Source of the DNA: a virus
Length of the DNA: 53,261 bases
Reading direction: 5' to 3' (one strand)
Virus record (IMG/VR): IMGVR_UViG_3300025646_000056
Span: 1-53,261 of that record
Positions 1-53,261 of this stretch are shown here, piece after piece. A program made the translations under genes and the position numbers. Position 1 is the first letter of the stretch, and every line of letters starts with the position of its first letter. The notes under the pieces are model-generated. The model was given only the letters and a program-made list of their open reading frames with translations. It did no database searches and was not told where the DNA came from.

Positions 1-207
1 AACCAAAATTCCTTCTCGAAGATGGTAGAACAGAAGGTAATCAAAACGAAATGCGAATACATGGAAGCTGTTCTCGATCTATGTGAACAACTAAACATCG
101 AACCGCAAATCGCAGCGAAGTTTCTCACGAAGCCAATCATTGAGAAGATACAAGTGGAGGGTGCCTCACAAAATCTATTACCAAAACAAAACAAATTACC
201 ATTTTGA
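1..207 (+). CDS. 33: gp33-like late transcription co-activator (5' end uncertain)
   Basis: A small protein whose frame is open to the left edge of the window. An ATG at 22 gives 61 residues, but no ribosome binding site is visible before it, so the true start may lie outside. In T4, gp33 bridges RNA polymerase (beta flap) and the sliding clamp so that gp55-containing polymerase can use late promoters. The core here (residues 10-45, with LDLCEQLNIEP and a following basic/hydrophobic helix) resembles the short gp33 proteins of marine T4-like phages as I remember them. It also sits just upstream of gp32, as gene 33 roughly does in T4, although gene 59 is absent between them. It ends in a Lys/Pro/Phe tail (KLPF) that could be a clamp-binding end. 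The assignment rests on short-sequence resemblance and position. The presence of gp55 and TATAAATA boxes in the same window makes it coherent. Confidence 0.6.
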   Translation, partial: NQNSFSKMVEQKVIKTKCEYMEAVLDLCEQLNIEPQIAAKFLTKPIIEKIQVEGASQNLLPKQNKLPF

Positions 208-209
208 TA

Positions 210-237
210 TTGACAAACACGAAATTTCAACTATACT
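210..237 (+). promoter_or_regulatory. sigma70-type promoter for gp32
   Basis: TTGACA at 210-215 and TATACT at 232-237 are separated by 16 bases. This is a near-perfect host sigma70-type promoter ending 28 bases before the gp32 start, with an AAGGAG ribosome binding site following. It lies in the 58-base gap after the gp33-like gene and would let gp32 be transcribed early, independent of late transcription. Confidence 0.8.
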
Positions 238-265
238 TTAAACACACGAAATAAGGAGACATAAT

Positions 266-1162
266 ATGTCATTCAAGGATCTCAAAAAGCGTTCAAACAC
301 TTCCATCGAAAAGCTCAATGCCGAGATGGAGAAGCTCAACAAGGGTGGCGAATCGTACAAGGACGATCGGTTCTGGCGCCCATCACAGGATCAGGCGGGT
401 AACGGATACGCCGTGATTCGTTTCCTTCCGCCTTCGGATGGAGAAGACCTGCCGTGGTGTCGTCTGTTCTCCCATGCGTTCAAGGGACCAGGCGGTTGGT
501 ACATCGAGAACTCGCGTACGACTCTCGGTGACAAGGATCCCGTGTCAGAGATGAACACTCGTCTCTGGAACAGTGGTCTGGAATCGGACAAGGATATTGC
601 TCGGGATCGTAAGCGTAAGCTGAACTACATCTCGAACATCTATGTTGTGTCCGATCCGTCGAACCCAGAGAACGAAGGAAAGGTTTTCCTTTACAAGTAT
701 GGCAAGAAGATTTTCGACAAGATCAACGAGGCCATGAACCCTGAGTTTGAGGATGAGAACGCAGTCAATCCGTTCGACTTCTGGGCAGGTGCTAACTTCC
801 GACTGAAGATTCGTAAGGTGGCTGGTTACACCAACTACGACAAGTCCGAGTTTGAGCAACCATCTGCTCTACACGAAGACGATGAAGTGCTTGAGAAGAT
901 TTACAACTCGCAGCACAAGCTGAATGAGTTTACCGATGCTTCCAACTTCAAGTCTTATGAAGAACTCAAGGAGAAGCTCGACAAGGTTCTGACTGGAACC
1001 GAGTACGCTTCAAAGGCAGAGAACACTCGTCTCGACGATGAGTATGAAGAGCGAACTTCACCTAGCATGCCCGAAAAGGCGGCTTCTTCGGCACCGACGA
1101 TTGAGCCGGAGGAGGAGGACGATGCGATGTCCTACTTTGAACGCCTTGCGAACGAGGGTTGA
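266..1162 (+). CDS. 32: Single-stranded DNA-binding protein gp32
   Basis: Coats single-stranded DNA during phage replication, recombination and repair and organises the replisome. The protein is 298 residues (T4: 301). It has a basic N-terminal region (residues 1-20), the OB-fold core with the AGNGYAVIRFLP stretch (44-55), the basic KRK (116-118) at the position of the T4 LAST motif, the ENEGKVF/KYGKKIFDKIN segment (135-153), and a long acidic tail from about residue 255 ending in an EEEDD cluster, as expected for the protein-interaction tail. The T4 zinc site is largely gone. His70 matches T4 His64, but the three cysteine positions are Ser83 and non-cysteine residues around 90-100, so the protein probably folds without zinc, as in marine relatives. 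Its own sigma70 promoter precedes it and a strong terminator follows. Codon use is richer in C-ending codons than in the neighbouring tail genes, fitting high expression. Confidence 0.97.
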   Translation: MSFKDLKKRSNTSIEKLNAEMEKLNKGGESYKDDRFWRPSQDQAGNGYAVIRFLPPSDGEDLPWCRLFSHAFKGPGGWYIENSRTTLGDKDPVSEMNTRLWNSGLESDKDIARDRKRKLNYISNIYVVSDPSNPENEGKVFLYKYGKKIFDKINEAMNPEFEDENAVNPFDFWAGANFRLKIRKVAGYTNYDKSEFEQPSALHEDDEVLEKIYNSQHKLNEFTDASNFKSYEELKEKLDKVLTGTEYASKAENTRLDDEYEERTSPSMPEKAASSAPTIEPEEEDDAMSYFERLANEG

Positions 1163-1181
1163 CCAACCCTTAAGGTGAAGG

Positions 1182-1210
1182 AGAGGGGTCTTCGGACCCC
1201 TCTTTTTTTT
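1182..1210 (+). terminator. Rho-independent terminator of gp32
   Basis: A 9-bp perfect stem (AGAGGGGTC at 1182-1190 with GACCCCTCT at 1195-1203) closed by a UUCG tetraloop (1191-1194), followed by a run of eight T (1203-1210). It begins 20 bases after the gp32 stop. The reverse strand has no T-run after the stem, so it should not stop the converging tail operon, whose last stop codon overlaps the T-run. Confidence 0.95.
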
Positions 1211-2990
1211 ATGCAAGTCTAAATCCAGAACCAAAGATACCAGCGATTGAATCCGATTGTCTTCTCTCTGGTGAGGTATAGACAGTGGTGGAAGAAGCGT
1301 TAGTAATGGTATCTCCCTGACGAATATTTTGTGATATTTGCCCCTGTCCAGTTTCTTTAATTTCTGTTTGTAACTCTTTTGATGTTACTTCGGATGTTTC
1401 AAGATCACTTGCACCTACATTCACACTACCCATCAATTCTGGTTTTGGTGTGATTTGAATGACATGCCTTAATCCAGCGTCATCATTGTGTGTTATCACT
1501 TGGATATCTGTGACTTCTTTTAATTGTTCGTCTGAAGCCGCAGAGAATGCTGGATTGGTTTTTCTGAAAGTTTCGTATGCTTCTGTTATTGAGTCCCTGT
1601 AAAACTCTGTTCGATCATATGAAGAAACAAATTCGTTTCTTCTTTTCATTAATTCATTTTCTTCATCTGTATACGTTGGTCGTGAGACACCAAATGCACC
1701 AAATCCCGGAGTTGCACTAGTACGACTTATATACTCAGAAAGTTTCTTATCCGCTTTTATCAAAGTTTCTGTTTCTTCTTGTGTCAGGCTGTCTAAGAAT
1801 TCTTCCTTTGCAACTTGTTTAAGAACTCTCTCACTTGTAATGGAATCTGAGGCTACAGTTACTGTTGCTCTTCTGTTTAGTCTATTTTCTCTTTCCTGTT
1901 GAAACTCTTCTTCTGTTATTAGAGGTTCTAAATTCTCTCTACTGAATATTTGTTTTGCTTGAGCAACTGTAACCGTTTCCAATGACATGGTAGATGGATT
2001 TAATATAGAAACTAATTGATCCTCTTCCTTAGATGAAAGGACCGTTTGAGTTTTTTCATTTTCTTCGAGTAACATCGTTACTAATTCTGCTTGTGTCCCG
2101 CTGAATCCTCTCCCGAACAATCTTCCTTCTTCCCTTTGTTTATCTAATGATCGTTGTTCTGATAACATCGTCTCTGTTTCTTTTTCGATATTAACAAGGT
2201 CTTGTATACCTTCGAATATTTTATATGCTAAGACTGCGATGGTTGCACCCAAAGCAACAACACCAAGAACCGCAGCAATTGGACCCAAAGCTGCCATTAA
2301 AGTTGTTCCTAATCCGCTCAACAATCCTCCAAGAGAACCCAAAATACCACTGAAGGAAGCTAATAAAGCCTTTGGATCTTTGAAGAAACCGAGAAGAGTA
2401 CTAAAAATACCTTTAGATTCTTCTTGATCTTCTTTTATACTTTCTGTACCCTCTACGATCTTTTCTTGTTTTCTAGAATTTTCTCTTTCGTTTTCTAGAC
2501 GATCTAATTTATCGAATTTTTCATTTGATCGTCCTTCCATCAGTATTTGTTTTATTCCTTCTAGTGTCGAGAGCATTTGCACAAATATATCAGAGTTTGT
2601 ATTGTTATCCTCTGGTGTTTCTATGATCTCATTTTTCTTTCGATTTTTTTCTGTCGGCGTTCCTTCCATGTCTGATATGTCAGAACCATCAGAACCTAAA
2701 TTTTCAATGTTTAATTGTTTCTTTAATTGTTTTGCTTCTAATATTCCCTTCAAATCTTTGAAGATACCCATTCCTACTTGAACTTCTCTTGGTAAGAACC
2801 TAGAAAGATTAAATCTACCGATGGTTTGTTCTTTTATATAAGAACGAAATGAAGCTGGATCGTTTTTGGTTAAATTCTGTTCTCTCTTTTTTTCACTTGC
2901 TTGTTTAGCGAGAAGTTGATTTAACTTCTTTATCTCTTCTGTGTTCTTTTTTCGAGAGTTTGTGTTTTCAGTTGTTGATGGGTCGGCCAT
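1209..2990 (-). CDS. 29: Tail tape-measure protein (gp29-like)
   Basis: Probable tape measure and baseplate-hub protein, which sets tail-tube length and is ejected or released at infection. It has 593 residues, almost exactly the length of T4 gp29 (590), which would predict a T4-like tail length. The first ~190 residues are Lys/Glu-rich and helical-looking. Residues about 195-260 form a long Gly/Ala/Leu/Val hydrophobic stretch typical of tape measures, and the rest is charged and mostly helical. It is the last gene of the minus-strand block and directly follows the gp26-type chaperone with its -1 frame extension, the canonical chaperone-tape measure order of long-tailed phages. The start ATG is preceded by AAAGG. 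I see no strong sequence match to T4 gp29, so the call rests on length, composition and position. Confidence 0.72.
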   Translation of the reverse strand: MADPSTTENTNSRKKNTEEIKKLNQLLAKQASEKKREQNLTKNDPASFRSYIKEQTIGRFNLSRFLPREVQVGMGIFKDLKGILEAKQLKKQLNIENLGSDGSDISDMEGTPTEKNRKKNEIIETPEDNNTNSDIFVQMLSTLEGIKQILMEGRSNEKFDKLDRLENERENSRKQEKIVEGTESIKEDQEESKGIFSTLLGFFKDPKALLASFSGILGSLGGLLSGLGTTLMAALGPIAAVLGVVALGATIAVLAYKIFEGIQDLVNIEKETETMLSEQRSLDKQREEGRLFGRGFSGTQAELVTMLLEENEKTQTVLSSKEEDQLVSILNPSTMSLETVTVAQAKQIFSRENLEPLITEEEFQQERENRLNRRATVTVASDSITSERVLKQVAKEEFLDSLTQEETETLIKADKKLSEYISRTSATPGFGAFGVSRPTYTDEENELMKRRNEFVSSYDRTEFYRDSITEAYETFRKTNPAFSAASDEQLKEVTDIQVITHNDDAGLRHVIQITPKPELMGSVNVGASDLETSEVTSKELQTEIKETGQGQISQNIRQGDTITNASSTTVYTSPERRQSDSIAGIFGSGFRLA

Positions 2991-2992
2991 TC

Positions 2993-3187
2993 TTACATAC
3001 CTTTATTTTTTCTTAATCTTTGTTGTTCTTTCTGTTCTCTGATCCATTCTTGCAGTAGGATTATGTAAATTTCTCTTTCAAACGGCCACATTTCCTCTAG
3101 TTCTGTCAAGGAATAATTATGATGTTTCATCAAGGCAAAATTCAATTGATAATAGTTGGATATCGATTCGTGGGATAGGATCAGATA
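2993..3187 (-). CDS. -1 frameshift extension of the gp26-type tail assembly chaperone
   Basis: An open frame of 64 codons, in the -1 frame relative to the upstream gp26-like gene, begins at the last T of the T7 heptamer (3187) and ends with TAA at 2995-2993, three bases from the tape-measure ATG. In this frame a stop lies just upstream of the heptamer (the TAA in GGAGGTTAAG), and no ATG or GTG occurs before the internal Met at codon 20, which has no ribosome binding site. The extension is therefore best explained by frameshifting, giving a fusion of about 301 residues (237 + 64). The sequence contains FALMKHHNYSLTELEEMWPF followed by EREIY and a charged helix. This matches the usual pattern of tail-chaperone extensions, a His-containing helix then an aromatic/acidic 'W-P-F-E' turn and a Lys/Glu-rich end. 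The role is to hold the tape measure and recruit tube subunits. It may correspond positionally to T4 gp51. Confidence 0.75.
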   Translation of the reverse strand, partial: YLILSHESISNYYQLNFALMKHHNYSLTELEEMWPFEREIYIILLQEWIREQKEQQRLRKNKGM

Positions 3188-3897
3188 AAAAAATCTTGTA
3201 TATCCTTAACCTCCAGTAACTTCTCTTCGGTTGGACATGAAACTTTATCTTGATATATTAAATATGGAGTAGAGTCAAAAAACTCTTCGAGTAATTTTAT
3301 TTTATCGACTGGGAAATTACTAACGAAATCTTTTAGTTCTTCAAAGTCCACATCTTTCGGATCATATACTGTGTCGTTGTCCGCAATTGATTTGATACTT
3401 CTAGCAATTGTTTCGATGATCAATTCAATGTGGTTTTCTTTCGATAACGACATTACATCTTCAATATTGAGAAGTCCCAGTTTAACAACAATTCCATCTG
3501 CAACATTGAAACTTTTTTCTGTTGTGTTTTTTGCATTCATGCACTTGATGTTATCAACATCAAACTCTACATCTATTTTTGTCCCACATGGGCATGTATA
3601 TTTCGCTTTGACTTTATCACCAACGGAAAGTGATCTGAGTTGAAGACATATGAACATAAAATCTGCTAAACACAGTTGCGAAATATCAATGTCTGTGATC
3701 ATACAAGATTCTATTAGTGTTCTAAATTCTGATAACATAAAGTTATCTACTTCATTTTTTTCTAAAACTTTTGATTGTTCAACAGCTAACAAAAGATTTT
3801 TCTGTTCCTTGACAGTGAAAGGTCTGATCTTTACTTTCTTTTTTAATACTGGTAGTTTTATTTCTACCTGTTTTAATGCAATCGTGGGTAAACTCAT
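3181..3897 (-). CDS. 26: gp26-like baseplate hub assembly protein / tail assembly chaperone, short form
   Basis: 238 residues, belonging by appearance to the T4 gp26 'baseplate' family. In T4 gp26 is needed for hub assembly; here its position between a tube-fold protein and the tape measure suggests a tail assembly chaperone. The N-terminus is a beta-rich segment (residues 5-30, KLPVLKKKVKIRPFTVKEQK), then a helical region. A small Cys cluster follows (CPCG at 102-105 and Cys119) that could bind a metal. The C-terminus ends in Asp-Phe-Phe-Ile at the slippery T-run. The ATG has a GGAG ribosome site 5 bases upstream. Most ribosomes should stop at TGA, while a fraction shifting -1 make the longer fusion described separately. 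Confidence 0.82.
   Translation of the reverse strand: MSLPTIALKQVEIKLPVLKKKVKIRPFTVKEQKNLLLAVEQSKVLEKNEVDNFMLSEFRTLIESCMITDIDISQLCLADFMFICLQLRSLSVGDKVKAKYTCPCGTKIDVEFDVDNIKCMNAKNTTEKSFNVADGIVVKLGLLNIEDVMSLSKENHIELIIETIARSIKSIADNDTVYDPKDVDFEELKDFVSNFPVDKIKLLEEFFDSTPYLIYQDKVSCPTEEKLLEVKDIQDFFI
3187..3214 (-). promoter_or_regulatory. Programmed -1 frameshift site (T TTT TTT) with internal Shine-Dalgarno-like sequences
   Basis: Read on the minus strand, seven T (3193 to 3187) lie in phase as T TTT TTT, so that both tRNA-Phe codons can re-pair after a one-base backward slip. The zero-frame stop TGA is only two codons downstream. Two Shine-Dalgarno-like sequences lie upstream on the mRNA: AAGGA (3207 to 3203), 9 bases before the heptamer, and GGAGG (3214 to 3210), 16 bases before it. 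Such internal sites are known to stimulate -1 shifting (as in dnaX). No convincing pseudoknot was found downstream. Confidence 0.75.
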
Positions 3898-3909
3898 AAT
3901 ATCTCCATG

Positions 3910-4548
3910 TTATCGAATGAAGTCAGGATTGAAATCGCTTCCTGCGTTGAAAGACGATGTTGGATCATCTATCGAACCAATACCAACATTTGTACTGCGA
4001 AAAGTGATCCATTTTCTATAAGAGAATGAAACACTGTATCTAACATAATCATTTTGTGCGGTATTTGTCATTTGAATTTCAGTTAAGGACTCAGGCCAGA
4101 CATCAAATAATTTGTATGTAATTGGACTGCTTTCCATTTCGAAATCGTTTTTTAATTTTGTTTTTGTTCTGATTGATATTTCAATTTCTTTTGCAACATA
4201 ATCGTCTTGGAATTGAACTAAATTATCTGCATTAGAAATTACAGCTTCGTGCCATCCGTGTATGCTATCAAAGACCTTATCCTTTTTTCTCAACAGAACG
4301 GTAAAATTTATTTCGCCTGGGAAGGTAGAAACATAAGGAAAGTTTCTAAGAGGTCCACCATAATATACTGGTTGTTTTGAATACGTTTTTGCTGGTAATG
4401 AAAAATCTTGAACCAAGTCAGAAAACCTTCTGGTCGTTTCTAGATCGAACCACGGTTCTTTCAAAATATTTATTTGAAACTCATACGGTTTAACTAAACC
4501 TTGGCCAGATTGTAACAGTGTTTTTAGTTTAGTTATTCCGTAGTTCAT
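3910..4548 (-). CDS. Tail-tube-fold baseplate protein (gp54-like tube initiator)
   Basis: 212 residues with the look of the gp19/gp54 tail-tube family. After a short N-terminal part comes a beta-rich segment (KPYEFQINI, then ...SLPAKTYS), a helix with an aromatic pair (HGWHEAV near residue 100), and the usual C-terminal signature of an acidic strand, DVWPESLTEIQM, followed by an alternating strand ending SFSYRKW. The same 'D-x-WP-x-S/T-x-x-E/D-I' element is present in gp19 (38551-39120) and in the 47422-47982 protein. In T4 gp54 sits on gp48 and starts tube polymerisation. Here the gene directly precedes the gp26-type chaperone and tape measure. It could be gp54 or another tube-fold hub component; fold confidence is higher than the exact name. 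Confidence 0.58.
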   Translation of the reverse strand: MNYGITKLKTLLQSGQGLVKPYEFQINILKEPWFDLETTRRFSDLVQDFSLPAKTYSKQPVYYGGPLRNFPYVSTFPGEINFTVLLRKKDKVFDSIHGWHEAVISNADNLVQFQDDYVAKEIEISIRTKTKLKNDFEMESSPITYKLFDVWPESLTEIQMTNTAQNDYVRYSVSFSYRKWITFRSTNVGIGSIDDPTSSFNAGSDFNPDFIR

Positions 4549-5198
4549 TGTTGTGTTCCTAGAATTTTTCTGATTTGTGTATTAACATCCATGTATACAG
4601 AATTTTCTTTTCTTCTCATGAACTTCTGTGTTGGTATAACAATAGCACTCTCCCAGTATTTAGGGTCTATTTCGTAGACAGAAGAACGAATTCTTTCTGT
4701 TTTGTATTTTTTGATACAAACAATATTCCTTGCAAATCTCTTTTGACTTTTTAACATATCATAATATAAACGAAATCTGCTATTTTCTCCTAATGTTTTA
4801 TCCGTCAACAATGAAAACATGGAGTAATATGCCATCAGTCTATGGGTTGGTGGAAGATAATGAAAATTCATTCCTATTACTTCATTTTTGTTTGGGACGT
4901 TGAGTATAAAAATCAAAGGGTTCATGTCAAAATAAGGAAGTTCAGAATACGTTTTTGGTATATACCGAAAAGATACCATCTTACCAATTTCTGTGATTAC
5001 TTCTGGTTTGAATTGGTTTCTATTCCTTATTTTTTGACTATATTTTTTGAATATTTCCACATCATATTTTCGAGTACCAAACATTTTAGCAGATGATTGA
5101 AATAGTTTTTGTGTTGAGATTGGAGTGTTTCTTGTTTTAGTTCTTTGAGACTCAAGAAGACTCATCGGATCGCTCTCTAACTGATCTGATTTGTTCAT
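4545..5198 (-). CDS. Conserved T4-like phage protein of unknown function (possible gp2-type DNA end protector)
   Basis: 217 residues, overlapping gp4 upstream and the tube-fold gene downstream by 4 bases each, so translationally coupled. A disordered N-terminus (1-30) is followed by a basic region rich in Lys/Arg/Tyr. The central motif is SELPYFDMNPLIFIL then GMNFHYLPPTHRLMAYYSM, and the end is Lys/Arg-rich with an aromatic DPKYWESAIVIPTQKF stretch. I recall similar proteins with a 'GLNLHYLP' motif in marine T4-like phages, but not with a secure function. In T4 the gene next to gene 4 is gene 2, whose product protects packaged DNA ends, so gp2 is a candidate on position and basic composition only. 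Confidence 0.5.
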   Translation of the reverse strand: MNKSDQLESDPMSLLESQRTKTRNTPISTQKLFQSSAKMFGTRKYDVEIFKKYSQKIRNRNQFKPEVITEIGKMVSFRYIPKTYSELPYFDMNPLIFILNVPNKNEVIGMNFHYLPPTHRLMAYYSMFSLLTDKTLGENSRFRLYYDMLKSQKRFARNIVCIKKYKTERIRSSVYEIDPKYWESAIVIPTQKFMRRKENSVYMDVNTQIRKILGTQQ

Positions 5199-5641
5199 TT
5201 ATTATCCTTCTTGAAAAGAGTATCTTCTGTGATTATCTTAAATTCCCAACCTCTTGATTCTGCGACTTTCTTAGCTGCTTCCCATTTTGCTTGATTTACC
5301 GCCCATGTTTTTGATTCAGATATGAATGTTTTAGTTGGTTTATCTGGTTTCTTTGGCGGAGAACATTGTTTTTTTGGTTTGACTTCAATCAGTATAGTTT
5401 TGATTTTTCCTGTTTTGTCTTTTATTTCAGTGTAAAAATCAACATAGTATCTGTGTTTTTTCCCGTCGATTGGCGAAGTATAAATGATAACAACTTCTTC
5501 AGAACCCCAACGGAGGACGGAAGGATTGTTATCCATCCAGTTCATAACTTTTCTTTCCCATAACGAACGATAAATACATTGGGTGGGATTGCCAATATAC
5601 TTGGATGGATTTTGGGGTGTGTATTTGCCTTTATATGCCAT
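5195..5641 (-). CDS. 4: Head completion protein gp4 (PD-(D/E)XK nuclease fold)
   Basis: 148 residues (T4 about 150) with the whole T4 gp4 pattern: MAYKGKYTP and NPSKY at the start, YRSLWERKVMNW (24-35), the conserved HRYYVDFY (63-70) and ILIEVKPKK (83-91), then AVNQAKWEAA and GWEFKIITED near the end. Glu29, Asp68, Glu86 and Lys88 form the catalytic pattern of PD-(D/E)XK/TnsA-like nucleases. In T4, gp4 acts late in head maturation on filled heads before tail joining. It is the first gene of the minus-strand block. AGGAG lies 4 bases before the ATG, and its neighbour overlaps the stop by 4 bases. Confidence 0.93.
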   Translation of the reverse strand: MAYKGKYTPQNPSKYIGNPTQCIYRSLWERKVMNWMDNNPSVLRWGSEEVVIIYTSPIDGKKHRYYVDFYTEIKDKTGKIKTILIEVKPKKQCSPPKKPDKPTKTFISESKTWAVNQAKWEAAKKVAESRGWEFKIITEDTLFKKDNK

Positions 5642-5670
5642 AACACTCCTATATATGTCAGGGGGTTTTC
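5642..5670. promoter_or_regulatory. Divergent intergenic region, possible bidirectional late promoter
   Basis: Only 29 bases separate the start codons of gp4 (minus) and the gp48-like gene (plus). They hold a ribosome site for each gene (AGGAG on the minus strand, AGGGGG on the plus strand) and an almost symmetrical AT core, TATATATG (5650-5657), reading CATATATA on the other strand. This resembles the TATAAATA late box in both directions but matches it imperfectly. Start sites would lie close to the ribosome sites, so the real promoters may instead be inside the flanking genes. Confidence 0.35.
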
Positions 5671-6609
5671 ATGCAAGATTTATACTTTCCGAACGACATA
5701 AAAACAAATAAAGAGTATCCATCAAAAATTCGTTTTAGAATTTGGGATCAAACCTCATTAGAAGGTGATCCAACTACAACCATTGTTCTTCCTGTTCCTG
5801 TTGCGTTATCAAACAACTATGGTGTGAATTTTGATGATATTGAAGTTGGACTTCTCGGTAGAATTTTTCAGAAGACCGGTGCAGAAGTCGTTAATCAGTT
5901 TGCAGAAGGTAAAACTAGCATCACTACAGTTGGAACTCAAGCTGCTTTGGATTTGATGACAAATAGTGTCGCCGGGGCAGGTGCTTTGTTTTTAGATAGT
6001 GATCCCGGTAAATTTGTAAGAGGAAAGTTAGGTGCAAGTGTCAATAGAGCAGGACAACTTACCGTCAATAAACCAAACAACAGAACTTTTTCTTTTAGAT
6101 TTGAGATGGTCCCTCAAAACGAAAAAGAAGCACAAATGATCGAGTCTATAATTCAAGTATTGAAGGTCGCGATGCACCCACCAACAGACGCAGGGACAGA
6201 AGCTAGTCTTGGCGGTGCCGCAGGCTTTTTCTATTTTAACCCAGCAAAATTCCAAATAGACTTTCTGTTTTCTGGGGATGAACTCAATAAAAAGTTATTT
6301 AGGACATGGTATTGTTTTCTAACATCGATGGAAGTGAATTATCACAACGCTGGAGCCCCTGCTTATATGCCTGGTGGGTATCAAGCAAACAAGTCCATCA
6401 GTTTGAACTTTACAGAAATAAGTCCATTGTCAAGAGGTGCATTGAAGAGTGCAGAATTTGGCACGGACGGAGAACTCCTCAACATGACATCTAACTTCGG
6501 TGATTCGCGAACCATTTCTGATGTTGCATACGAAGCTCTCGGTACAGTAGCTGCACAAGGAAATGCTTTCGGTAATGTTGTTCTCGATGCCGCAGGAGGA
6601 AATGAATAA
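5671..6609 (+). CDS. 48: Baseplate tail-tube cap / tube initiator (gp48-like)
   Basis: 312 residues. This protein caps the baseplate hub and, with gp54, begins tail-tube polymerisation. An N-terminal beta part (PSKIRFRIWDQ, then TTTIVLPVPVAL) surrounds a long Gly/Ala-rich central segment (about 60-130). The C-terminal half carries the tube-type core: RTFSFRFEMVPQNEKEAQMI, a helix, FNPAKFQIDFLF, and FLTSMEVNYH through SLNFTEISPLSR. This layout and the neighbouring gp53 agree with gp48 in marine T4-like phages. It begins the plus-strand baseplate operon, with AGGGGG before the ATG, and its stop overlaps the gp53 start by one base. gp54 is the main alternative. Confidence 0.75.
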   Translation: MQDLYFPNDIKTNKEYPSKIRFRIWDQTSLEGDPTTTIVLPVPVALSNNYGVNFDDIEVGLLGRIFQKTGAEVVNQFAEGKTSITTVGTQAALDLMTNSVAGAGALFLDSDPGKFVRGKLGASVNRAGQLTVNKPNNRTFSFRFEMVPQNEKEAQMIESIIQVLKVAMHPPTDAGTEASLGGAAGFFYFNPAKFQIDFLFSGDELNKKLFRTWYCFLTSMEVNYHNAGAPAYMPGGYQANKSISLNFTEISPLSRGALKSAEFGTDGELLNMTSNFGDSRTISDVAYEALGTVAAQGNAFGNVVLDAAGGNE

Positions 6610-7433
6610 TGACTTACTTTAAGACATTTCCAAAAACAGATTACGAATACACTAAAAGAATATCAAAAAAAGCAGTAGATATTCTTAGAAGAAATATCGT
6701 AGTCAAAGAGTTGTTAGATTCAAATCAATATGAATTACTGTATATAAACGAGAGTCAGACACCGCAAAGTCTGGCATTTAAATTATACGGTGACGCTAAA
6801 CTCCAGTGGTCAATTCTTTTATTCAATGAAATTATAAATCCATTCTATGATTGGCCTGTTACTGAGGACAAACTGATCAGAAGAATGAATGCAAAATACA
6901 AGGGCATTTCTTTATTTGTAACGAACAATGAAATAACAGATTTGGATTCTGTTTCCGTGAATACCAAAACAGAAAACGCATCATATGTTGTAGGTCAACA
7001 GGTGTATGTTTATGAATCAGGCGGTGATCCTATCGGTAATGGAGTTCTGTATGAATATGACAGAACCGTTGGTCACATGAAGATAGATGGAGTTGATTCA
7101 TTTACTCTTTCTGCTGGTGATTATATCACGGATGTCAATGGAAACAAAAAGATGTTCATCGGAAGAAAATTTGATGTTGTCCGAGACAGTCTTTGGTACT
7201 TCATCGACGATGATAAAATCATAAGAAACCCATATGAAAAAATAGGGACCACCAAACTGATAGACTTGTATGTGAGTAAAGATAGTTTGGCTATCACAAA
7301 CCAAAATATCAATATCGTTTCAATAGATCAATATGAAAAGGCATTGAACGATAACAATAGACTTATTAAAATTCCAAATCGTTCAGTTATTTCTGCTATG
7401 AATCTTAAATTACGAGAGTTGAATCTAAGATGA
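6609..7433 (+). CDS. 53: Baseplate wedge subunit gp53
   Basis: Wedge protein that joins neighbouring wedges around the hub. 274 residues, longer than T4 gp53 (196). The N-terminus has the typical TYFKTFPKTDY, a Leu-rich segment, then QTPQSLAFKLYGDAKLQWSI and NPFYDWPVTEDKL (about 50-90), equivalent to the T4 'YGNPQLYWVLL...YDPYYGW' region (also found in LysM-like proteins). The C-terminus (YEKALNDNNRLIKIPNRSVI) matches the T4 end 'YEAAVLENEKLRQIKII'. The extra ~80 residues lie between them (about 100-200) and look beta-rich. It overlaps the next gene by 4 bases. Confidence 0.9.
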   Translation: MTYFKTFPKTDYEYTKRISKKAVDILRRNIVVKELLDSNQYELLYINESQTPQSLAFKLYGDAKLQWSILLFNEIINPFYDWPVTEDKLIRRMNAKYKGISLFVTNNEITDLDSVSVNTKTENASYVVGQQVYVYESGGDPIGNGVLYEYDRTVGHMKIDGVDSFTLSAGDYITDVNGNKKMFIGRKFDVVRDSLWYFIDDDKIIRNPYEKIGTTKLIDLYVSKDSLAITNQNINIVSIDQYEKALNDNNRLIKIPNRSVISAMNLKLRELNLR

Positions 7434-8815
7434 ATTTTGATGTAGATATCTATAGGTCAGTAACAGAAAGCATTTACCTAATTTGTCAGAAAGACGAAGG
7501 TATTCAACCCATCGATCTTATAGATTTTGTTAATAAAGTGACATTTCACGAAAGTATGAATCAGATGTTCATGAGTGGAACTATAGAATTCACTGTACCA
7601 AAAGGTTACTTTGGATCTCTTGGAATCAGAGTAGGAATTCAGGATGTATTATCAATAAAAATAAAATCTGTAAAATCAATATCAAAAACAAGTTACATTG
7701 ATAATGATGAATCTATACAGGATGTATTCGTTGTGAATAAAGTTTCCAAAATTGATACTCCTGGCAACTCAATATTGGATACTTATAAACTAAATTTCAT
7801 ATCAAAGGAATCAGTAAAAGATAAAAGAGAAAGAATACAAAAATCTTTCAAGAATAAAAAAAGAAGTGATATTATTAAAGAAATCTATGAAAACAATATG
7901 AAGTCTGAATCAAATTTGACTGGAAATGCTGATACTGATCATGCAGACTTTTTCTGTGTTGTACCTAACTGGAATCCATCAAAGACAATCAACTGGTTGA
8001 TGAGTGGTTGCGAAGCGGATGAAAGTAAAAATTTTTACTTCTTTCAGAGATTTTCAACTGATGGAAAAATAGAAACAGTCTTTGAAAATTTTAGAACATT
8101 ATGTGGACAAGAACCTTCTGTTGGTTTAGATTCAAAAAATGCAAGTGGATATGTTTCAAATTTTGATGTTGCACAACAGTCCAATCTTTCTAACGATTAT
8201 TTTGACAAAGCTAGAATGACTGTCTCTGATCCGATTGTTATGGAATATGATTTTTTACAGAATTCGATAAATGGATCATTGTCAAGTCGAGCATTCTTTT
8301 ATGATATTACTACAAAAAAATATACTAAAAATGATTATGTGTATAAAGACGATGGGCCAGAACCATCTCTTCCAAATCTTAAAAAATTCATAACATCATC
8401 ACCAATGATCGAAACAAATGAAACATATAACTCACCAACGAGTTCAGTTTTTCTTTTTCCAAAGGCCAAGTTTAGATTCGACAAAGCTGAATCAGAAGTC
8501 GGGGTTGACCGGACAGAACAATGGTATCAAGATCATATTTCACAAAAAGAAATTTCGATTGCAAATGCTGTAGTAATCGAAACGGCTGGTGACACGCAAA
8601 GAAGAATTGGAGAAACTGTAATGTTCTCCAACTTCATCAAAGATTATGATTCGGACAACTCTCCCTTTCAGCATGACGAAGATGGTACAGAAATGGGAGG
8701 TAAGTATTTGATATTTGGACTCGAACGAGTGTTTGAGTATCCAGAGGCAAATCCGCCTGGACAAGGAAAATGTTTAAATAGAATGGTGTTAGTACGAGAC
8801 GGGAACCCAATATAA
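7430..8815 (+). CDS. 27: Baseplate hub subunit gp27-like
   Basis: 461 residues (T4 gp27: 391). The trimeric hub on which the gp5 spike sits, adapting the six-fold baseplate to the three-fold spike. Visible features are an N-terminal beta domain (IDLIDFVNKVTFHESMNQMF, MSGTIEFTVP), the helical YKLNFISKESVKDKRERI region, and the hub-type FFCVVPNWNPSKTINWLMSG segment (about 185-200). Several T4-like hub proteins have a similar 'P-N-W/Y-x-P...INWL' sequence. It is immediately followed by gp5 (TAATG overlap), an arrangement expected for partners. I rely on this and on overall layout, since gp27 sequences diverge strongly. Confidence 0.72.
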   Translation: MNFDVDIYRSVTESIYLICQKDEGIQPIDLIDFVNKVTFHESMNQMFMSGTIEFTVPKGYFGSLGIRVGIQDVLSIKIKSVKSISKTSYIDNDESIQDVFVVNKVSKIDTPGNSILDTYKLNFISKESVKDKRERIQKSFKNKKRSDIIKEIYENNMKSESNLTGNADTDHADFFCVVPNWNPSKTINWLMSGCEADESKNFYFFQRFSTDGKIETVFENFRTLCGQEPSVGLDSKNASGYVSNFDVAQQSNLSNDYFDKARMTVSDPIVMEYDFLQNSINGSLSSRAFFYDITTKKYTKNDYVYKDDGPEPSLPNLKKFITSSPMIETNETYNSPTSSVFLFPKAKFRFDKAESEVGVDRTEQWYQDHISQKEISIANAVVIETAGDTQRRIGETVMFSNFIKDYDSDNSPFQHDEDGTEMGGKYLIFGLERVFEYPEANPPGQGKCLNRMVLVRDGNPI

Positions 8816-10491
8816 TGTTAGATTTAACTGGATATCAAAATAATTTCGTATGGTGGATGGGTGTGGTTGAAGATCGAATGGACCCAGAGAGACTTGGGCG
8901 ATGCCGAGTAAGAATTTTCGGAATACACCCGTCAGATAAAAACAAAGTACCAACTCAAGATTTACCTTGGTCCCACCCAATTTCTCCATTAAACTCTGCT
9001 TCAATAAGTGGAATAGGTGAAACCCCAGTTGGTCCTGTAGAGGGTACTCATGTCTTTGGTTTCTTTCGAGATGGAGAAAACGCTCAGTACCCTGTCATGA
9101 TGGGAACTGTGCCTGGTATTCCACAGACTAGGCCTGATGTGGGTAATTCAGAAGAGTCCGGATTTCAAGATCCGGGTGAAAAGTATCCAAAGGATTCAGA
9201 AAAACATGGATTGGCAGAATCGGATGTTACCCGTCTTGCGAGATACAGATGGACAGATTGGGAAGGTTCAGAACAAAAAGAAGATAAACTTCCTCCATTG
9301 GTTCAAGATAAATTAGACAATAGAATAAAGTCTGTTCCTGTTGCAAACGGACTTGGTTTCTTTAGTGAACCGCCGACAAAATATGATGCAAAATATCCAT
9401 ACAACCATGTAGTTGTTACCGAGTCTGGTCATGTTTATGAAATGGATGACACTCCAGGCAAAGAAAGAATTCATGAATATCATTCTTCCGGTACTTTCAC
9501 AGAAGTATTCCCTAAAGGCACAAGAGTTCAAAAGGTTGTAAAGGATAACTATGAGTTTACCCTTGGTGATAACTATGTAAATATCAAAAAGATTCAGCTG
9601 GATGACGAAGGAAATTCACATGGCGGAAACTTGTATGTGACAATTGAAGGTGATGTTTATGAATTCATCAATGGGAATGTAGAAAGACAGATTAATGGTA
9701 GTGTAAAAGAAACCATTGGTGGGAATTATTCAACTCATGTGAATGGTGACAGAACAATCAACATAGAAGGAAGTGAAGTAACTAAGATTCATGGTGACTC
9801 CACGAGCGAGTGTTATAACCTCACAGAGCATGTCATTGGTGGTCAAAAGAGATATTGCGAGAGTGAAATAGTTCTGGATAGTCCAAGAGGAGTTAAGATA
9901 CAAACAGTCGGTGGTAACATAAACTTAACCGCTCTTGGAAAACCTGATGTGACATCACCGACAGGTTATATTAACGGCAACATTACCACTACGGCAACTG
10001 GAATCACTGAGGTAGTTTCTGAACAATCGGTTAGTCTATTATCGAACGAAGGTTCAATTGAATTAGGAACCAACAGAGGTGACATCATAGCCGTTTCCAG
10101 AAACAATATTGATATAACTTCGGCTTCGAATCTTCGTCTAAACTCAAACGGAGAAAGTAGATTCGTATCGAATCTTAACATGTATATGGGGACAAACAAT
10201 GATATTAATATCAACTGTTTGAACTTAAATGAAACAATTGATTTGAGTTACACAAATTTCACAGGAAATGCTCACAACACCAGATGTAAACTTTTTAGTT
10301 TTACAAGTGAAAGTGATGGAACCCTGAAGGTTTCAAACTCACTCTTCTTAAATTCCACATCAATGTTGTGCAAGTCTAGCGGACTTTCTAGTTTCAGTGC
10401 ATCTCAAATAAACATAGATTCGAGTGGTGCCACCAACATGAAATCAACAGGATTGACAAGTATATCAGGTCAGGTCATCAAGTTAAATTGA
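8815..10491 (+). CDS. 5: Central spike gp5, without lysozyme domain
   Basis: 558 residues. The trimeric membrane-puncturing spike under the tube. Residues 1-105 are the OB-fold (FVWWMGVVEDRMDPERLGRC through the DLPWSHPI motif and PVMMGTVPG). A linker follows (105-190), then the conserved HVVVTESGHVYEMDDTPGKE (198-217). From about 270 to 540 it is a repetitive beta-helix with short Gly-containing repeats (IEGDVYEFINGN, INGSVKETIGGN, VNGDRTINIEGS). The lysozyme domain found between these parts in T4 gp5 is missing, with no room for its ~170 residues or its catalytic Glu/Asp/Thr pattern, so cell-wall hydrolysis must come from elsewhere. Overlaps gp27 by one base. The likely tip partner is the PAAR protein at 31889. 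Confidence 0.92.
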   Translation: MLDLTGYQNNFVWWMGVVEDRMDPERLGRCRVRIFGIHPSDKNKVPTQDLPWSHPISPLNSASISGIGETPVGPVEGTHVFGFFRDGENAQYPVMMGTVPGIPQTRPDVGNSEESGFQDPGEKYPKDSEKHGLAESDVTRLARYRWTDWEGSEQKEDKLPPLVQDKLDNRIKSVPVANGLGFFSEPPTKYDAKYPYNHVVVTESGHVYEMDDTPGKERIHEYHSSGTFTEVFPKGTRVQKVVKDNYEFTLGDNYVNIKKIQLDDEGNSHGGNLYVTIEGDVYEFINGNVERQINGSVKETIGGNYSTHVNGDRTINIEGSEVTKIHGDSTSECYNLTEHVIGGQKRYCESEIVLDSPRGVKIQTVGGNINLTALGKPDVTSPTGYINGNITTTATGITEVVSEQSVSLLSNEGSIELGTNRGDIIAVSRNNIDITSASNLRLNSNGESRFVSNLNMYMGTNNDININCLNLNETIDLSYTNFTGNAHNTRCKLFSFTSESDGTLKVSNSLFLNSTSMLCKSSGLSSFSASQINIDSSGATNMKSTGLTSISGQVIKLN

Positions 10492-10501
10492 GGAGTATGA
10501 A

Positions 10502-11572
10502 ATGTCTTGCAAAGATTGCCAGAACAATGTACCAGATAGAACAATTGATTTAGGATGTAGAGATGATGTCCTGTCTACCAATACTCTTGAACAAATTGCA
10601 GTTGGTCCAAGTTCAAGTATAAACGATTTAATCCAACAGGGAAAAATATCAATATCAAAGATCGATAGACCTTTGGACGCGGTGAAATATGTTTCATCGG
10701 CGGTGAAAGATATCAGTGTAAGATTCGGAAAAGTACAACCCGGACTCTACTATACTGAAGAGGATGCAAAGTCATTAAATGAACAAGTTGGTGTCGTATT
10801 TGATGACATTGAAAAGGGTCTTACTAATATTATAGACCAAATGGCAGAAAGAGAAAAAGAGATCAATGATTATGTCACCGATCAACTAAAGAACAGTTCT
10901 CTAGGTAAGACCATAGAAAATATATCGGAACCATGTGAAGATATTTTTGATGGATTTGAGTTTAACAGTCCGGTACTAGATTGGGAAAATCCAATAGCAA
11001 ACTCTCCAACTTTGAAGGTTGGTACATGTAGACTTGTTACTGGATGCCAATTCTGTGATTTTCCTGGCGACATAAACATTCCTCCGTTTCCAGGCATACC
11101 TTCCTGTAATTTCACACCAGTAAAATCTTCTCTTTGCGGTTTTGAATTTTTTGATCCTATTGCTACGATTACCAATGTTGTCAATGGTTTTCAGTTATTT
11201 GCTACTGAAGTTGGTTCGTTTGCATATGCGTTTGTTGACCTTGCAAATTTAGCAACAGGGTTTTTGGGTAGGTGTATTATTCGTATATTGAATTGTTTCA
11301 CATCTTATTTTACTGGTCAAAATTTAACAACCCAAGCCAATCTTTTGACATCAAATATAAGAGAACAAATTGCTGCTACCAGTGCTTATATGAATGCAAG
11401 AGCTGCTCAGATCAGTACAGTTCTTGCGACTATTCGAAACATCGTTCAGTCTGCTGTTAATGAATTATTCAGATTCTTATCTGAAATACTAAACATGTGT
11501 GATCCGTGTAAGATTGTGGAAGCTGTTTCGAATCCAGCATCTCTACCACAACTTCCTAATTTTGGTTTCTAA
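10502..11572 (+). CDS. Cysteine-containing structural protein of unknown function
   Basis: 356 residues lying between gp5 and gp25, with GAGGAG before the ATG. I do not recognise it. It has 13 cysteines, several paired: CKDC at 3-6, CQFC near the middle and CDPC near the C-terminus. The N-terminal third (60-150) is helical and charged; the middle is Pro/Phe/Gly-rich (GDINIPPFPGIPSC). A hydrophobic helical stretch of about 35 residues (FAYAFVDLANLATGFLG and beyond) is followed by a long Ala/Thr/Ser-rich helix. Position in the baseplate operon suggests a hub or wedge component. The paired cysteines could bind metal or stabilise the particle. Confidence 0.6.
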   Translation: MSCKDCQNNVPDRTIDLGCRDDVLSTNTLEQIAVGPSSSINDLIQQGKISISKIDRPLDAVKYVSSAVKDISVRFGKVQPGLYYTEEDAKSLNEQVGVVFDDIEKGLTNIIDQMAEREKEINDYVTDQLKNSSLGKTIENISEPCEDIFDGFEFNSPVLDWENPIANSPTLKVGTCRLVTGCQFCDFPGDINIPPFPGIPSCNFTPVKSSLCGFEFFDPIATITNVVNGFQLFATEVGSFAYAFVDLANLATGFLGRCIIRILNCFTSYFTGQNLTTQANLLTSNIREQIAATSAYMNARAAQISTVLATIRNIVQSAVNELFRFLSEILNMCDPCKIVEAVSNPASLPQLPNFGF

Positions 11573-11601
11573 AATAGTCATACATAGAGTGGGAGAATAC
11601 C

Positions 11602-11991
11602 ATGCCGAATAGATTTACATCAACAGATTTAGATTTAAATTTTTCTGCTCATCCTGTTTCGGGAGATGTGTCAAAATTAACTGGCGTGAATGCGGTGAAA
11701 AAATCACTACAAAATATTGTCCTCATGAATGCTTATGAAAAACCATTTCATCCAGAAATTGCAGGTAATATAACCAACCTATTATTCGAACTGGAAAGTC
11801 CCTTCATCGAAGTTGACATTCGAGAACGATTGGAAAAACTCATAACAAACTATGAACCAAGAGTGAGAATCAGAGACATCAAAACAATATCCAACCCAGA
11901 AAAAAATTCATTAGATTTGAGAATATATTTTTCTATTGGAATTGGTGATGTCGTAGAATTAACCACCGTATCATTAGAGAGAATACGATAA
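11602..11991 (+). CDS. 25: Baseplate wedge subunit gp25
   Basis: 129 residues (T4 132) of the GPW/gp25 family, the sheath-initiator component that joins the wedge to the first sheath ring. Clear features are the N-terminal DLDLNFSAHP, the NIVLMNAYEKPFHPEIAGN segment, helix 'LFELES', and the family's most conserved NYEPRVRI near residue 95 followed by a terminal beta-strand. It overlaps gp6 by one base. GGGAG precedes the ATG. Confidence 0.95.
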   Translation: MPNRFTSTDLDLNFSAHPVSGDVSKLTGVNAVKKSLQNIVLMNAYEKPFHPEIAGNITNLLFELESPFIEVDIRERLEKLITNYEPRVRIRDIKTISNPEKNSLDLRIYFSIGIGDVVELTTVSLERIR

Positions 11992-13841
11992 TGTCTAAAA
12001 ACACTTCACTACCAATTGACAGTCTTGAGTTTGATGATATCAAGAACAATTTAAAATCATACTTACAATCTCAAGATGTTTTTAGTGATTACAACTTCGA
12101 AGGTTCTGGTTTAAATATTCTTTTGGATATTTTAGCATACAATACTCATTATCAAGCATTCTATAATAATATGGTAATTTCGGAATCGTTTATTGACAGC
12201 GCTACAAGGCCTGATTCTATATTTTCTTTGTTGAAACTCTTAAATTATCTTCCCCAGTCAACTCTGTCTTCCAAAGCAAAAGTTACTATTTATTATAGTG
12301 ATGTCACTGGTCAGACGAAACCATTTAACAATGCAATTTTACCAGAGAAAAAAATATTCACCACGACTGTTGATTCTACTACTTACAATTTTACAAATCC
12401 AAAGTCAGCTCAATTTGTTCCCTGTTCGTTCGATGCAAATGGAAATGCAACCGAATGGGTGGCAAAAGATGTAGAGATAGTGCAAGGAACATTCTTCTCC
12501 ACTGATTATATTTTTGATAACTTGGTTTCTAGAAGATATAAAATTCCTAATGCGTTTAGTGACAATCGTTATCTTAGAGTTTATATCAAAGATTCTGAAG
12601 AAGATAATAATTCAATCTCAAACGAATGGAAAAGATCAGATTCGCAGTTGACACTCGACGGAGAAAGTAAAGTATACTTCATCCAACGAAGTTTTGATGG
12701 ATATTATGAGATAGAGTTTGGTGATGATGTATTTGGAAAAAGACCAAATGTGGGTGATGTCATTTCGATTGAATATTTGGTTTCGAAGGGCGATGAAGCA
12801 AACGAAATCGGAAAAAATGACCGATCAGGGAATAGAACATTTTCATTATCATCTGAAGGTGTTGGATATGAAGTTGTTGTTCAGGAAAAAGCCACAGGTG
12901 GAGCAAAGAAAGAAACTTCTGCATTTGCGAAGAAAGTAGGACCACTTTATTTTCAATCACAAAACAGGCTTGTTACTCCACAGGATTATAGAACAGAAAT
13001 TCTTAGACAGTTTCCTCAAATAAAATCTCTGCTTGTTTATGGTGGGGAAGACGCAGTTCCACCTCAGTATGGAAAGGTTTTTGTTGTAGCAAATACAAAA
13101 ACTTCAGTACCGTTGTCTATTCAGGAAAAAGAAGGAATTATTCGTAATATCATAAAGAAGAAAAACATAGTTGGAATCATTCCAGAGTTTATTCCTGTTG
13201 ATTACACATATGTTCGACTGAATCTTGATGTCTTATACAATGACGAATATACTTCTCTTTCATCCGATGCGGTCAAATCTATTATCAGAAATCTGATACA
13301 AGAATACACAGACAATGCACTTGAGGATTTTGGTTCAAGTTTTAGAGGGTCTACAGTTATTCGAGACACAATAGAATCAGAACCTTCAATCGTGTCGGTG
13401 AATCTTTCAACCGGAATGGAAAAACGAATAGACCCATCTTCTTTCTTGAATATTAAAAAGGACTATGACGTAGTTTTCCCAGGCGGCATTCAAAAGAAAT
13501 CATCTGGTTCGAGTATAGAAAGTAATGTGTTTGTTGCAAATGGTGTTCGATCCTATCTCAAAGATAATGGATCGGGAATCGTACAGTTGTACTATATTGA
13601 TGGTCGAGGAAACCAAGTTGTAAGTCAATCAAATATTGGCACGATTAATTATGATAAAGGAACAGTTGTTATCAAACAACTGAAAGTAGAAAGTATTCCA
13701 AATGATTCTTACATAAGAATATATGCTTCATCTAAAACTAACGACATAGAAGTTGTAAGAAATCAAATACTCTCGATCGACGAAAACGATCCAACTTCAG
13801 TGAACATTACTATAAAATTATCAGACGACATACCAGCTTGA
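11991..13841 (+). CDS. 6: Baseplate wedge subunit gp6
   Basis: 616 residues (T4 660). Core wedge protein whose dimers form the inner baseplate ring, homologous to baseplate J proteins. The N-terminus (DFEFDDIKNNLK-type start, then FEGSGLNILLDILAYNTHY near 40-58 and FIDSATRPDSIFSLLKLLNY) is the clear family signature. Further on are YEIEFGDDVFGKRPNVGD (about 240-257) and TPQDYRTEILRQFPQIKSLLVYGGE (about 328-352), typical of the J-domain. It lies directly after gp25, the conserved gp25-gp6 pair of contractile tails. Residues 500-616 look like an added beta-rich C-terminal part. Confidence 0.94.
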   Translation: MSKNTSLPIDSLEFDDIKNNLKSYLQSQDVFSDYNFEGSGLNILLDILAYNTHYQAFYNNMVISESFIDSATRPDSIFSLLKLLNYLPQSTLSSKAKVTIYYSDVTGQTKPFNNAILPEKKIFTTTVDSTTYNFTNPKSAQFVPCSFDANGNATEWVAKDVEIVQGTFFSTDYIFDNLVSRRYKIPNAFSDNRYLRVYIKDSEEDNNSISNEWKRSDSQLTLDGESKVYFIQRSFDGYYEIEFGDDVFGKRPNVGDVISIEYLVSKGDEANEIGKNDRSGNRTFSLSSEGVGYEVVVQEKATGGAKKETSAFAKKVGPLYFQSQNRLVTPQDYRTEILRQFPQIKSLLVYGGEDAVPPQYGKVFVVANTKTSVPLSIQEKEGIIRNIIKKKNIVGIIPEFIPVDYTYVRLNLDVLYNDEYTSLSSDAVKSIIRNLIQEYTDNALEDFGSSFRGSTVIRDTIESEPSIVSVNLSTGMEKRIDPSSFLNIKKDYDVVFPGGIQKKSSGSSIESNVFVANGVRSYLKDNGSGIVQLYYIDGRGNQVVSQSNIGTINYDKGTVVIKQLKVESIPNDSYIRIYASSKTNDIEVVRNQILSIDENDPTSVNITIKLSDDIPA

Positions 13842-13848
13842 GGTTTAA

Positions 13849-16800
13849 ATGACTAACTATAATCGAAATAAAATCTCAACATCAGTTCCAGAAAATCTGC
13901 CGGATTTTGTTGTTGAGCAATATCCAAAGTTTGTTACATTTGTCGAAGAATATTACAAGTGGTTAGAATCACAGGATAATGCTTATTTTGCACCATTAAG
14001 TTTGAATGGTTTGGTAGATTTAGATACTACTGTAAATGATTTTGTTGATTATTTTAAATCTTATATCTTTCCAAAGTTCCCAGAAAAAAATAAATCAAGT
14101 AAAGGTGATGAACTTGATGTACGGATCACACTGAAAAAGATTCGTGATTTTTATCAAGCAAAAGGAACAAAAGATTCTATAAAGTTTTTGGTTAGATTGC
14201 TTTTTGATGTTTACTCTGAAATATATGTTCCATCCGAGGATATCTTTGTTGCATCTGGAGGTAGATGGGATCAACCGAATATTATTCGATGTCTAGACAC
14301 AAACCCTGCCAGAAATTCTACTCTCAGAAATCTTAGAATATCTTTTTATGATTCAAATGGTAATTCAACTGGGTCTGCTAGAATCAAAGACCTAAAGCAA
14401 TTCAGTAGGAATGGCAAACAGATAATAGAATTTGATTTGATAGAAATAATTGGTAATGTTGTTTATCCAGGCACGATGAGAGCAAAAACTAATCAGGGTG
14501 AGAATATAAACATTTCTTTGATTAGTATGGTGGATAAAATCACGGTTTCTTCCAAGGGTTCTAATTATTCTCTCGACGATACGATAGTAATTTCAACAAC
14601 CTCTGGTTATTCTGGTGTATCTGCGAAGGCTTCTGTTCAGTCTTTAGACAAAAACGGAGGTATTCGATCGATTCGAATTGATGATCCGGGTCTGTTTTAC
14701 TTTCCAATTAACAACCTTTTGCTTCATTATACTTTCGATGTGACTAGTCAGACAGGAACTGGTGCGAGTGGTTTCGAAATTTATACTTCACCCCTTGTCA
14801 AAAAACCAGGCGTTTATCAAAATAATGACGGACAGCTTTCATCCACCGAGAAACTACAAGATAACTTTAGATATCAAAAACATTCTTATGTTGTTCGAAC
14901 AGAAGCCAACCTAAATGAATATAAGAATACCCTACGGGATCTTGTTCACCCCGCAGGAAAATTGTTACTTGGTGATTATTTTGTTTATAGAAACCACCAA
15001 ATACCATTGGATGCTGCTGGTTTTGGATTGTTCTGTGTTCAAGAACCATTCTTTGCTAATTATTTCCCGTATAGTATTGCAACACTCGAAGATGGTGCTA
15101 CAACTGAAGTTGGAGCGTTTGGTATTCTTCCTTCAGACTTTGACCTTCGAGGTGTTTCGACAGAAGGATTGCAAGGTTCTAATCAAGATCCTCCTTTCTA
15201 TTTTGATTATTTTCCTTTTGGATATGATGGAACAACTGGGTATACGATTGCAGACGAAGAAAGTGCGAGGTCATTACTCGGTGATGGTATTTCTTCTGGG
15301 TGGAATGTCCAAAACTTTAATAGATTCGGTGGTCAAGGAGCCACTTTAGAATTCTTTGCACGAAAGAGAATCAACAAAGCGATTATAAATTTCTATCAAG
15401 AACAAAATGATAATACTGGTTTTTATAATCATCAAAATAATGCTTTTTCTGTTGGAGAATTTGTACATCAAGGAGAAGATGGTCCAAATCAGGCAAGAGG
15501 TAGAGTTCTGAAGTGGAGAGGAAATCCTCTTGCGAGCACTCCTGGCACTCTTACGGTTGAAGTCCTTAATGGTGAATTTGTAACTGGAGTAGACCCAGAT
15601 CAAATACCAACAGGAAATACTCTCGGGTGTATTGCATATGGACTCACTCAGGGAGAAGCATATACAGGCGGCGGAAACCTAAAAAGCATCATTCAATTCT
15701 GGACAGGTGATACCGCTTCTATTCATAATGAGAATGCGTTTTCGCCTGGAGATGTTGTTTATGAATACAACTCTTCCAGTGATGGACCGCCAAGAGGAAC
15801 CGTTCTTGGTTGGAGCGGTGGTACTTACGGAACACTTACTATTCAACTCACAAGATCACCAAACGGAATTCCAGCAGAATTCAGTGGTGATACCGATCCT
15901 GATAACTCAAACTACACAAATAGAATTTCTTTCGTGACAAATGGAGGAACGGCATACACAGGCGGTGGCGTCCTTGAATCTCTTATAACTTTCAGAACAG
16001 GCGGAAATACACACGCTGATGATGCTTTCACGATTGGTGCTACAGTTTCTCAAGGAGATGCTCAGGGAGTAGTTATAGGGTGGACTGGTGGTACTTACGG
16101 GCAACTTACACTCGAAGTAGTTACTGGTGATTTCCAAACAACAACAACTTCAACTGATCCTTTATCCGAATTTACCACAAACCATGAAGAAAAGATAATT
16201 TTAGGAGCCGATGGTTCAACATACACGGACGGGGGAAACGACAGAGCAATAATTGCGTTCTGGAATGGATTAACGAATCACTCTCCTTCTGCCTTTACCG
16301 TGGGAGAAAAGGTCCATCAAGGCGAGTTTGGAGACGATCAAGCAAGAGGAACAGTTATAGGATGGATTTCGGCTTCGGCTGCTCTGACTCTTAGGGTAGA
16401 TAATGGTTCCTTTAGAACCGGAACTGAAGGTGAAGTTCCAACTGATGTCACTACTGGGTGTATAGTTTTTGGTGAAACCACGGGAATCCCATACACAGCA
16501 GGTGGTTCTTCAGATGGAAACTCTGGAGGGTATGTAATAGCTCTTCTATCGACTGAAAATTTTTACAACGGGGGAATCGTCGAAAGTGTAGTAGGATTGC
16601 CCGGACATTCTGGTGGTCATATCTTATCGGTGCAAACTGAACCATATAATTATGGTGGATTTGTAACAAATCTTGTTGAATCATATTCACTTGAATATAC
16701 TGGATCAACTTTGCCTGGATGGCCTTCAGATAATAATGATTTTTGGATTGTTCACCCTCATCCAAATACATGGCATAAAAATGTATCAGAAGGAACCGGT

Positions 16801-17055
16801 TGGGGCGATATTACGATTGGTGATTTTATAAAGAGCTCTGCTAAGTTAACTTCACCTCCTATTCGTGATTTTGAATGCGATTCGACACAAACATCAAATG
16901 ATTTTTTTTTTACTCAACCAATGACTTCTCCTAATATCATTTCGTATGATCTAACGGGCGAATTCGTAGAAGAACCATTCAGTCTTACATATGATATTGA
17001 GAGTCCTACTTCATATACACTGAGAAATGAGTGGCATATCCTTCCACCAGAATGA
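13849..17055 (+). CDS. 7: gp7-like baseplate wedge protein with four added C-terminal repeat modules
   Basis: 1068 residues (T4 gp7: 1032), but rearranged. Residues 1-370 match the C-terminal part of T4 gp7: LPDFVVEQYPKFVTFVEEYY near the start, FYQAKGTKDSIKFLVRLLF near 105-123 (T4 'STKGIEASYKFLFKVLY'), and DLVHPAGKLLLG near 364-375 (T4 'RFVHPVGFGF'). The large N-terminal part of T4 gp7 has no visible counterpart. Residues 528-886 hold four copies of a beta-rich module, and the end (980-1068) is another beta domain. The wedge-core role is inferred from the first part and from neighbours gp6 and gp8; the repeats could be surface decorations or carbohydrate-binding. A run of ten T near 16902-16911 encodes Phe-Phe-Phe and is a slippage-prone site. 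Confidence 0.75.
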   Translation: MTNYNRNKISTSVPENLPDFVVEQYPKFVTFVEEYYKWLESQDNAYFAPLSLNGLVDLDTTVNDFVDYFKSYIFPKFPEKNKSSKGDELDVRITLKKIRDFYQAKGTKDSIKFLVRLLFDVYSEIYVPSEDIFVASGGRWDQPNIIRCLDTNPARNSTLRNLRISFYDSNGNSTGSARIKDLKQFSRNGKQIIEFDLIEIIGNVVYPGTMRAKTNQGENINISLISMVDKITVSSKGSNYSLDDTIVISTTSGYSGVSAKASVQSLDKNGGIRSIRIDDPGLFYFPINNLLLHYTFDVTSQTGTGASGFEIYTSPLVKKPGVYQNNDGQLSSTEKLQDNFRYQKHSYVVRTEANLNEYKNTLRDLVHPAGKLLLGDYFVYRNHQIPLDAAGFGLFCVQEPFFANYFPYSIATLEDGATTEVGAFGILPSDFDLRGVSTEGLQGSNQDPPFYFDYFPFGYDGTTGYTIADEESARSLLGDGISSGWNVQNFNRFGGQGATLEFFARKRINKAIINFYQEQNDNTGFYNHQNNAFSVGEFVHQGEDGPNQARGRVLKWRGNPLASTPGTLTVEVLNGEFVTGVDPDQIPTGNTLGCIAYGLTQGEAYTGGGNLKSIIQFWTGDTASIHNENAFSPGDVVYEYNSSSDGPPRGTVLGWSGGTYGTLTIQLTRSPNGIPAEFSGDTDPDNSNYTNRISFVTNGGTAYTGGGVLESLITFRTGGNTHADDAFTIGATVSQGDAQGVVIGWTGGTYGQLTLEVVTGDFQTTTTSTDPLSEFTTNHEEKIILGADGSTYTDGGNDRAIIAFWNGLTNHSPSAFTVGEKVHQGEFGDDQARGTVIGWISASAALTLRVDNGSFRTGTEGEVPTDVTTGCIVFGETTGIPYTAGGSSDGNSGGYVIALLSTENFYNGGIVESVVGLPGHSGGHILSVQTEPYNYGGFVTNLVESYSLEYTGSTLPGWPSDNNDFWIVHPHPNTWHKNVSEGTGWGDITIGDFIKSSAKLTSPPIRDFECDSTQTSNDFFFTQPMTSPNIISYDLTGEFVEEPFSLTYDIESPTSYTLRNEWHILPPE
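15430..16506 (+). repeat. Four tandem protein-coding modules in the gp7-like gene
   Basis: Copies begin at 15430, 15724, 16012 and 16279 and end at 15675, 15969, 16236 and 16506, thus 82, 82, 75 and 76 codons. Each starts with His-x-x-x-x-Phe then a V-G-E/x-V-x-Q-G pattern, continues with R-G-x-V-x-G/K-W and an L-T-x-x-V strand followed by N/G-x-F, and ends in Tyr-Thr-x-Gly-Gly. They are similar mainly at protein level. The spacers (about 12-16 codons) also share an 'I-I-x-F-W/R-T-G' motif, so the true unit is about 95 residues. Confidence 0.85.
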
Positions 17056-17065
17056 GGAATCAATA

Positions 17066-18715
17066 ATGTATTTCTATGATTACAACTACGATGACCAACA
17101 GGGAGAAAAGTATAATGAAATTTATACTTATGATAAAACATGGAACGAATCAAGTTCAGCTAATAGACAAAAAGTAACAGGTGTTAATCTGGAAAATTTT
17201 TGGATTGATAAGTATGGACAAGATTTTTGTCCATATAGATCAGTGGGATACAGTGACATTGGATTTCGAAAACCAAATCAAAAAAGAGTAGGTGGAATTT
17301 CTATTGGTCAACCCGGTTCTTCTCCTTTAGAATATACTAATGGTTCACATCCTCGTTATATTCATTTTGGAAACAGATTAGTTGGTGTCTGTGGTCATTG
17401 TATGTCAAGTGTTGGTCTTCCCACTGGTAAAGCTGTATTTTTTAAATCTGACGGAACAGCAATAACATATGATATAGAAAATTGGCAACCTGCAAATGAC
17501 GTAGCATCGCAAACAGCTTTTATTCAAAATCCAGTAAATTTAACTTTTTCTTTTGGTGATTTTAGAATGTTTCGTTTAACATCAGATCCAGAACTAGATG
17601 GTATTCCTGCTGTGAAAAAAATGTTTGGATTTAGCAGTAGTGCAATTATGGCAAATCAATTATACCATCTTGGTCTTGGATTATTTATGCCAGGAATCGG
17701 AAATAATGGAGCTGGCGGACTTTTTGGTGGTGGACAAAGAATTGTTTGGTCTGGTGACTCTGGTACTCAGAAGTATATTAAAACAGATGATGGATGGTTT
17801 ATGACTTCGGCGGTAGGATCTGGACCCCCTTCAAATATCATGTCTACGTTGAATCTAGTGTCCGAAACAACTGATTATGAGGAGATTGCACCTTCTACTA
17901 AAAAATATTATGTAATGGAACAACTACAAGATTATACTCCATCAATAAATCAACAAAACAATAGTACTTTTTATGATTTTAAACTACAATCTAAATTATT
18001 TGCTGATAATGAATTTGGATCTTCGTCTAAACTATCAAATATAATAACAATGAAGAAAAAGTTCGGAGATGCTCCTTCGTTTAATCCAAATATATCGCCT
18101 GAACTGGAAATTGGAACTTTTTTTGGTTCAGGACTTACTCTTTATATAAACCCTGAAGGAAATTCAACTGTATTCTCTCCACTTCAAAATAATATGTATT
18201 CTGCAAATCAACCAAGTTCATCTCAAGTATCATATATCATGAACGATGGAAATGTTCTAGGAGATGGTTCAAATCTTCAAAACACAGATGTTTTTATTCC
18301 ATATGCAGGTGAAACTGGATCATTGGTTTGGGAAGTTACAAACCCTTGGGGAATGGATTCTGTTTCCTCTATAATTGATATTGTGGCTTTGGATCCACTT
18401 GTATACACCTATGGTTATGATCCATTAACTAAAGTGTTTTCTGGTACTGTTTCGGGTGGTACTGATTTTGATTTATCTATTCCTCCACAAATAAGTATTT
18501 TTTATTCTTTTTCGAGTGGAGCAACTGCATCAACAGTCACTGAAGAAACATTCAATTTAGAAATAGATATGTCCGATTTCGATACATTATATGGAGTGAC
18601 TCTCGGTGAATCTTTTATAGCTTATGGATCTGTAACGAGTCGGGTAAATGAGAATCAAAACATAAGTAGTACCGTTTATGGTGAATATACTTATGGTGGA
18701 TTGTTACCGAGTTAA
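17066..18715 (+). CDS. Virion-region protein with trypsin/chymotrypsin-like serine protease pattern
   Basis: 549 residues from the ATG at 17066, which has GAGGAA six bases upstream. An in-frame ATG at 17027 would lie inside the preceding gene and lacks a ribosome site. Tyr/Asp-rich N-terminus. Residues 95-260 look like a chymotrypsin-fold domain: strand RYIHFGNRLVGVCGHCM with His111, FFKSDGTAITYDI, FSFGDFRMFRLTSD with Asp165, and WSGDSGTQKY with Ser232 inside the diagnostic G-D-S-G, followed by a strand and Gly-rich turn. Residues 330-549 are beta-rich and may include an Ig-like C-terminal domain. It sits between gp7-like and gp8 in the baseplate operon, so it may be a virion-bound protease or an inactive structural derivative. 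The protease fold is inferred from motifs only. Confidence 0.55.
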   Translation: MYFYDYNYDDQQGEKYNEIYTYDKTWNESSSANRQKVTGVNLENFWIDKYGQDFCPYRSVGYSDIGFRKPNQKRVGGISIGQPGSSPLEYTNGSHPRYIHFGNRLVGVCGHCMSSVGLPTGKAVFFKSDGTAITYDIENWQPANDVASQTAFIQNPVNLTFSFGDFRMFRLTSDPELDGIPAVKKMFGFSSSAIMANQLYHLGLGLFMPGIGNNGAGGLFGGGQRIVWSGDSGTQKYIKTDDGWFMTSAVGSGPPSNIMSTLNLVSETTDYEEIAPSTKKYYVMEQLQDYTPSINQQNNSTFYDFKLQSKLFADNEFGSSSKLSNIITMKKKFGDAPSFNPNISPELEIGTFFGSGLTLYINPEGNSTVFSPLQNNMYSANQPSSSQVSYIMNDGNVLGDGSNLQNTDVFIPYAGETGSLVWEVTNPWGMDSVSSIIDIVALDPLVYTYGYDPLTKVFSGTVSGGTDFDLSIPPQISIFYSFSSGATASTVTEETFNLEIDMSDFDTLYGVTLGESFIAYGSVTSRVNENQNISSTVYGEYTYGGLLPS

Positions 18716-18719
18716 AAAA

Positions 18720-18727
18720 TATAAATA
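18720..18727 (+). promoter_or_regulatory. T4-type late promoter box upstream of gp8
   Basis: A perfect TATAAATA lies in the 29-base gap between the protease-like gene and gp8, ending 17 bases before the ATG, with AGAGGA between. Matches the box recognised by gp55-RNA polymerase. Confidence 0.75.
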
Positions 18728-18744
18728 CCAAGAGGATAAAATAA

Positions 18745-21174
18745 ATGACCAATCTACAGTTTTCGTTTAATGTATCAGCAGCTCAATCATTTCTTAATGA
18801 TTTTTCATCAAAGAATGATTCTTACTATATGATGATTTCAAGACCTCAAGCATGGGTCAATGATGATATTCCTCCTGCCGTTGTAGATTCGGTTTCTGAA
18901 CAAGTTGACTTGTGGAAAAACTGTATTGCTGCCAAGAAAATAAATTCAGAGAATGTTCGTCTTGTAATAGACAGACATGACTGGGAATCTGGTGCTGTGT
19001 ATTCGCAGTTTTCTGATATTCAGGAAATTTTTAGATCCGTCACATACGATAATCAACCATTTTATGTAATGAACTCACAATACAAAGTGTACAAGTGTTT
19101 AGATAATAATGGTGGTTCTCAGTCCACAGTAGAACCAACACACACATACGCTGACATACAAACACCAGGCGCAGACGGATATGTGTGGCAATTCATGTAT
19201 CAATTATCAGAAAGTGATTTTGATTTTGTAACCGATGGATTTATCCCAGTTTCTCTTGCTGGATCTACCACTAAAATCGGAACCATTGAATACTTGCAAA
19301 GAGAAGTTCAAGAAAATGCAAGAGGTGGTGCTATATTTAATGTGAGGGTAAATCAGACAGGAAGTTACTGGCAAGATGCTAGAATATTAAAAGGTGGAAA
19401 GACTGTCGAAGATTTCTTCGTAAAACACAAAATAACAAACATAGAAAATGATCAAGAGTATTATGTAAATTCCGAGGGAGTGACATATGATGTCGCTAGG
19501 TTCTCAGCTGCTGGAATGAATTCTTTTTCTAAAGACTATTATCGTGGTTGGGCAATCACAGATTATGACATGGGTACATCGACGGGTGTTCCAAGCTTCG
19601 ATTATAGTGTCATTGGTTACTATAAGAAAATAATTGGAAACAGTGGTGATTTTGTTTACACGTCTCGATTCGAATCTGATCCAGAAACAACTCAAGGGTA
19701 TTATAATATAGTTCCTTATGTTTTCATTACAAACGGAACAGGTTCAACTCAAGAAACGAATGTAATCGTGGCTCCTGTGTTTGATGATGTTGTTGGTTCT
19801 ACTGATACTAGTTTAATACGAGACAACGAATTAACTGTGTTAGAATCTAAAAAGATAACTAGAGTCAGAACACTAGATCCCGGATCCGATGTGTATCAAC
19901 CTTTTGTTTTGGTGTCCCCTACACCTTCGGGATTAAATTCCGGTGCAGGGTTCAATGCTGACGCATTTGCTTCTCCGCTAGGTGGTCATGGATCAAATGC
20001 GGTGGAAGAATTGGGTGCAAATAAAGTAATGATTCGAGTTCTTCTCAAAGGTTCAGAATCAGGAGCTTTTGATGTTCAAAATGATTTTAGACAATTCTCT
20101 ATTATAAAAAACCCTCACAATTCAGGATGGACTTCAGATGTGGTCGAAGGTTCTGTTGCGGGTTCAAAGACACCAGACTATACAATATTGAATGTGAGAA
20201 ATGATCTGAATACCGTTTTGATTGATATGGCTAGCACATTACAACACTCACAAAGTGCCTTCACTATAGGTCAAAAAGTCCATCAGGGAGAATATAGCCT
20301 TAATCAAGCACGGGGAACAGTTTTGAAATGGATAGGAGGAGTCGCTGGACAACTCACACTATCGGTTGATAATGGAAAATTTAGAAGTTGTACACCTGAA
20401 GAGATTTCAACAACATCTGGTAGAATCTTTTATGGCGAAACAACAGGAACCGCCTATACAGGAGGAAGTGCTGGACCTTTTGGTGGATTTATTGATTCGG
20501 TCGTAACCAACAAATCTTTTGTGAATCAATCTTACCCAGAAGGATCTCTGGTATATGGTCTTGATTCTGGTTCTACAGGAAAGGTAGTATCATGGAGATC
20601 AGAATCTGACGGGGAACGAGGAACTTTAACTCTTCGAAATGTTGTTGGAGATTTTATTCCTCCAAGAGTAGCACTAGGAACCCAGTTGGACGGTGAACCA
20701 GTTTTTGGTTTTAGTGTCTCCTCAAATGGAAACTATAGCATATCAAATACACCGGTTTCAGTTATCACTAAGATAACCAAAGAACCAGTCACAGTTGATG
20801 AATCACATCGTCTCACCAAAAAGATTACATCGTTCTTTTCAGATCCAACATTCCAGTTAACTCCAAGTTTATTGGATCAACCATTGAAGAAGGAAAATGG
20901 TGTTTTCAACTCTACAATCGTGAGTATGAATTATACTGATGGAGTTACCTCTGGTGTTGATGGAAGTACGGTAGATTTTTATGTGACTTCAGTTTCTGGG
21001 TCATTAACAGGAGGGGATGTTTTAAATCTTTCTGGATTTACATCCTCATACATTTCAGGTTTAGAACCCGAATTTTTACCATACACCGGACAAGTGTTAT
21101 ACATAGAGAATGTAAGACCTGTACAAAGAAACTCAGATCAAGACGAAGAAATCAAACTCGTCATTGACTTCTAA
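18745..21174 (+). CDS. 8: Baseplate wedge subunit gp8, enlarged
   Basis: 809 residues, against 334 for T4 gp8. The N-terminal part carries the gp8 hallmarks: YYMMISRPQAW (28-38, T4 'FITFGRSEPW'), VIDRHDWESG (T4 'VIPRRDWGD'), YKVYKCLD, and PGADGYVWQFMYQL (T4 'PGDGYVWEYLFEI'). The end also matches: GQVLYIENVRPVQR with EEIKLVIDF (T4 'GEMIYMENRPP...EEINILFTF'). The gp8 halves are separated by a large insertion that includes one clear copy of the repeat module (residues 501-574) and a second degenerate copy just after. T4 gp8 dimers join gp7 and gp10 in the wedge. Sharing a module with gp7 is notable. It has its own late promoter. Confidence 0.9.
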   Translation: MTNLQFSFNVSAAQSFLNDFSSKNDSYYMMISRPQAWVNDDIPPAVVDSVSEQVDLWKNCIAAKKINSENVRLVIDRHDWESGAVYSQFSDIQEIFRSVTYDNQPFYVMNSQYKVYKCLDNNGGSQSTVEPTHTYADIQTPGADGYVWQFMYQLSESDFDFVTDGFIPVSLAGSTTKIGTIEYLQREVQENARGGAIFNVRVNQTGSYWQDARILKGGKTVEDFFVKHKITNIENDQEYYVNSEGVTYDVARFSAAGMNSFSKDYYRGWAITDYDMGTSTGVPSFDYSVIGYYKKIIGNSGDFVYTSRFESDPETTQGYYNIVPYVFITNGTGSTQETNVIVAPVFDDVVGSTDTSLIRDNELTVLESKKITRVRTLDPGSDVYQPFVLVSPTPSGLNSGAGFNADAFASPLGGHGSNAVEELGANKVMIRVLLKGSESGAFDVQNDFRQFSIIKNPHNSGWTSDVVEGSVAGSKTPDYTILNVRNDLNTVLIDMASTLQHSQSAFTIGQKVHQGEYSLNQARGTVLKWIGGVAGQLTLSVDNGKFRSCTPEEISTTSGRIFYGETTGTAYTGGSAGPFGGFIDSVVTNKSFVNQSYPEGSLVYGLDSGSTGKVVSWRSESDGERGTLTLRNVVGDFIPPRVALGTQLDGEPVFGFSVSSNGNYSISNTPVSVITKITKEPVTVDESHRLTKKITSFFSDPTFQLTPSLLDQPLKKENGVFNSTIVSMNYTDGVTSGVDGSTVDFYVTSVSGSLTGGDVLNLSGFTSSYISGLEPEFLPYTGQVLYIENVRPVQRNSDQDEEIKLVIDF
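20245..20466 (+). repeat. Copy of the gp7 repeat module inside gp8
   Basis: 74 codons (gp8 residues 501-574) match module four of the gp7-like gene closely (HSQSAFTIGQKVHQGEY, RGTVLKWIGG, LTLSVDNGKF, then IFYGETTGTAYTGG). Similarity is visible even in the DNA (shared AAGTCCATCA/AGGTCCATCA and GGAACAGTT stretches), suggesting fairly recent copying or recombination. A weaker copy (GSLVYGLDSGSTGKVVSW, then GTLTLRNVVGDF) follows directly. Confidence 0.8.
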
Positions 21175-21188
21175 GGAGCGAGATAAAT

Positions 21189-24100
21189 ATGCCTTCATAC
21201 GATCCAGACCTGACATCAGGTGATCCATACTACGACGATTTCGATGGTACTAAAAATTATCTGAAAATTTTGTTCAAGCCTGGATTTGCTGTTCAAGCTA
21301 GAGAACTTACTCAACTCCAAACGGTCTTACAAACACAAATCGAAAGATTTGGAAACTTTGTATTTAAAAATGGAACTCCTGTTTACGGATCTGGTCTTAC
21401 AGAAAAAAGCATATCTTTCGTCAGAGCTCAAAGTCTATCTGATGCGAATGTTTCTGCAATCGTTGGTGATGTTGTAACTGGAACCGGAGACAAGGCAAAT
21501 CTTCGTGCAAAGGTAATCAAGGCGGAAACTGGTTTATCATCTGGATCAGATACATTCCCAGTATTATTTTTGCAGTATCTAAGTGGTGGTGGTACAGCTG
21601 GAGATTTCTTCACGATCAACGATGAAGTATACAGTGAAAATCAAGATATATCATTCAATGTGAAAGAAAATGAAAATGATCTGATTGCTGCGACAGGCGA
21701 TGCACTGGCATGCTCTATTGACTCTGGTATATTTTATGTTGATGGATTCTTCGTTTATATAAATCCACAGACTGCAATCCCATACAGACTTTCTGAAGAA
21801 AATGAAATTGAAAAACCATCAGCGTTAGAAATTGGGTTCGAGTCTGGAGCTCCCGATGGCGTTCGATTATACCAGTACCCAACCAACAGAGTTGGTCTTC
21901 AGATTAACAAACAAGTTATTGATGCGTTCGATGATGCTACACTAACAGACCCATCTCGCGGATCTTATAACTATTCGGCGCCTGGTGCGGATCGGTATCA
22001 AGTTGATCCAGTGTTCACTTCCAAAGTATTGAACATAACAACAAACACCCCAAGTGAATTTATTGATGAAGATTTTGTCGATGTCCTTCGAGTCGAAAAT
22101 GGAATTGTTACCAGACGATACAACAGAACAGAACTTTCAGGTTTAGAAGATACTCTTGCAAGACGAACATATGATGAGTCTGGAAATTATACGGTAAGAC
22201 CTTTTAATGCAAGTGTATTGAATCATCTTAGAACTGACAAATATCAAGTTGATGTTACACTTACATCGATAAGTGAAATATTCTCTCAGGGTGACATTAT
22301 CTTTGGTTCTGGTTCTACCGCAGAAGTTCTTGATGTTCTTGATCGAACAAACTATGTCGGTGCAACAGCCCAACGACTCATTGTTGACATGCAAACTGGT
22401 CGGTTCGATGAACAAGACACCATAGTTGAAACTGGAGTTTCTCCTGCAGCGGGTGGTGTGATGACCAAGGTACAATTCCTTCCAGATGCGACTGGTGTAT
22501 ATTCTACAGAGCAAGGAGGAACGGCTGATAAACTAGCGGTTTCCATTAACCCAGGCAAAGCATATGTTTTCGGTTACGAGTTCGAAACACAATCCCCAAC
22601 CAACATCGAAACAGATAGAGCAAGAACAGATGATTCTCTCCAAGGAATCGATCTAAATGCTATTGTTGGTAATGCGATGATTGCAGAAACCGATTACCTC
22701 CCTGCAAACGATGAAGCTATCAAATATTCAGGAAACAGATTTGACAACTATCCGTTTGACAATACAACAACAATTCTCGGAGCTGCTGGTCCATTTAGTT
22801 ACAACAATTTCCCGCAGGTTGATTTGAAATCAGATTATGTTCAAATCAATATTCCATATAGAGCAAATGAATCTGCTAGAGCAAAGATCAATTACTGGGC
22901 TCCTCTTTTTGCCACCGAACACAATGCAAACTACGATAGCGCTTTGGTTCTTAGTAATTTTTCTTCAGCAACTCTTGCATCCTCATCCGATTCTCTGGTA
23001 GTTGGTCAAAACTCTGGAGCATATTACTTACCAACAGTAGCCACTGATGGCGGATATTCTACGATTGGTCAAGGTGTTGATTTTGCTCCAAATGAAAAAC
23101 TCGACAGGTATTTGCAGAAAATAGTTTTTAGTGAAGGTTATAGAAGTACCGCTAGGTATTCAACCTTTAGGGGACTAGATCATGCTGCTGATGCTGGTTA
23201 TAACCAGATTTATGGTGATTTTATGGGTGAGGTCGCAGAACAAGGAGCTACCTGTGCTGCCCTTCGACAGATTTTCTTAGGAAACATAGATCAAAGCGTG
23301 GGTGAAGGTGTTGGTCCAAGTGCATATCTTAGATCAGCTGGTATTGCAAGAAGATGGATTCCAGCAGGAACTGTTGCGAATAGAAGAAATAGTTCATTGA
23401 TAATTCAGTCTGCTGGTCCTGGCGGATTTTCCAAGGCCGGAAATGTTATTCAACAGGGATGGGCTGGTATCTCTGGAACCACTCAGAATTGTACCCCAAA
23501 TGCTTACGGATCTAGTATTCGAAGCATCGTGAACAAAAGCGTTTATGCGATTCGAGTGGGGGATGGATATCAAAACGATAGTGTACCATACAACGAAACA
23601 TTAAACTTTGCTGTTGGTGAAGTCGTCAGACAATTCCAATATGGTGTTACGAACGATGCCTCAGCTGGTGGATTTGAAATAGCTGGAGGTTTGTATACAA
23701 ATCCAAATGATCTCCAAGAAGCAATCGGTGAAGTTCTCGCATGGGTATTGACTTCTTCTGGACCTGTAGTTTACATTGAGCTCGTATCTGGAGATGTTCC
23801 ATTCTTACCAACATGCGGGTTTAATTCGTCTTCATATCCCGGAATCATTCCGACATCATTCAAAACATCATGCCCTAATAAATTTGTTGGGTTTATTGAC
23901 AGTGTTTCAACTGAAATTCCAGAAAACGGTGGGGAAACAATCGATTATGTATTGACGTATGGAGCAATTGATGGAACAGATCAAACTCTTGACGTTCAAG
24001 AAATTATTTTCGATGCGGACGATAACGGAATTTTACAAAACGGTTATTTGAATCTGATGCAAGATGATGTGATCGATGGTATTCCCAATTCAGATTTTAA

Positions 24101-27100
24101 TCCGGGTTCACCTGCAATATCTGGGAAGACGGTAGAAGGAATTGTAGAAGACGGATATGTTTCTGACAATTACAAGCATGGACAATATGTTCTTCAGTTC
24201 ACATATAATGACTGGGTTGACACAGTTTTGTCTTATGATGATTATATCAATAACGCGGATATAATCAACAAGGGCGTGGTTGTAAGTTGGGATCCAAGTC
24301 AGAACAAATTAATCACATCACTGTGTGATGGATTCCAAGGATTCCAAAGAGATTTAGGTTACATCTTTGGTCTATACGATCACACATGCGACAATAAGTT
24401 TGTTGCTTATGGTGCAAATGGAATTGCTTCGAACTCTACCGTTCTTTCAGACTTTTCAGCGATAGTCGATCTCAAGGACACATATAATGTAACAACGAAA
24501 AACTTTGTAGGGTTTGGAAGTTATATCGAAGGCGAAACCGCTTCTCAGTTGTTACAGTCCAAGAGTAATTTTGTCCCAGGCCGTTACTATACCGTCGGCG
24601 AATCTGTTGTTCAAGCTGTACCGGGTGGAACTCCAACTGGGTATGCAACTGGTGTGGTTGAATCCTTTTCTGCTAGGGATTTAGGAAATTCTGGTGACAC
24701 TCAAGACACTGTTCTTCTTATAAAGACCAATCCGGGTCCAACATTTGAAGTTGGATTTAATGCCTCTGGAATATTGGAAGGTACTGTTTCAAACGGGGTT
24801 TATGTTAAGAGTCCTACTGGTAGGATTACAACAAACACAAGTGCGTATGGATTAAGTAAATCATTCTTTAGTGGTCATCTGGGAACAGGTGGAAATTCTT
24901 CAGACCAATACTACAAAAACGTGCCAGTAACAATAGGTAACGCAAGAATTAGACAGATCCGTGAACTGTCAAACGATGCACACATAGTATCTTTCTTTGA
25001 TGTAAATATGTTCAACAAGAGAGAAAATAAGAGTTTCTTCTTGAGTGAAACAAAGAGTGTCTACTATGGATACGCTAAGAATTCTGATGCAGTTGGTCCC
25101 GACAACACATTTGGCGGCAAACTTTTCGATATACATCCAAATTATCTTGGTAGAGTTTATAACCCAGATAAAACTTCATTAATGTTTGAGGTTCCTGTCG
25201 GTGATGTTGTGAAGTCTATAAATTCTATGGACTACAGAGCGATTAAAGAATTTACAATAGACTTTGGTGTAAATACAGAAACGTCGATTTCGAGTGGAAA
25301 TTCTCTTCTTAGATTTGTGGGCGGAGGAAGTTCTGGTGGTGTGGTTGACGGTGTTGACCTGAACAATTACATCATGATAGACAACGACGGAAAGATCATG
25401 GATCTTCTTTCTGATGCGTTCACTCTTCGAACCAACAATACAGATTTTGGTGATTTTGGAAAACTTACCATCACCAAAAATCAAGGCGGTGGTACTGGAA
25501 CATTCCCAACAACAACTCGATTCTCCTTGATTGCTTCTCTGGATGTTAACCCAGGCGAAAATATTCAATCAAGTCCAATTCGATTCAAGAAACTGAAAGA
25601 ATTCACAGAAACATTTGCTTCTGGTGATATTAAAACAACCAAGGATGGACAAAAATACTTCGAGTTGTCAAATAATGATATCTATAGTTTCATCGATGCT
25701 TATGATAATGGTGTGGGACTTACCGCAGATGTTTACGACAAATTCACTCTTGACAATGGCCAGAGAGATAATCTGTACACAAGAGGTAGACTATATCTAA
25801 TCAACAATGGTCTTTCTGATTTTGGTTCAACAACAGATGTATCATTTGGAAATGCTAATTTTGTAACACCAGTAGAAGTGACATATCGTTACTTTGAACA
25901 CAGTGGAGTTGGTCCTTTCGTTGCCGAATCGTATATTAACGAAACTCCTCAACAATCTGACGAGTTGAAATTCACATTCGATGATATTCCAGTTTATGTT
26001 TCTCCAAATTCAGGAGAAGTTACTCGTCTGAATAAGGTAGTAGACTTCAGGCCATCGTTTAACGGTACAAACTTCACCGATGTTTTCCTACCAGCAAGTG
26101 GTCAAGCATTCAATATATCATACTCATACTACCTGCCTCGAATTGACCGGTTGGTGGTTACAAGAGATAAAAACTTTAAGATCATTAAGGGTGTTCCGGC
26201 TCTTGATCCGAAATCACCAGACGATGTAGTTGATGCGATGGAACTCTACAAATTCTATATTCCTGCTTACACATATAATCCAAAGGATGTCGTTTCCAAG
26301 TTCATAGAGAACAAACGATTCACAATGAGGGATATTGGTAAGTTGGAGAAGAGAATCGAAGAGATTGAATACTTCAGTACCCTTTCATCTCTCGAACGAG
26401 AAACAGAAGCCTTGTTTGTGAAAGATGCGAATGGTAACGATAGATTCAAGAATGGAATTATTGTAGATCAATTCACTGGTCACGATATTGGTGATGTTCA
26501 AAATCCAGATTACAATATCTCGATCGATTTTGAGAATCAAGAATTGCACCCACCATTCTCCTCAAGAAATGTTGACTTTGATGTTCTCACCCTCAACAGT
26601 TTGCATAAGACAACAGACAATCTAGTCATGTTGCCGTTTACAACCGAAACTCTGATCACTCAACCACTTGCAACCAATACTGCAAACTTGAATACATTCG
26701 GAGCACTGAACTGGTTGGGTCAAGTTGTTCTCGATCCACCTCTCGATAACTGGTACGATCTGAACCAAAATCCAGATGTTCTAATCAACGTCGAAGGCGA
26801 AAACGATGCTTGGGAGAACTTAGGATCCAAAGCATTCGGAACTAAGTGGAACGATTGGCAGTCGTCTTGGTCTGGTGTCGAATCAAGAATCGATAAGGCA
26901 AAACTGCCAAGCAAGGACAAATCCAAGAGAGTAACAAAAACAACTGTTCAGAAAGATCGAAACGGAATTACAAACAAAGCAGTTCCTGACAGAGTTCTAA
27001 ACAAAGTCGGAAACAGAATAGTTGATACGAGTATCATTCCATTCGTTCGTTCAAGAACGGTAAACGTGACAGCTACAAACATGCGACCCAACACAAGGGT

Positions 27101-28748
27101 TTATGTTTTCTTTGATGGTGTTGATGTAAGTGAACATTGTACCTTTGTCAAGTCTTCTCAGACTGTAAGACTGATTGACGAACCACTAATCACAGATTCA
27201 AATGGTGATATCAATAAGTCTGTTCAACTTAAGTTTACAATTCCCGCTGGTCAATTCCGAACAGGAAAGAAATTACTGAGACTAACCGATAGTCCTTCAA
27301 ATGCAGTATCTTCTACAAAGACAGCCGCAGAAACTATTTACTCTGCACAAGGAATCGTAGACTCTGACGATTTGACCTCAATCGCAACTCGTTTGCCTCA
27401 TATCGTAAGAAACGGCGTAAATGAAGATAGAATTCTAACAACTGAAGGGTCAAGAATTGCAAGAGATCCTCTTGCTCAAACATTCAAGATCATGGAATCT
27501 CTTTACCCTGAAGGTGTGTATGTCAGGAGCGTATCAGTTTACTTCAAGAAGAAGTCATCAACCCTTCCTGTCACTCTCCAACTTCGTCCTACGATCAATG
27601 GATATCCAAACAGCAATACAGTGTATCCTTTCGCAGAAGCCGTGAAAAAGGCTTCGGAAGTTAATGTAAGTGAAACACCTGATGTTGCTGATATTGGAAG
27701 TGCAACAACATTCACTTTCTCTTCACCTGTTCATCTTCTGCCAGGAGAACACTCTATTGTTCTTCTCTCAAACAGTGATGAATACGAAACATACATTTCA
27801 ATCATGGGTGAGAACCAAATCGGTACAGAAATTCCAGTAACGGAACAACCAAACACAGGTGTTCTTTATCGATCACAAAACGCTGGAACATGGGCGGCTG
27901 ACAAGAACGCCGATCTCATGTTCAAGATCGAGAAATGTGTGTTCGATTCTTCTGGACTCAATACTCTGACCCTCAAGGAAAGAAAGGGTTCTGATAACTA
28001 CACAGGATCAGTAAAGATAGACTCGTTCAATCTGAATGCAGGAGTAATCAACTGGCCAAGTTCACGCTACGAACTCAAAATGCGATTTACTCCAAACAGC
28101 GCACTCAATGTTTCTGCTTCCAGTACGGAATATCCTGTAACAGTGAACGAAACAGTTTCTCTTCGTGAATCTAAGAAGGTAAATCTTGCAAATGCGGATA
28201 CCAACAACACCTTGATTCTAAATGCTTATATAATCGGAGAAAGTTCTGATGTTTCTCCCGTCTTTGATTTGAATAGAGCTTCTTTGGTGTGTGTAGAAAA
28301 TAGAATCGAAGGAAATAAGGACACATCTAGAGGTGGTCAAGGATATAACGGAGAACTTGACGCGAAGGCTCCTCCGATATTAAGTGGGTCCGTGCCAAGA
28401 GCAAGATATATCACTCGACAAGTAAACCTCGAATCTGGTTTTGGTTCTTCGAATGTCAAAGTTATTCTGAATCAATATAAACCAACTGGTTCTGATATAC
28501 AAGTATTCGTGAAACAACAAGCAGAAGGAGATGACACTCCATTCGAAAATGCCGAATACCTAAAACTGACTCCAAATTATACAGAAAACTTGGATGGATA
28601 TCGTCAAGTCGAATACACACTGGACGAAGATTTAGCAGAACCAATGGGTCGATTTGCAATCAAAGTTTGTTTGTATGCTGACGGAGCTCCTGTGAATACT
28701 GCGGTAGTCCCACTAGTCAAAGATATGAGAGTGATTGCGTTAGCATGA
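21189..28748 (+). CDS. Giant DUF4815-type baseplate/tail structural protein (gp10 position)
   Basis: 2519 residues, the largest gene here (7.5 kb). The N-terminus DFDGTKNYLKILFKPGFAVQ then ARELTQLQTVLQTQIERFGN (about 18-57) is the signature of the DUF4815 proteins of marine T4-like phages. Residues 300-1250 are beta-rich and contain diverged versions of the module found in gp7/gp8 (near 22,289, 23,610 and 24,580). Residues about 1690-1770 form a charged helical segment (MRDIGKLEKRIEEIEYFSTL), followed by domains with DPLAQTF (about 2095), a jelly-roll-like VSVYFKKKS...LLPGEHSIVLLS region (about 2115-2200), and a final beta domain. In the T4 order this is the slot of gp10, the wedge initiator and fibre attachment protein. 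The gp10 link is positional. GGAGCGAG precedes the ATG. Confidence 0.75.
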   Translation: MPSYDPDLTSGDPYYDDFDGTKNYLKILFKPGFAVQARELTQLQTVLQTQIERFGNFVFKNGTPVYGSGLTEKSISFVRAQSLSDANVSAIVGDVVTGTGDKANLRAKVIKAETGLSSGSDTFPVLFLQYLSGGGTAGDFFTINDEVYSENQDISFNVKENENDLIAATGDALACSIDSGIFYVDGFFVYINPQTAIPYRLSEENEIEKPSALEIGFESGAPDGVRLYQYPTNRVGLQINKQVIDAFDDATLTDPSRGSYNYSAPGADRYQVDPVFTSKVLNITTNTPSEFIDEDFVDVLRVENGIVTRRYNRTELSGLEDTLARRTYDESGNYTVRPFNASVLNHLRTDKYQVDVTLTSISEIFSQGDIIFGSGSTAEVLDVLDRTNYVGATAQRLIVDMQTGRFDEQDTIVETGVSPAAGGVMTKVQFLPDATGVYSTEQGGTADKLAVSINPGKAYVFGYEFETQSPTNIETDRARTDDSLQGIDLNAIVGNAMIAETDYLPANDEAIKYSGNRFDNYPFDNTTTILGAAGPFSYNNFPQVDLKSDYVQINIPYRANESARAKINYWAPLFATEHNANYDSALVLSNFSSATLASSSDSLVVGQNSGAYYLPTVATDGGYSTIGQGVDFAPNEKLDRYLQKIVFSEGYRSTARYSTFRGLDHAADAGYNQIYGDFMGEVAEQGATCAALRQIFLGNIDQSVGEGVGPSAYLRSAGIARRWIPAGTVANRRNSSLIIQSAGPGGFSKAGNVIQQGWAGISGTTQNCTPNAYGSSIRSIVNKSVYAIRVGDGYQNDSVPYNETLNFAVGEVVRQFQYGVTNDASAGGFEIAGGLYTNPNDLQEAIGEVLAWVLTSSGPVVYIELVSGDVPFLPTCGFNSSSYPGIIPTSFKTSCPNKFVGFIDSVSTEIPENGGETIDYVLTYGAIDGTDQTLDVQEIIFDADDNGILQNGYLNLMQDDVIDGIPNSDFNPGSPAISGKTVEGIVEDGYVSDNYKHGQYVLQFTYNDWVDTVLSYDDYINNADIINKGVVVSWDPSQNKLITSLCDGFQGFQRDLGYIFGLYDHTCDNKFVAYGANGIASNSTVLSDFSAIVDLKDTYNVTTKNFVGFGSYIEGETASQLLQSKSNFVPGRYYTVGESVVQAVPGGTPTGYATGVVESFSARDLGNSGDTQDTVLLIKTNPGPTFEVGFNASGILEGTVSNGVYVKSPTGRITTNTSAYGLSKSFFSGHLGTGGNSSDQYYKNVPVTIGNARIRQIRELSNDAHIVSFFDVNMFNKRENKSFFLSETKSVYYGYAKNSDAVGPDNTFGGKLFDIHPNYLGRVYNPDKTSLMFEVPVGDVVKSINSMDYRAIKEFTIDFGVNTETSISSGNSLLRFVGGGSSGGVVDGVDLNNYIMIDNDGKIMDLLSDAFTLRTNNTDFGDFGKLTITKNQGGGTGTFPTTTRFSLIASLDVNPGENIQSSPIRFKKLKEFTETFASGDIKTTKDGQKYFELSNNDIYSFIDAYDNGVGLTADVYDKFTLDNGQRDNLYTRGRLYLINNGLSDFGSTTDVSFGNANFVTPVEVTYRYFEHSGVGPFVAESYINETPQQSDELKFTFDDIPVYVSPNSGEVTRLNKVVDFRPSFNGTNFTDVFLPASGQAFNISYSYYLPRIDRLVVTRDKNFKIIKGVPALDPKSPDDVVDAMELYKFYIPAYTYNPKDVVSKFIENKRFTMRDIGKLEKRIEEIEYFSTLSSLERETEALFVKDANGNDRFKNGIIVDQFTGHDIGDVQNPDYNISIDFENQELHPPFSSRNVDFDVLTLNSLHKTTDNLVMLPFTTETLITQPLATNTANLNTFGALNWLGQVVLDPPLDNWYDLNQNPDVLINVEGENDAWENLGSKAFGTKWNDWQSSWSGVESRIDKAKLPSKDKSKRVTKTTVQKDRNGITNKAVPDRVLNKVGNRIVDTSIIPFVRSRTVNVTATNMRPNTRVYVFFDGVDVSEHCTFVKSSQTVRLIDEPLITDSNGDINKSVQLKFTIPAGQFRTGKKLLRLTDSPSNAVSSTKTAAETIYSAQGIVDSDDLTSIATRLPHIVRNGVNEDRILTTEGSRIARDPLAQTFKIMESLYPEGVYVRSVSVYFKKKSSTLPVTLQLRPTINGYPNSNTVYPFAEAVKKASEVNVSETPDVADIGSATTFTFSSPVHLLPGEHSIVLLSNSDEYETYISIMGENQIGTEIPVTEQPNTGVLYRSQNAGTWAADKNADLMFKIEKCVFDSSGLNTLTLKERKGSDNYTGSVKIDSFNLNAGVINWPSSRYELKMRFTPNSALNVSASSTEYPVTVNETVSLRESKKVNLANADTNNTLILNAYIIGESSDVSPVFDLNRASLVCVENRIEGNKDTSRGGQGYNGELDAKAPPILSGSVPRARYITRQVNLESGFGSSNVKVILNQYKPTGSDIQVFVKQQAEGDDTPFENAEYLKLTPNYTENLDGYRQVEYTLDEDLAEPMGRFAIKVCLYADGAPVNTAVVPLVKDMRVIALA

Positions 28749-28969
28749 CACATAAAAACTTCATAAATATCGAAGGTAGAACTGATTTGAAAAGAGATCC
28801 AAATTCTAAAGCCATTTTATCAAACAACAAAGATGCGTTTCTAGCCTATCAGGAAAAAAAGAAACAACAAGAAGAGTTGCAAAAAATAAAAGAAGAACAA
28901 GGATTTCTTCGTGAAGAACTCAATGAAATAAAAAATCTTTTACAGATATTGACCAGAGGAATTAACTGA
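28745..28969 (+). CDS. Small coiled-coil protein between structural genes
   Basis: 74 residues, overlapping the giant gene by 4 bases (ATGA) and the fibre-like gene by one base, so it is translationally linked to both. N-terminal part Asn/Asp/Lys-rich; residues 32-70 form an uninterrupted Lys/Glu/Gln-rich amphipathic helix with Leu heptads (EELQKIKEEQ, LREELNEIKNLLQIL), a good coiled-coil candidate. Similar tiny genes occur in marine T4-like phages at this place. A connector or chaperone for the fibre is possible; function unknown. Confidence 0.7.
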   Translation: MTHKNFINIEGRTDLKRDPNSKAILSNNKDAFLAYQEKKKQQEELQKIKEEQGFLREELNEIKNLLQILTRGIN

Positions 28970-31887
28970 TGCCAGGTTCAACATTAGACAACTTACAGAT
29001 CACTGAAACATTTTATGGTTGGTACAACAAAACCAATGAAATCATCGACCTTCTAAATTCTTTAGTAGGGGATGGAATCTCTGGTGCTACACTTGATGAC
29101 GGTAATCTTATCATCACTCTTATCGATGGCACGACTCTTGATGCTGGTTATGTGATGGGATCTACTGGTACGAGTTTTGTTGATGCTTCTGTAATTGATG
29201 GGTATTTAATTCTTGGTCTAGATTCTGGTGCTTCTGTTACTGCTGGTTATGTTCAAGGTCCAACAGGTCAAACAGGAGCAAGGGGAGAAACCGGAGACAC
29301 AGGTGATCCAGGCACAACTGGTCCGACTGGAGAAGGTGTTCCGCCTGGTGGTTTTGCTGGTTATGCTCTGGTAAAAACCTCTGATGTTTCATATGAAACC
29401 GAATGGGCAGACGTTTCTTCTGTTGCTAGAAGTCATCCAGGCAAAATAGGTGGATATGAGGGTGGTACTGGTAGTTTGATTTTTGGTAGAGGACTTTCTC
29501 AGGACGGAAGATTGTTGTTCCCGAGATGGTCAACAAACTATTATATCTCACAGGTACACCAAGGACCAGGCATCGCGATGGCAGGTGCAACTGGTTTATA
29601 TCCTGTCGCTGGTCTTATGACTGGATTCACTAGCGGTTATGACGACGGATTGACTGCTGGTATCAAGGTATTAAATTTCCTCGAAAATACCTTACCATTC
29701 GAAGGGAATGTCTACACAGACGCCAACTCAGATTGTCTGGGGCAAACTCTTGATGGACCTCCCGGTTATTACTGGAATAGAATGAAATATTTCCCAACAT
29801 GTAAGTTACAACCATTCTATGTTGGAAACTATTGCTATATTGATAAGTATTTGACTTATATCGCTGGATATGAGAACAATATTCCAGATGCAAGAACTGA
29901 TCGAAGAGGTATGTATGCTTGGTTTGGTGTAATTCCTGCTAATTCATTCCCAACTGGAACACCCCAGAGTGAAGTTGTTCAGTTTGATGGATTTGTAGAA
30001 GGTTCTACTTGTGCATACTTCTTCAGGGATTCTGGTGTTGGTTTGTGTGGTAATGGTTTTGCTGTATCTGTCACAGATGAAGATTTTGATGTAACAGGAA
30101 TTACAACATGTGCTTGGACCGGTGACTATGTACGAGAAGTAACACCAGGCAGAACTGGTCCTATTTCTCTGTACCCAGAAGCTTCTGGTCCTCTTGGATT
30201 AGGAAATGGTTTTGTATTACAACCAGGCTGGTATTATCTCATGTCAGAATTTATTCCTACTGCTTGGTTTAGTGTTGGAAGTGCTCTTGACACCATAGGT
30301 TCAACATTAGCGTATGAAAAAGGCAGAAGTGGAGATCAAGTCTTATTCACGCATACAAATGCAGCAAATAATTTTGGTGATATGAGTTTGTTTGGTTTGA
30401 ATGGTTTTGAGTTAGCTCCAGAAAATGAAGTAACTGGTGTTGGATCACCATTCACTCCGAGTGCATATCTTGGTATTTCTAGCATTCGCCAATCAATGAA
30501 AACTATTCCAACCGGACTCTCTCCTTACCTATGGTTTACTCAAGGTCTGAGTGGTGGAGGGGTTGCAAGGTTTGGAACAGGTGATTCAGGAAATTACCTA
30601 AAGGGACACATTGGATTACATCCAATACATGAGAGTGTTGACCAATCTGGAGCAATTACAATTCGCCCACAAACTCCAGAACAAGCCTCTGCTCCAAGAA
30701 TTGGTATTTCCATAAAGAGTGCGTCTACTCAAAGAGACTCTCTAAGAAACATTGATCTTGGAACGAATCCTGCTGATGCTGCTAACTTCTGCACATACGA
30801 ATGGGACGGTCTAGTTGGATGGGGTGGAACTTATGAAGGAATCCAAGGTACTCCAGACAATATCAAATGTGATGAATGTTTTGGTGGTACTGCTGGTGGT
30901 CCAAGACCTTTTGACTGGCATAGAGTTATCTTTGGTGGATTTGGATCCAACGACACTGATTCGTATTACTCCAGTGTAAATGGATTAATCACATATAAGA
31001 TTCAACTTTCATGCGAAACTGGATTATGCCCAACATTCTGCGCTCCTCCTGGATTCCCCGTAACTGGAGCTCTATCCCCTGCACCTCAAGACTTAGTTTA
31101 TGTGTCGGAATTTGATCAAACTACAGAGGTTATGACTAACTGGACCAATCCATCGTTTGGTGGATCTACTAACGGTGATAATAACTTAGTCTATCCAAAT
31201 GGAGATCCTTTAATTATATTCGAGAACTGCAACAATGATGATGGTACAATATATGATTGTACTCAAACACTAGGTGGTGTTGAATATGTATTTGTTCCAG
31301 ATGTTAATCAGCCCGCGGAATTTGGAGACTTCAAATACTATCCAAGAGGAGCTAACAGAGGAAACCTTCAAGGTTTTAATCAAGACGGCGGTTACTCTTG
31401 TGATTCTCATTACCCAGGCAGTTCAATGAATCCGTTTGGATTAACAACCGCAGGTGCAACTGCAAATCCAGATCAGGGTTGGATTATGATATTCGATGAT
31501 TCTGGAAATACCTACTTCTTTGGTTTCTATAATGGAGAAACAGGAGCCGAGGGATCTGGTATTGTAAATGGTAGTCCAGTTGGTGCTACGAGTGGTTGTT
31601 TTGATTGTTATAAAGAACATACTGGTACAATGGGATCTTTTGATGGCTCCTTTAGTAGCTGCGGTAACTTAGAAAGTTTACCGCCTGGTTCCGATATAGA
31701 TCCAGGCGAGTTTGGAGGTCAAGGTGGTGGACCTGCTTCTATATCAACATATGTGAATGCACAAGAATCAATTCACGTAGCATGGTATGGGAATTTCCCA
31801 GGCACAGAGAAAAATCACTTGATCAAGTATACATCAACATTTGGTTGCACAAGTGGAACCGAATATCCAGAATATCAAGGGCCTTGA
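28969..31887 (+). CDS. Fibre-like virion protein with collagen-like segment
   Basis: 972 residues. Residues 1-95 are a repetitive beta region (two 'LxDGxxLxAGYVxG' repeats near 50-65 and 82-98). Residues 97-123 are nine Gly-x-y triplets rich in Thr/Asp/Pro (GPTGQTGARGETGD, then TGDPGTTGPTGEG), a collagen-like trimer stalk. The rest is Gly/Tyr/Asn/Pro-rich with scattered cysteines (CDECFGG, CETGLCPTFC, CDCYKEH-type clusters) and looks like globular receptor- or glycan-binding domains. It lies between the gp10-slot gene and the PAAR tip protein, where T4 has fibre genes 11-12, so it may replace them as a short fibre or adhesin. No named fibre family is recognised. Confidence 0.6.
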   Translation: MPGSTLDNLQITETFYGWYNKTNEIIDLLNSLVGDGISGATLDDGNLIITLIDGTTLDAGYVMGSTGTSFVDASVIDGYLILGLDSGASVTAGYVQGPTGQTGARGETGDTGDPGTTGPTGEGVPPGGFAGYALVKTSDVSYETEWADVSSVARSHPGKIGGYEGGTGSLIFGRGLSQDGRLLFPRWSTNYYISQVHQGPGIAMAGATGLYPVAGLMTGFTSGYDDGLTAGIKVLNFLENTLPFEGNVYTDANSDCLGQTLDGPPGYYWNRMKYFPTCKLQPFYVGNYCYIDKYLTYIAGYENNIPDARTDRRGMYAWFGVIPANSFPTGTPQSEVVQFDGFVEGSTCAYFFRDSGVGLCGNGFAVSVTDEDFDVTGITTCAWTGDYVREVTPGRTGPISLYPEASGPLGLGNGFVLQPGWYYLMSEFIPTAWFSVGSALDTIGSTLAYEKGRSGDQVLFTHTNAANNFGDMSLFGLNGFELAPENEVTGVGSPFTPSAYLGISSIRQSMKTIPTGLSPYLWFTQGLSGGGVARFGTGDSGNYLKGHIGLHPIHESVDQSGAITIRPQTPEQASAPRIGISIKSASTQRDSLRNIDLGTNPADAANFCTYEWDGLVGWGGTYEGIQGTPDNIKCDECFGGTAGGPRPFDWHRVIFGGFGSNDTDSYYSSVNGLITYKIQLSCETGLCPTFCAPPGFPVTGALSPAPQDLVYVSEFDQTTEVMTNWTNPSFGGSTNGDNNLVYPNGDPLIIFENCNNDDGTIYDCTQTLGGVEYVFVPDVNQPAEFGDFKYYPRGANRGNLQGFNQDGGYSCDSHYPGSSMNPFGLTTAGATANPDQGWIMIFDDSGNTYFFGFYNGETGAEGSGIVNGSPVGATSGCFDCYKEHTGTMGSFDGSFSSCGNLESLPPGSDIDPGEFGGQGGGPASISTYVNAQESIHVAWYGNFPGTEKNHLIKYTSTFGCTSGTEYPEYQGP

Positions 31888-31888
31888 T

Positions 31889-32194
31889 ATGCCAAAACCA
31901 ATGTTAAACGGTGACTTAAATGATGCTTTGGGTCACAATCATTATCCAGCAACACCAATTGTCTCAAACTCAAATGTATTGATTGAGGGTAAACCTGTTG
32001 CAAGAGTTGGTGATGCGTATATCGGCACACATATATTCAACGGTGATCCAAAAATTCAACATCCAGCTGGTGTCGCACAAACAGGTTCTTCTAAATTATT
32101 AATCAATGGTAGACCTGTTCATCGTGAAGGTGATGCCATTTCTTGTGGTTCGATTGCTGGTAAAAGTTCATGTGTGACAATTGAAGTGCCATAG
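31889..32194 (+). CDS. 5.4: PAAR-domain spike tip protein (gp5.4-like)
   Basis: 101 residues from the ATG at 31889, one base after the fibre-like gene's stop, with AAGGG upstream. A longer in-frame start at 31841 lies inside that gene and adds an un-PAAR-like leader. T4 gp5.4 is 97 residues. The PAAR features are plain: GHNHYPATPI near the N-terminus, VLIEGKPVARVGDAY (33-47), the matching second repeat LLINGRPVHREGDAISCGS, and His/Cys residues that would hold the metal ion at the apex. It caps the gp5 beta-helix and sharpens it for outer-membrane puncture, implying a Gram-negative host. Confidence 0.9.
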   Translation: MPKPMLNGDLNDALGHNHYPATPIVSNSNVLIEGKPVARVGDAYIGTHIFNGDPKIQHPAGVAQTGSSKLLINGRPVHREGDAISCGSIAGKSSCVTIEVP

Positions 32195-32201
32195 TTACTT
32201 T

Positions 32202-32230
32202 CGTTCTTATACATAATAAAGAACGGAGGT
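32202..32230 (+). promoter_or_regulatory. Hairpin directly before the gp13 ribosome binding site
   Basis: CGTTCTT (32202-32208) and AAGAACG (32219-32225) form a perfect 7-bp stem with a 10-base AT-rich loop, ending one base before the GGAGG of gp13 (coordinates include it). There is no T-run after it, so it is not a normal terminator. It could affect mRNA processing or gp13 translation. Confidence 0.4.
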
Positions 32231-32234
32231 CTAA

Positions 32235-32987
32235 ATGGCAAGAGTAAGTTCCAGACAGGATCTGAAAGACTACTGCTTTCGTAGACTCGGATACCCAGTT
32301 GTAGAAATCAATGTAGATGATGCTCAGGTAGAAGATCGCATCGACGATGCGATCGAACTTTTCACAGAGTATCATTTTGATGGTGTCGAACCACAATATC
32401 TAAAGCACCAAATCACTCAAGAGGATATAGATAATCAATATCTGAATATGGATTTGGTTGACGAACGAGTAGTAAGTGTTGTTCGTTGTTTTCAGTTCGG
32501 ACAGAACACTTCTGCAAATCTGTTCAATGTAAAGTATCAAATTGCACTGAATGATTTTTATGGTCTTCGCAATCCCGTTTCACTTCAAAACTACGACATG
32601 ACAATGAGACATCTTGAGATGTTGGAAGATATTCTCACTCCTGAGAAAAAGGTAAGATTCAATCGAGTCACCAATCGACTTTATCTTGACATGAAATGGG
32701 ACGAAGAAGTAAATGTCGGTGATTGGTTAGTCTTTGAGTCATATGTCGCAGTAAATCCAGAAGTTTTCCGAGAGTTTTATAACGATCGCTTTCTCAAAGA
32801 ATATGCAACTGTCGTTATCAAGAAACAATGGGCTACAAATCTTTCCAAGTTCGAAGGACTGCAACTCCCAGGCGGGGTTCAGTTCAATGCTCAACAAATG
32901 TTGTCAGAGGCAAACGAAGAGAAAAGTCGTCTTGAAGAAGAGTTATCACTTAAATACGAATTACCACCCGACTTCATGACGGGATGA
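32235..32987 (+). CDS. 13: Neck protein gp13
   Basis: 250 residues (T4 309). Forms part of the neck/collar that closes the filled head and joins it to the tail. The N-terminal LKDYCFRRLGYPVVEINVDD and VEDRIDDAIELFTEYHFDG (about 10-50) is strongly typical of the marine T4-like gp13. Further on are NLFNVKYQIALNDFYGL, LYLDMKWDE and a C-terminal helix YATVVIKKQWATNLSKF and LPGGVQFN. It starts the gp13-14-15-16-17 run, with GGAGG at a good distance from the ATG. Confidence 0.92.
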   Translation: MARVSSRQDLKDYCFRRLGYPVVEINVDDAQVEDRIDDAIELFTEYHFDGVEPQYLKHQITQEDIDNQYLNMDLVDERVVSVVRCFQFGQNTSANLFNVKYQIALNDFYGLRNPVSLQNYDMTMRHLEMLEDILTPEKKVRFNRVTNRLYLDMKWDEEVNVGDWLVFESYVAVNPEVFREFYNDRFLKEYATVVIKKQWATNLSKFEGLQLPGGVQFNAQQMLSEANEEKSRLEEELSLKYELPPDFMTG

Positions 32988-32991
32988 TCCT

Positions 32992-33642
32992 ATGGCCACA
33001 AATCCATTTTTCAATCACAAACCAGCACAGTCATCCAGACTATTCGAAGACCTCACCATCGAAGCCATAAAAATGTATGGTAAAGATATGGTATATCTTC
33101 CCCGTACTCTAGTAAGAGAAGATACTGTCTTCGGAGAAGATAATTCTTCTATCTTTTCTGATGGCGTTGAAATGGAAATGTATATTGAGTCTATTGATGG
33201 ATTTGGTGCGAACGATCAAATCACACAATTTGGTTTTGAAATACAAGATACAGTCGATCTTGTAGTTGCAAAGAAAATCTTTGAACGAGGATTGAGTCAT
33301 ATAGAAAATATCACTCATCCACGCGAAGGTGATTTGATTTACTTTCCACTCTCCAACTATATCTTTGAAGTCAAATATGTAGAACATGAAAATCCTTTTT
33401 ATCAATTAGGAAAACTCTACACATACAAACTCTCTTGTCAACTATTCCGTTACTCTTATGAACAAATGCAAACAGGTTGGTCGGAAATCGACAAACTGGA
33501 ATCGATCGTTGCAGGCGTCACAAATGATTCTGGATCAGTTGTTCCTCAAGATGGATTTGGTCAAAACACGGATATTGAAACTGGAGGTAGTTCAATTCTT
33601 GACTTCTCAGAGAGAGATCCGTTCTCGGAGGGTAACTACTGA
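32992..33642 (+). CDS. 14: Neck protein gp14
   Basis: 216 residues (T4 256). With gp13 it forms the neck ring that prevents DNA leakage and receives the tail. Recognised by the N-terminal NPFFNHK, then LFEDLTIEAIKMYGKDMVYLP (about 18-38), the QFGFEIQDTVDLVVAKKIFE region, and DLIYFPLSNYIFEVKYVEHE near 105-124. The last 45 residues are a polar Asp/Gly/Ser tail. Only 4 bases separate it from gp13, and its stop overlaps the gp15 start by one base. Confidence 0.92.
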   Translation: MATNPFFNHKPAQSSRLFEDLTIEAIKMYGKDMVYLPRTLVREDTVFGEDNSSIFSDGVEMEMYIESIDGFGANDQITQFGFEIQDTVDLVVAKKIFERGLSHIENITHPREGDLIYFPLSNYIFEVKYVEHENPFYQLGKLYTYKLSCQLFRYSYEQMQTGWSEIDKLESIVAGVTNDSGSVVPQDGFGQNTDIETGGSSILDFSERDPFSEGNY

Positions 33643-34571
33643 TGTTCGGTAATCATTTTTATCACGAAACAATTCGAAACTCCGTTGTTGCTTTTGGTAC
33701 ACTCTTTAATGATTTGACCATTGTAAAGAAAGATGGAAACGGGGACGATCGTTTATCCATTCAAGTACCATTAGCATATGCAGCAAGAGAAAAATTTATA
33801 CAAAGATTAAAAGAAGATTCTCGATTAGACGATGACACAAACCCCAATCCACATGTTCAAATGACACTCCCTCGTATGTCGTTTAATATGGTTTCTATGT
33901 CATATGATGCTGGAAGAAAAAGAAACACAATCCACCGAAGAAGAATTAAAGATATTCAAGAAGAACAAGGATATCTTTCATATCAATACACAGAAGTTCC
34001 ATATAATTTTGGATTTGAACTTGGTGTTTATGCTACAACATTTGAAGATGGACTGCAAATCGTAGAACAAATAGTTCCCTATTTCACTCCAGAATTTAAT
34101 GTAACATTCCAAAGGGCGGGTGGAACATCTGACATCAATACTAAAATTGATCTACCCATAATCCTAGAATCTGTAAACTTGGATTACGATTATCTTGGTG
34201 ATTTTGAACAGAGACGATTACTGATATGGACTTTGACATTCAATGTTAAAACGCATTTATATGGGCCTATCAAGAGAGAAAAGACAATTCTCAGTACCTC
34301 TTCCACTCTCTTTGATTTGGATGGATTTACATCTGGTCAAATCACCGGACATCCCGGTGAGTTTGAGTTCCGATCATCTACAGGAAACACTTACTATGGA
34401 GCAACATCTCGTATAGACGTAGGAATCTCAGGAGGAACTGGTATCTTTATTGATGGTTCTCAAGAAACTCCAAATGCTGATCCACCTTATACATTCACAG
34501 AGTTCAAATATCAGTTCGACGATCCAAACGGTGGCGATGATGTGATTAATACTACTGGAGTTACAACATGA
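33642..34571 (+). CDS. 15: Tail sheath stabiliser / tail terminator gp15
   Basis: 309 residues (T4 272). A hexamer at the head-proximal end of the tail that locks sheath and tube and docks to the neck. The T4 pattern is clear: MFGNHFYHETIRNSVVAFGT, LFNDLTIVKK, 'IQVPLAYAAREKFIQRL' (T4 'IRVPITYASKEHFMMKL'), LPRMSFNMVSMSYDAGRK, YATTFEDGLQIVEQIVPYF (T4 'YEDDMFQIVEQILPYF'), and 'RRLLIWTLTFNVKTHLYGP'. The extra C-terminus (from 235) is Gly/Ser/Thr-rich. Its stop overlaps gp16. Confidence 0.95.
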   Translation: MFGNHFYHETIRNSVVAFGTLFNDLTIVKKDGNGDDRLSIQVPLAYAAREKFIQRLKEDSRLDDDTNPNPHVQMTLPRMSFNMVSMSYDAGRKRNTIHRRRIKDIQEEQGYLSYQYTEVPYNFGFELGVYATTFEDGLQIVEQIVPYFTPEFNVTFQRAGGTSDINTKIDLPIILESVNLDYDYLGDFEQRRLLIWTLTFNVKTHLYGPIKREKTILSTSSTLFDLDGFTSGQITGHPGEFEFRSSTGNTYYGATSRIDVGISGGTGIFIDGSQETPNADPPYTFTEFKYQFDDPNGGDDVINTTGVTT

Positions 34572-35008
34572 AGGAAGATAATGTAGAAAAGAATTTGAAC
34601 GAGGTTTTTGATATAGAACCCGTAGTGATTGAAAGTGAAATTGTATCCGAGAGAAAAGAATCATACGAAAGTAAAAAAGTAGATAGAGACTTCGAAGAAA
34701 TTCGAAGTAATCTTAAAGAAGTCATTGACCGAGGTAACGAGGCAATTGACGGTATTTTGCAAGTTGCTTCTGAAACAGAGAGTCCAAGGGCTTATGAAGT
34801 CGCCGCACAGATGATAAAGACCGTGGCGGACGCCAACAAGGATCTGTTGGACATACACAAGAAGCTGAAGGATGTGAAACAAGAAAAGACTACGGTTCAC
34901 AATACCACTAACCAGTCCCTATTTGTTGGTTCGACTAAGGAACTGCAAATGTTTCTAAAAGAACAAAAGAAAATGATGGAGGCAAAGAATGCCGAGGACG
35001 GACAATGA
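34568..35008 (+). CDS. 16: Terminase small subunit gp16
   Basis: 146 residues (T4 164). Regulates DNA recognition and the ATPase of the packaging motor. An acidic, probably flexible N-terminus (1-35) precedes the helical core; SPRAYEVAAQMIKTVADANK (T4 '[20 protein letters not shown]') is conserved around residues 72-91, followed by a helix KDLLDIHKKLKDVK and NQSLFVGSTKELQMFLK (T4 'NATVFMGSPTELMDEI'). It overlaps gp15 by 4 bases and gp17 by 20 bases, so expression of the two terminase subunits is coupled. Confidence 0.92.
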   Translation: MKEDNVEKNLNEVFDIEPVVIESEIVSERKESYESKKVDRDFEEIRSNLKEVIDRGNEAIDGILQVASETESPRAYEVAAQMIKTVADANKDLLDIHKKLKDVKQEKTTVHNTTNQSLFVGSTKELQMFLKEQKKMMEAKNAEDGQ

Positions 35009-36617
35009 ACATTATCTAGGTAATCCTCTTCTCAAGGCCGCAGGTGTTGAACAAGAGTTTACCAAGGAAGAGGTTCAAGAATACATCAAGTGTTCTCAAG
35101 ACCCAATTTACTTTATTCAAAACTATGTGAAGATCGTCTCTCTTGACGAAGGCGTTGTACAATTTAAGATGTGGGATTTTCAGGAAGAAACGGTTCGTAC
35201 TATGCACAAGAACCGATTCGTGATCTGTAAGTTTCCTCGACAGACTGGTAAGTCTACAACTATGATTTCCTACATTCTTCACTATGTGTTGTTCAATGAC
35301 AACATGAATGTTGCCATTCTCGCAAACAAGTTGGCGACCGCCAGAGAACTTCTAGGTCGTCTTCAGTTGGCATACGAGAATCTACCAAAATGGTTGCAAC
35401 AGGGTGTAGTTGAATGGAATAAAGGTTCTATTGAGTTAGAGAACGGTTCTCGAATCCTTGCATCTGCGACATCATCATCTGCGATTCGTGGTGGTTCATT
35501 CAACATGATCTTCCTAGACGAATTTGCATACGTTCCACATGAAGTGGCAGATGAGTTCTTCTCTTCCGTATACCCAACGATCTCATCTGGTAAAGATACA
35601 AAGATTCTAATCGTTTCTACTCCACGCGGTATGAATTTATTCTATAAGTTCTGGGTTGGTGCAAACAAGAAAGAAGGAGAACCAGGCAAAAATTTGTTTG
35701 TTCCAATCGAAGTTCATTGGTCTGAAGTTCCAGGCAGAGACGAGAATTGGAAAAGACAGACTATTGCTAACTCTTCAGAAGAACAGTTTCGTACAGAGTT
35801 CGAATGTGAATTCCTTGGTTCGGTAAACACTCTAATTCATCATAAGAAACTGAAAACAATGACATTCGAAACTCCTCTGAAGAAAACGGACGAGGGATTG
35901 TGTATCTATGAAGTTCCAAAGAAGGATCGATCATACTTCATCACAGTTGACACATCGAGAGGTCTTGGTCAGGATTATCACGCATTCGTTGTGATTGATG
36001 CAACAGAGTCGCCGTACAATGTTGTAGCAACTTTTCGAAACAATACAATGCCTCCACTTCTTTTTCCAGATGTTATCTATCGAATCGCAAAAGAATACAA
36101 TGAAGCACAAGTTTTGGTAGAACTGAATGACATCGGACAGCAGGTCGCAGATGTTCTGCGGCAGGATCTCGAATATGAAAACATGCTTTCAACTTCTATG
36201 AAAGGTAGAGCTGGGCAGGTACTCGGTGAAGGGTTCGGTCAACAGGTTTCGTATGGTGTAAAGACAACTGCACCTCTGAAAAAGATTGGTTGTGCTACTT
36301 TGAAGAGTTTCATAGAAACCGACAAATTGATTACAAAAGACTACAATATCCTGGAAGAATTAATCAATTTCATATCAGTTCGAAATACATATGAAGCAGA
36401 TCCAGGCCACAATGATGACTTGGTTATGTGTCTTGTTCTATTCGCTTGGATGACAACTCAGAAATATTTTCAAGAATCTTTTGATCGTGACCTCCGTAAA
36501 CAATTATATGAAGATGAGATGAAAAAGATCGAAGAAGAAATCATGCCCTTTGGTTTTATAAATGATGGATTAGACGATGAATATCATGTGGATGAAGACG
36601 GAACTGTGTGGCAGTGA
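34989..36617 (+). CDS. 17: Terminase large subunit gp17 (packaging ATPase and nuclease)
   Basis: 542 residues (T4 610). Packages and cuts concatemeric DNA at the portal. ATPase: Walker A FPRQTGKST (82-90), Walker B MIFLDE (173-178), and a coupling motif 'VSTPRGMN' (209-216). Nuclease: Asp321 in ITVDTSRGLGQDYHAF, Glu378 in VLVELND, and the C-terminal Asp pair in HNDDLVM (about 475-481), which matches the metal-binding triad of the RNase H-like domain. A GGAGG ribosome site lies within gp16. The shortening relative to T4 is mainly at the termini. Confidence 0.97.
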   Translation: MPRTDNEHYLGNPLLKAAGVEQEFTKEEVQEYIKCSQDPIYFIQNYVKIVSLDEGVVQFKMWDFQEETVRTMHKNRFVICKFPRQTGKSTTMISYILHYVLFNDNMNVAILANKLATARELLGRLQLAYENLPKWLQQGVVEWNKGSIELENGSRILASATSSSAIRGGSFNMIFLDEFAYVPHEVADEFFSSVYPTISSGKDTKILIVSTPRGMNLFYKFWVGANKKEGEPGKNLFVPIEVHWSEVPGRDENWKRQTIANSSEEQFRTEFECEFLGSVNTLIHHKKLKTMTFETPLKKTDEGLCIYEVPKKDRSYFITVDTSRGLGQDYHAFVVIDATESPYNVVATFRNNTMPPLLFPDVIYRIAKEYNEAQVLVELNDIGQQVADVLRQDLEYENMLSTSMKGRAGQVLGEGFGQQVSYGVKTTAPLKKIGCATLKSFIETDKLITKDYNILEELINFISVRNTYEADPGHNDDLVMCLVLFAWMTTQKYFQESFDRDLRKQLYEDEMKKIEEEIMPFGFINDGLDDEYHVDEDGTVWQ

Positions 36618-36629
36618 AAAACCATAATT

Positions 36630-36637
36630 TATAAATA
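36630..36637 (+). promoter_or_regulatory. T4-type late promoter box upstream of gp18
   Basis: A perfect TATAAATA in the 58-base gap between gp17 and gp18, ending 38 bases before the gp18 ATG, with AAGGAGAG as ribosome site in between. Confidence 0.8.
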
Positions 36638-36675
36638 TCAAGACATATATTGAGTTATTCAATAAGGAGAGCATA

Positions 36676-38508
36676 ATGGCCTTTCAAGTAAGTCCCGGCG
36701 TTCAAGTAAAAGAACTCGACCTCACCACAATCGTCCCAACAATTGCTACCACACCTGCTGGATTTGTTGGTCTTTTTGAGTGGGGCCCAGCAAACGAAGT
36801 AGTTACCATTTCTTCTGAAAACGAACTTCGAGAAGTTTTTGGACTTCCAAATGATAACAATGCTACATTCTGGTTTACCGCTTCAAGTTTCCTTCGTTAT
36901 GGAAGCAATCTTCAAGTGGTTCGCGGAGAGACAACAGGTTCAAAAAATGCTGGTGCAAGTGCAGGCGTCACTGGAGCATTCCCAATTCCGTTTGATCTTA
37001 CTTCACAGGTTACGGGCGGCGGTCCTTGGGCCAGTAAGGAATTTAATACTTACGGCGGATTTATGGCCAGATACCCAGGCAAGATCGGAAATGCACTCGG
37101 TATTGCGATCTGGGATTCCGCTGCATCTGGAACTAACGGTGCCGATCAAGGTGATTTTGCTGGTTGGGGACCAGAAGGTAGTACAGGGTTATGGGCGGGA
37201 TATATCGCTGGTGGAACTCCAGACGCATCACAATACGCAAGAAATGCCGTAGGTGAAGGTCATACAATGAATGACGAGATGCACATCATCGTCTATGATA
37301 GCTCTGGTCAAATCACGGGAACAAGATTCACACCACTCGAAGTGTATGAGGGTGTCTCAAAGGCAGTTGATGCCAGACTTCCAGATGGTTCTACCAACTT
37401 CTATAGAGCAGTAATCAACAACAAGTCAAATTGGATTATTGCAGGAAGAGCAATTCAAGAAGCAGATGCGACCGGATTTGAAGAAACTATTTCCGAAGTA
37501 TTCTATGGGGGTGACGGTGGATCAGGTGGATCGTTCGGAGCATTCTTTAATCCAAGTACCAACGACAAAGCTGAATTTAGAAACGGAAAATCTTTCACAG
37601 GCGGTTCTGCTGAAGGTGATGTTGGTTCAAGTGCCACTGGTGCTGCTATATTTGAACAATACAGTGAACGATTCGGGCCAGCTTCATCTGTCGATGTTTC
37701 ATTCTTGATTTCTGGTCCTGCCGATTCTAAGTTAGCAAATGAATTAGTTAGCATCGCAGAGTCGAGAAAAGATTGCATTGTTACATTGTCACCAGAAATA
37801 GATGATGTTAACATAACAACAGGTCAAGCTGATGCTATTATTTCACACAGAAACAGCATAAATCCAAAGAGTTCTTACGCAGTCATGGACAGTGGATGGA
37901 AAGTTGTTTATGATCCATATAGAGACACATACAGAACTGTTCCACTGAACGGCGATATTGCTGGTATCATGGTTCGTTCTGATGAAGATTTTGAACCTTG
38001 GTTCTCGCCTGCTGGTTTCAACAGAGGAAATCTGAAAAACATTGTCAAACTTCTATACAGCCCAGGCAAGGCTGATAGAGACAAGTTATATTCGAAGGGA
38101 ATCAACCCAGTTGTAAACTTTGAAAACGAAGGTATTGTCCTCTTCGGAGATAAGACAATGTTGGCAAAACCATCTGCCTTCGACCGCATCAATGTTCGTC
38201 GTCTGTTTACAATCGTTCAGAAGTCTATTGCTACTGCTGCTAGATTCTCACTCTTCGAGTTCAACGATGCGTTCACCAGAGCTGGATTTAGAAATCTGAT
38301 TGAACCATTCCTTAGAGATGTTCAAGCTAGACGAGGTATTCAAGACTTCAAGGTTGTTTGTGACGAAAGCAACAACACTCCAACTGTTATCGACAGAAAT
38401 GAGTTTGTTGCTGACATTTACATCAAGCCTTCAAGATCAATCAACTTCATCACACTCAGCTTTATTGCTACTCCATCTGGAGTAAACTTCGAAGAAATTG
38501 GTGCTTGA
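36676..38508 (+). CDS. 18: Tail sheath protein gp18
   Basis: 610 residues (T4 659). The contractile sheath subunit. The N-terminus SPGVQVKELDLTTIVPTIAT and AGFVGLFEWGPANEVV (6-47) is the universal sheath start that forms inter-subunit strands. The middle (100-330) is a variable, Gly-rich protruding domain. The C-terminal core (400-610) is well kept, including SSYAVMDSGWKVVYDPYRD, VPLNGDIAGIMVRSD, PWFSPAGFNRG, VRRLFTIVQKSIATAARFSL and FEFNDAFTRAGFRNLIEPFL. It has its own late promoter and a strong ribosome site, as expected for an abundant protein. Confidence 0.97.
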   Translation: MAFQVSPGVQVKELDLTTIVPTIATTPAGFVGLFEWGPANEVVTISSENELREVFGLPNDNNATFWFTASSFLRYGSNLQVVRGETTGSKNAGASAGVTGAFPIPFDLTSQVTGGGPWASKEFNTYGGFMARYPGKIGNALGIAIWDSAASGTNGADQGDFAGWGPEGSTGLWAGYIAGGTPDASQYARNAVGEGHTMNDEMHIIVYDSSGQITGTRFTPLEVYEGVSKAVDARLPDGSTNFYRAVINNKSNWIIAGRAIQEADATGFEETISEVFYGGDGGSGGSFGAFFNPSTNDKAEFRNGKSFTGGSAEGDVGSSATGAAIFEQYSERFGPASSVDVSFLISGPADSKLANELVSIAESRKDCIVTLSPEIDDVNITTGQADAIISHRNSINPKSSYAVMDSGWKVVYDPYRDTYRTVPLNGDIAGIMVRSDEDFEPWFSPAGFNRGNLKNIVKLLYSPGKADRDKLYSKGINPVVNFENEGIVLFGDKTMLAKPSAFDRINVRRLFTIVQKSIATAARFSLFEFNDAFTRAGFRNLIEPFLRDVQARRGIQDFKVVCDESNNTPTVIDRNEFVADIYIKPSRSINFITLSFIATPSGVNFEEIGA

Positions 38509-38521
38509 TTCAGTAGTTTGT

Positions 38522-38529
38522 TATAAATA
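38522..38529 (+). promoter_or_regulatory. T4-type late promoter box upstream of gp19
   Basis: A perfect TATAAATA ending 21 bases before the gp19 ATG, in the 42-base gap after gp18, followed by CGGGAG as ribosome site. Confidence 0.8.
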
Positions 38530-38550
38530 AATTAGAAACGGGAGTAACAA

Positions 38551-39120
38551 ATGGCCTCATTAAAGGTAGATAGAATCAAACAAGCTCTAGGAACTGGTGT
38601 AAGAAGTAATCTTTTCCGAATTGTTATCAATAAACCACCTGCGATCGCTATTCCAGATCAAGATAAGTTATCTCTTCTGGTCCGCGCTGCTCAGATTCCA
38701 GGCACTTCTTTAACACCAATCGAAGTTCCTTTCCGTGGAGCAAGATTAAAGATTCCAGGCGATCGTACTTTTGATCCTTGGACTGTTACAATCTATAACG
38801 ATCAAAACATGCAGTATAGAACACTATTCGAAACATGGTCAAATGGTCTTAAGGGATTTGTTTCAAATGTTTCAAGTGCAGATCCAAGTCAATATTACTG
38901 CGGTATTGATGTCTATCAATTAGATAACCAAGGAAATGAGATCGGAACAGCTTGGCAATTGGTCGATGCTTGGCCTGGAGATATTACAGCGATTGATCTT
39001 TCGAGTGATAATGAAAATACTGTTTCAGATTTTTCAATTACATTCCAATATCAATACTGGATTCATAATGTCGGAACACTTGGAACTGATGGCAACAACG
39101 CAGGCACCAACGAAGCCTGA
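38551..39120 (+). CDS. 19: Tail tube protein gp19
   Basis: 189 residues (T4 163). Hexamers stack to form the tail tube through which DNA passes. The N-terminus LFRIVINKPP and AAQIPGTSLTPIEVPFRGA (about 20-70), then 'KIPGDRTFDPWTVTIYNDQN' (T4 'NVAGDRTFDDWTVTVMNDE'), and the end LVDAWPGDITAIDLSSDNEN with a final strand FSITFQYQYWI match T4 well. It directly follows gp18 and has its own late promoter. Two other tube-fold proteins in this window (3910-4548 and 47422-47982) share the WP signature. Confidence 0.96.
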   Translation: MASLKVDRIKQALGTGVRSNLFRIVINKPPAIAIPDQDKLSLLVRAAQIPGTSLTPIEVPFRGARLKIPGDRTFDPWTVTIYNDQNMQYRTLFETWSNGLKGFVSNVSSADPSQYYCGIDVYQLDNQGNEIGTAWQLVDAWPGDITAIDLSSDNENTVSDFSITFQYQYWIHNVGTLGTDGNNAGTNEA

Positions 39121-39145
39121 TATATTTTAAAATGAAGGAAGTGAT

Positions 39146-40723
39146 ATGCCTGAATTGTTTGGATTCTCTTTCGGGAGAAGTAACAAGAAAGTCTTAGACG
39201 ACACCGTTAAGAAAGTTGACGGAACGCTAGTAAACCCATCGTTCGTGCCACCAGACATGGACGATGGGTCTGCTATTGTCGGAGGTGGAGGATACTTTGG
39301 TCAGTATCTAGACATGGATGGAGCGATTCGATCAGATAATGATCTGATTATGAAGTATCGATCCATGGCTATGCACTCCGAAATTGAAATGGCAGTTGAA
39401 GATATTCTCAACGAATCTATTGTCTATGAGGTAGATTACCCAGCGGTCAAATTGCGTCTGGAACAGTTAAAGGTTTCGGATGGAATCAAGAAAAAGATTG
39501 AAGAAGAATTTACTACGGTTCTGAAACTTCTCAACTTCTCCAACAAGGGTTATGATATTTTCAGAAGATGGTATATCGAAGGTAGACTTTATTATCATCT
39601 GATCGTTGATCCAAAGAATCCTAAAAAGGGAATTCTTGAACTTCGAGCAGTTGATCCGATCAAAATGAAAAAGATCAAACAAGTCTACAAAGAAAAAGAC
39701 CCACAGACACAAGTTAGTATGGTAACAAAGGTAGAAGATTTCTTCATCTACTTTGACAAAGCATATATTGACAAGTACGGAACCGGTCTTCAGATCATCA
39801 ACACACAAGGTGTAGAAGGACTGAAGATTTCAACAGATGCCGTCTGTTATGTTCCTTCTGGTCTGTATGATTTCGAGAACAAAAGAGTAATCGGTTATCT
39901 TCACAAGGCAATCAAACCACTCAATCAACTTCGTATGATTGAGGATGCCGTTGTAATCTATCGCATCTCTCGAGCCCCAGAACGCCGTATCTTTTATATC
40001 GATGTAGGTTCATTACCGAAGACAAAGGCGGAACAGTATCTTCGAGAGATCATGAACAAGTATCGAAACAAACTCGTTTATGATGCGACCACAGGAGAAA
40101 TTCGAGACGACAGAAGACACATGAGCATGTTAGAAGACTTCTGGTTGCCTCGTCGTGAAGGTGGTCGTGGTACAGAAATCCAAACGCTTGATGGTGGTCA
40201 AAACCTAGGCGAGATGGAAGATGTCGATTACTTCAAGAAGAAACTCTATCGTTCATTGAATGTTCCAATCACTCGTCTCGAACCGGATACAGGATTCAAT
40301 CTCGGTCGTGCATCTGAAATCACCAGAGACGAACTGAAGTTTGGTAAGTTCATTGATAAACTTCGATCTTCATTTGCTCAACTCTTCATCAGTCTTCTCC
40401 GAACGCAACTTCTTCTGAAGGGTGTCATGCGTGAGGAAGAATGGAAAGATATTGAGCAAGACATTCGTTTTGATTTTAATCGTGATTCATATTTCACAGA
40501 ACTCAAGAACACAGAAATCATGAAAGAAAGACTTGAGTTGATTCGTGAAATGGAAGAACACATTGGTACATACTTCTCGCGTAACTTTGTTAAGAAGAAC
40601 ATTCTCCACATGTCTGAAAGAGAAATTGAGGAAATGGAGAAAGAAATTAACCAAGAAACTAAAGATGGTGATATAGATATGAGTGGTGGAATGGAAGATC
40701 AACAACCTCCACCGAGGAGATAA
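39146..40723 (+). CDS. 20: Portal protein gp20
   Basis: 525 residues (T4 524). The dodecameric head vertex connector through which DNA is packaged. Recognisable blocks are YRSMAMHSEIEMAVEDILNE (about 70-90), SNKGYDIFRRWYIEGRLYYH (about 131-150), LRAVDPIKMKKIKQV, IYRISRAPERRIFYIDVG (274-291), 'WLPRREGGRGTEIQTLDGG' (about 332-350) and ITRLEPDTGFNLGRASEITR. The C-terminus is a charged, Glu-rich helical region ending Asp/Met/Pro-rich. AAGGAAG precedes the ATG. Confidence 0.97.
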   Translation: MPELFGFSFGRSNKKVLDDTVKKVDGTLVNPSFVPPDMDDGSAIVGGGGYFGQYLDMDGAIRSDNDLIMKYRSMAMHSEIEMAVEDILNESIVYEVDYPAVKLRLEQLKVSDGIKKKIEEEFTTVLKLLNFSNKGYDIFRRWYIEGRLYYHLIVDPKNPKKGILELRAVDPIKMKKIKQVYKEKDPQTQVSMVTKVEDFFIYFDKAYIDKYGTGLQIINTQGVEGLKISTDAVCYVPSGLYDFENKRVIGYLHKAIKPLNQLRMIEDAVVIYRISRAPERRIFYIDVGSLPKTKAEQYLREIMNKYRNKLVYDATTGEIRDDRRHMSMLEDFWLPRREGGRGTEIQTLDGGQNLGEMEDVDYFKKKLYRSLNVPITRLEPDTGFNLGRASEITRDELKFGKFIDKLRSSFAQLFISLLRTQLLLKGVMREEEWKDIEQDIRFDFNRDSYFTELKNTEIMKERLELIREMEEHIGTYFSRNFVKKNILHMSEREIEEMEKEINQETKDGDIDMSGGMEDQQPPPRR

Positions 40724-40726
40724 TCA

Positions 40727-41233
40727 ATGGCATCAGCAAACTATGATATATCAACCGAACAAGGTACAGACTTTGTTCTGAATATCAATTATTACGATGA
40801 TCTAGGAAATCCTATAGACATGTCCTCTGGTTACTGGGCAAAAATGGATGTCCGTGGTCAAAAGTTTGAAAATGATATAAATGACACTACACTCAAAATT
40901 AGATTTAGTACAGCAAACACATATGGGTTTACTAGTGATATAAGTGTAGGCAACAATAAAAAAGTTGCAGGTCACATTTCTCTCGATGGTGAGTATGTCT
41001 ACTCGGATGATTTAGAAGGTGCTACATCAAGTAATATAACTGGTCAAATTTCTTTATCATTCACCAAACAAGTTTCTCGACAACTTCCTTCTGGATCCTA
41101 TTTGTACGATATGATCTTGTTCAAGGACAGGGGTATATCAACTGGATCAACAGCCGATGCAATAGCAGAAAGATTAATGGCTGGCAAATTCATAATTACT
41201 CCATCAATCTCAAACCCAGACTTCGACGCATAA
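40727..41233 (+). CDS. Unknown beta-rich protein after the portal gene
   Basis: 168 residues, 3 bases after gp20, with GAGGAG as ribosome site. N-terminal YDISTEQGTDFVLNINYYDD then GNPIDMSSGYWAKMDVRGQ resembles a small beta-sandwich N-terminal domain common in phage baseplate or receptor-region proteins. The later segment ITGQISLSFTKQVSRQLPSG (about 105-124) and YLYDMILF continue the same strand pattern. Marine T4-like phages often have an unnamed gene between portal and protease genes. A virion surface or attachment protein is plausible; no function is assigned. Confidence 0.65.
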   Translation: MASANYDISTEQGTDFVLNINYYDDLGNPIDMSSGYWAKMDVRGQKFENDINDTTLKIRFSTANTYGFTSDISVGNNKKVAGHISLDGEYVYSDDLEGATSSNITGQISLSFTKQVSRQLPSGSYLYDMILFKDRGISTGSTADAIAERLMAGKFIITPSISNPDFDA

Positions 41234-41234
41234 A

Positions 41235-42107
41235 ATGCCATTACTCGTTGAACCAAGACTCAGATTTCATGTAGGTAAATTCGGTGGTTCCTTTGTGGAC
41301 ATTCACCGAACTTATGAACCACAATCAGAAAGTTCTGATAATACTCCGTATCTCCGAGAAAACAATTCGGCGTTTGGACAAAGTTTAGTTTTTGGTGTTG
41401 AAGGACAATATCCATGTCTTCCTTCATTTAGACAGAAACCACAAAACAGACCTTATTATTCTATAGAAAATGGAACAGATATACCAACGCAAGATTGTAA
41501 TGGTATAGATGGTTTCAGAAAAATGGTGACTCGGTATCTCAAACCAATTAATGAAGAAGATGATCCATTCTTGAATACGAATCCAGATTCTAACGGCGAT
41601 ATAATGAATAGTGATTATGCAGGGAATAGATACACATCCACTGGTAATATTTCACCGAATAGTTGGTCTGTTGTGAGTGGTATTGAATTCTCATTGTCTC
41701 CGGACATTCATGAAAACTTCAACCCAAGCCATAGAGATGAAATGAAGGTTTATTGGGCTTTTTCCGTTAGTGGTATCAACAAACCAAGTATTGTCACAGA
41801 CAACAGAAATCAACAATATTTGAATGTAGCAAATTTAAAAAAGAAAAGTACATTCTATTGGGCTGGAAACAGAATATATCTTGAGATCGAACATGGTTTT
41901 AACAGTATGGAATATTCTTATATTATTACCAATCTTGATGGTTGGATCGAAACCAAAAAGAAAAATTCTTTGATCATATCAAGATTCATTTCAGGAAACG
42001 ATGACGGTATTTTTAGAAATGCAGGTGGTTTTTATTCTCTTGGTCCAAAGAGTTCTCCGATGTTGCCAAGAGGAAGATGCCAGGTTATGTTCTTGAAGGA
42101 AACTTGA
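41235..42107 (+). CDS. Unknown protein between portal and prohead genes
   Basis: 290 residues, starting one base after the previous stop, with no good ribosome site, so probably read by coupled translation. I do not recognise it. It is rich in Asn/Ser/Tyr/Phe and predicted beta: LVEPRLRFHVGKFGGSFVDI at the N-terminus, ISPNSWSVVSGIEFSLSPDI in the middle, then STFYWAGNRIYLEIEHGFNS, and a C-terminus with conserved-looking Gly/Pro and a single late Cys. Tightly linked to the genes on each side (the next begins after a 1-base gap), so the three probably act together. Confidence 0.6.
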   Translation: MPLLVEPRLRFHVGKFGGSFVDIHRTYEPQSESSDNTPYLRENNSAFGQSLVFGVEGQYPCLPSFRQKPQNRPYYSIENGTDIPTQDCNGIDGFRKMVTRYLKPINEEDDPFLNTNPDSNGDIMNSDYAGNRYTSTGNISPNSWSVVSGIEFSLSPDIHENFNPSHRDEMKVYWAFSVSGINKPSIVTDNRNQQYLNVANLKKKSTFYWAGNRIYLEIEHGFNSMEYSYIITNLDGWIETKKKNSLIISRFISGNDDGIFRNAGGFYSLGPKSSPMLPRGRCQVMFLKET

Positions 42108-42108
42108 T

Positions 42109-43437
42109 ATGGCTGGAAGTAATCAAAAAGTACTTGGATATTTAAAAATCATAGACAAAACCAGCCCTGTTTTTAATGTTGGTCGTGATTATGGTAGGCT
42201 TATAAAAAGAAGAGACGAAATAACATTAGAAATAACAAAAAGAGACTCTAAGTTCGTTTATTACTATGATGATCCGACTGCAAAGTTCTTCACAGATCCA
42301 CCATGCAAAACAACATGTGAAAGAAAAATAGAAGTCATTTGTGGTCAAGATGTATGTGATACAAGTGGATTTGGAAGACCCATAGTAATCGGTGGTTCTT
42401 CAACTCGAAATGTAGGCGGAGGAGCCGGAGGAGGTGGAGCCGGAGGAGGTGGTGGAGGAGGTATTGGTGGAGGTGTACCCTGTATATCTCCTCCATGTTA
42501 TAGTGTTGAATGTCCGAACCCACCATGTGGTGAAGAGGAAGAAGAACCATTAACATGCGAAAATTCTGTTGGTTCTGGATCATGTTGTTTTAATACGGAT
42601 GTTCAGAATTGTTGTTATGTAACTTGTTATAAGAAGATACATTCTCCATCAGAAGAAGAACCTAATTGTTGTGGTGAAGGAGAATTGGTAAACTCCCCCA
42701 GTGGTCCGGTCTGTTTGAATGAGGATGGAACATATAGTGGTATAGCATGTGATGATCCAGCAAATGTCCAACCAGGCAACATAGACTTATGTACTATAAC
42801 CAAAAAATATTGTTTAACAGGTACAAATGACAGTGGAAATATGGTTTTTAGTGCAGAAGATGGGAGTGGATCTGTTTCTTTTAATCCAAACACCGGACAG
42901 TTTACCCCTCCATCTGGAGGTGATGAGAATGAAATAGATGCTCTTCCATGCGATTCTACTGGTTATGACACTTTCGAATCGACTTGTGGTTGTTTATCTT
43001 ATGGTTGTGCATGTAGAAAAACCGGCGATGAAGTAGAACAAGATGGTGGAGATATTGTTGATGGTGTGATGTATGTTGAATGTGAACATGGTGATTTGTA
43101 TGTTGGAATGGATGATGTTCCTGATTTGGGGGAAGTACCGGATCCATCTGGAGAAACGGATGCAATATTCTTAAACTCAACAAATATATGTGATGATCCA
43201 GATGGACGATGTACATCATATACACTTATAAGATATTGTGTAACCGGTTGTCCAGACCCAACATTCACAATAAAGAAAGTACCGGGTTGTTCTGTTAGTT
43301 GGAGGCCACCAAGTGAAGATAATCCACCAGAGTATGAATGGGGTGAAAATGAACAAGATGATTTGGGCGGAATTAGTTGGACACCGGGAGGTGTTGCAGG
43401 TGGTGGTCCATCCAGTGAATGTGACTGTGGTGGATAA
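42109..43437 (+). CDS. Cysteine-rich, glycine-tract protein of unknown function
   Basis: 442 residues with about 33 cysteines (7.5 %), many in CC pairs (SGSCCF, QNCCYVTC, PNCCGEG) and close clusters (CGCLSYGCACRK). Residues 1-65 are a normal charged domain. Residues 103-122 are almost pure Gly with two Ala and an Ile (from GGA/GGT repeats at about 42415-42475), acting as a flexible linker. The remainder is Cys/Pro/Glu/Asp-rich and ends in CDCGG. There is no signal peptide. Such composition fits disulphide-stabilised knots formed after lysis, or metal binding. It follows the two unknown genes and is followed by a late promoter for the prohead genes. A decoration or adhesin protein is possible; not recognised. 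Confidence 0.65.
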   Translation: MAGSNQKVLGYLKIIDKTSPVFNVGRDYGRLIKRRDEITLEITKRDSKFVYYYDDPTAKFFTDPPCKTTCERKIEVICGQDVCDTSGFGRPIVIGGSSTRNVGGGAGGGGAGGGGGGGIGGGVPCISPPCYSVECPNPPCGEEEEEPLTCENSVGSGSCCFNTDVQNCCYVTCYKKIHSPSEEEPNCCGEGELVNSPSGPVCLNEDGTYSGIACDDPANVQPGNIDLCTITKKYCLTGTNDSGNMVFSAEDGSGSVSFNPNTGQFTPPSGGDENEIDALPCDSTGYDTFESTCGCLSYGCACRKTGDEVEQDGGDIVDGVMYVECEHGDLYVGMDDVPDLGEVPDPSGETDAIFLNSTNICDDPDGRCTSYTLIRYCVTGCPDPTFTIKKVPGCSVSWRPPSEDNPPEYEWGENEQDDLGGISWTPGGVAGGGPSSECDCGG

Positions 43438-43449
43438 AAACTTATTTCT

Positions 43450-43457
43450 TATAAATA
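43450..43457 (+). promoter_or_regulatory. T4-type late promoter box for the prohead core gene
   Basis: A perfect TATAAATA ending 35 bases before the ATG at 43493, in the 55-base gap after the cysteine-rich gene. CGGGAG follows as ribosome site. Likely drives the core-protease-scaffold-capsid run. Confidence 0.8.
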
Positions 43458-43492
43458 AACAAGAACTGTTTCCAAAACACGGGAGATTTTAA

Positions 43493-44065
43493 ATGTCTTA
43501 TATTAAGAACATCATCGAAGGAATCATTGAAGAAAATCCTTCATTTACAAAGAAAGCAATTGAAGCTGCACTTTACGAAAAGATGGCAGAACGTCTTGAA
43601 CTCGCAAGAGAAGAAGTCGCTTCCAGTATGTTTGTAGAGGAAGAAGACATCTGCGAAGAGTGTGAAGAGGAGTGGGATGACGAAGAAGTCTTCGAAGAAA
43701 CTGACGAAGAGGAAGACGAGGAAGAGGACGAAGACGAAGACGAGGAAGAAGTAGAGGAGTCTGCTAAGAAAGCTTCTAAAGATTATGACGGTGATGGTAC
43801 AGTCGAATCAGGAACCGAGGAATGGAAAGGTTCAAGAGACAAAGCTATTAAGAAAGCCATGGCTGCCAGAAAAGAATCTTTCGACGGAATCAATGAAATC
43901 TCAACTGGACTACTGCACTCCGCCCGGCGTCGTGCCGGTGAAGATAAGATGTCTGCTCTTGACGGTGCAGCGATGGGTGAAAAGGGAGCCGCAGAACACG
44001 CCGCGAAGAGAACTCGTTTAATCAACAAGATCGACAAGAGACTTGCAAAGAAAACCCGTTCCTGA
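43493..44065 (+). CDS. Acidic prohead core-type protein (gp67/68 position)
   Basis: 190 residues directly before the prohead protease, where T4 has the internal core genes 67 and 68. The N-terminal 45 residues are an amphipathic helix (IIEGIIEENPSFTKKAIEAA). Residues 48-89 are almost entirely Glu/Asp, with two Cys. A short DYDGDGTVESG (97-107) resembles the calcium loop D-x-D-x-D-G. The C-terminal half (110-190) is basic, Ala/Lys/Arg-rich. A scaffold protein with an acidic centre and basic ends fits core assembly and later cleavage by gp21. I infer the role from position and composition, since sequence similarity to T4 gp67 is not clear. Confidence 0.6.
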   Translation: MSYIKNIIEGIIEENPSFTKKAIEAALYEKMAERLELAREEVASSMFVEEEDICEECEEEWDDEEVFEETDEEEDEEEDEDEDEEEVEESAKKASKDYDGDGTVESGTEEWKGSRDKAIKKAMAARKESFDGINEISTGLLHSARRRAGEDKMSALDGAAMGEKGAAEHAAKRTRLINKIDKRLAKKTRS

Positions 44066-44085
44066 TTCTATAAAGAGGAATTAAA

Positions 44086-44739
44086 ATGCTTCTAATCACA
44101 GAACATTCAGACGATCTACAGGTCATTTCAGAGGCATCGGAAGATGGAAAGAAGAACATCTTCATTGAAGGTATCTTCATGCAATCTGAAAAGAAGAATA
44201 GAAATGGTCGTATTTATGAAAGAGCTATTCTATTCAAAGAGGCTGATCGTTATAACAAAGAGTATGTAGAAAAGAACAGAGCGATGGGTGAACTTGGACA
44301 TCCAGATGGTCCAACACTCAACCTCGAACGTGTGTCACATAACATCACCAATCTTAAGTTTGATGGTGATAATGTAGTAGGAAAAGCAAGAGTTCTTGAC
44401 ACTCCATATGGAAAAATCGTCAAGAGCCTTATCAGTGATGGAGTTAAACTTGGTGTTTCTACCCGTGGTATGGGTTCTCTCGAAGAGAGAAATGGAGCCA
44501 AGTATGTCAAGGAAGACTTCATGTTGACTGCTGTTGACATCGTTGCAGATCCTTCTGCTCCTGATGCTTTTGTAAATGGTATCATGGAAGGCAAAGAGTG
44601 GGTCTGGGACAATGGAGTCCTCCGAGAAAGACAAATCGAAAAGTATCACAGAGTAATTTCCGAGGCAGATCGAAGAAATCTTGAAGAAACAAAAATAAAT
44701 GTTTTCAGAGATTTTATGTCAAAATTATCAAATTACTAA
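44086..44739 (+). CDS. 21: Prohead core protease gp21
   Basis: 217 residues (T4 212). Serine protease that digests the scaffold and trims the capsid protein during head maturation. The N-terminal FIEGIFMQSEKKNRNGRIY (26-44; T4 'YIEGIFMQAEVVNRNKRLY') is highly conserved. The likely catalytic His72 is in GELGHP and Ser125 in GVSTRGMGS (T4 'GVSSRGLGS'). PSAPDAFVNG (about 157-166) is also conserved. The order protease-scaffold-capsid is the same as in T4. GAGGAA precedes the ATG. Confidence 0.96.
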   Translation: MLLITEHSDDLQVISEASEDGKKNIFIEGIFMQSEKKNRNGRIYERAILFKEADRYNKEYVEKNRAMGELGHPDGPTLNLERVSHNITNLKFDGDNVVGKARVLDTPYGKIVKSLISDGVKLGVSTRGMGSLEERNGAKYVKEDFMLTAVDIVADPSAPDAFVNGIMEGKEWVWDNGVLRERQIEKYHRVISEADRRNLEETKINVFRDFMSKLSNY

Positions 44740-44777
44740 ATAACAATACTGTAAGGTATATTCAAAGGAGTCCTTAG

Positions 44778-45863
44778 ATGAGTTCAGAAGACCTAACCCC
44801 AATCGAGGCCGCAAGAGCAATTCTTGAAGCGAGAAGATTACATAATGAGGAAGCTTCCGATTTGGTAGAGCATCTCGAAGAAGTCGAAGAGGACTTCGAA
44901 GGTATCGAAGAGGAACAAAAAGAAATGAAACCAAAGAAACCAAACATGTCTGGTGACAAGGGTGCCGCAGTAGAAAAAGACGTTAGCGGCAAGTCCTCAC
45001 AGGACACTCAAGGAAAGGGTCCAATCATCGGAACCGATAAGGGGACCGAAGGTAAGGACAAGAAGAACAAGGCTTCAATCTCCATGAAGTCATCCGATGC
45101 TTCTGGAAAGATCGAGAAGCCAAAGATGACCGCTACTGCGGAGCATATGGAAGCACTTTTCAATGGTGAAGACCTTTCCGAAGAGTTCAAGGATAAGGCA
45201 ACAACCATCTTCGAAGCCGCTGTCAATGATGCTCTCGGTCGTTACGCCGAAGCACTTGAGGAAGCCTATGAGGCGCAACTCATGGAAACAGCTGCTACAA
45301 TCGAAGAGAACCTTACAGATTCACTCAACGATTATCTCGACTACGTTGTCGAGAACTGGATTCAAGAGAACGAAGTCGCCATCGAAAGAGGCATTCGTGC
45401 AGAAGTCGCCGAATCCTTCATGAGTGGTCTTCGTGACCTCTTTGCCAACCACTACATCGACATCCCAGAAGAGAAGTTTGATGTAGTTGAAGGACTCGTA
45501 AACGACATCGAGGAACTTCAGAACGAACTCAACGAAGAGATCGAAAGAAACATGGCAATCCGCGAAGCAAACGAATCACTTGCTTGCGAACTCACATTCC
45601 GCGATATGACCGAAGGTATGGTCGATACTGATATCGAAAAACTTCGTTCACTTTCAGAAGGTATTGAGTTTGACAATGCCGAACAGTTTGCCGACAAGCT
45701 TGAAGTTCTTCGTGAGAACTACTTCAAGAAAGTCAACGGTGGATCAGAAGTCTCATTCATTACTGAAGAGACAGAAGAAGATGGTGATAACACCATCACA
45801 GAAGAAATTTCAGGACCAATGAGCTACTACGCTCAAGCTATTTCAAGAACAGTAAAGAAATAA
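44778..45863 (+). CDS. 22: Prohead scaffolding core protein gp22
   Basis: 361 residues (T4 269). Major internal scaffold around which the capsid assembles, later degraded by gp21. Strongly acidic and helical throughout. Residues 1-50 contain Glu/Ala helices; 50-115 are a Lys/Gly/Ser-rich, probably disordered insertion; and 115-361 carry the gp22-like helices (AATIEENLTDSLNDYLDYVV, WIQENEVAIERGIRAEVAES, FMSGLRDLFANHYIDIPEEK). The longer length is mostly the disordered part. Codon use is GC-richer than the tail genes, fitting high expression. AAGGAG precedes the ATG. Confidence 0.95.
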   Translation: MSSEDLTPIEAARAILEARRLHNEEASDLVEHLEEVEEDFEGIEEEQKEMKPKKPNMSGDKGAAVEKDVSGKSSQDTQGKGPIIGTDKGTEGKDKKNKASISMKSSDASGKIEKPKMTATAEHMEALFNGEDLSEEFKDKATTIFEAAVNDALGRYAEALEEAYEAQLMETAATIEENLTDSLNDYLDYVVENWIQENEVAIERGIRAEVAESFMSGLRDLFANHYIDIPEEKFDVVEGLVNDIEELQNELNEEIERNMAIREANESLACELTFRDMTEGMVDTDIEKLRSLSEGIEFDNAEQFADKLEVLRENYFKKVNGGSEVSFITEETEEDGDNTITEEISGPMSYYAQAISRTVKK

Positions 45864-45889
45864 TCTAAATCTAAATAAGGAGAGATTAG

Positions 45890-47335
45890 ATGCGTTACGA
45901 AGAAGTAAACTCACTTGCAGAGCAAGTACGAAGAAAGTGGAACCCAATTCTGGAGCACCCAGATTTAACTCCAATCAACGACACATACAAGAAGAACGTC
46001 ACAGCCATTCTTCTTGAGAACCAAGAGCAATACCTCAGTGAAACCCCAACAAACTCGGGTATGCAACAGGGTATGATTTCATCACTCGGTGGTGCAGCTA
46101 CCGCACAACAAGGTGCTGTTCAGTCATTCGACCCAGTTCTCATCTCACTCGTTCGTCGATCAATGCCAAACCTGATCGCTTACGACATCTGTGGTGTTCA
46201 ACCAATGACTGGTCCTACCGGACTCATCTTCGCCATGAAGAGCAACTACGTTAGCGCTGCTGGTGCAAGAGATGCTGAAGCTCTCTTTAACGAAGCACGC
46301 ACTGGTTACGCAACCTCAAGTGCAGGCAAGACAACTGATGCTCTCAACTTAGGAATCACCAGTGGTTCCATGTTTGGTTATGGTGCAGCCGCTGTTGGTG
46401 ATCCTTTCAGTGATTTTGTTCACGGTGGTATTACAACCGCACAAGCTGAAGCACTTGGTGCATCCAACAAACCAGACTTCCAAGAGATGTCATTCTCAAT
46501 CGAGAGAACAGCAGTTCAAGCCAAGACTCGCGCCCTGAAGGCTGAGTACTCAACTGAACTCGCTCAAGACCTCCGTGCTGTTCACGGTCTTGATGCCGAA
46601 ACTGAACTCGCTAACATCCTCTCAACCGAGATCCTTAGCGAAATCAACCGAGAAGTAGTTCGTACCATTCTTAAGGTTGCCAAACTTGGTTGTCAACAGG
46701 ATGACCTCTTCCAGAAGGGTAGTGGCGCTTCCTTTGGTCAACCAAACGGTGGTGGTGTCGGTGGTGTATATGACATCCTCCGCGACTCAGACGGTCGTTG
46801 GAGTGCAGAACGCTTCCGTGGTCTGCTCTTCCAAATCGAACGTGAAGCCAACCAGATCGCCAAGGAAACCCGTCGTGGTAAGGGCAACATCGTCATCTGC
46901 TCTTCAGATGTCGCTGCTGCACTCGCCCTCAGTGGTTCAATGCAATCAACTCCAATGGGTGGCGGAAGCCTCCAAGTTGATGACACAGGTAACACCTTTG
47001 TCGGAACCATCAATGGTCGCCTAAAGGTCTACATCGACCCATATGCCGACTTCAACTACTGCGTAGTTGGTTACAAGGGTTCAAGCCAGTATGATGCTGG
47101 ACTCTTCTACTGTCCATACGTTCCACTACAGATGGTTCGTGCAGTAGGTGAGAACACCTTCCAGCCAAAGATCGGCTTCAAGACTCGATACGGAATGGTT
47201 TCAAACCCATTCGTTCTTAAGGACGATACCACACCAGATGGTGAAAACCTCACCGGTCGCAAGAACCAATACTATCGTGCCTTCCGCATTGACAACCTCC
47301 ACGGTATCAACTCAGGATCCGGCGCAACTCAGTGA
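45890..47335 (+). CDS. 23: Major capsid protein gp23
   Basis: 481 residues (T4 521), HK97-type fold. Diagnostic blocks are VRRSMPNLIAYDICGVQPMT (about 88-107) with GPTGLIFAM, 'LKAEYSTELAQDLRAVHGLD' (about 216-235) with ILSTEILSEINREVV, 'GRWSAERFRGLLFQIEREAN', and FQPKIGFKTRYGMVSNPF near the end. The insertion domain of T4 gp23 is largely missing, explaining the shorter length. The N-terminal propeptide probably ends near residue 51 (YLSE then TPTNS), a fair match to the gp21 consensus (L/I-x-E). Strong AAGGAG site and C-ending codons suit very high expression. A terminator follows. Confidence 0.98.
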   Translation: MRYEEVNSLAEQVRRKWNPILEHPDLTPINDTYKKNVTAILLENQEQYLSETPTNSGMQQGMISSLGGAATAQQGAVQSFDPVLISLVRRSMPNLIAYDICGVQPMTGPTGLIFAMKSNYVSAAGARDAEALFNEARTGYATSSAGKTTDALNLGITSGSMFGYGAAAVGDPFSDFVHGGITTAQAEALGASNKPDFQEMSFSIERTAVQAKTRALKAEYSTELAQDLRAVHGLDAETELANILSTEILSEINREVVRTILKVAKLGCQQDDLFQKGSGASFGQPNGGGVGGVYDILRDSDGRWSAERFRGLLFQIEREANQIAKETRRGKGNIVICSSDVAAALALSGSMQSTPMGGGSLQVDDTGNTFVGTINGRLKVYIDPYADFNYCVVGYKGSSQYDAGLFYCPYVPLQMVRAVGENTFQPKIGFKTRYGMVSNPFVLKDDTTPDGENLTGRKNQYYRAFRIDNLHGINSGSGATQ

Positions 47336-47361
47336 TAAAACGGATTTGATCCGACACTAGG

Positions 47362-47396
47362 AACAGGGGAGTCTTCGGACTCCCCTGTTTCTTTTT
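47362..47396 (+). terminator. Rho-independent terminator of the capsid operon
   Basis: A 12-bp perfect stem (AACAGGGGAGTC at 47362-47373 with GACTCCCCTGTT at 47378-47389) closed by UUCG (47374-47377), followed by the T-rich run GTTTCTTTTT. It starts 27 bases after the gp23 stop, and its loop and inner three base pairs are the same as in the gp32 terminator. Confidence 0.95.
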
Positions 47397-47421
47397 ATAC
47401 CTAAATATTATGGAGGTGTAT

Positions 47422-47982
47422 ATGCCACAATATAATCAGTATGTCCAATACGCATTAGATAGACAACCCGACAACGAGAATCTTTTACAGACAACAGGAT
47501 TCCGTTTTGTTCTGAGTAGAGCTCCTGAGACTGTTTATTTCTGTCAGACTGCAAATATACCTTCAATTAGTGTGGGTGTGACTGATATTTTCAACAAACA
47601 TCCAACTCTACACATAGCAGATCCAAAAATGACATACGACCCTCTGACTCTTTCTTTTCTTGTGAATGAAGATATGGGAAACTGGTTAGAAATTTATAAT
47701 TGGATGAAAGAGTTTACGATATATGATGAATTTCTGAACCCAAAGTCATTGAAGGAAAGACAAATAGATTCCACAATCAAAGGATCTCCAGAAAACTATC
47801 AAGTAGACGGAACTCTTGTCATATTGAATAGTAATTCAAGACCACAAGTTACTGTAACTTTTAAAGATATGTGGCCAAATAGTCTCGGGGAAATTGATCT
47901 AAACGCAACGGATGGTGACGCTTCCCAAATAACTTGCACGGCTACTTTCCAGTATCGAGATTATTCTGTAGAAATTTATTGA
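47422..47982 (+). CDS. Tail-tube-fold tail protein after the capsid gene
   Basis: 186 residues from the ATG at 47422, which has GGAGG 5 bases upstream. The earlier in-frame ATG at 47410 sits on top of that ribosome site, so it is not used. The layout follows the tube fold: TGFRFVLSRAPETVYFCQTA, 'IPSISVGVTD', 'MTYDPLTLSFLVNEDMGNWL' with EIYNWMKEFT, and the hallmark TFKDMWPNSLGEIDLN plus the final strand ITCTATFQYRDYSV. This recalls gp19 (38551-39120) and T4 gp54. Marine T4-like phages encode a tail completion gene (called gp3) after gp23, so it may fill that slot, or act as a tube initiator. The fold is more certain than the name. Confidence 0.6.
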   Translation: MPQYNQYVQYALDRQPDNENLLQTTGFRFVLSRAPETVYFCQTANIPSISVGVTDIFNKHPTLHIADPKMTYDPLTLSFLVNEDMGNWLEIYNWMKEFTIYDEFLNPKSLKERQIDSTIKGSPENYQVDGTLVILNSNSRPQVTVTFKDMWPNSLGEIDLNATDGDASQITCTATFQYRDYSVEIY

Positions 47983-48007
47983 CACACGATAGACTACAGT
48001 GTATATT
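47979..48007 (+). promoter_or_regulatory. sigma70-type promoter for uvsY
   Basis: TTGACA at 47979-47984 and TATATT at 48002-48007 are 17 bases apart. The expected start of transcription (about 6-7 bases downstream) coincides with the uvsY ATG at 48014, so the message would have almost no leader, and no Shine-Dalgarno sequence is seen. Confidence 0.75.
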
Positions 48008-48013
48008 TGAATT

Positions 48014-48448
48014 ATGACTTTCGATGAACTGAAAAAACTTGTTGCAAAAGATATGGAGATTGACGATACTCAACTTGATCTTGAGTCGTTAAAGATTCCG
48101 CAACTTCACAACAGATACTTGAACTTTCTCCACGAAGAAAGATTCACTCTCAAGAAAATGAGTTTCGATCTTGCTGAACTTCGAAGATCGAAGTGGGAAT
48201 ATTTCACTGGCAAAATGAGTCAAGAAGAGTTAGAACGAAGAGGTTGGGAACCGTTCGATCTCAAGATTCTCAAAGCAGACATTGACATGTATATGGATGC
48301 AGATCAAGATGTTATTCGAATGAAACAACGAATCACATATCAAGAGGAAAAAGTTTTCTATCTTGAATCTGTTCTCAAGGAAATCAATCAGCGTAACTGG
48401 GAAATTCGAAACGCTATTGAGTGGAGGAAGTTCGTCTCAGGCTCATAA
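48014..48448 (+). CDS. uvsY: Recombination mediator UvsY
   Basis: 144 residues (T4 137). Helps load the UvsX recombinase on gp32-coated single strands. N-terminal TFDELKKLVAKDMEID (T4 'RLEDLQEELKKDVFID'), then LHNRYLNFLHEERFTLKK (T4 'LYSKWLNKHSSIKKEM'), 'WEYFTGK' (T4 'LDYYSGR'), ADIDMYMDADQDVIRM (T4 'VLSADKDVLKV') and a C-terminal helix ending 'IRNAIEWRKFVSGS' (T4 'IKHIQDMRAFEAGK'). Its consensus promoter would make it independent of late transcription. Its stop overlaps the inverted repeat before uvsW. Confidence 0.94.
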   Translation: MTFDELKKLVAKDMEIDDTQLDLESLKIPQLHNRYLNFLHEERFTLKKMSFDLAELRRSKWEYFTGKMSQEELERRGWEPFDLKILKADIDMYMDADQDVIRMKQRITYQEEKVFYLESVLKEINQRNWEIRNAIEWRKFVSGS

Positions 48449-48461
48449 ATAGAGCATGAGC
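48441..48461 (+). promoter_or_regulatory. Inverted repeat over the uvsW start codon with a late-promoter-like box
   Basis: GCTCAT (48441-48446) and ATGAGC (48456-48461) form a perfect 6-bp stem in which the second arm begins with the uvsW ATG. Inside is a second possible pairing (GCTC with GAGC at 48452-48455). CATAAATA (48444-48451), one base off the late box, overlaps the first arm. In transcripts from the uvsY promoter the hairpin would hide the start codon. A late transcript beginning near 48457 would lack the first arm. Confidence 0.5.
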
Positions 48462-49940
48462 GATTTAGTTATTGAAAAAGTTGATGAGGTAAATGTTCGC
48501 GTTCGATGCGAACGAAGCCTTGCAAAAGAACTCTCAGACTTCTTTACCTTTAAAGTGCCAGGTCATAAGTATATGCCTGCGTATCGCAGCAAAGTCTGGG
48601 ACGGAACTGTAAAACTATACAACATGTTTTCGCAGGAGATTTACACAGGTCTTCTGGATTATGTCATTTCGTTTGCAAAGGAAAGAGAATATTCCTACCA
48701 ACTCACACTTGATATTCCAAACAACAAGGCAGACGAACTTCTCGTTCGTAGATACATGGAAAATAACCTGAAGATATCAGTAAAGAATAAACTGATAAGT
48801 CCGCACGACCATCAGGTAAACGCAATTACACATGCAATCAGAAAGGAAAGATGTCTTCTTCTTTCTCCAACAGGATCAGGAAAAAGTCTTATCATTTATA
48901 CATTGATGAGACATTATCTGGAGAAGACGAACAAAAAGATTCTGGTGATCGTACCAACTACAGGCCTAGTTACTCAAATGTATTCAGATTTTTCAGATTA
49001 CTCCGGGGTAAACGAGTGGAATGTGGAAGAAAATGTTCACAAGATTTATGGTGGTCAAGAAAAGAATACAAACAAAAGAGTTGTAATTTCCACATGGCAA
49101 TCTTTGTACAAGATGCCTGCAAAGTTCTTTAAAGATTTTGAAGTTGTATTTGGAGATGAGTGTCACCTGTTTAAAGCCAAATCACTCACAAGTATCATGT
49201 CGAAACTGAAAGAGGCCAGATACCGCATAGGAACCACAGGAACCCTCGATGGCGCGTTGACACATAAATTAGTTATCGAGGGACTGTTTGGACCTGTTAA
49301 AGATGTAACTACTACAAAAGAGTTAATGGACAAGGACATTCTCTCCGAACTTAAAATTGATTGTATTCTGTTGGACTATAATGACGAGGACAAGAAACTA
49401 GTATCTCATCTCAAGTACCCAGATGAAATGAAATGGTTAGTCACCAACGAAAGAAGAAACACATTCATCTCTCGTTTATCTGCATCAACCACTGGAAATA
49501 CACTCGTACTCTTTCAGTTCGTGGAAAACCACGGTAAACACCTTTACGAAAAGATCAAATTAGAGAATCCAAACAAAAAGGTTTTTCTTATTCACGGTGG
49601 AATTGAAACTGACGACCGTGAAAGAGTCCGAGGAATTGCAGAGAAAGAAAAAGATGCAATCATCGTGGCTTCGTATGGAACATTCTCTACTGGTATAAAT
49701 ATTCGAAACCTTCACAATATCATTTTTGCGTCACCATCAAAATCTCGTATTCGTATTTTACAATCTATTGGAAGACAACTTAGAAAACATGAATCGAAAA
49801 AAGTTGCCAAATTGTACGATATAGGCGATAATCTACAATGGAAGAAGAAGATGAACCATACTCTGCGTCACTTCTTCGAAAGAATAAAGATATATAAGAT
49901 AGAAGGTTTTAGTTTTAAAACCATCAAGATAAAAATCTAG
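48456..49940 (+). CDS. uvsW: RNA-DNA/DNA helicase UvsW
   Basis: 494 residues (T4 503). Superfamily 2 helicase that unwinds R-loops and branched DNA and so switches replication from origins to recombination. Visible are the N-terminal domain (FFTFKVPGHKYMPAYRSKVW then DG, 29-50), Walker A SPTGSGKS (137-144), VIVPTTGLVTQM (164-175), the DECH box (234-237), 'IGTTGTL' motif III, 'FLIHGGIETDDRE' (T4 'YYVSGEVDTETR'), VASYGTFSTGINIRNLHNII and motif VI QSIGRQLRKHESK. The start has a weak ribosome site and is inside an inverted repeat, suggesting translational control. Confidence 0.96.
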   Translation: MSDLVIEKVDEVNVRVRCERSLAKELSDFFTFKVPGHKYMPAYRSKVWDGTVKLYNMFSQEIYTGLLDYVISFAKEREYSYQLTLDIPNNKADELLVRRYMENNLKISVKNKLISPHDHQVNAITHAIRKERCLLLSPTGSGKSLIIYTLMRHYLEKTNKKILVIVPTTGLVTQMYSDFSDYSGVNEWNVEENVHKIYGGQEKNTNKRVVISTWQSLYKMPAKFFKDFEVVFGDECHLFKAKSLTSIMSKLKEARYRIGTTGTLDGALTHKLVIEGLFGPVKDVTTTKELMDKDILSELKIDCILLDYNDEDKKLVSHLKYPDEMKWLVTNERRNTFISRLSASTTGNTLVLFQFVENHGKHLYEKIKLENPNKKVFLIHGGIETDDRERVRGIAEKEKDAIIVASYGTFSTGINIRNLHNIIFASPSKSRIRILQSIGRQLRKHESKKVAKLYDIGDNLQWKKKMNHTLRHFFERIKIYKIEGFSFKTIKIKI

Positions 49941-49948
49941 GAGGTGTT

Positions 49949-50587
49949 ATGACTGACTACAGAATTCTGAAACTTAGATCAGGTGAAGAAATCATGGCTG
50001 TGGTGAGTGGTAAAACTTCGAGTGAAATTATATTGAACAGACCGATGCAACTTCGGTTGACAACACTTCATGATCCAATAACTGGAAACATTGTAAAAGA
50101 AAATTGGATCATGAGAAATTGGATTCCAAACACGAATCAAAATAACTGTTCAATACCTCTTGATTACATTGTTTATTCTGTTGAACCAAATGATGAATCA
50201 ATCTTTCAGTATGAACTAGAAAAAGAAATAGAGGACAATCCTCCAAAGAAGAAAGCGGTAAGCCCAGAGGGTTCTTCTCTAATTCTTGAACAACTCTTCA
50301 AACAGCTCGGTTTGGATCTTCCTCCAGAAGATGAATCACTCGACGGTAAACCACAACCCCCAAATGCAGATATGTTACAAAATTTTGTAATGATGAACTT
50401 CACTATGTCAAAGGAAATGTTTGCTAAACTCATGGAAGAAGGCGTCTTCGATGGAGAAGAAATTCCTTTTGACGATTTTGGATTTGATGAAGATGAAGAT
50501 CCGGATCGCAATCCAGAATCCGAAGATTGGGGCAATCAGTGGTCAGACTGGTCTGATGACATTAATGATTACTTTAAAGAAGACTAA
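49949..50587 (+). CDS. Sm-like N-terminal protein with acidic C-terminus
   Basis: 212 residues. Residues 3-90 resemble an LSm/Hfq-type fold: YRILKLRSGEEIMAVVSG (4-21) matches the Sm1 motif, followed by alternating strands IILNRPMQLRL and a second Gly/Ile strand ending SIPLDYIVYSVEPNDESIF. Marine T4-like phages carry a similar gene in this region. The C-terminal half (95-212) is not part of the fold: helix SSLILEQLFKQLGLDLPPED, then a Met/Phe-rich helix and a very acidic Trp-containing tail (DEDEDPD, then WGNQWSDWSDD). RNA binding or protein docking near the late-transcription genes is possible; the function is unknown. GGAGG precedes the ATG. Confidence 0.55.
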   Translation: MTDYRILKLRSGEEIMAVVSGKTSSEIILNRPMQLRLTTLHDPITGNIVKENWIMRNWIPNTNQNNCSIPLDYIVYSVEPNDESIFQYELEKEIEDNPPKKKAVSPEGSSLILEQLFKQLGLDLPPEDESLDGKPQPPNADMLQNFVMMNFTMSKEMFAKLMEEGVFDGEEIPFDDFGFDEDEDPDRNPESEDWGNQWSDWSDDINDYFKED

Positions 50588-50671
50588 GCTTAAAGCTTCC
50601 CTTCTCTCTCTTGGCACAGAGAATTATAAAGGAGGTTTGAGACTTGTCAAGCATAAAATGTTGTTTTTTGT

Positions 50672-50700
50672 TTGACATAAACATTGATGTGAACTATACT
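50672..50700 (+). promoter_or_regulatory. sigma70-type promoter for gp55 in the 139-base gap
   Basis: TTGACA (50672-50677) and TATACT (50695-50700) with a 17-base spacer, an essentially ideal sigma70-type promoter ending 26 bases before the gp55 ATG, with GAGGAA in between. The -10 is identical to that of gp32. The rest of the gap (50588-50671) has weak hairpins (TTCTCT...AGAGAA) without a clear T-run, and an unused GGAGG near 50630; no gene is seen. Confidence 0.85.
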
Positions 50701-50726
50701 TCTAACAAACCGAATAGAGGAATATT

Positions 50727-51287
50727 ATGGGAAAATCTAAAAATACAGAACATTATATAGACAATGAACAGTTCTATAAAGAAATATCGAAATGGAAAAA
50801 AGCAGTAAATGAAGCAGAGAGCGAGGGAGATGTTAGACCTCCAGTTACAAATTATATGGGTGAATGCTTCATGAAAATTGCTGAAAGACTTTCATATAAA
50901 CCAAACTTCATGAACTATCCTTTTCGAGATGAGATGATTGGTGATGCAATTGAAAACTGTTTGATGTATGCACACAACTTTGATCCAGAGAAATCAAAGA
51001 ATCCGTTTTCGTATTTCACGCAAATGATCTACTACGCTTTTATTCGTAGAATAGAAAAAGAAAAGAAACAAGTCTATGTCAAATACATGATGATGGAAGA
51101 GATGGACAAAGAAGGAAAGTTTACAAGATGGGCTGAAGACAATGAATTAGTTGATCCAATGTCTAACAATCCATATGCAGACTATTTAAATCTTTCAGAA
51201 AACGACATTCAAAAATTCAAACCAAAGAAAAAGAAGAAAGACAAAAAAACAGAAGGGTCAACACTTGACACCTTTTTCGGAGACTGA
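50727..51287 (+). CDS. 55: Late-promoter sigma factor gp55
   Basis: 186 residues (T4 185). Binds host core RNA polymerase and recognises the TATAAATA late box. The match to T4 includes ITR-like regions: IAERLSYKPNFMNYPFRDEM (T4 '[22 protein letters not shown]'), IGDAIENCLMYAHNFDPEKS (T4 '[20 protein letters not shown]'), KNPFSYFTQMIYYAFIRRIE (T4 '[20 protein letters not shown]') and a Lys-rich stretch. The C-terminus (GSTLDTFFGD) has the sliding-clamp-binding pattern (T4 'SLDFLYE'), so clamp-coupled late transcription is conserved. It has its own early-type promoter. Confidence 0.97.
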   Translation: MGKSKNTEHYIDNEQFYKEISKWKKAVNEAESEGDVRPPVTNYMGECFMKIAERLSYKPNFMNYPFRDEMIGDAIENCLMYAHNFDPEKSKNPFSYFTQMIYYAFIRRIEKEKKQVYVKYMMMEEMDKEGKFTRWAEDNELVDPMSNNPYADYLNLSENDIQKFKPKKKKKDKKTEGSTLDTFFGD

Positions 51288-51289
51288 GT

Positions 51290-52336
51290 TTGAAACTCGC
51301 TATTATTAATGATACGCACTTCGGTGCAAGAAACGACAGTCAATTATTTCTAGATCAATCGTTTCAGTTTTTTGAAGAACAATTTTTTCCATACTGTCTA
51401 GAACATGGGATTACAAAAGTACTTCATCTAGGCGATTTCTTGGATCGCCGGAAGTTTGTTAACTTCAATACACTGTCTCAAGTTCGTGCTAGATTCATTG
51501 ACAAACTAAAAGAACATGGTATAGAGGTTCATTGTATTCTCGGTAATCACGACACATATTATCGAAATACAAATCGTATCAATTCGATTCGTGAACTGTT
51601 TTCTGATATGGAAAACTTTTACCTGTATGAAGATCCAATCGAGTTGACATTTGACAGTCTAACGATTGCGATGATTCCTTGGATCAATAAAACAAATACA
51701 GAAGAATCAATTGACTTCATCAAGAATTCAAAGGCGCCTATTGTAGCTGGTCATTTTGAACTGGATGGATATGAAGTTCTTCGTGGTGTGAAGTACGAGG
51801 GAGGTCTTAACGATAAGATATTCAGTCGTTATGATATGGTTCTTTCTGGTCACTTTCATATCAAAAACAGCAAGAACAATGTTCATTATCTCGGAACACA
51901 GTACCAATTGACCTTCAGTGATCTAAATGTCAAGAAAGGTTTTCATACTCTTGATACTGAAACCAGAGAGTTGAGATTTGTTGAAAACCCAAACTGCATG
52001 TTCCATGCTATAACATATGATGAAAACGAAGACATGTTGAATCGAGATTACTCGATGTACGAAAACAGTTTTGTGAAAGTTTACGTCTTCGAGAAAAACA
52101 ATCCATATTTGTTTGACAAGTTCCTTGACAAGTTGTATGATGTAAAAGTTTCGAGCCTTACAATCATTGAGGACATGGGTTCGGTGATTGATGATGAAGT
52201 CGGCGTAGACGTATCAAAGGATACTGTTGCGATTATGAACGATGAAATTGACACACTGACAAATGTTCCCGACGATCAAAAATCTCGAATTAAGAATCTT
52301 ATGCGTGAACTTTATATGGAGTCTTTGTCCTTATGA
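51290..52336 (+). CDS. 47: Recombination endonuclease subunit gp47 (Mre11/SbcD-like)
   Basis: 348 residues (T4 339). With gp46 it resects DNA ends and supports recombination-dependent replication. Metal-binding residues of the calcineurin-like phosphoesterase fold are visible: Asp8 and His10 (NDTHFG), Asp49 (HLGDFLDRR), Asn86-His87-Asp88 (LGNHDTYY), His in AGHFELDGY and the HFH of LSGHFHIK. The start codon is TTG at 51290, two bases after the gp55 stop, supported by GGAG 9 bases upstream and the expected MKLAIINDTHFG beginning. The stop overlaps the next gene by 4 bases. Confidence 0.96.
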   Translation: MKLAIINDTHFGARNDSQLFLDQSFQFFEEQFFPYCLEHGITKVLHLGDFLDRRKFVNFNTLSQVRARFIDKLKEHGIEVHCILGNHDTYYRNTNRINSIRELFSDMENFYLYEDPIELTFDSLTIAMIPWINKTNTEESIDFIKNSKAPIVAGHFELDGYEVLRGVKYEGGLNDKIFSRYDMVLSGHFHIKNSKNNVHYLGTQYQLTFSDLNVKKGFHTLDTETRELRFVENPNCMFHAITYDENEDMLNRDYSMYENSFVKVYVFEKNNPYLFDKFLDKLYDVKVSSLTIIEDMGSVIDDEVGVDVSKDTVAIMNDEIDTLTNVPDDQKSRIKNLMRELYMESLSL

Positions 52337-52908
52337 ACATTTTTGTTCTTGATGAAAGTCCGATTACCTCTGCGGAGATGATGTGTGACAAACATGTTGT
52401 TAAAATGCCTGTGGAAACTGCACAGATGCTTTCAACTGTTCATCGGTTTCTTGATGGAAAGCAAACACATTTCAAATCAAAGAATGGTCGGAATCTCAAA
52501 ACGTGGACACACCTCACCGACTCGGTTGAGTACAACCCTAATGGTCCTGTGTTATATCGTTCTACTATGATCAACCATCCATGCACGGTATGGGCTCGAC
52601 AAACTATGGGTAATTATGACTGGCTGGTTCGTCACGGTCTTGCTTTGTGTTCGGAGTATACTCGTCGGTACGACAAGATTCATGGATCCCAGAAGGTCAT
52701 TGAGTGGTGTCGTGACAATACACCAAAGAAGATTTCCCCTTCAATTTATTTGACAGAGTTTGCTCAAGCGATGCCTGATCAATATCGAGTCAAGTATGAT
52801 GCTGTTTCTGCATATCGAAATTATTATATTGGCGAGAAAGAAAGATTTGCTACATGGACTAACCGCGATATTCCTGAGTGGTGGCCATATGGAGTTGTTC
52901 TCACATGA
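52333..52908 (+). CDS. Conserved unknown protein embedded between gp47 and gp46
   Basis: 191 residues overlapping gp47 and gp46 by 4 bases at each end (ATGA), so translated in step with them. Conserved-looking motifs are CDKHVVKMPVETAQML (18-33), MINHPCTVWARQTMGNYDWL (about 80-99), LCSEYTRRYDKIHGSQKV, QAMPDQYRV (about 146-154) and YRNYYIGEKERFATWTNRDI with a final PEWWPYG. I recall similar unnamed proteins with a 'CDKHVVKM' motif in this slot of marine T4-like phages. The conserved Cys/His/Asp/Lys residues suggest an enzyme or a metal site. The location implies a helper for the gp46-gp47 nuclease, but no function is known to me. Confidence 0.8.
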   Translation: MNIFVLDESPITSAEMMCDKHVVKMPVETAQMLSTVHRFLDGKQTHFKSKNGRNLKTWTHLTDSVEYNPNGPVLYRSTMINHPCTVWARQTMGNYDWLVRHGLALCSEYTRRYDKIHGSQKVIEWCRDNTPKKISPSIYLTEFAQAMPDQYRVKYDAVSAYRNYYIGEKERFATWTNRDIPEWWPYGVVLT

Positions 52909-53261
52909 TAAATTTTCAACGAGTTCGTTTTCGAAACTTTGGTTCGTTCGGAAATACAGATACTGAAATAGACTTAGGAAAACATAATTTTGTTTTGGTT
53001 TCGGGAAACAACGGACACGGGAAGTCTTTTGCACTTCTCGACTCTATCACATTTGCCTTGTTTGGTAAACCTTTTCGAAAGATCAACATTCCACAGTTGG
53101 TAAACTCCATCAATCAAAAAGATTGTGTGGTCGAGGTTGAATTTACAATCGGCAAAGACGAGTACAAAATCACCAGAGGATTGAAACCAAAACTATTTGA
53201 GATTCACCGCAACGGTAAACTGATTGATCAATCAGCAAAGTCAAAAGATTATCAGAAGATG
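52905..53261 (+). CDS. 46: Recombination endonuclease subunit gp46 (Rad50/SbcC-like), N-terminal part
   Basis: The first 119 codons of gp46, running off the right edge (T4 gp46 is about 560 residues). The ATG at 52905 overlaps the previous stop. The Walker A motif GNNGHGKS is at residues 34-41 after a beta strand FQRVRFRNFGSFG typical of SMC/Rad50 N-termini. ALFGKPFRKINIPQLVN (about 50-66) and a following strand with KDEYKITRG continue the ATPase lobe. It forms the ATP-dependent scaffold of the gp46-gp47 complex. Confidence 0.95.
   Translation, partial: MINFQRVRFRNFGSFGNTDTEIDLGKHNFVLVSGNNGHGKSFALLDSITFALFGKPFRKINIPQLVNSINQKDCVVEVEFTIGKDEYKITRGLKPKLFEIHRNGKLIDQSAKSKDYQKM

Follow-up and report, generated by a model that had tools for sequence, protein, structure and literature searches.

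A probable −1 frameshift in the gp26-type TAC gene of a distant T4-like phage, with a slippery heptamer conserved among its relatives

Genetic Organization of the gp26 Locus

The window analyzed in this study, i.e., the whole stretch of 53,261 nucleotides of the IMG/VR record IMGVR_UViG_3300025646_000056, encodes on its minus strand, in this order, a head-closure-type protein, a protein called DNA end protector, a tail-tube-type protein, gp26, a −1 frame extension of gp26, and an ORF of 593 aa (Table 1). The gp26 product was recognized by PF12322 (T4_baseplate; E = 1.9e-39, 136 bits at a cut-off of 24.5, residues 11–237) as well as by the profile of phrog_150 (baseplate hub; E = 1.5e-45, 156.8 bits), and its identity to the gp26 proteins of related phages amounts to approximately 25–33%. 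A second gp26-type copy was not found in the window, the record possibly being a fragment.

The 3′ end of the gene reads GAT TTT TTT ATC TGA, corresponding to the C-terminus ...KDIQDFFI*, and the phase of its T_TTT_TTT heptamer fits a −1 slip by two tRNAs. Read through the slip, the −1 frame continues as DFF-YLILSHESISNYYQLNFALMKHHNYSLTELEEMWPFEREIYIILLQEWIREQKEQQRLRKNKGM*, with 64 residues past the second Phe, and the predicted fusion product (TAC-NC) would comprise 237 + 64 = 301 aa. The initial annotation of this DNA had listed the in-phase T run close to the gp26 stop, the AAGGA and GGAGG motifs 9 and 16 nt upstream of it, and an open −1 frame of 64 codons ending 3 bases ahead of the next gene. 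All of these elements were located; the extension does end just ahead of the next gene, whose ATG lies at position 2990, with a gap of 2 and not 3 bases.

Among the 41 non-overlapping ORFs in the window, each at least 100 aa long (17,038 codons), gp26 alone was found to have a T6-type heptamer at most ten codons from the stop that is followed by a long extension in an open −1 frame. Only one further slippery pattern was present close to a stop; this sequence, AAACCCA, is followed by just 13 codons in the −1 frame. Furthermore, a run of ten T was noticed at positions 16902–16911 within a baseplate-wedge-like ORF of 1068 aa (13849–17055, plus strand), 47–48 codons before its stop; this run may represent a slippage site or a sequence error.

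Table 1. Genes and sequence features around the gp26 junction in the window.
Feature	Position	Strand	Remarks
Head-closure-type gene	5641-5195	minus	
phrog_429 gene, called DNA end protector	5198-4545	minus	
Tail-tube-type gene	4548-3910	minus	
gp26 / TAC-N	3181..3897	minus	238 aa, zero-frame product; stop TGA 3183-3181
GGAGG, second SD-like motif	3210..3214	minus	16 nt upstream of heptamer; outside conserved spacing
AAGGA, SD-like candidate 5′ stimulator	3203..3207	minus	9 nt upstream of heptamer
Slippery heptamer T_TTT_TTT	3187..3193	minus	gp26 phase; one codon (ATC) between run and TGA
−1 extension (TAC-C; gp51 family), P0002	2993..3190	minus	65 residues from second Phe; stop 2995-2993
Internal ATG, −1 frame	3128..3130	minus	site used as gp51 start by annotators of relatives; without ribosome site
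Putative tape measure protein	1209..2990	minus	593 aa; one strongly hydrophobic stretch, residues ~223-262

Proposed Assignment of gp26 to the Tail Chaperones

In phage lambda, the tape measure is bound by both the short and the long product, gpG and gpGT, the latter recruiting the tube protein by its extension (PMC5009743, PMC4493119). The arrangement in the window is alike, with predicted short and long products, a probable −1 slip close to the 3′ end of gp26 and the tape measure candidate downstream. However, the slip sequence of lambda differs from that of the window, and the likeness is one of arrangement.

The AlphaFold model of gp26 (pLDDT 93) was compared with known and predicted structures using Foldseek. 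Among the PDB matches listed, the HK97 tail assembly chaperone (TAC) 2ob9 reached the top probability (0.25–0.28; E = 2.4–3.0, not significant), and the viral predicted structures matched were those of gp26 and of certain gp51 proteins from T4-like phages. The search with the gp26 profile against PDB sequences gave no match. The model is only suggestive of a TAC fold. Downstream of gp26, the 593-aa ORF resembles T4 gp29 (590 aa) in length, position, and the placement of the principal hydrophobic segment near residue 237; sequence matches to T4 gp29, to the downstream ORFs of the relatives or to any named tape measure were not detected. Position and profile are only suggestive of a tape measure protein. 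In the annotation of Caulobacter phage Cr30, the tape measure follows two genes downstream. Because the downstream ORF lacks sequence similarity and the 2ob9 match was not significant, the chaperone role is one that we infer.

In T4, gp26 and gp51 are classically named hub assembly chaperones, gp51 being essential and absent from the particle (PMC3004832). This nomenclature, with which the PHROG names agree, would also fit proteins acting in hub assembly in another sense and not as tape-measure chaperones, the frameshift then serving hub assembly. However, the gene sits just upstream of a tape-measure-like ORF, a short and a long form produced by frameshifting fit TACs, and the TAC assignment in T4-like phages has already been published according to papers citing it; we therefore consider this alternative improbable.

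Conservation of the Slippery Heptamer in Related Phages

Relatives were collected by two scans of IMG/VR, one by extension and one by gp26, and complemented with named phages, resulting in 159 non-identical loci and in 140 representatives sharing less than 85% ungapped identity. The comparison of gp26 junctions in related phages, suggested in the initial annotation as a search for a conserved in-phase slippery run, showed that all 159 loci share three elements: gp26, a T_TTT_TTN run in its phase, and a homologous extension in the −1 frame. The heptamer was represented by TTTTTTC (99 loci), TTTTTTT (51), and TTTTTTA (9), and was usually positioned one codon ahead of the stop. The same pattern was obtained for the 70 loci recovered with gp26 alone as query, a search blind to the extension; the only locus of the gp26 scan without an extension (L129) merely reaches about 30 bases past its gp26 match.

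The first Phe codon is TTT, and the codon before it ends in T, in all 140 representatives. The heptamer occurs in 140 of 140, compared to approximately 68 expected from codon usage given the residues (log10 P of about −45, a value that is too small because the sequences, which are not independent, were treated as such, the direction being clear). The heptamer is conserved beyond the amino-acid constraint.

The −1 Frame Extension and Its Annotation as gp51

The extension was matched in 568 phage records by tblastn, and most of the matches listed begin at residue 1, directly at the slip site. It matches phrog_634 (“baseplate hub assembly catalyst”, gp51) with E = 1.1e-23 and 84.8 bits over profile positions 56–118 of 121, and also the C-terminus of phrog_150. 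Annotators of relatives list it as a short gene of its own under the name “gp51 / baseplate hub assembly catalyst”, usually starting at the internal ATG; the initial assumption that gene callers would leave this region empty is contradicted by hundreds of such annotations.

According to these annotations, which cover most relatives, the extension would be a small gene of its own, gp51, starting at the ATG (3130–3128) or at a TTG (3145–3143) and perhaps translationally coupled to the gp26 stop. The position of the ATG is indeed largely conserved. However, a ribosome site (SD) was found at the first ATG of the extension in just 2 of 139 sequences, compared to 109 of 137 at the gp26 start. Moreover, in the 140 sequences the 17 codons between the slip site and the conserved ATG are kept as −1-frame protein, their variation being of the −1-frame coding type and highest at third positions (entropy of 0.97, 0.72, and 1.48 at codon positions 1, 2, and 3, respectively), and the same stretch read in the zero frame contains a stop in 140 of 140. 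The coding constraint reaches back to the slip site, 5′ of the internal ATG. A separate gene would furthermore give the heptamer no reason for its invariance, and T4 has the extension only within a longer fused protein. Because ribosome sites are rare at the internal ATG and −1 coding variation continues upstream of it, an independent start was rejected in favor of a fusion, a separate gene being regarded as highly improbable. The sequences show the extension to be coding and to lack an independent start, in line with the initial description of an open frame with no usable start.

What annotators of hundreds of cyanophage and related genomes list as a short gene, “gp51”, is very probably the −1-frame half of the fusion. 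Since gp51 is then very probably no gene of its own, those annotations and the phrog_634 family need revision. The conservation result provides a large independent sample confirming this reading of gp51.

Proposed Frameshifting Mechanism

The gene in the window is very probably a TAC gene of a T4-like phage, in which a −1 frameshift at the T run would produce a fusion of gp26 with the extension (TAC-N/TAC-NC). This reading, already put forward in the initial annotation, agrees with the occurrence of the junction in 159 of 159 loci, the coding sequence upstream of the possible starts, the lack of an internal ribosome site, and the make-up of T4 gp51. The majority of ribosomes would read gp26 to its TGA, yielding TAC-N of 238 aa. 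In a minority, the Phe-tRNAs occupying the P and A sites would move one base back along U_UUU_UUU, and the slipped ribosomes would read on in the −1 frame and produce TAC-NC of 301 aa. Many TAC-N and few TAC-NC would be expected to coat the tape measure encoded directly downstream, as in lambda G/GT, while the extension would attract subunits of the tail tube; the chaperones would be expected to depart ahead of tail completion. The slip and its rate are what we infer from the arrangement of the two frames. In E. coli constructs, U_UUU_UUU was described as slipping weakly (PMC5009743), although a chaperone pair requires slippage of just such low efficiency. The FF junction offers proteomics a defined peptide target.

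An SD-like motif located 7–12 nt 5′ of the heptamer was detected in 92 of the 140 representatives, compared to 54.4 ± 5.5 under a synonymous null (300 draws, maximum of 73). SD-like tetramers occur at 3% of other gene positions, and in the relatives they cluster 8–11 nt upstream of the heptamer. By analogy with E. coli dnaX, where a −1 heptamer is likewise preceded by an SD-like element at a distance of about 10 nt, this excess suggests a 5′ stimulator, and the SD-like sequence approximately 9 nt upstream probably aids the slip in the window phage. The dnaX site consists of A_AAA_AAG and a strong 3′ stem-loop, whereas no significant 3′ stimulatory RNA structure was found in the window (z = 0.2; 0.6 in a script-based estimate); the relatives showed a mild excess of 3′ structure, with a mean z of −1.3 compared to −0.5 elsewhere in the gene.

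A frame switch at the level of transcription, with the RNA polymerase slipping along the T run, for which the 7 T of the window and the 8 T of 18 of the 140 relatives could speak, is disfavored by runs of just 6 T (T_TTT_TTC) in 93 of 140, by the phase always being the one required for tandem tRNA slippage, by the SD-like element at 7–12 nt as a ribosomal feature, and by the length of about 9 A or T described for bacterial cases (PMC5009743), and is considered very unlikely.

Relation to T4 and Other Phage Lineages

Literature looked up under gp26/gp51 frameshifts provided nothing relevant at first. The TAC genes of T4-like phages were identified by Vladimirov, Gautam and Davidson (2022; Virology 566:9–15), as cited in the PRFect paper for some T4-like phages having separate short and fused TAC genes (PMC10885494) and in the phage Adele paper for poly-T −1 signals in T4-like TAC-N genes (PMC12846349); a 2016 review still gave T4 as the exception (PMC5009743). 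Going by these citations, T4-like TAC genes and their poly-T frameshift sites were already on record, which corrects the initial annotation, and the window phage shows no difference of principle from the published systems. Since the mechanism has already been published for T4-like phages, the window phage represents a well-supported new, distant example and not a new type of system. The TACs of Vandenendeviridae/Andersonviridae, described with phage Adele (PMC12846349), likewise feature a conserved T-rich −1 site, a −1 frame that stays open ahead of the tape measure, and annotation as separate genes; their motif is GTTTTT, compared to T_TTT_TTN in the window phage and its relatives.

A fusion profile built without T4 matched T4 gp26 (2e-22), the match ending in FF, as well as T4 gp51 (4e-11), where it covered a gp26-like domain and continued into the extension. 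The initial assignment of gp26 and gp51 of T4-like phages to the same system is thereby corroborated: T4 gp51 is composed of a gp26-like domain and the extension, and T4 therefore holds the two forms as two genes. The gp26 domain and the extension at the gp51 end are common to T4 and the window phage. However, the short and long forms of T4 derive from separate genes on opposite strands (L009, 7429–6803 and 7480–8229), whereas the window phage has one gene. Gene 26 of T4 ends with GAG TTC TTT GAG, and the slip site is considered lost because GAG TTC TTT stands at the matching place. Frameshifting is reportedly conserved in several T4-like groups, T4 being said to have separate genes. T4 genes 26 and 51 can be read as descending from the short and the long product of one ancestral frameshift.

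In Pseudomonas phage PspYZU05, gp51 is likewise full-length, and no −1 extension follows gp26. In Ackermannviridae (Det7 and Magnus), the −1 extension after gp26 is conserved (L008, 3780–3965; L181, around 2301), and the candidate slip site G ATT TTC is non-canonical, breaking the X_XXY_YYZ rule. Tentatively, and with somewhat less than even confidence, it may be proposed that the TAC frameshift of marine T4-like phages is set mainly by the SD-like element at its conserved spacing, 3′ structure being slight or absent, that T4 and its close kin swapped the frameshift for gene duplication and lost the heptamer, and that Ackermannviridae keep the −1 extension with the non-canonical G_ATT_TTC.

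In Rhizobium phage RL38J1, a gp51-type extension lies within the annotated end repeat of 320 bases (L182, 1–320), and the junction is therefore situated at the start of the record. Acidovorax phage ACP17 features T_TTT_TTC and a −1 extension (L015, 2166–2423) in the unannotated region between gp26 and the next gene.
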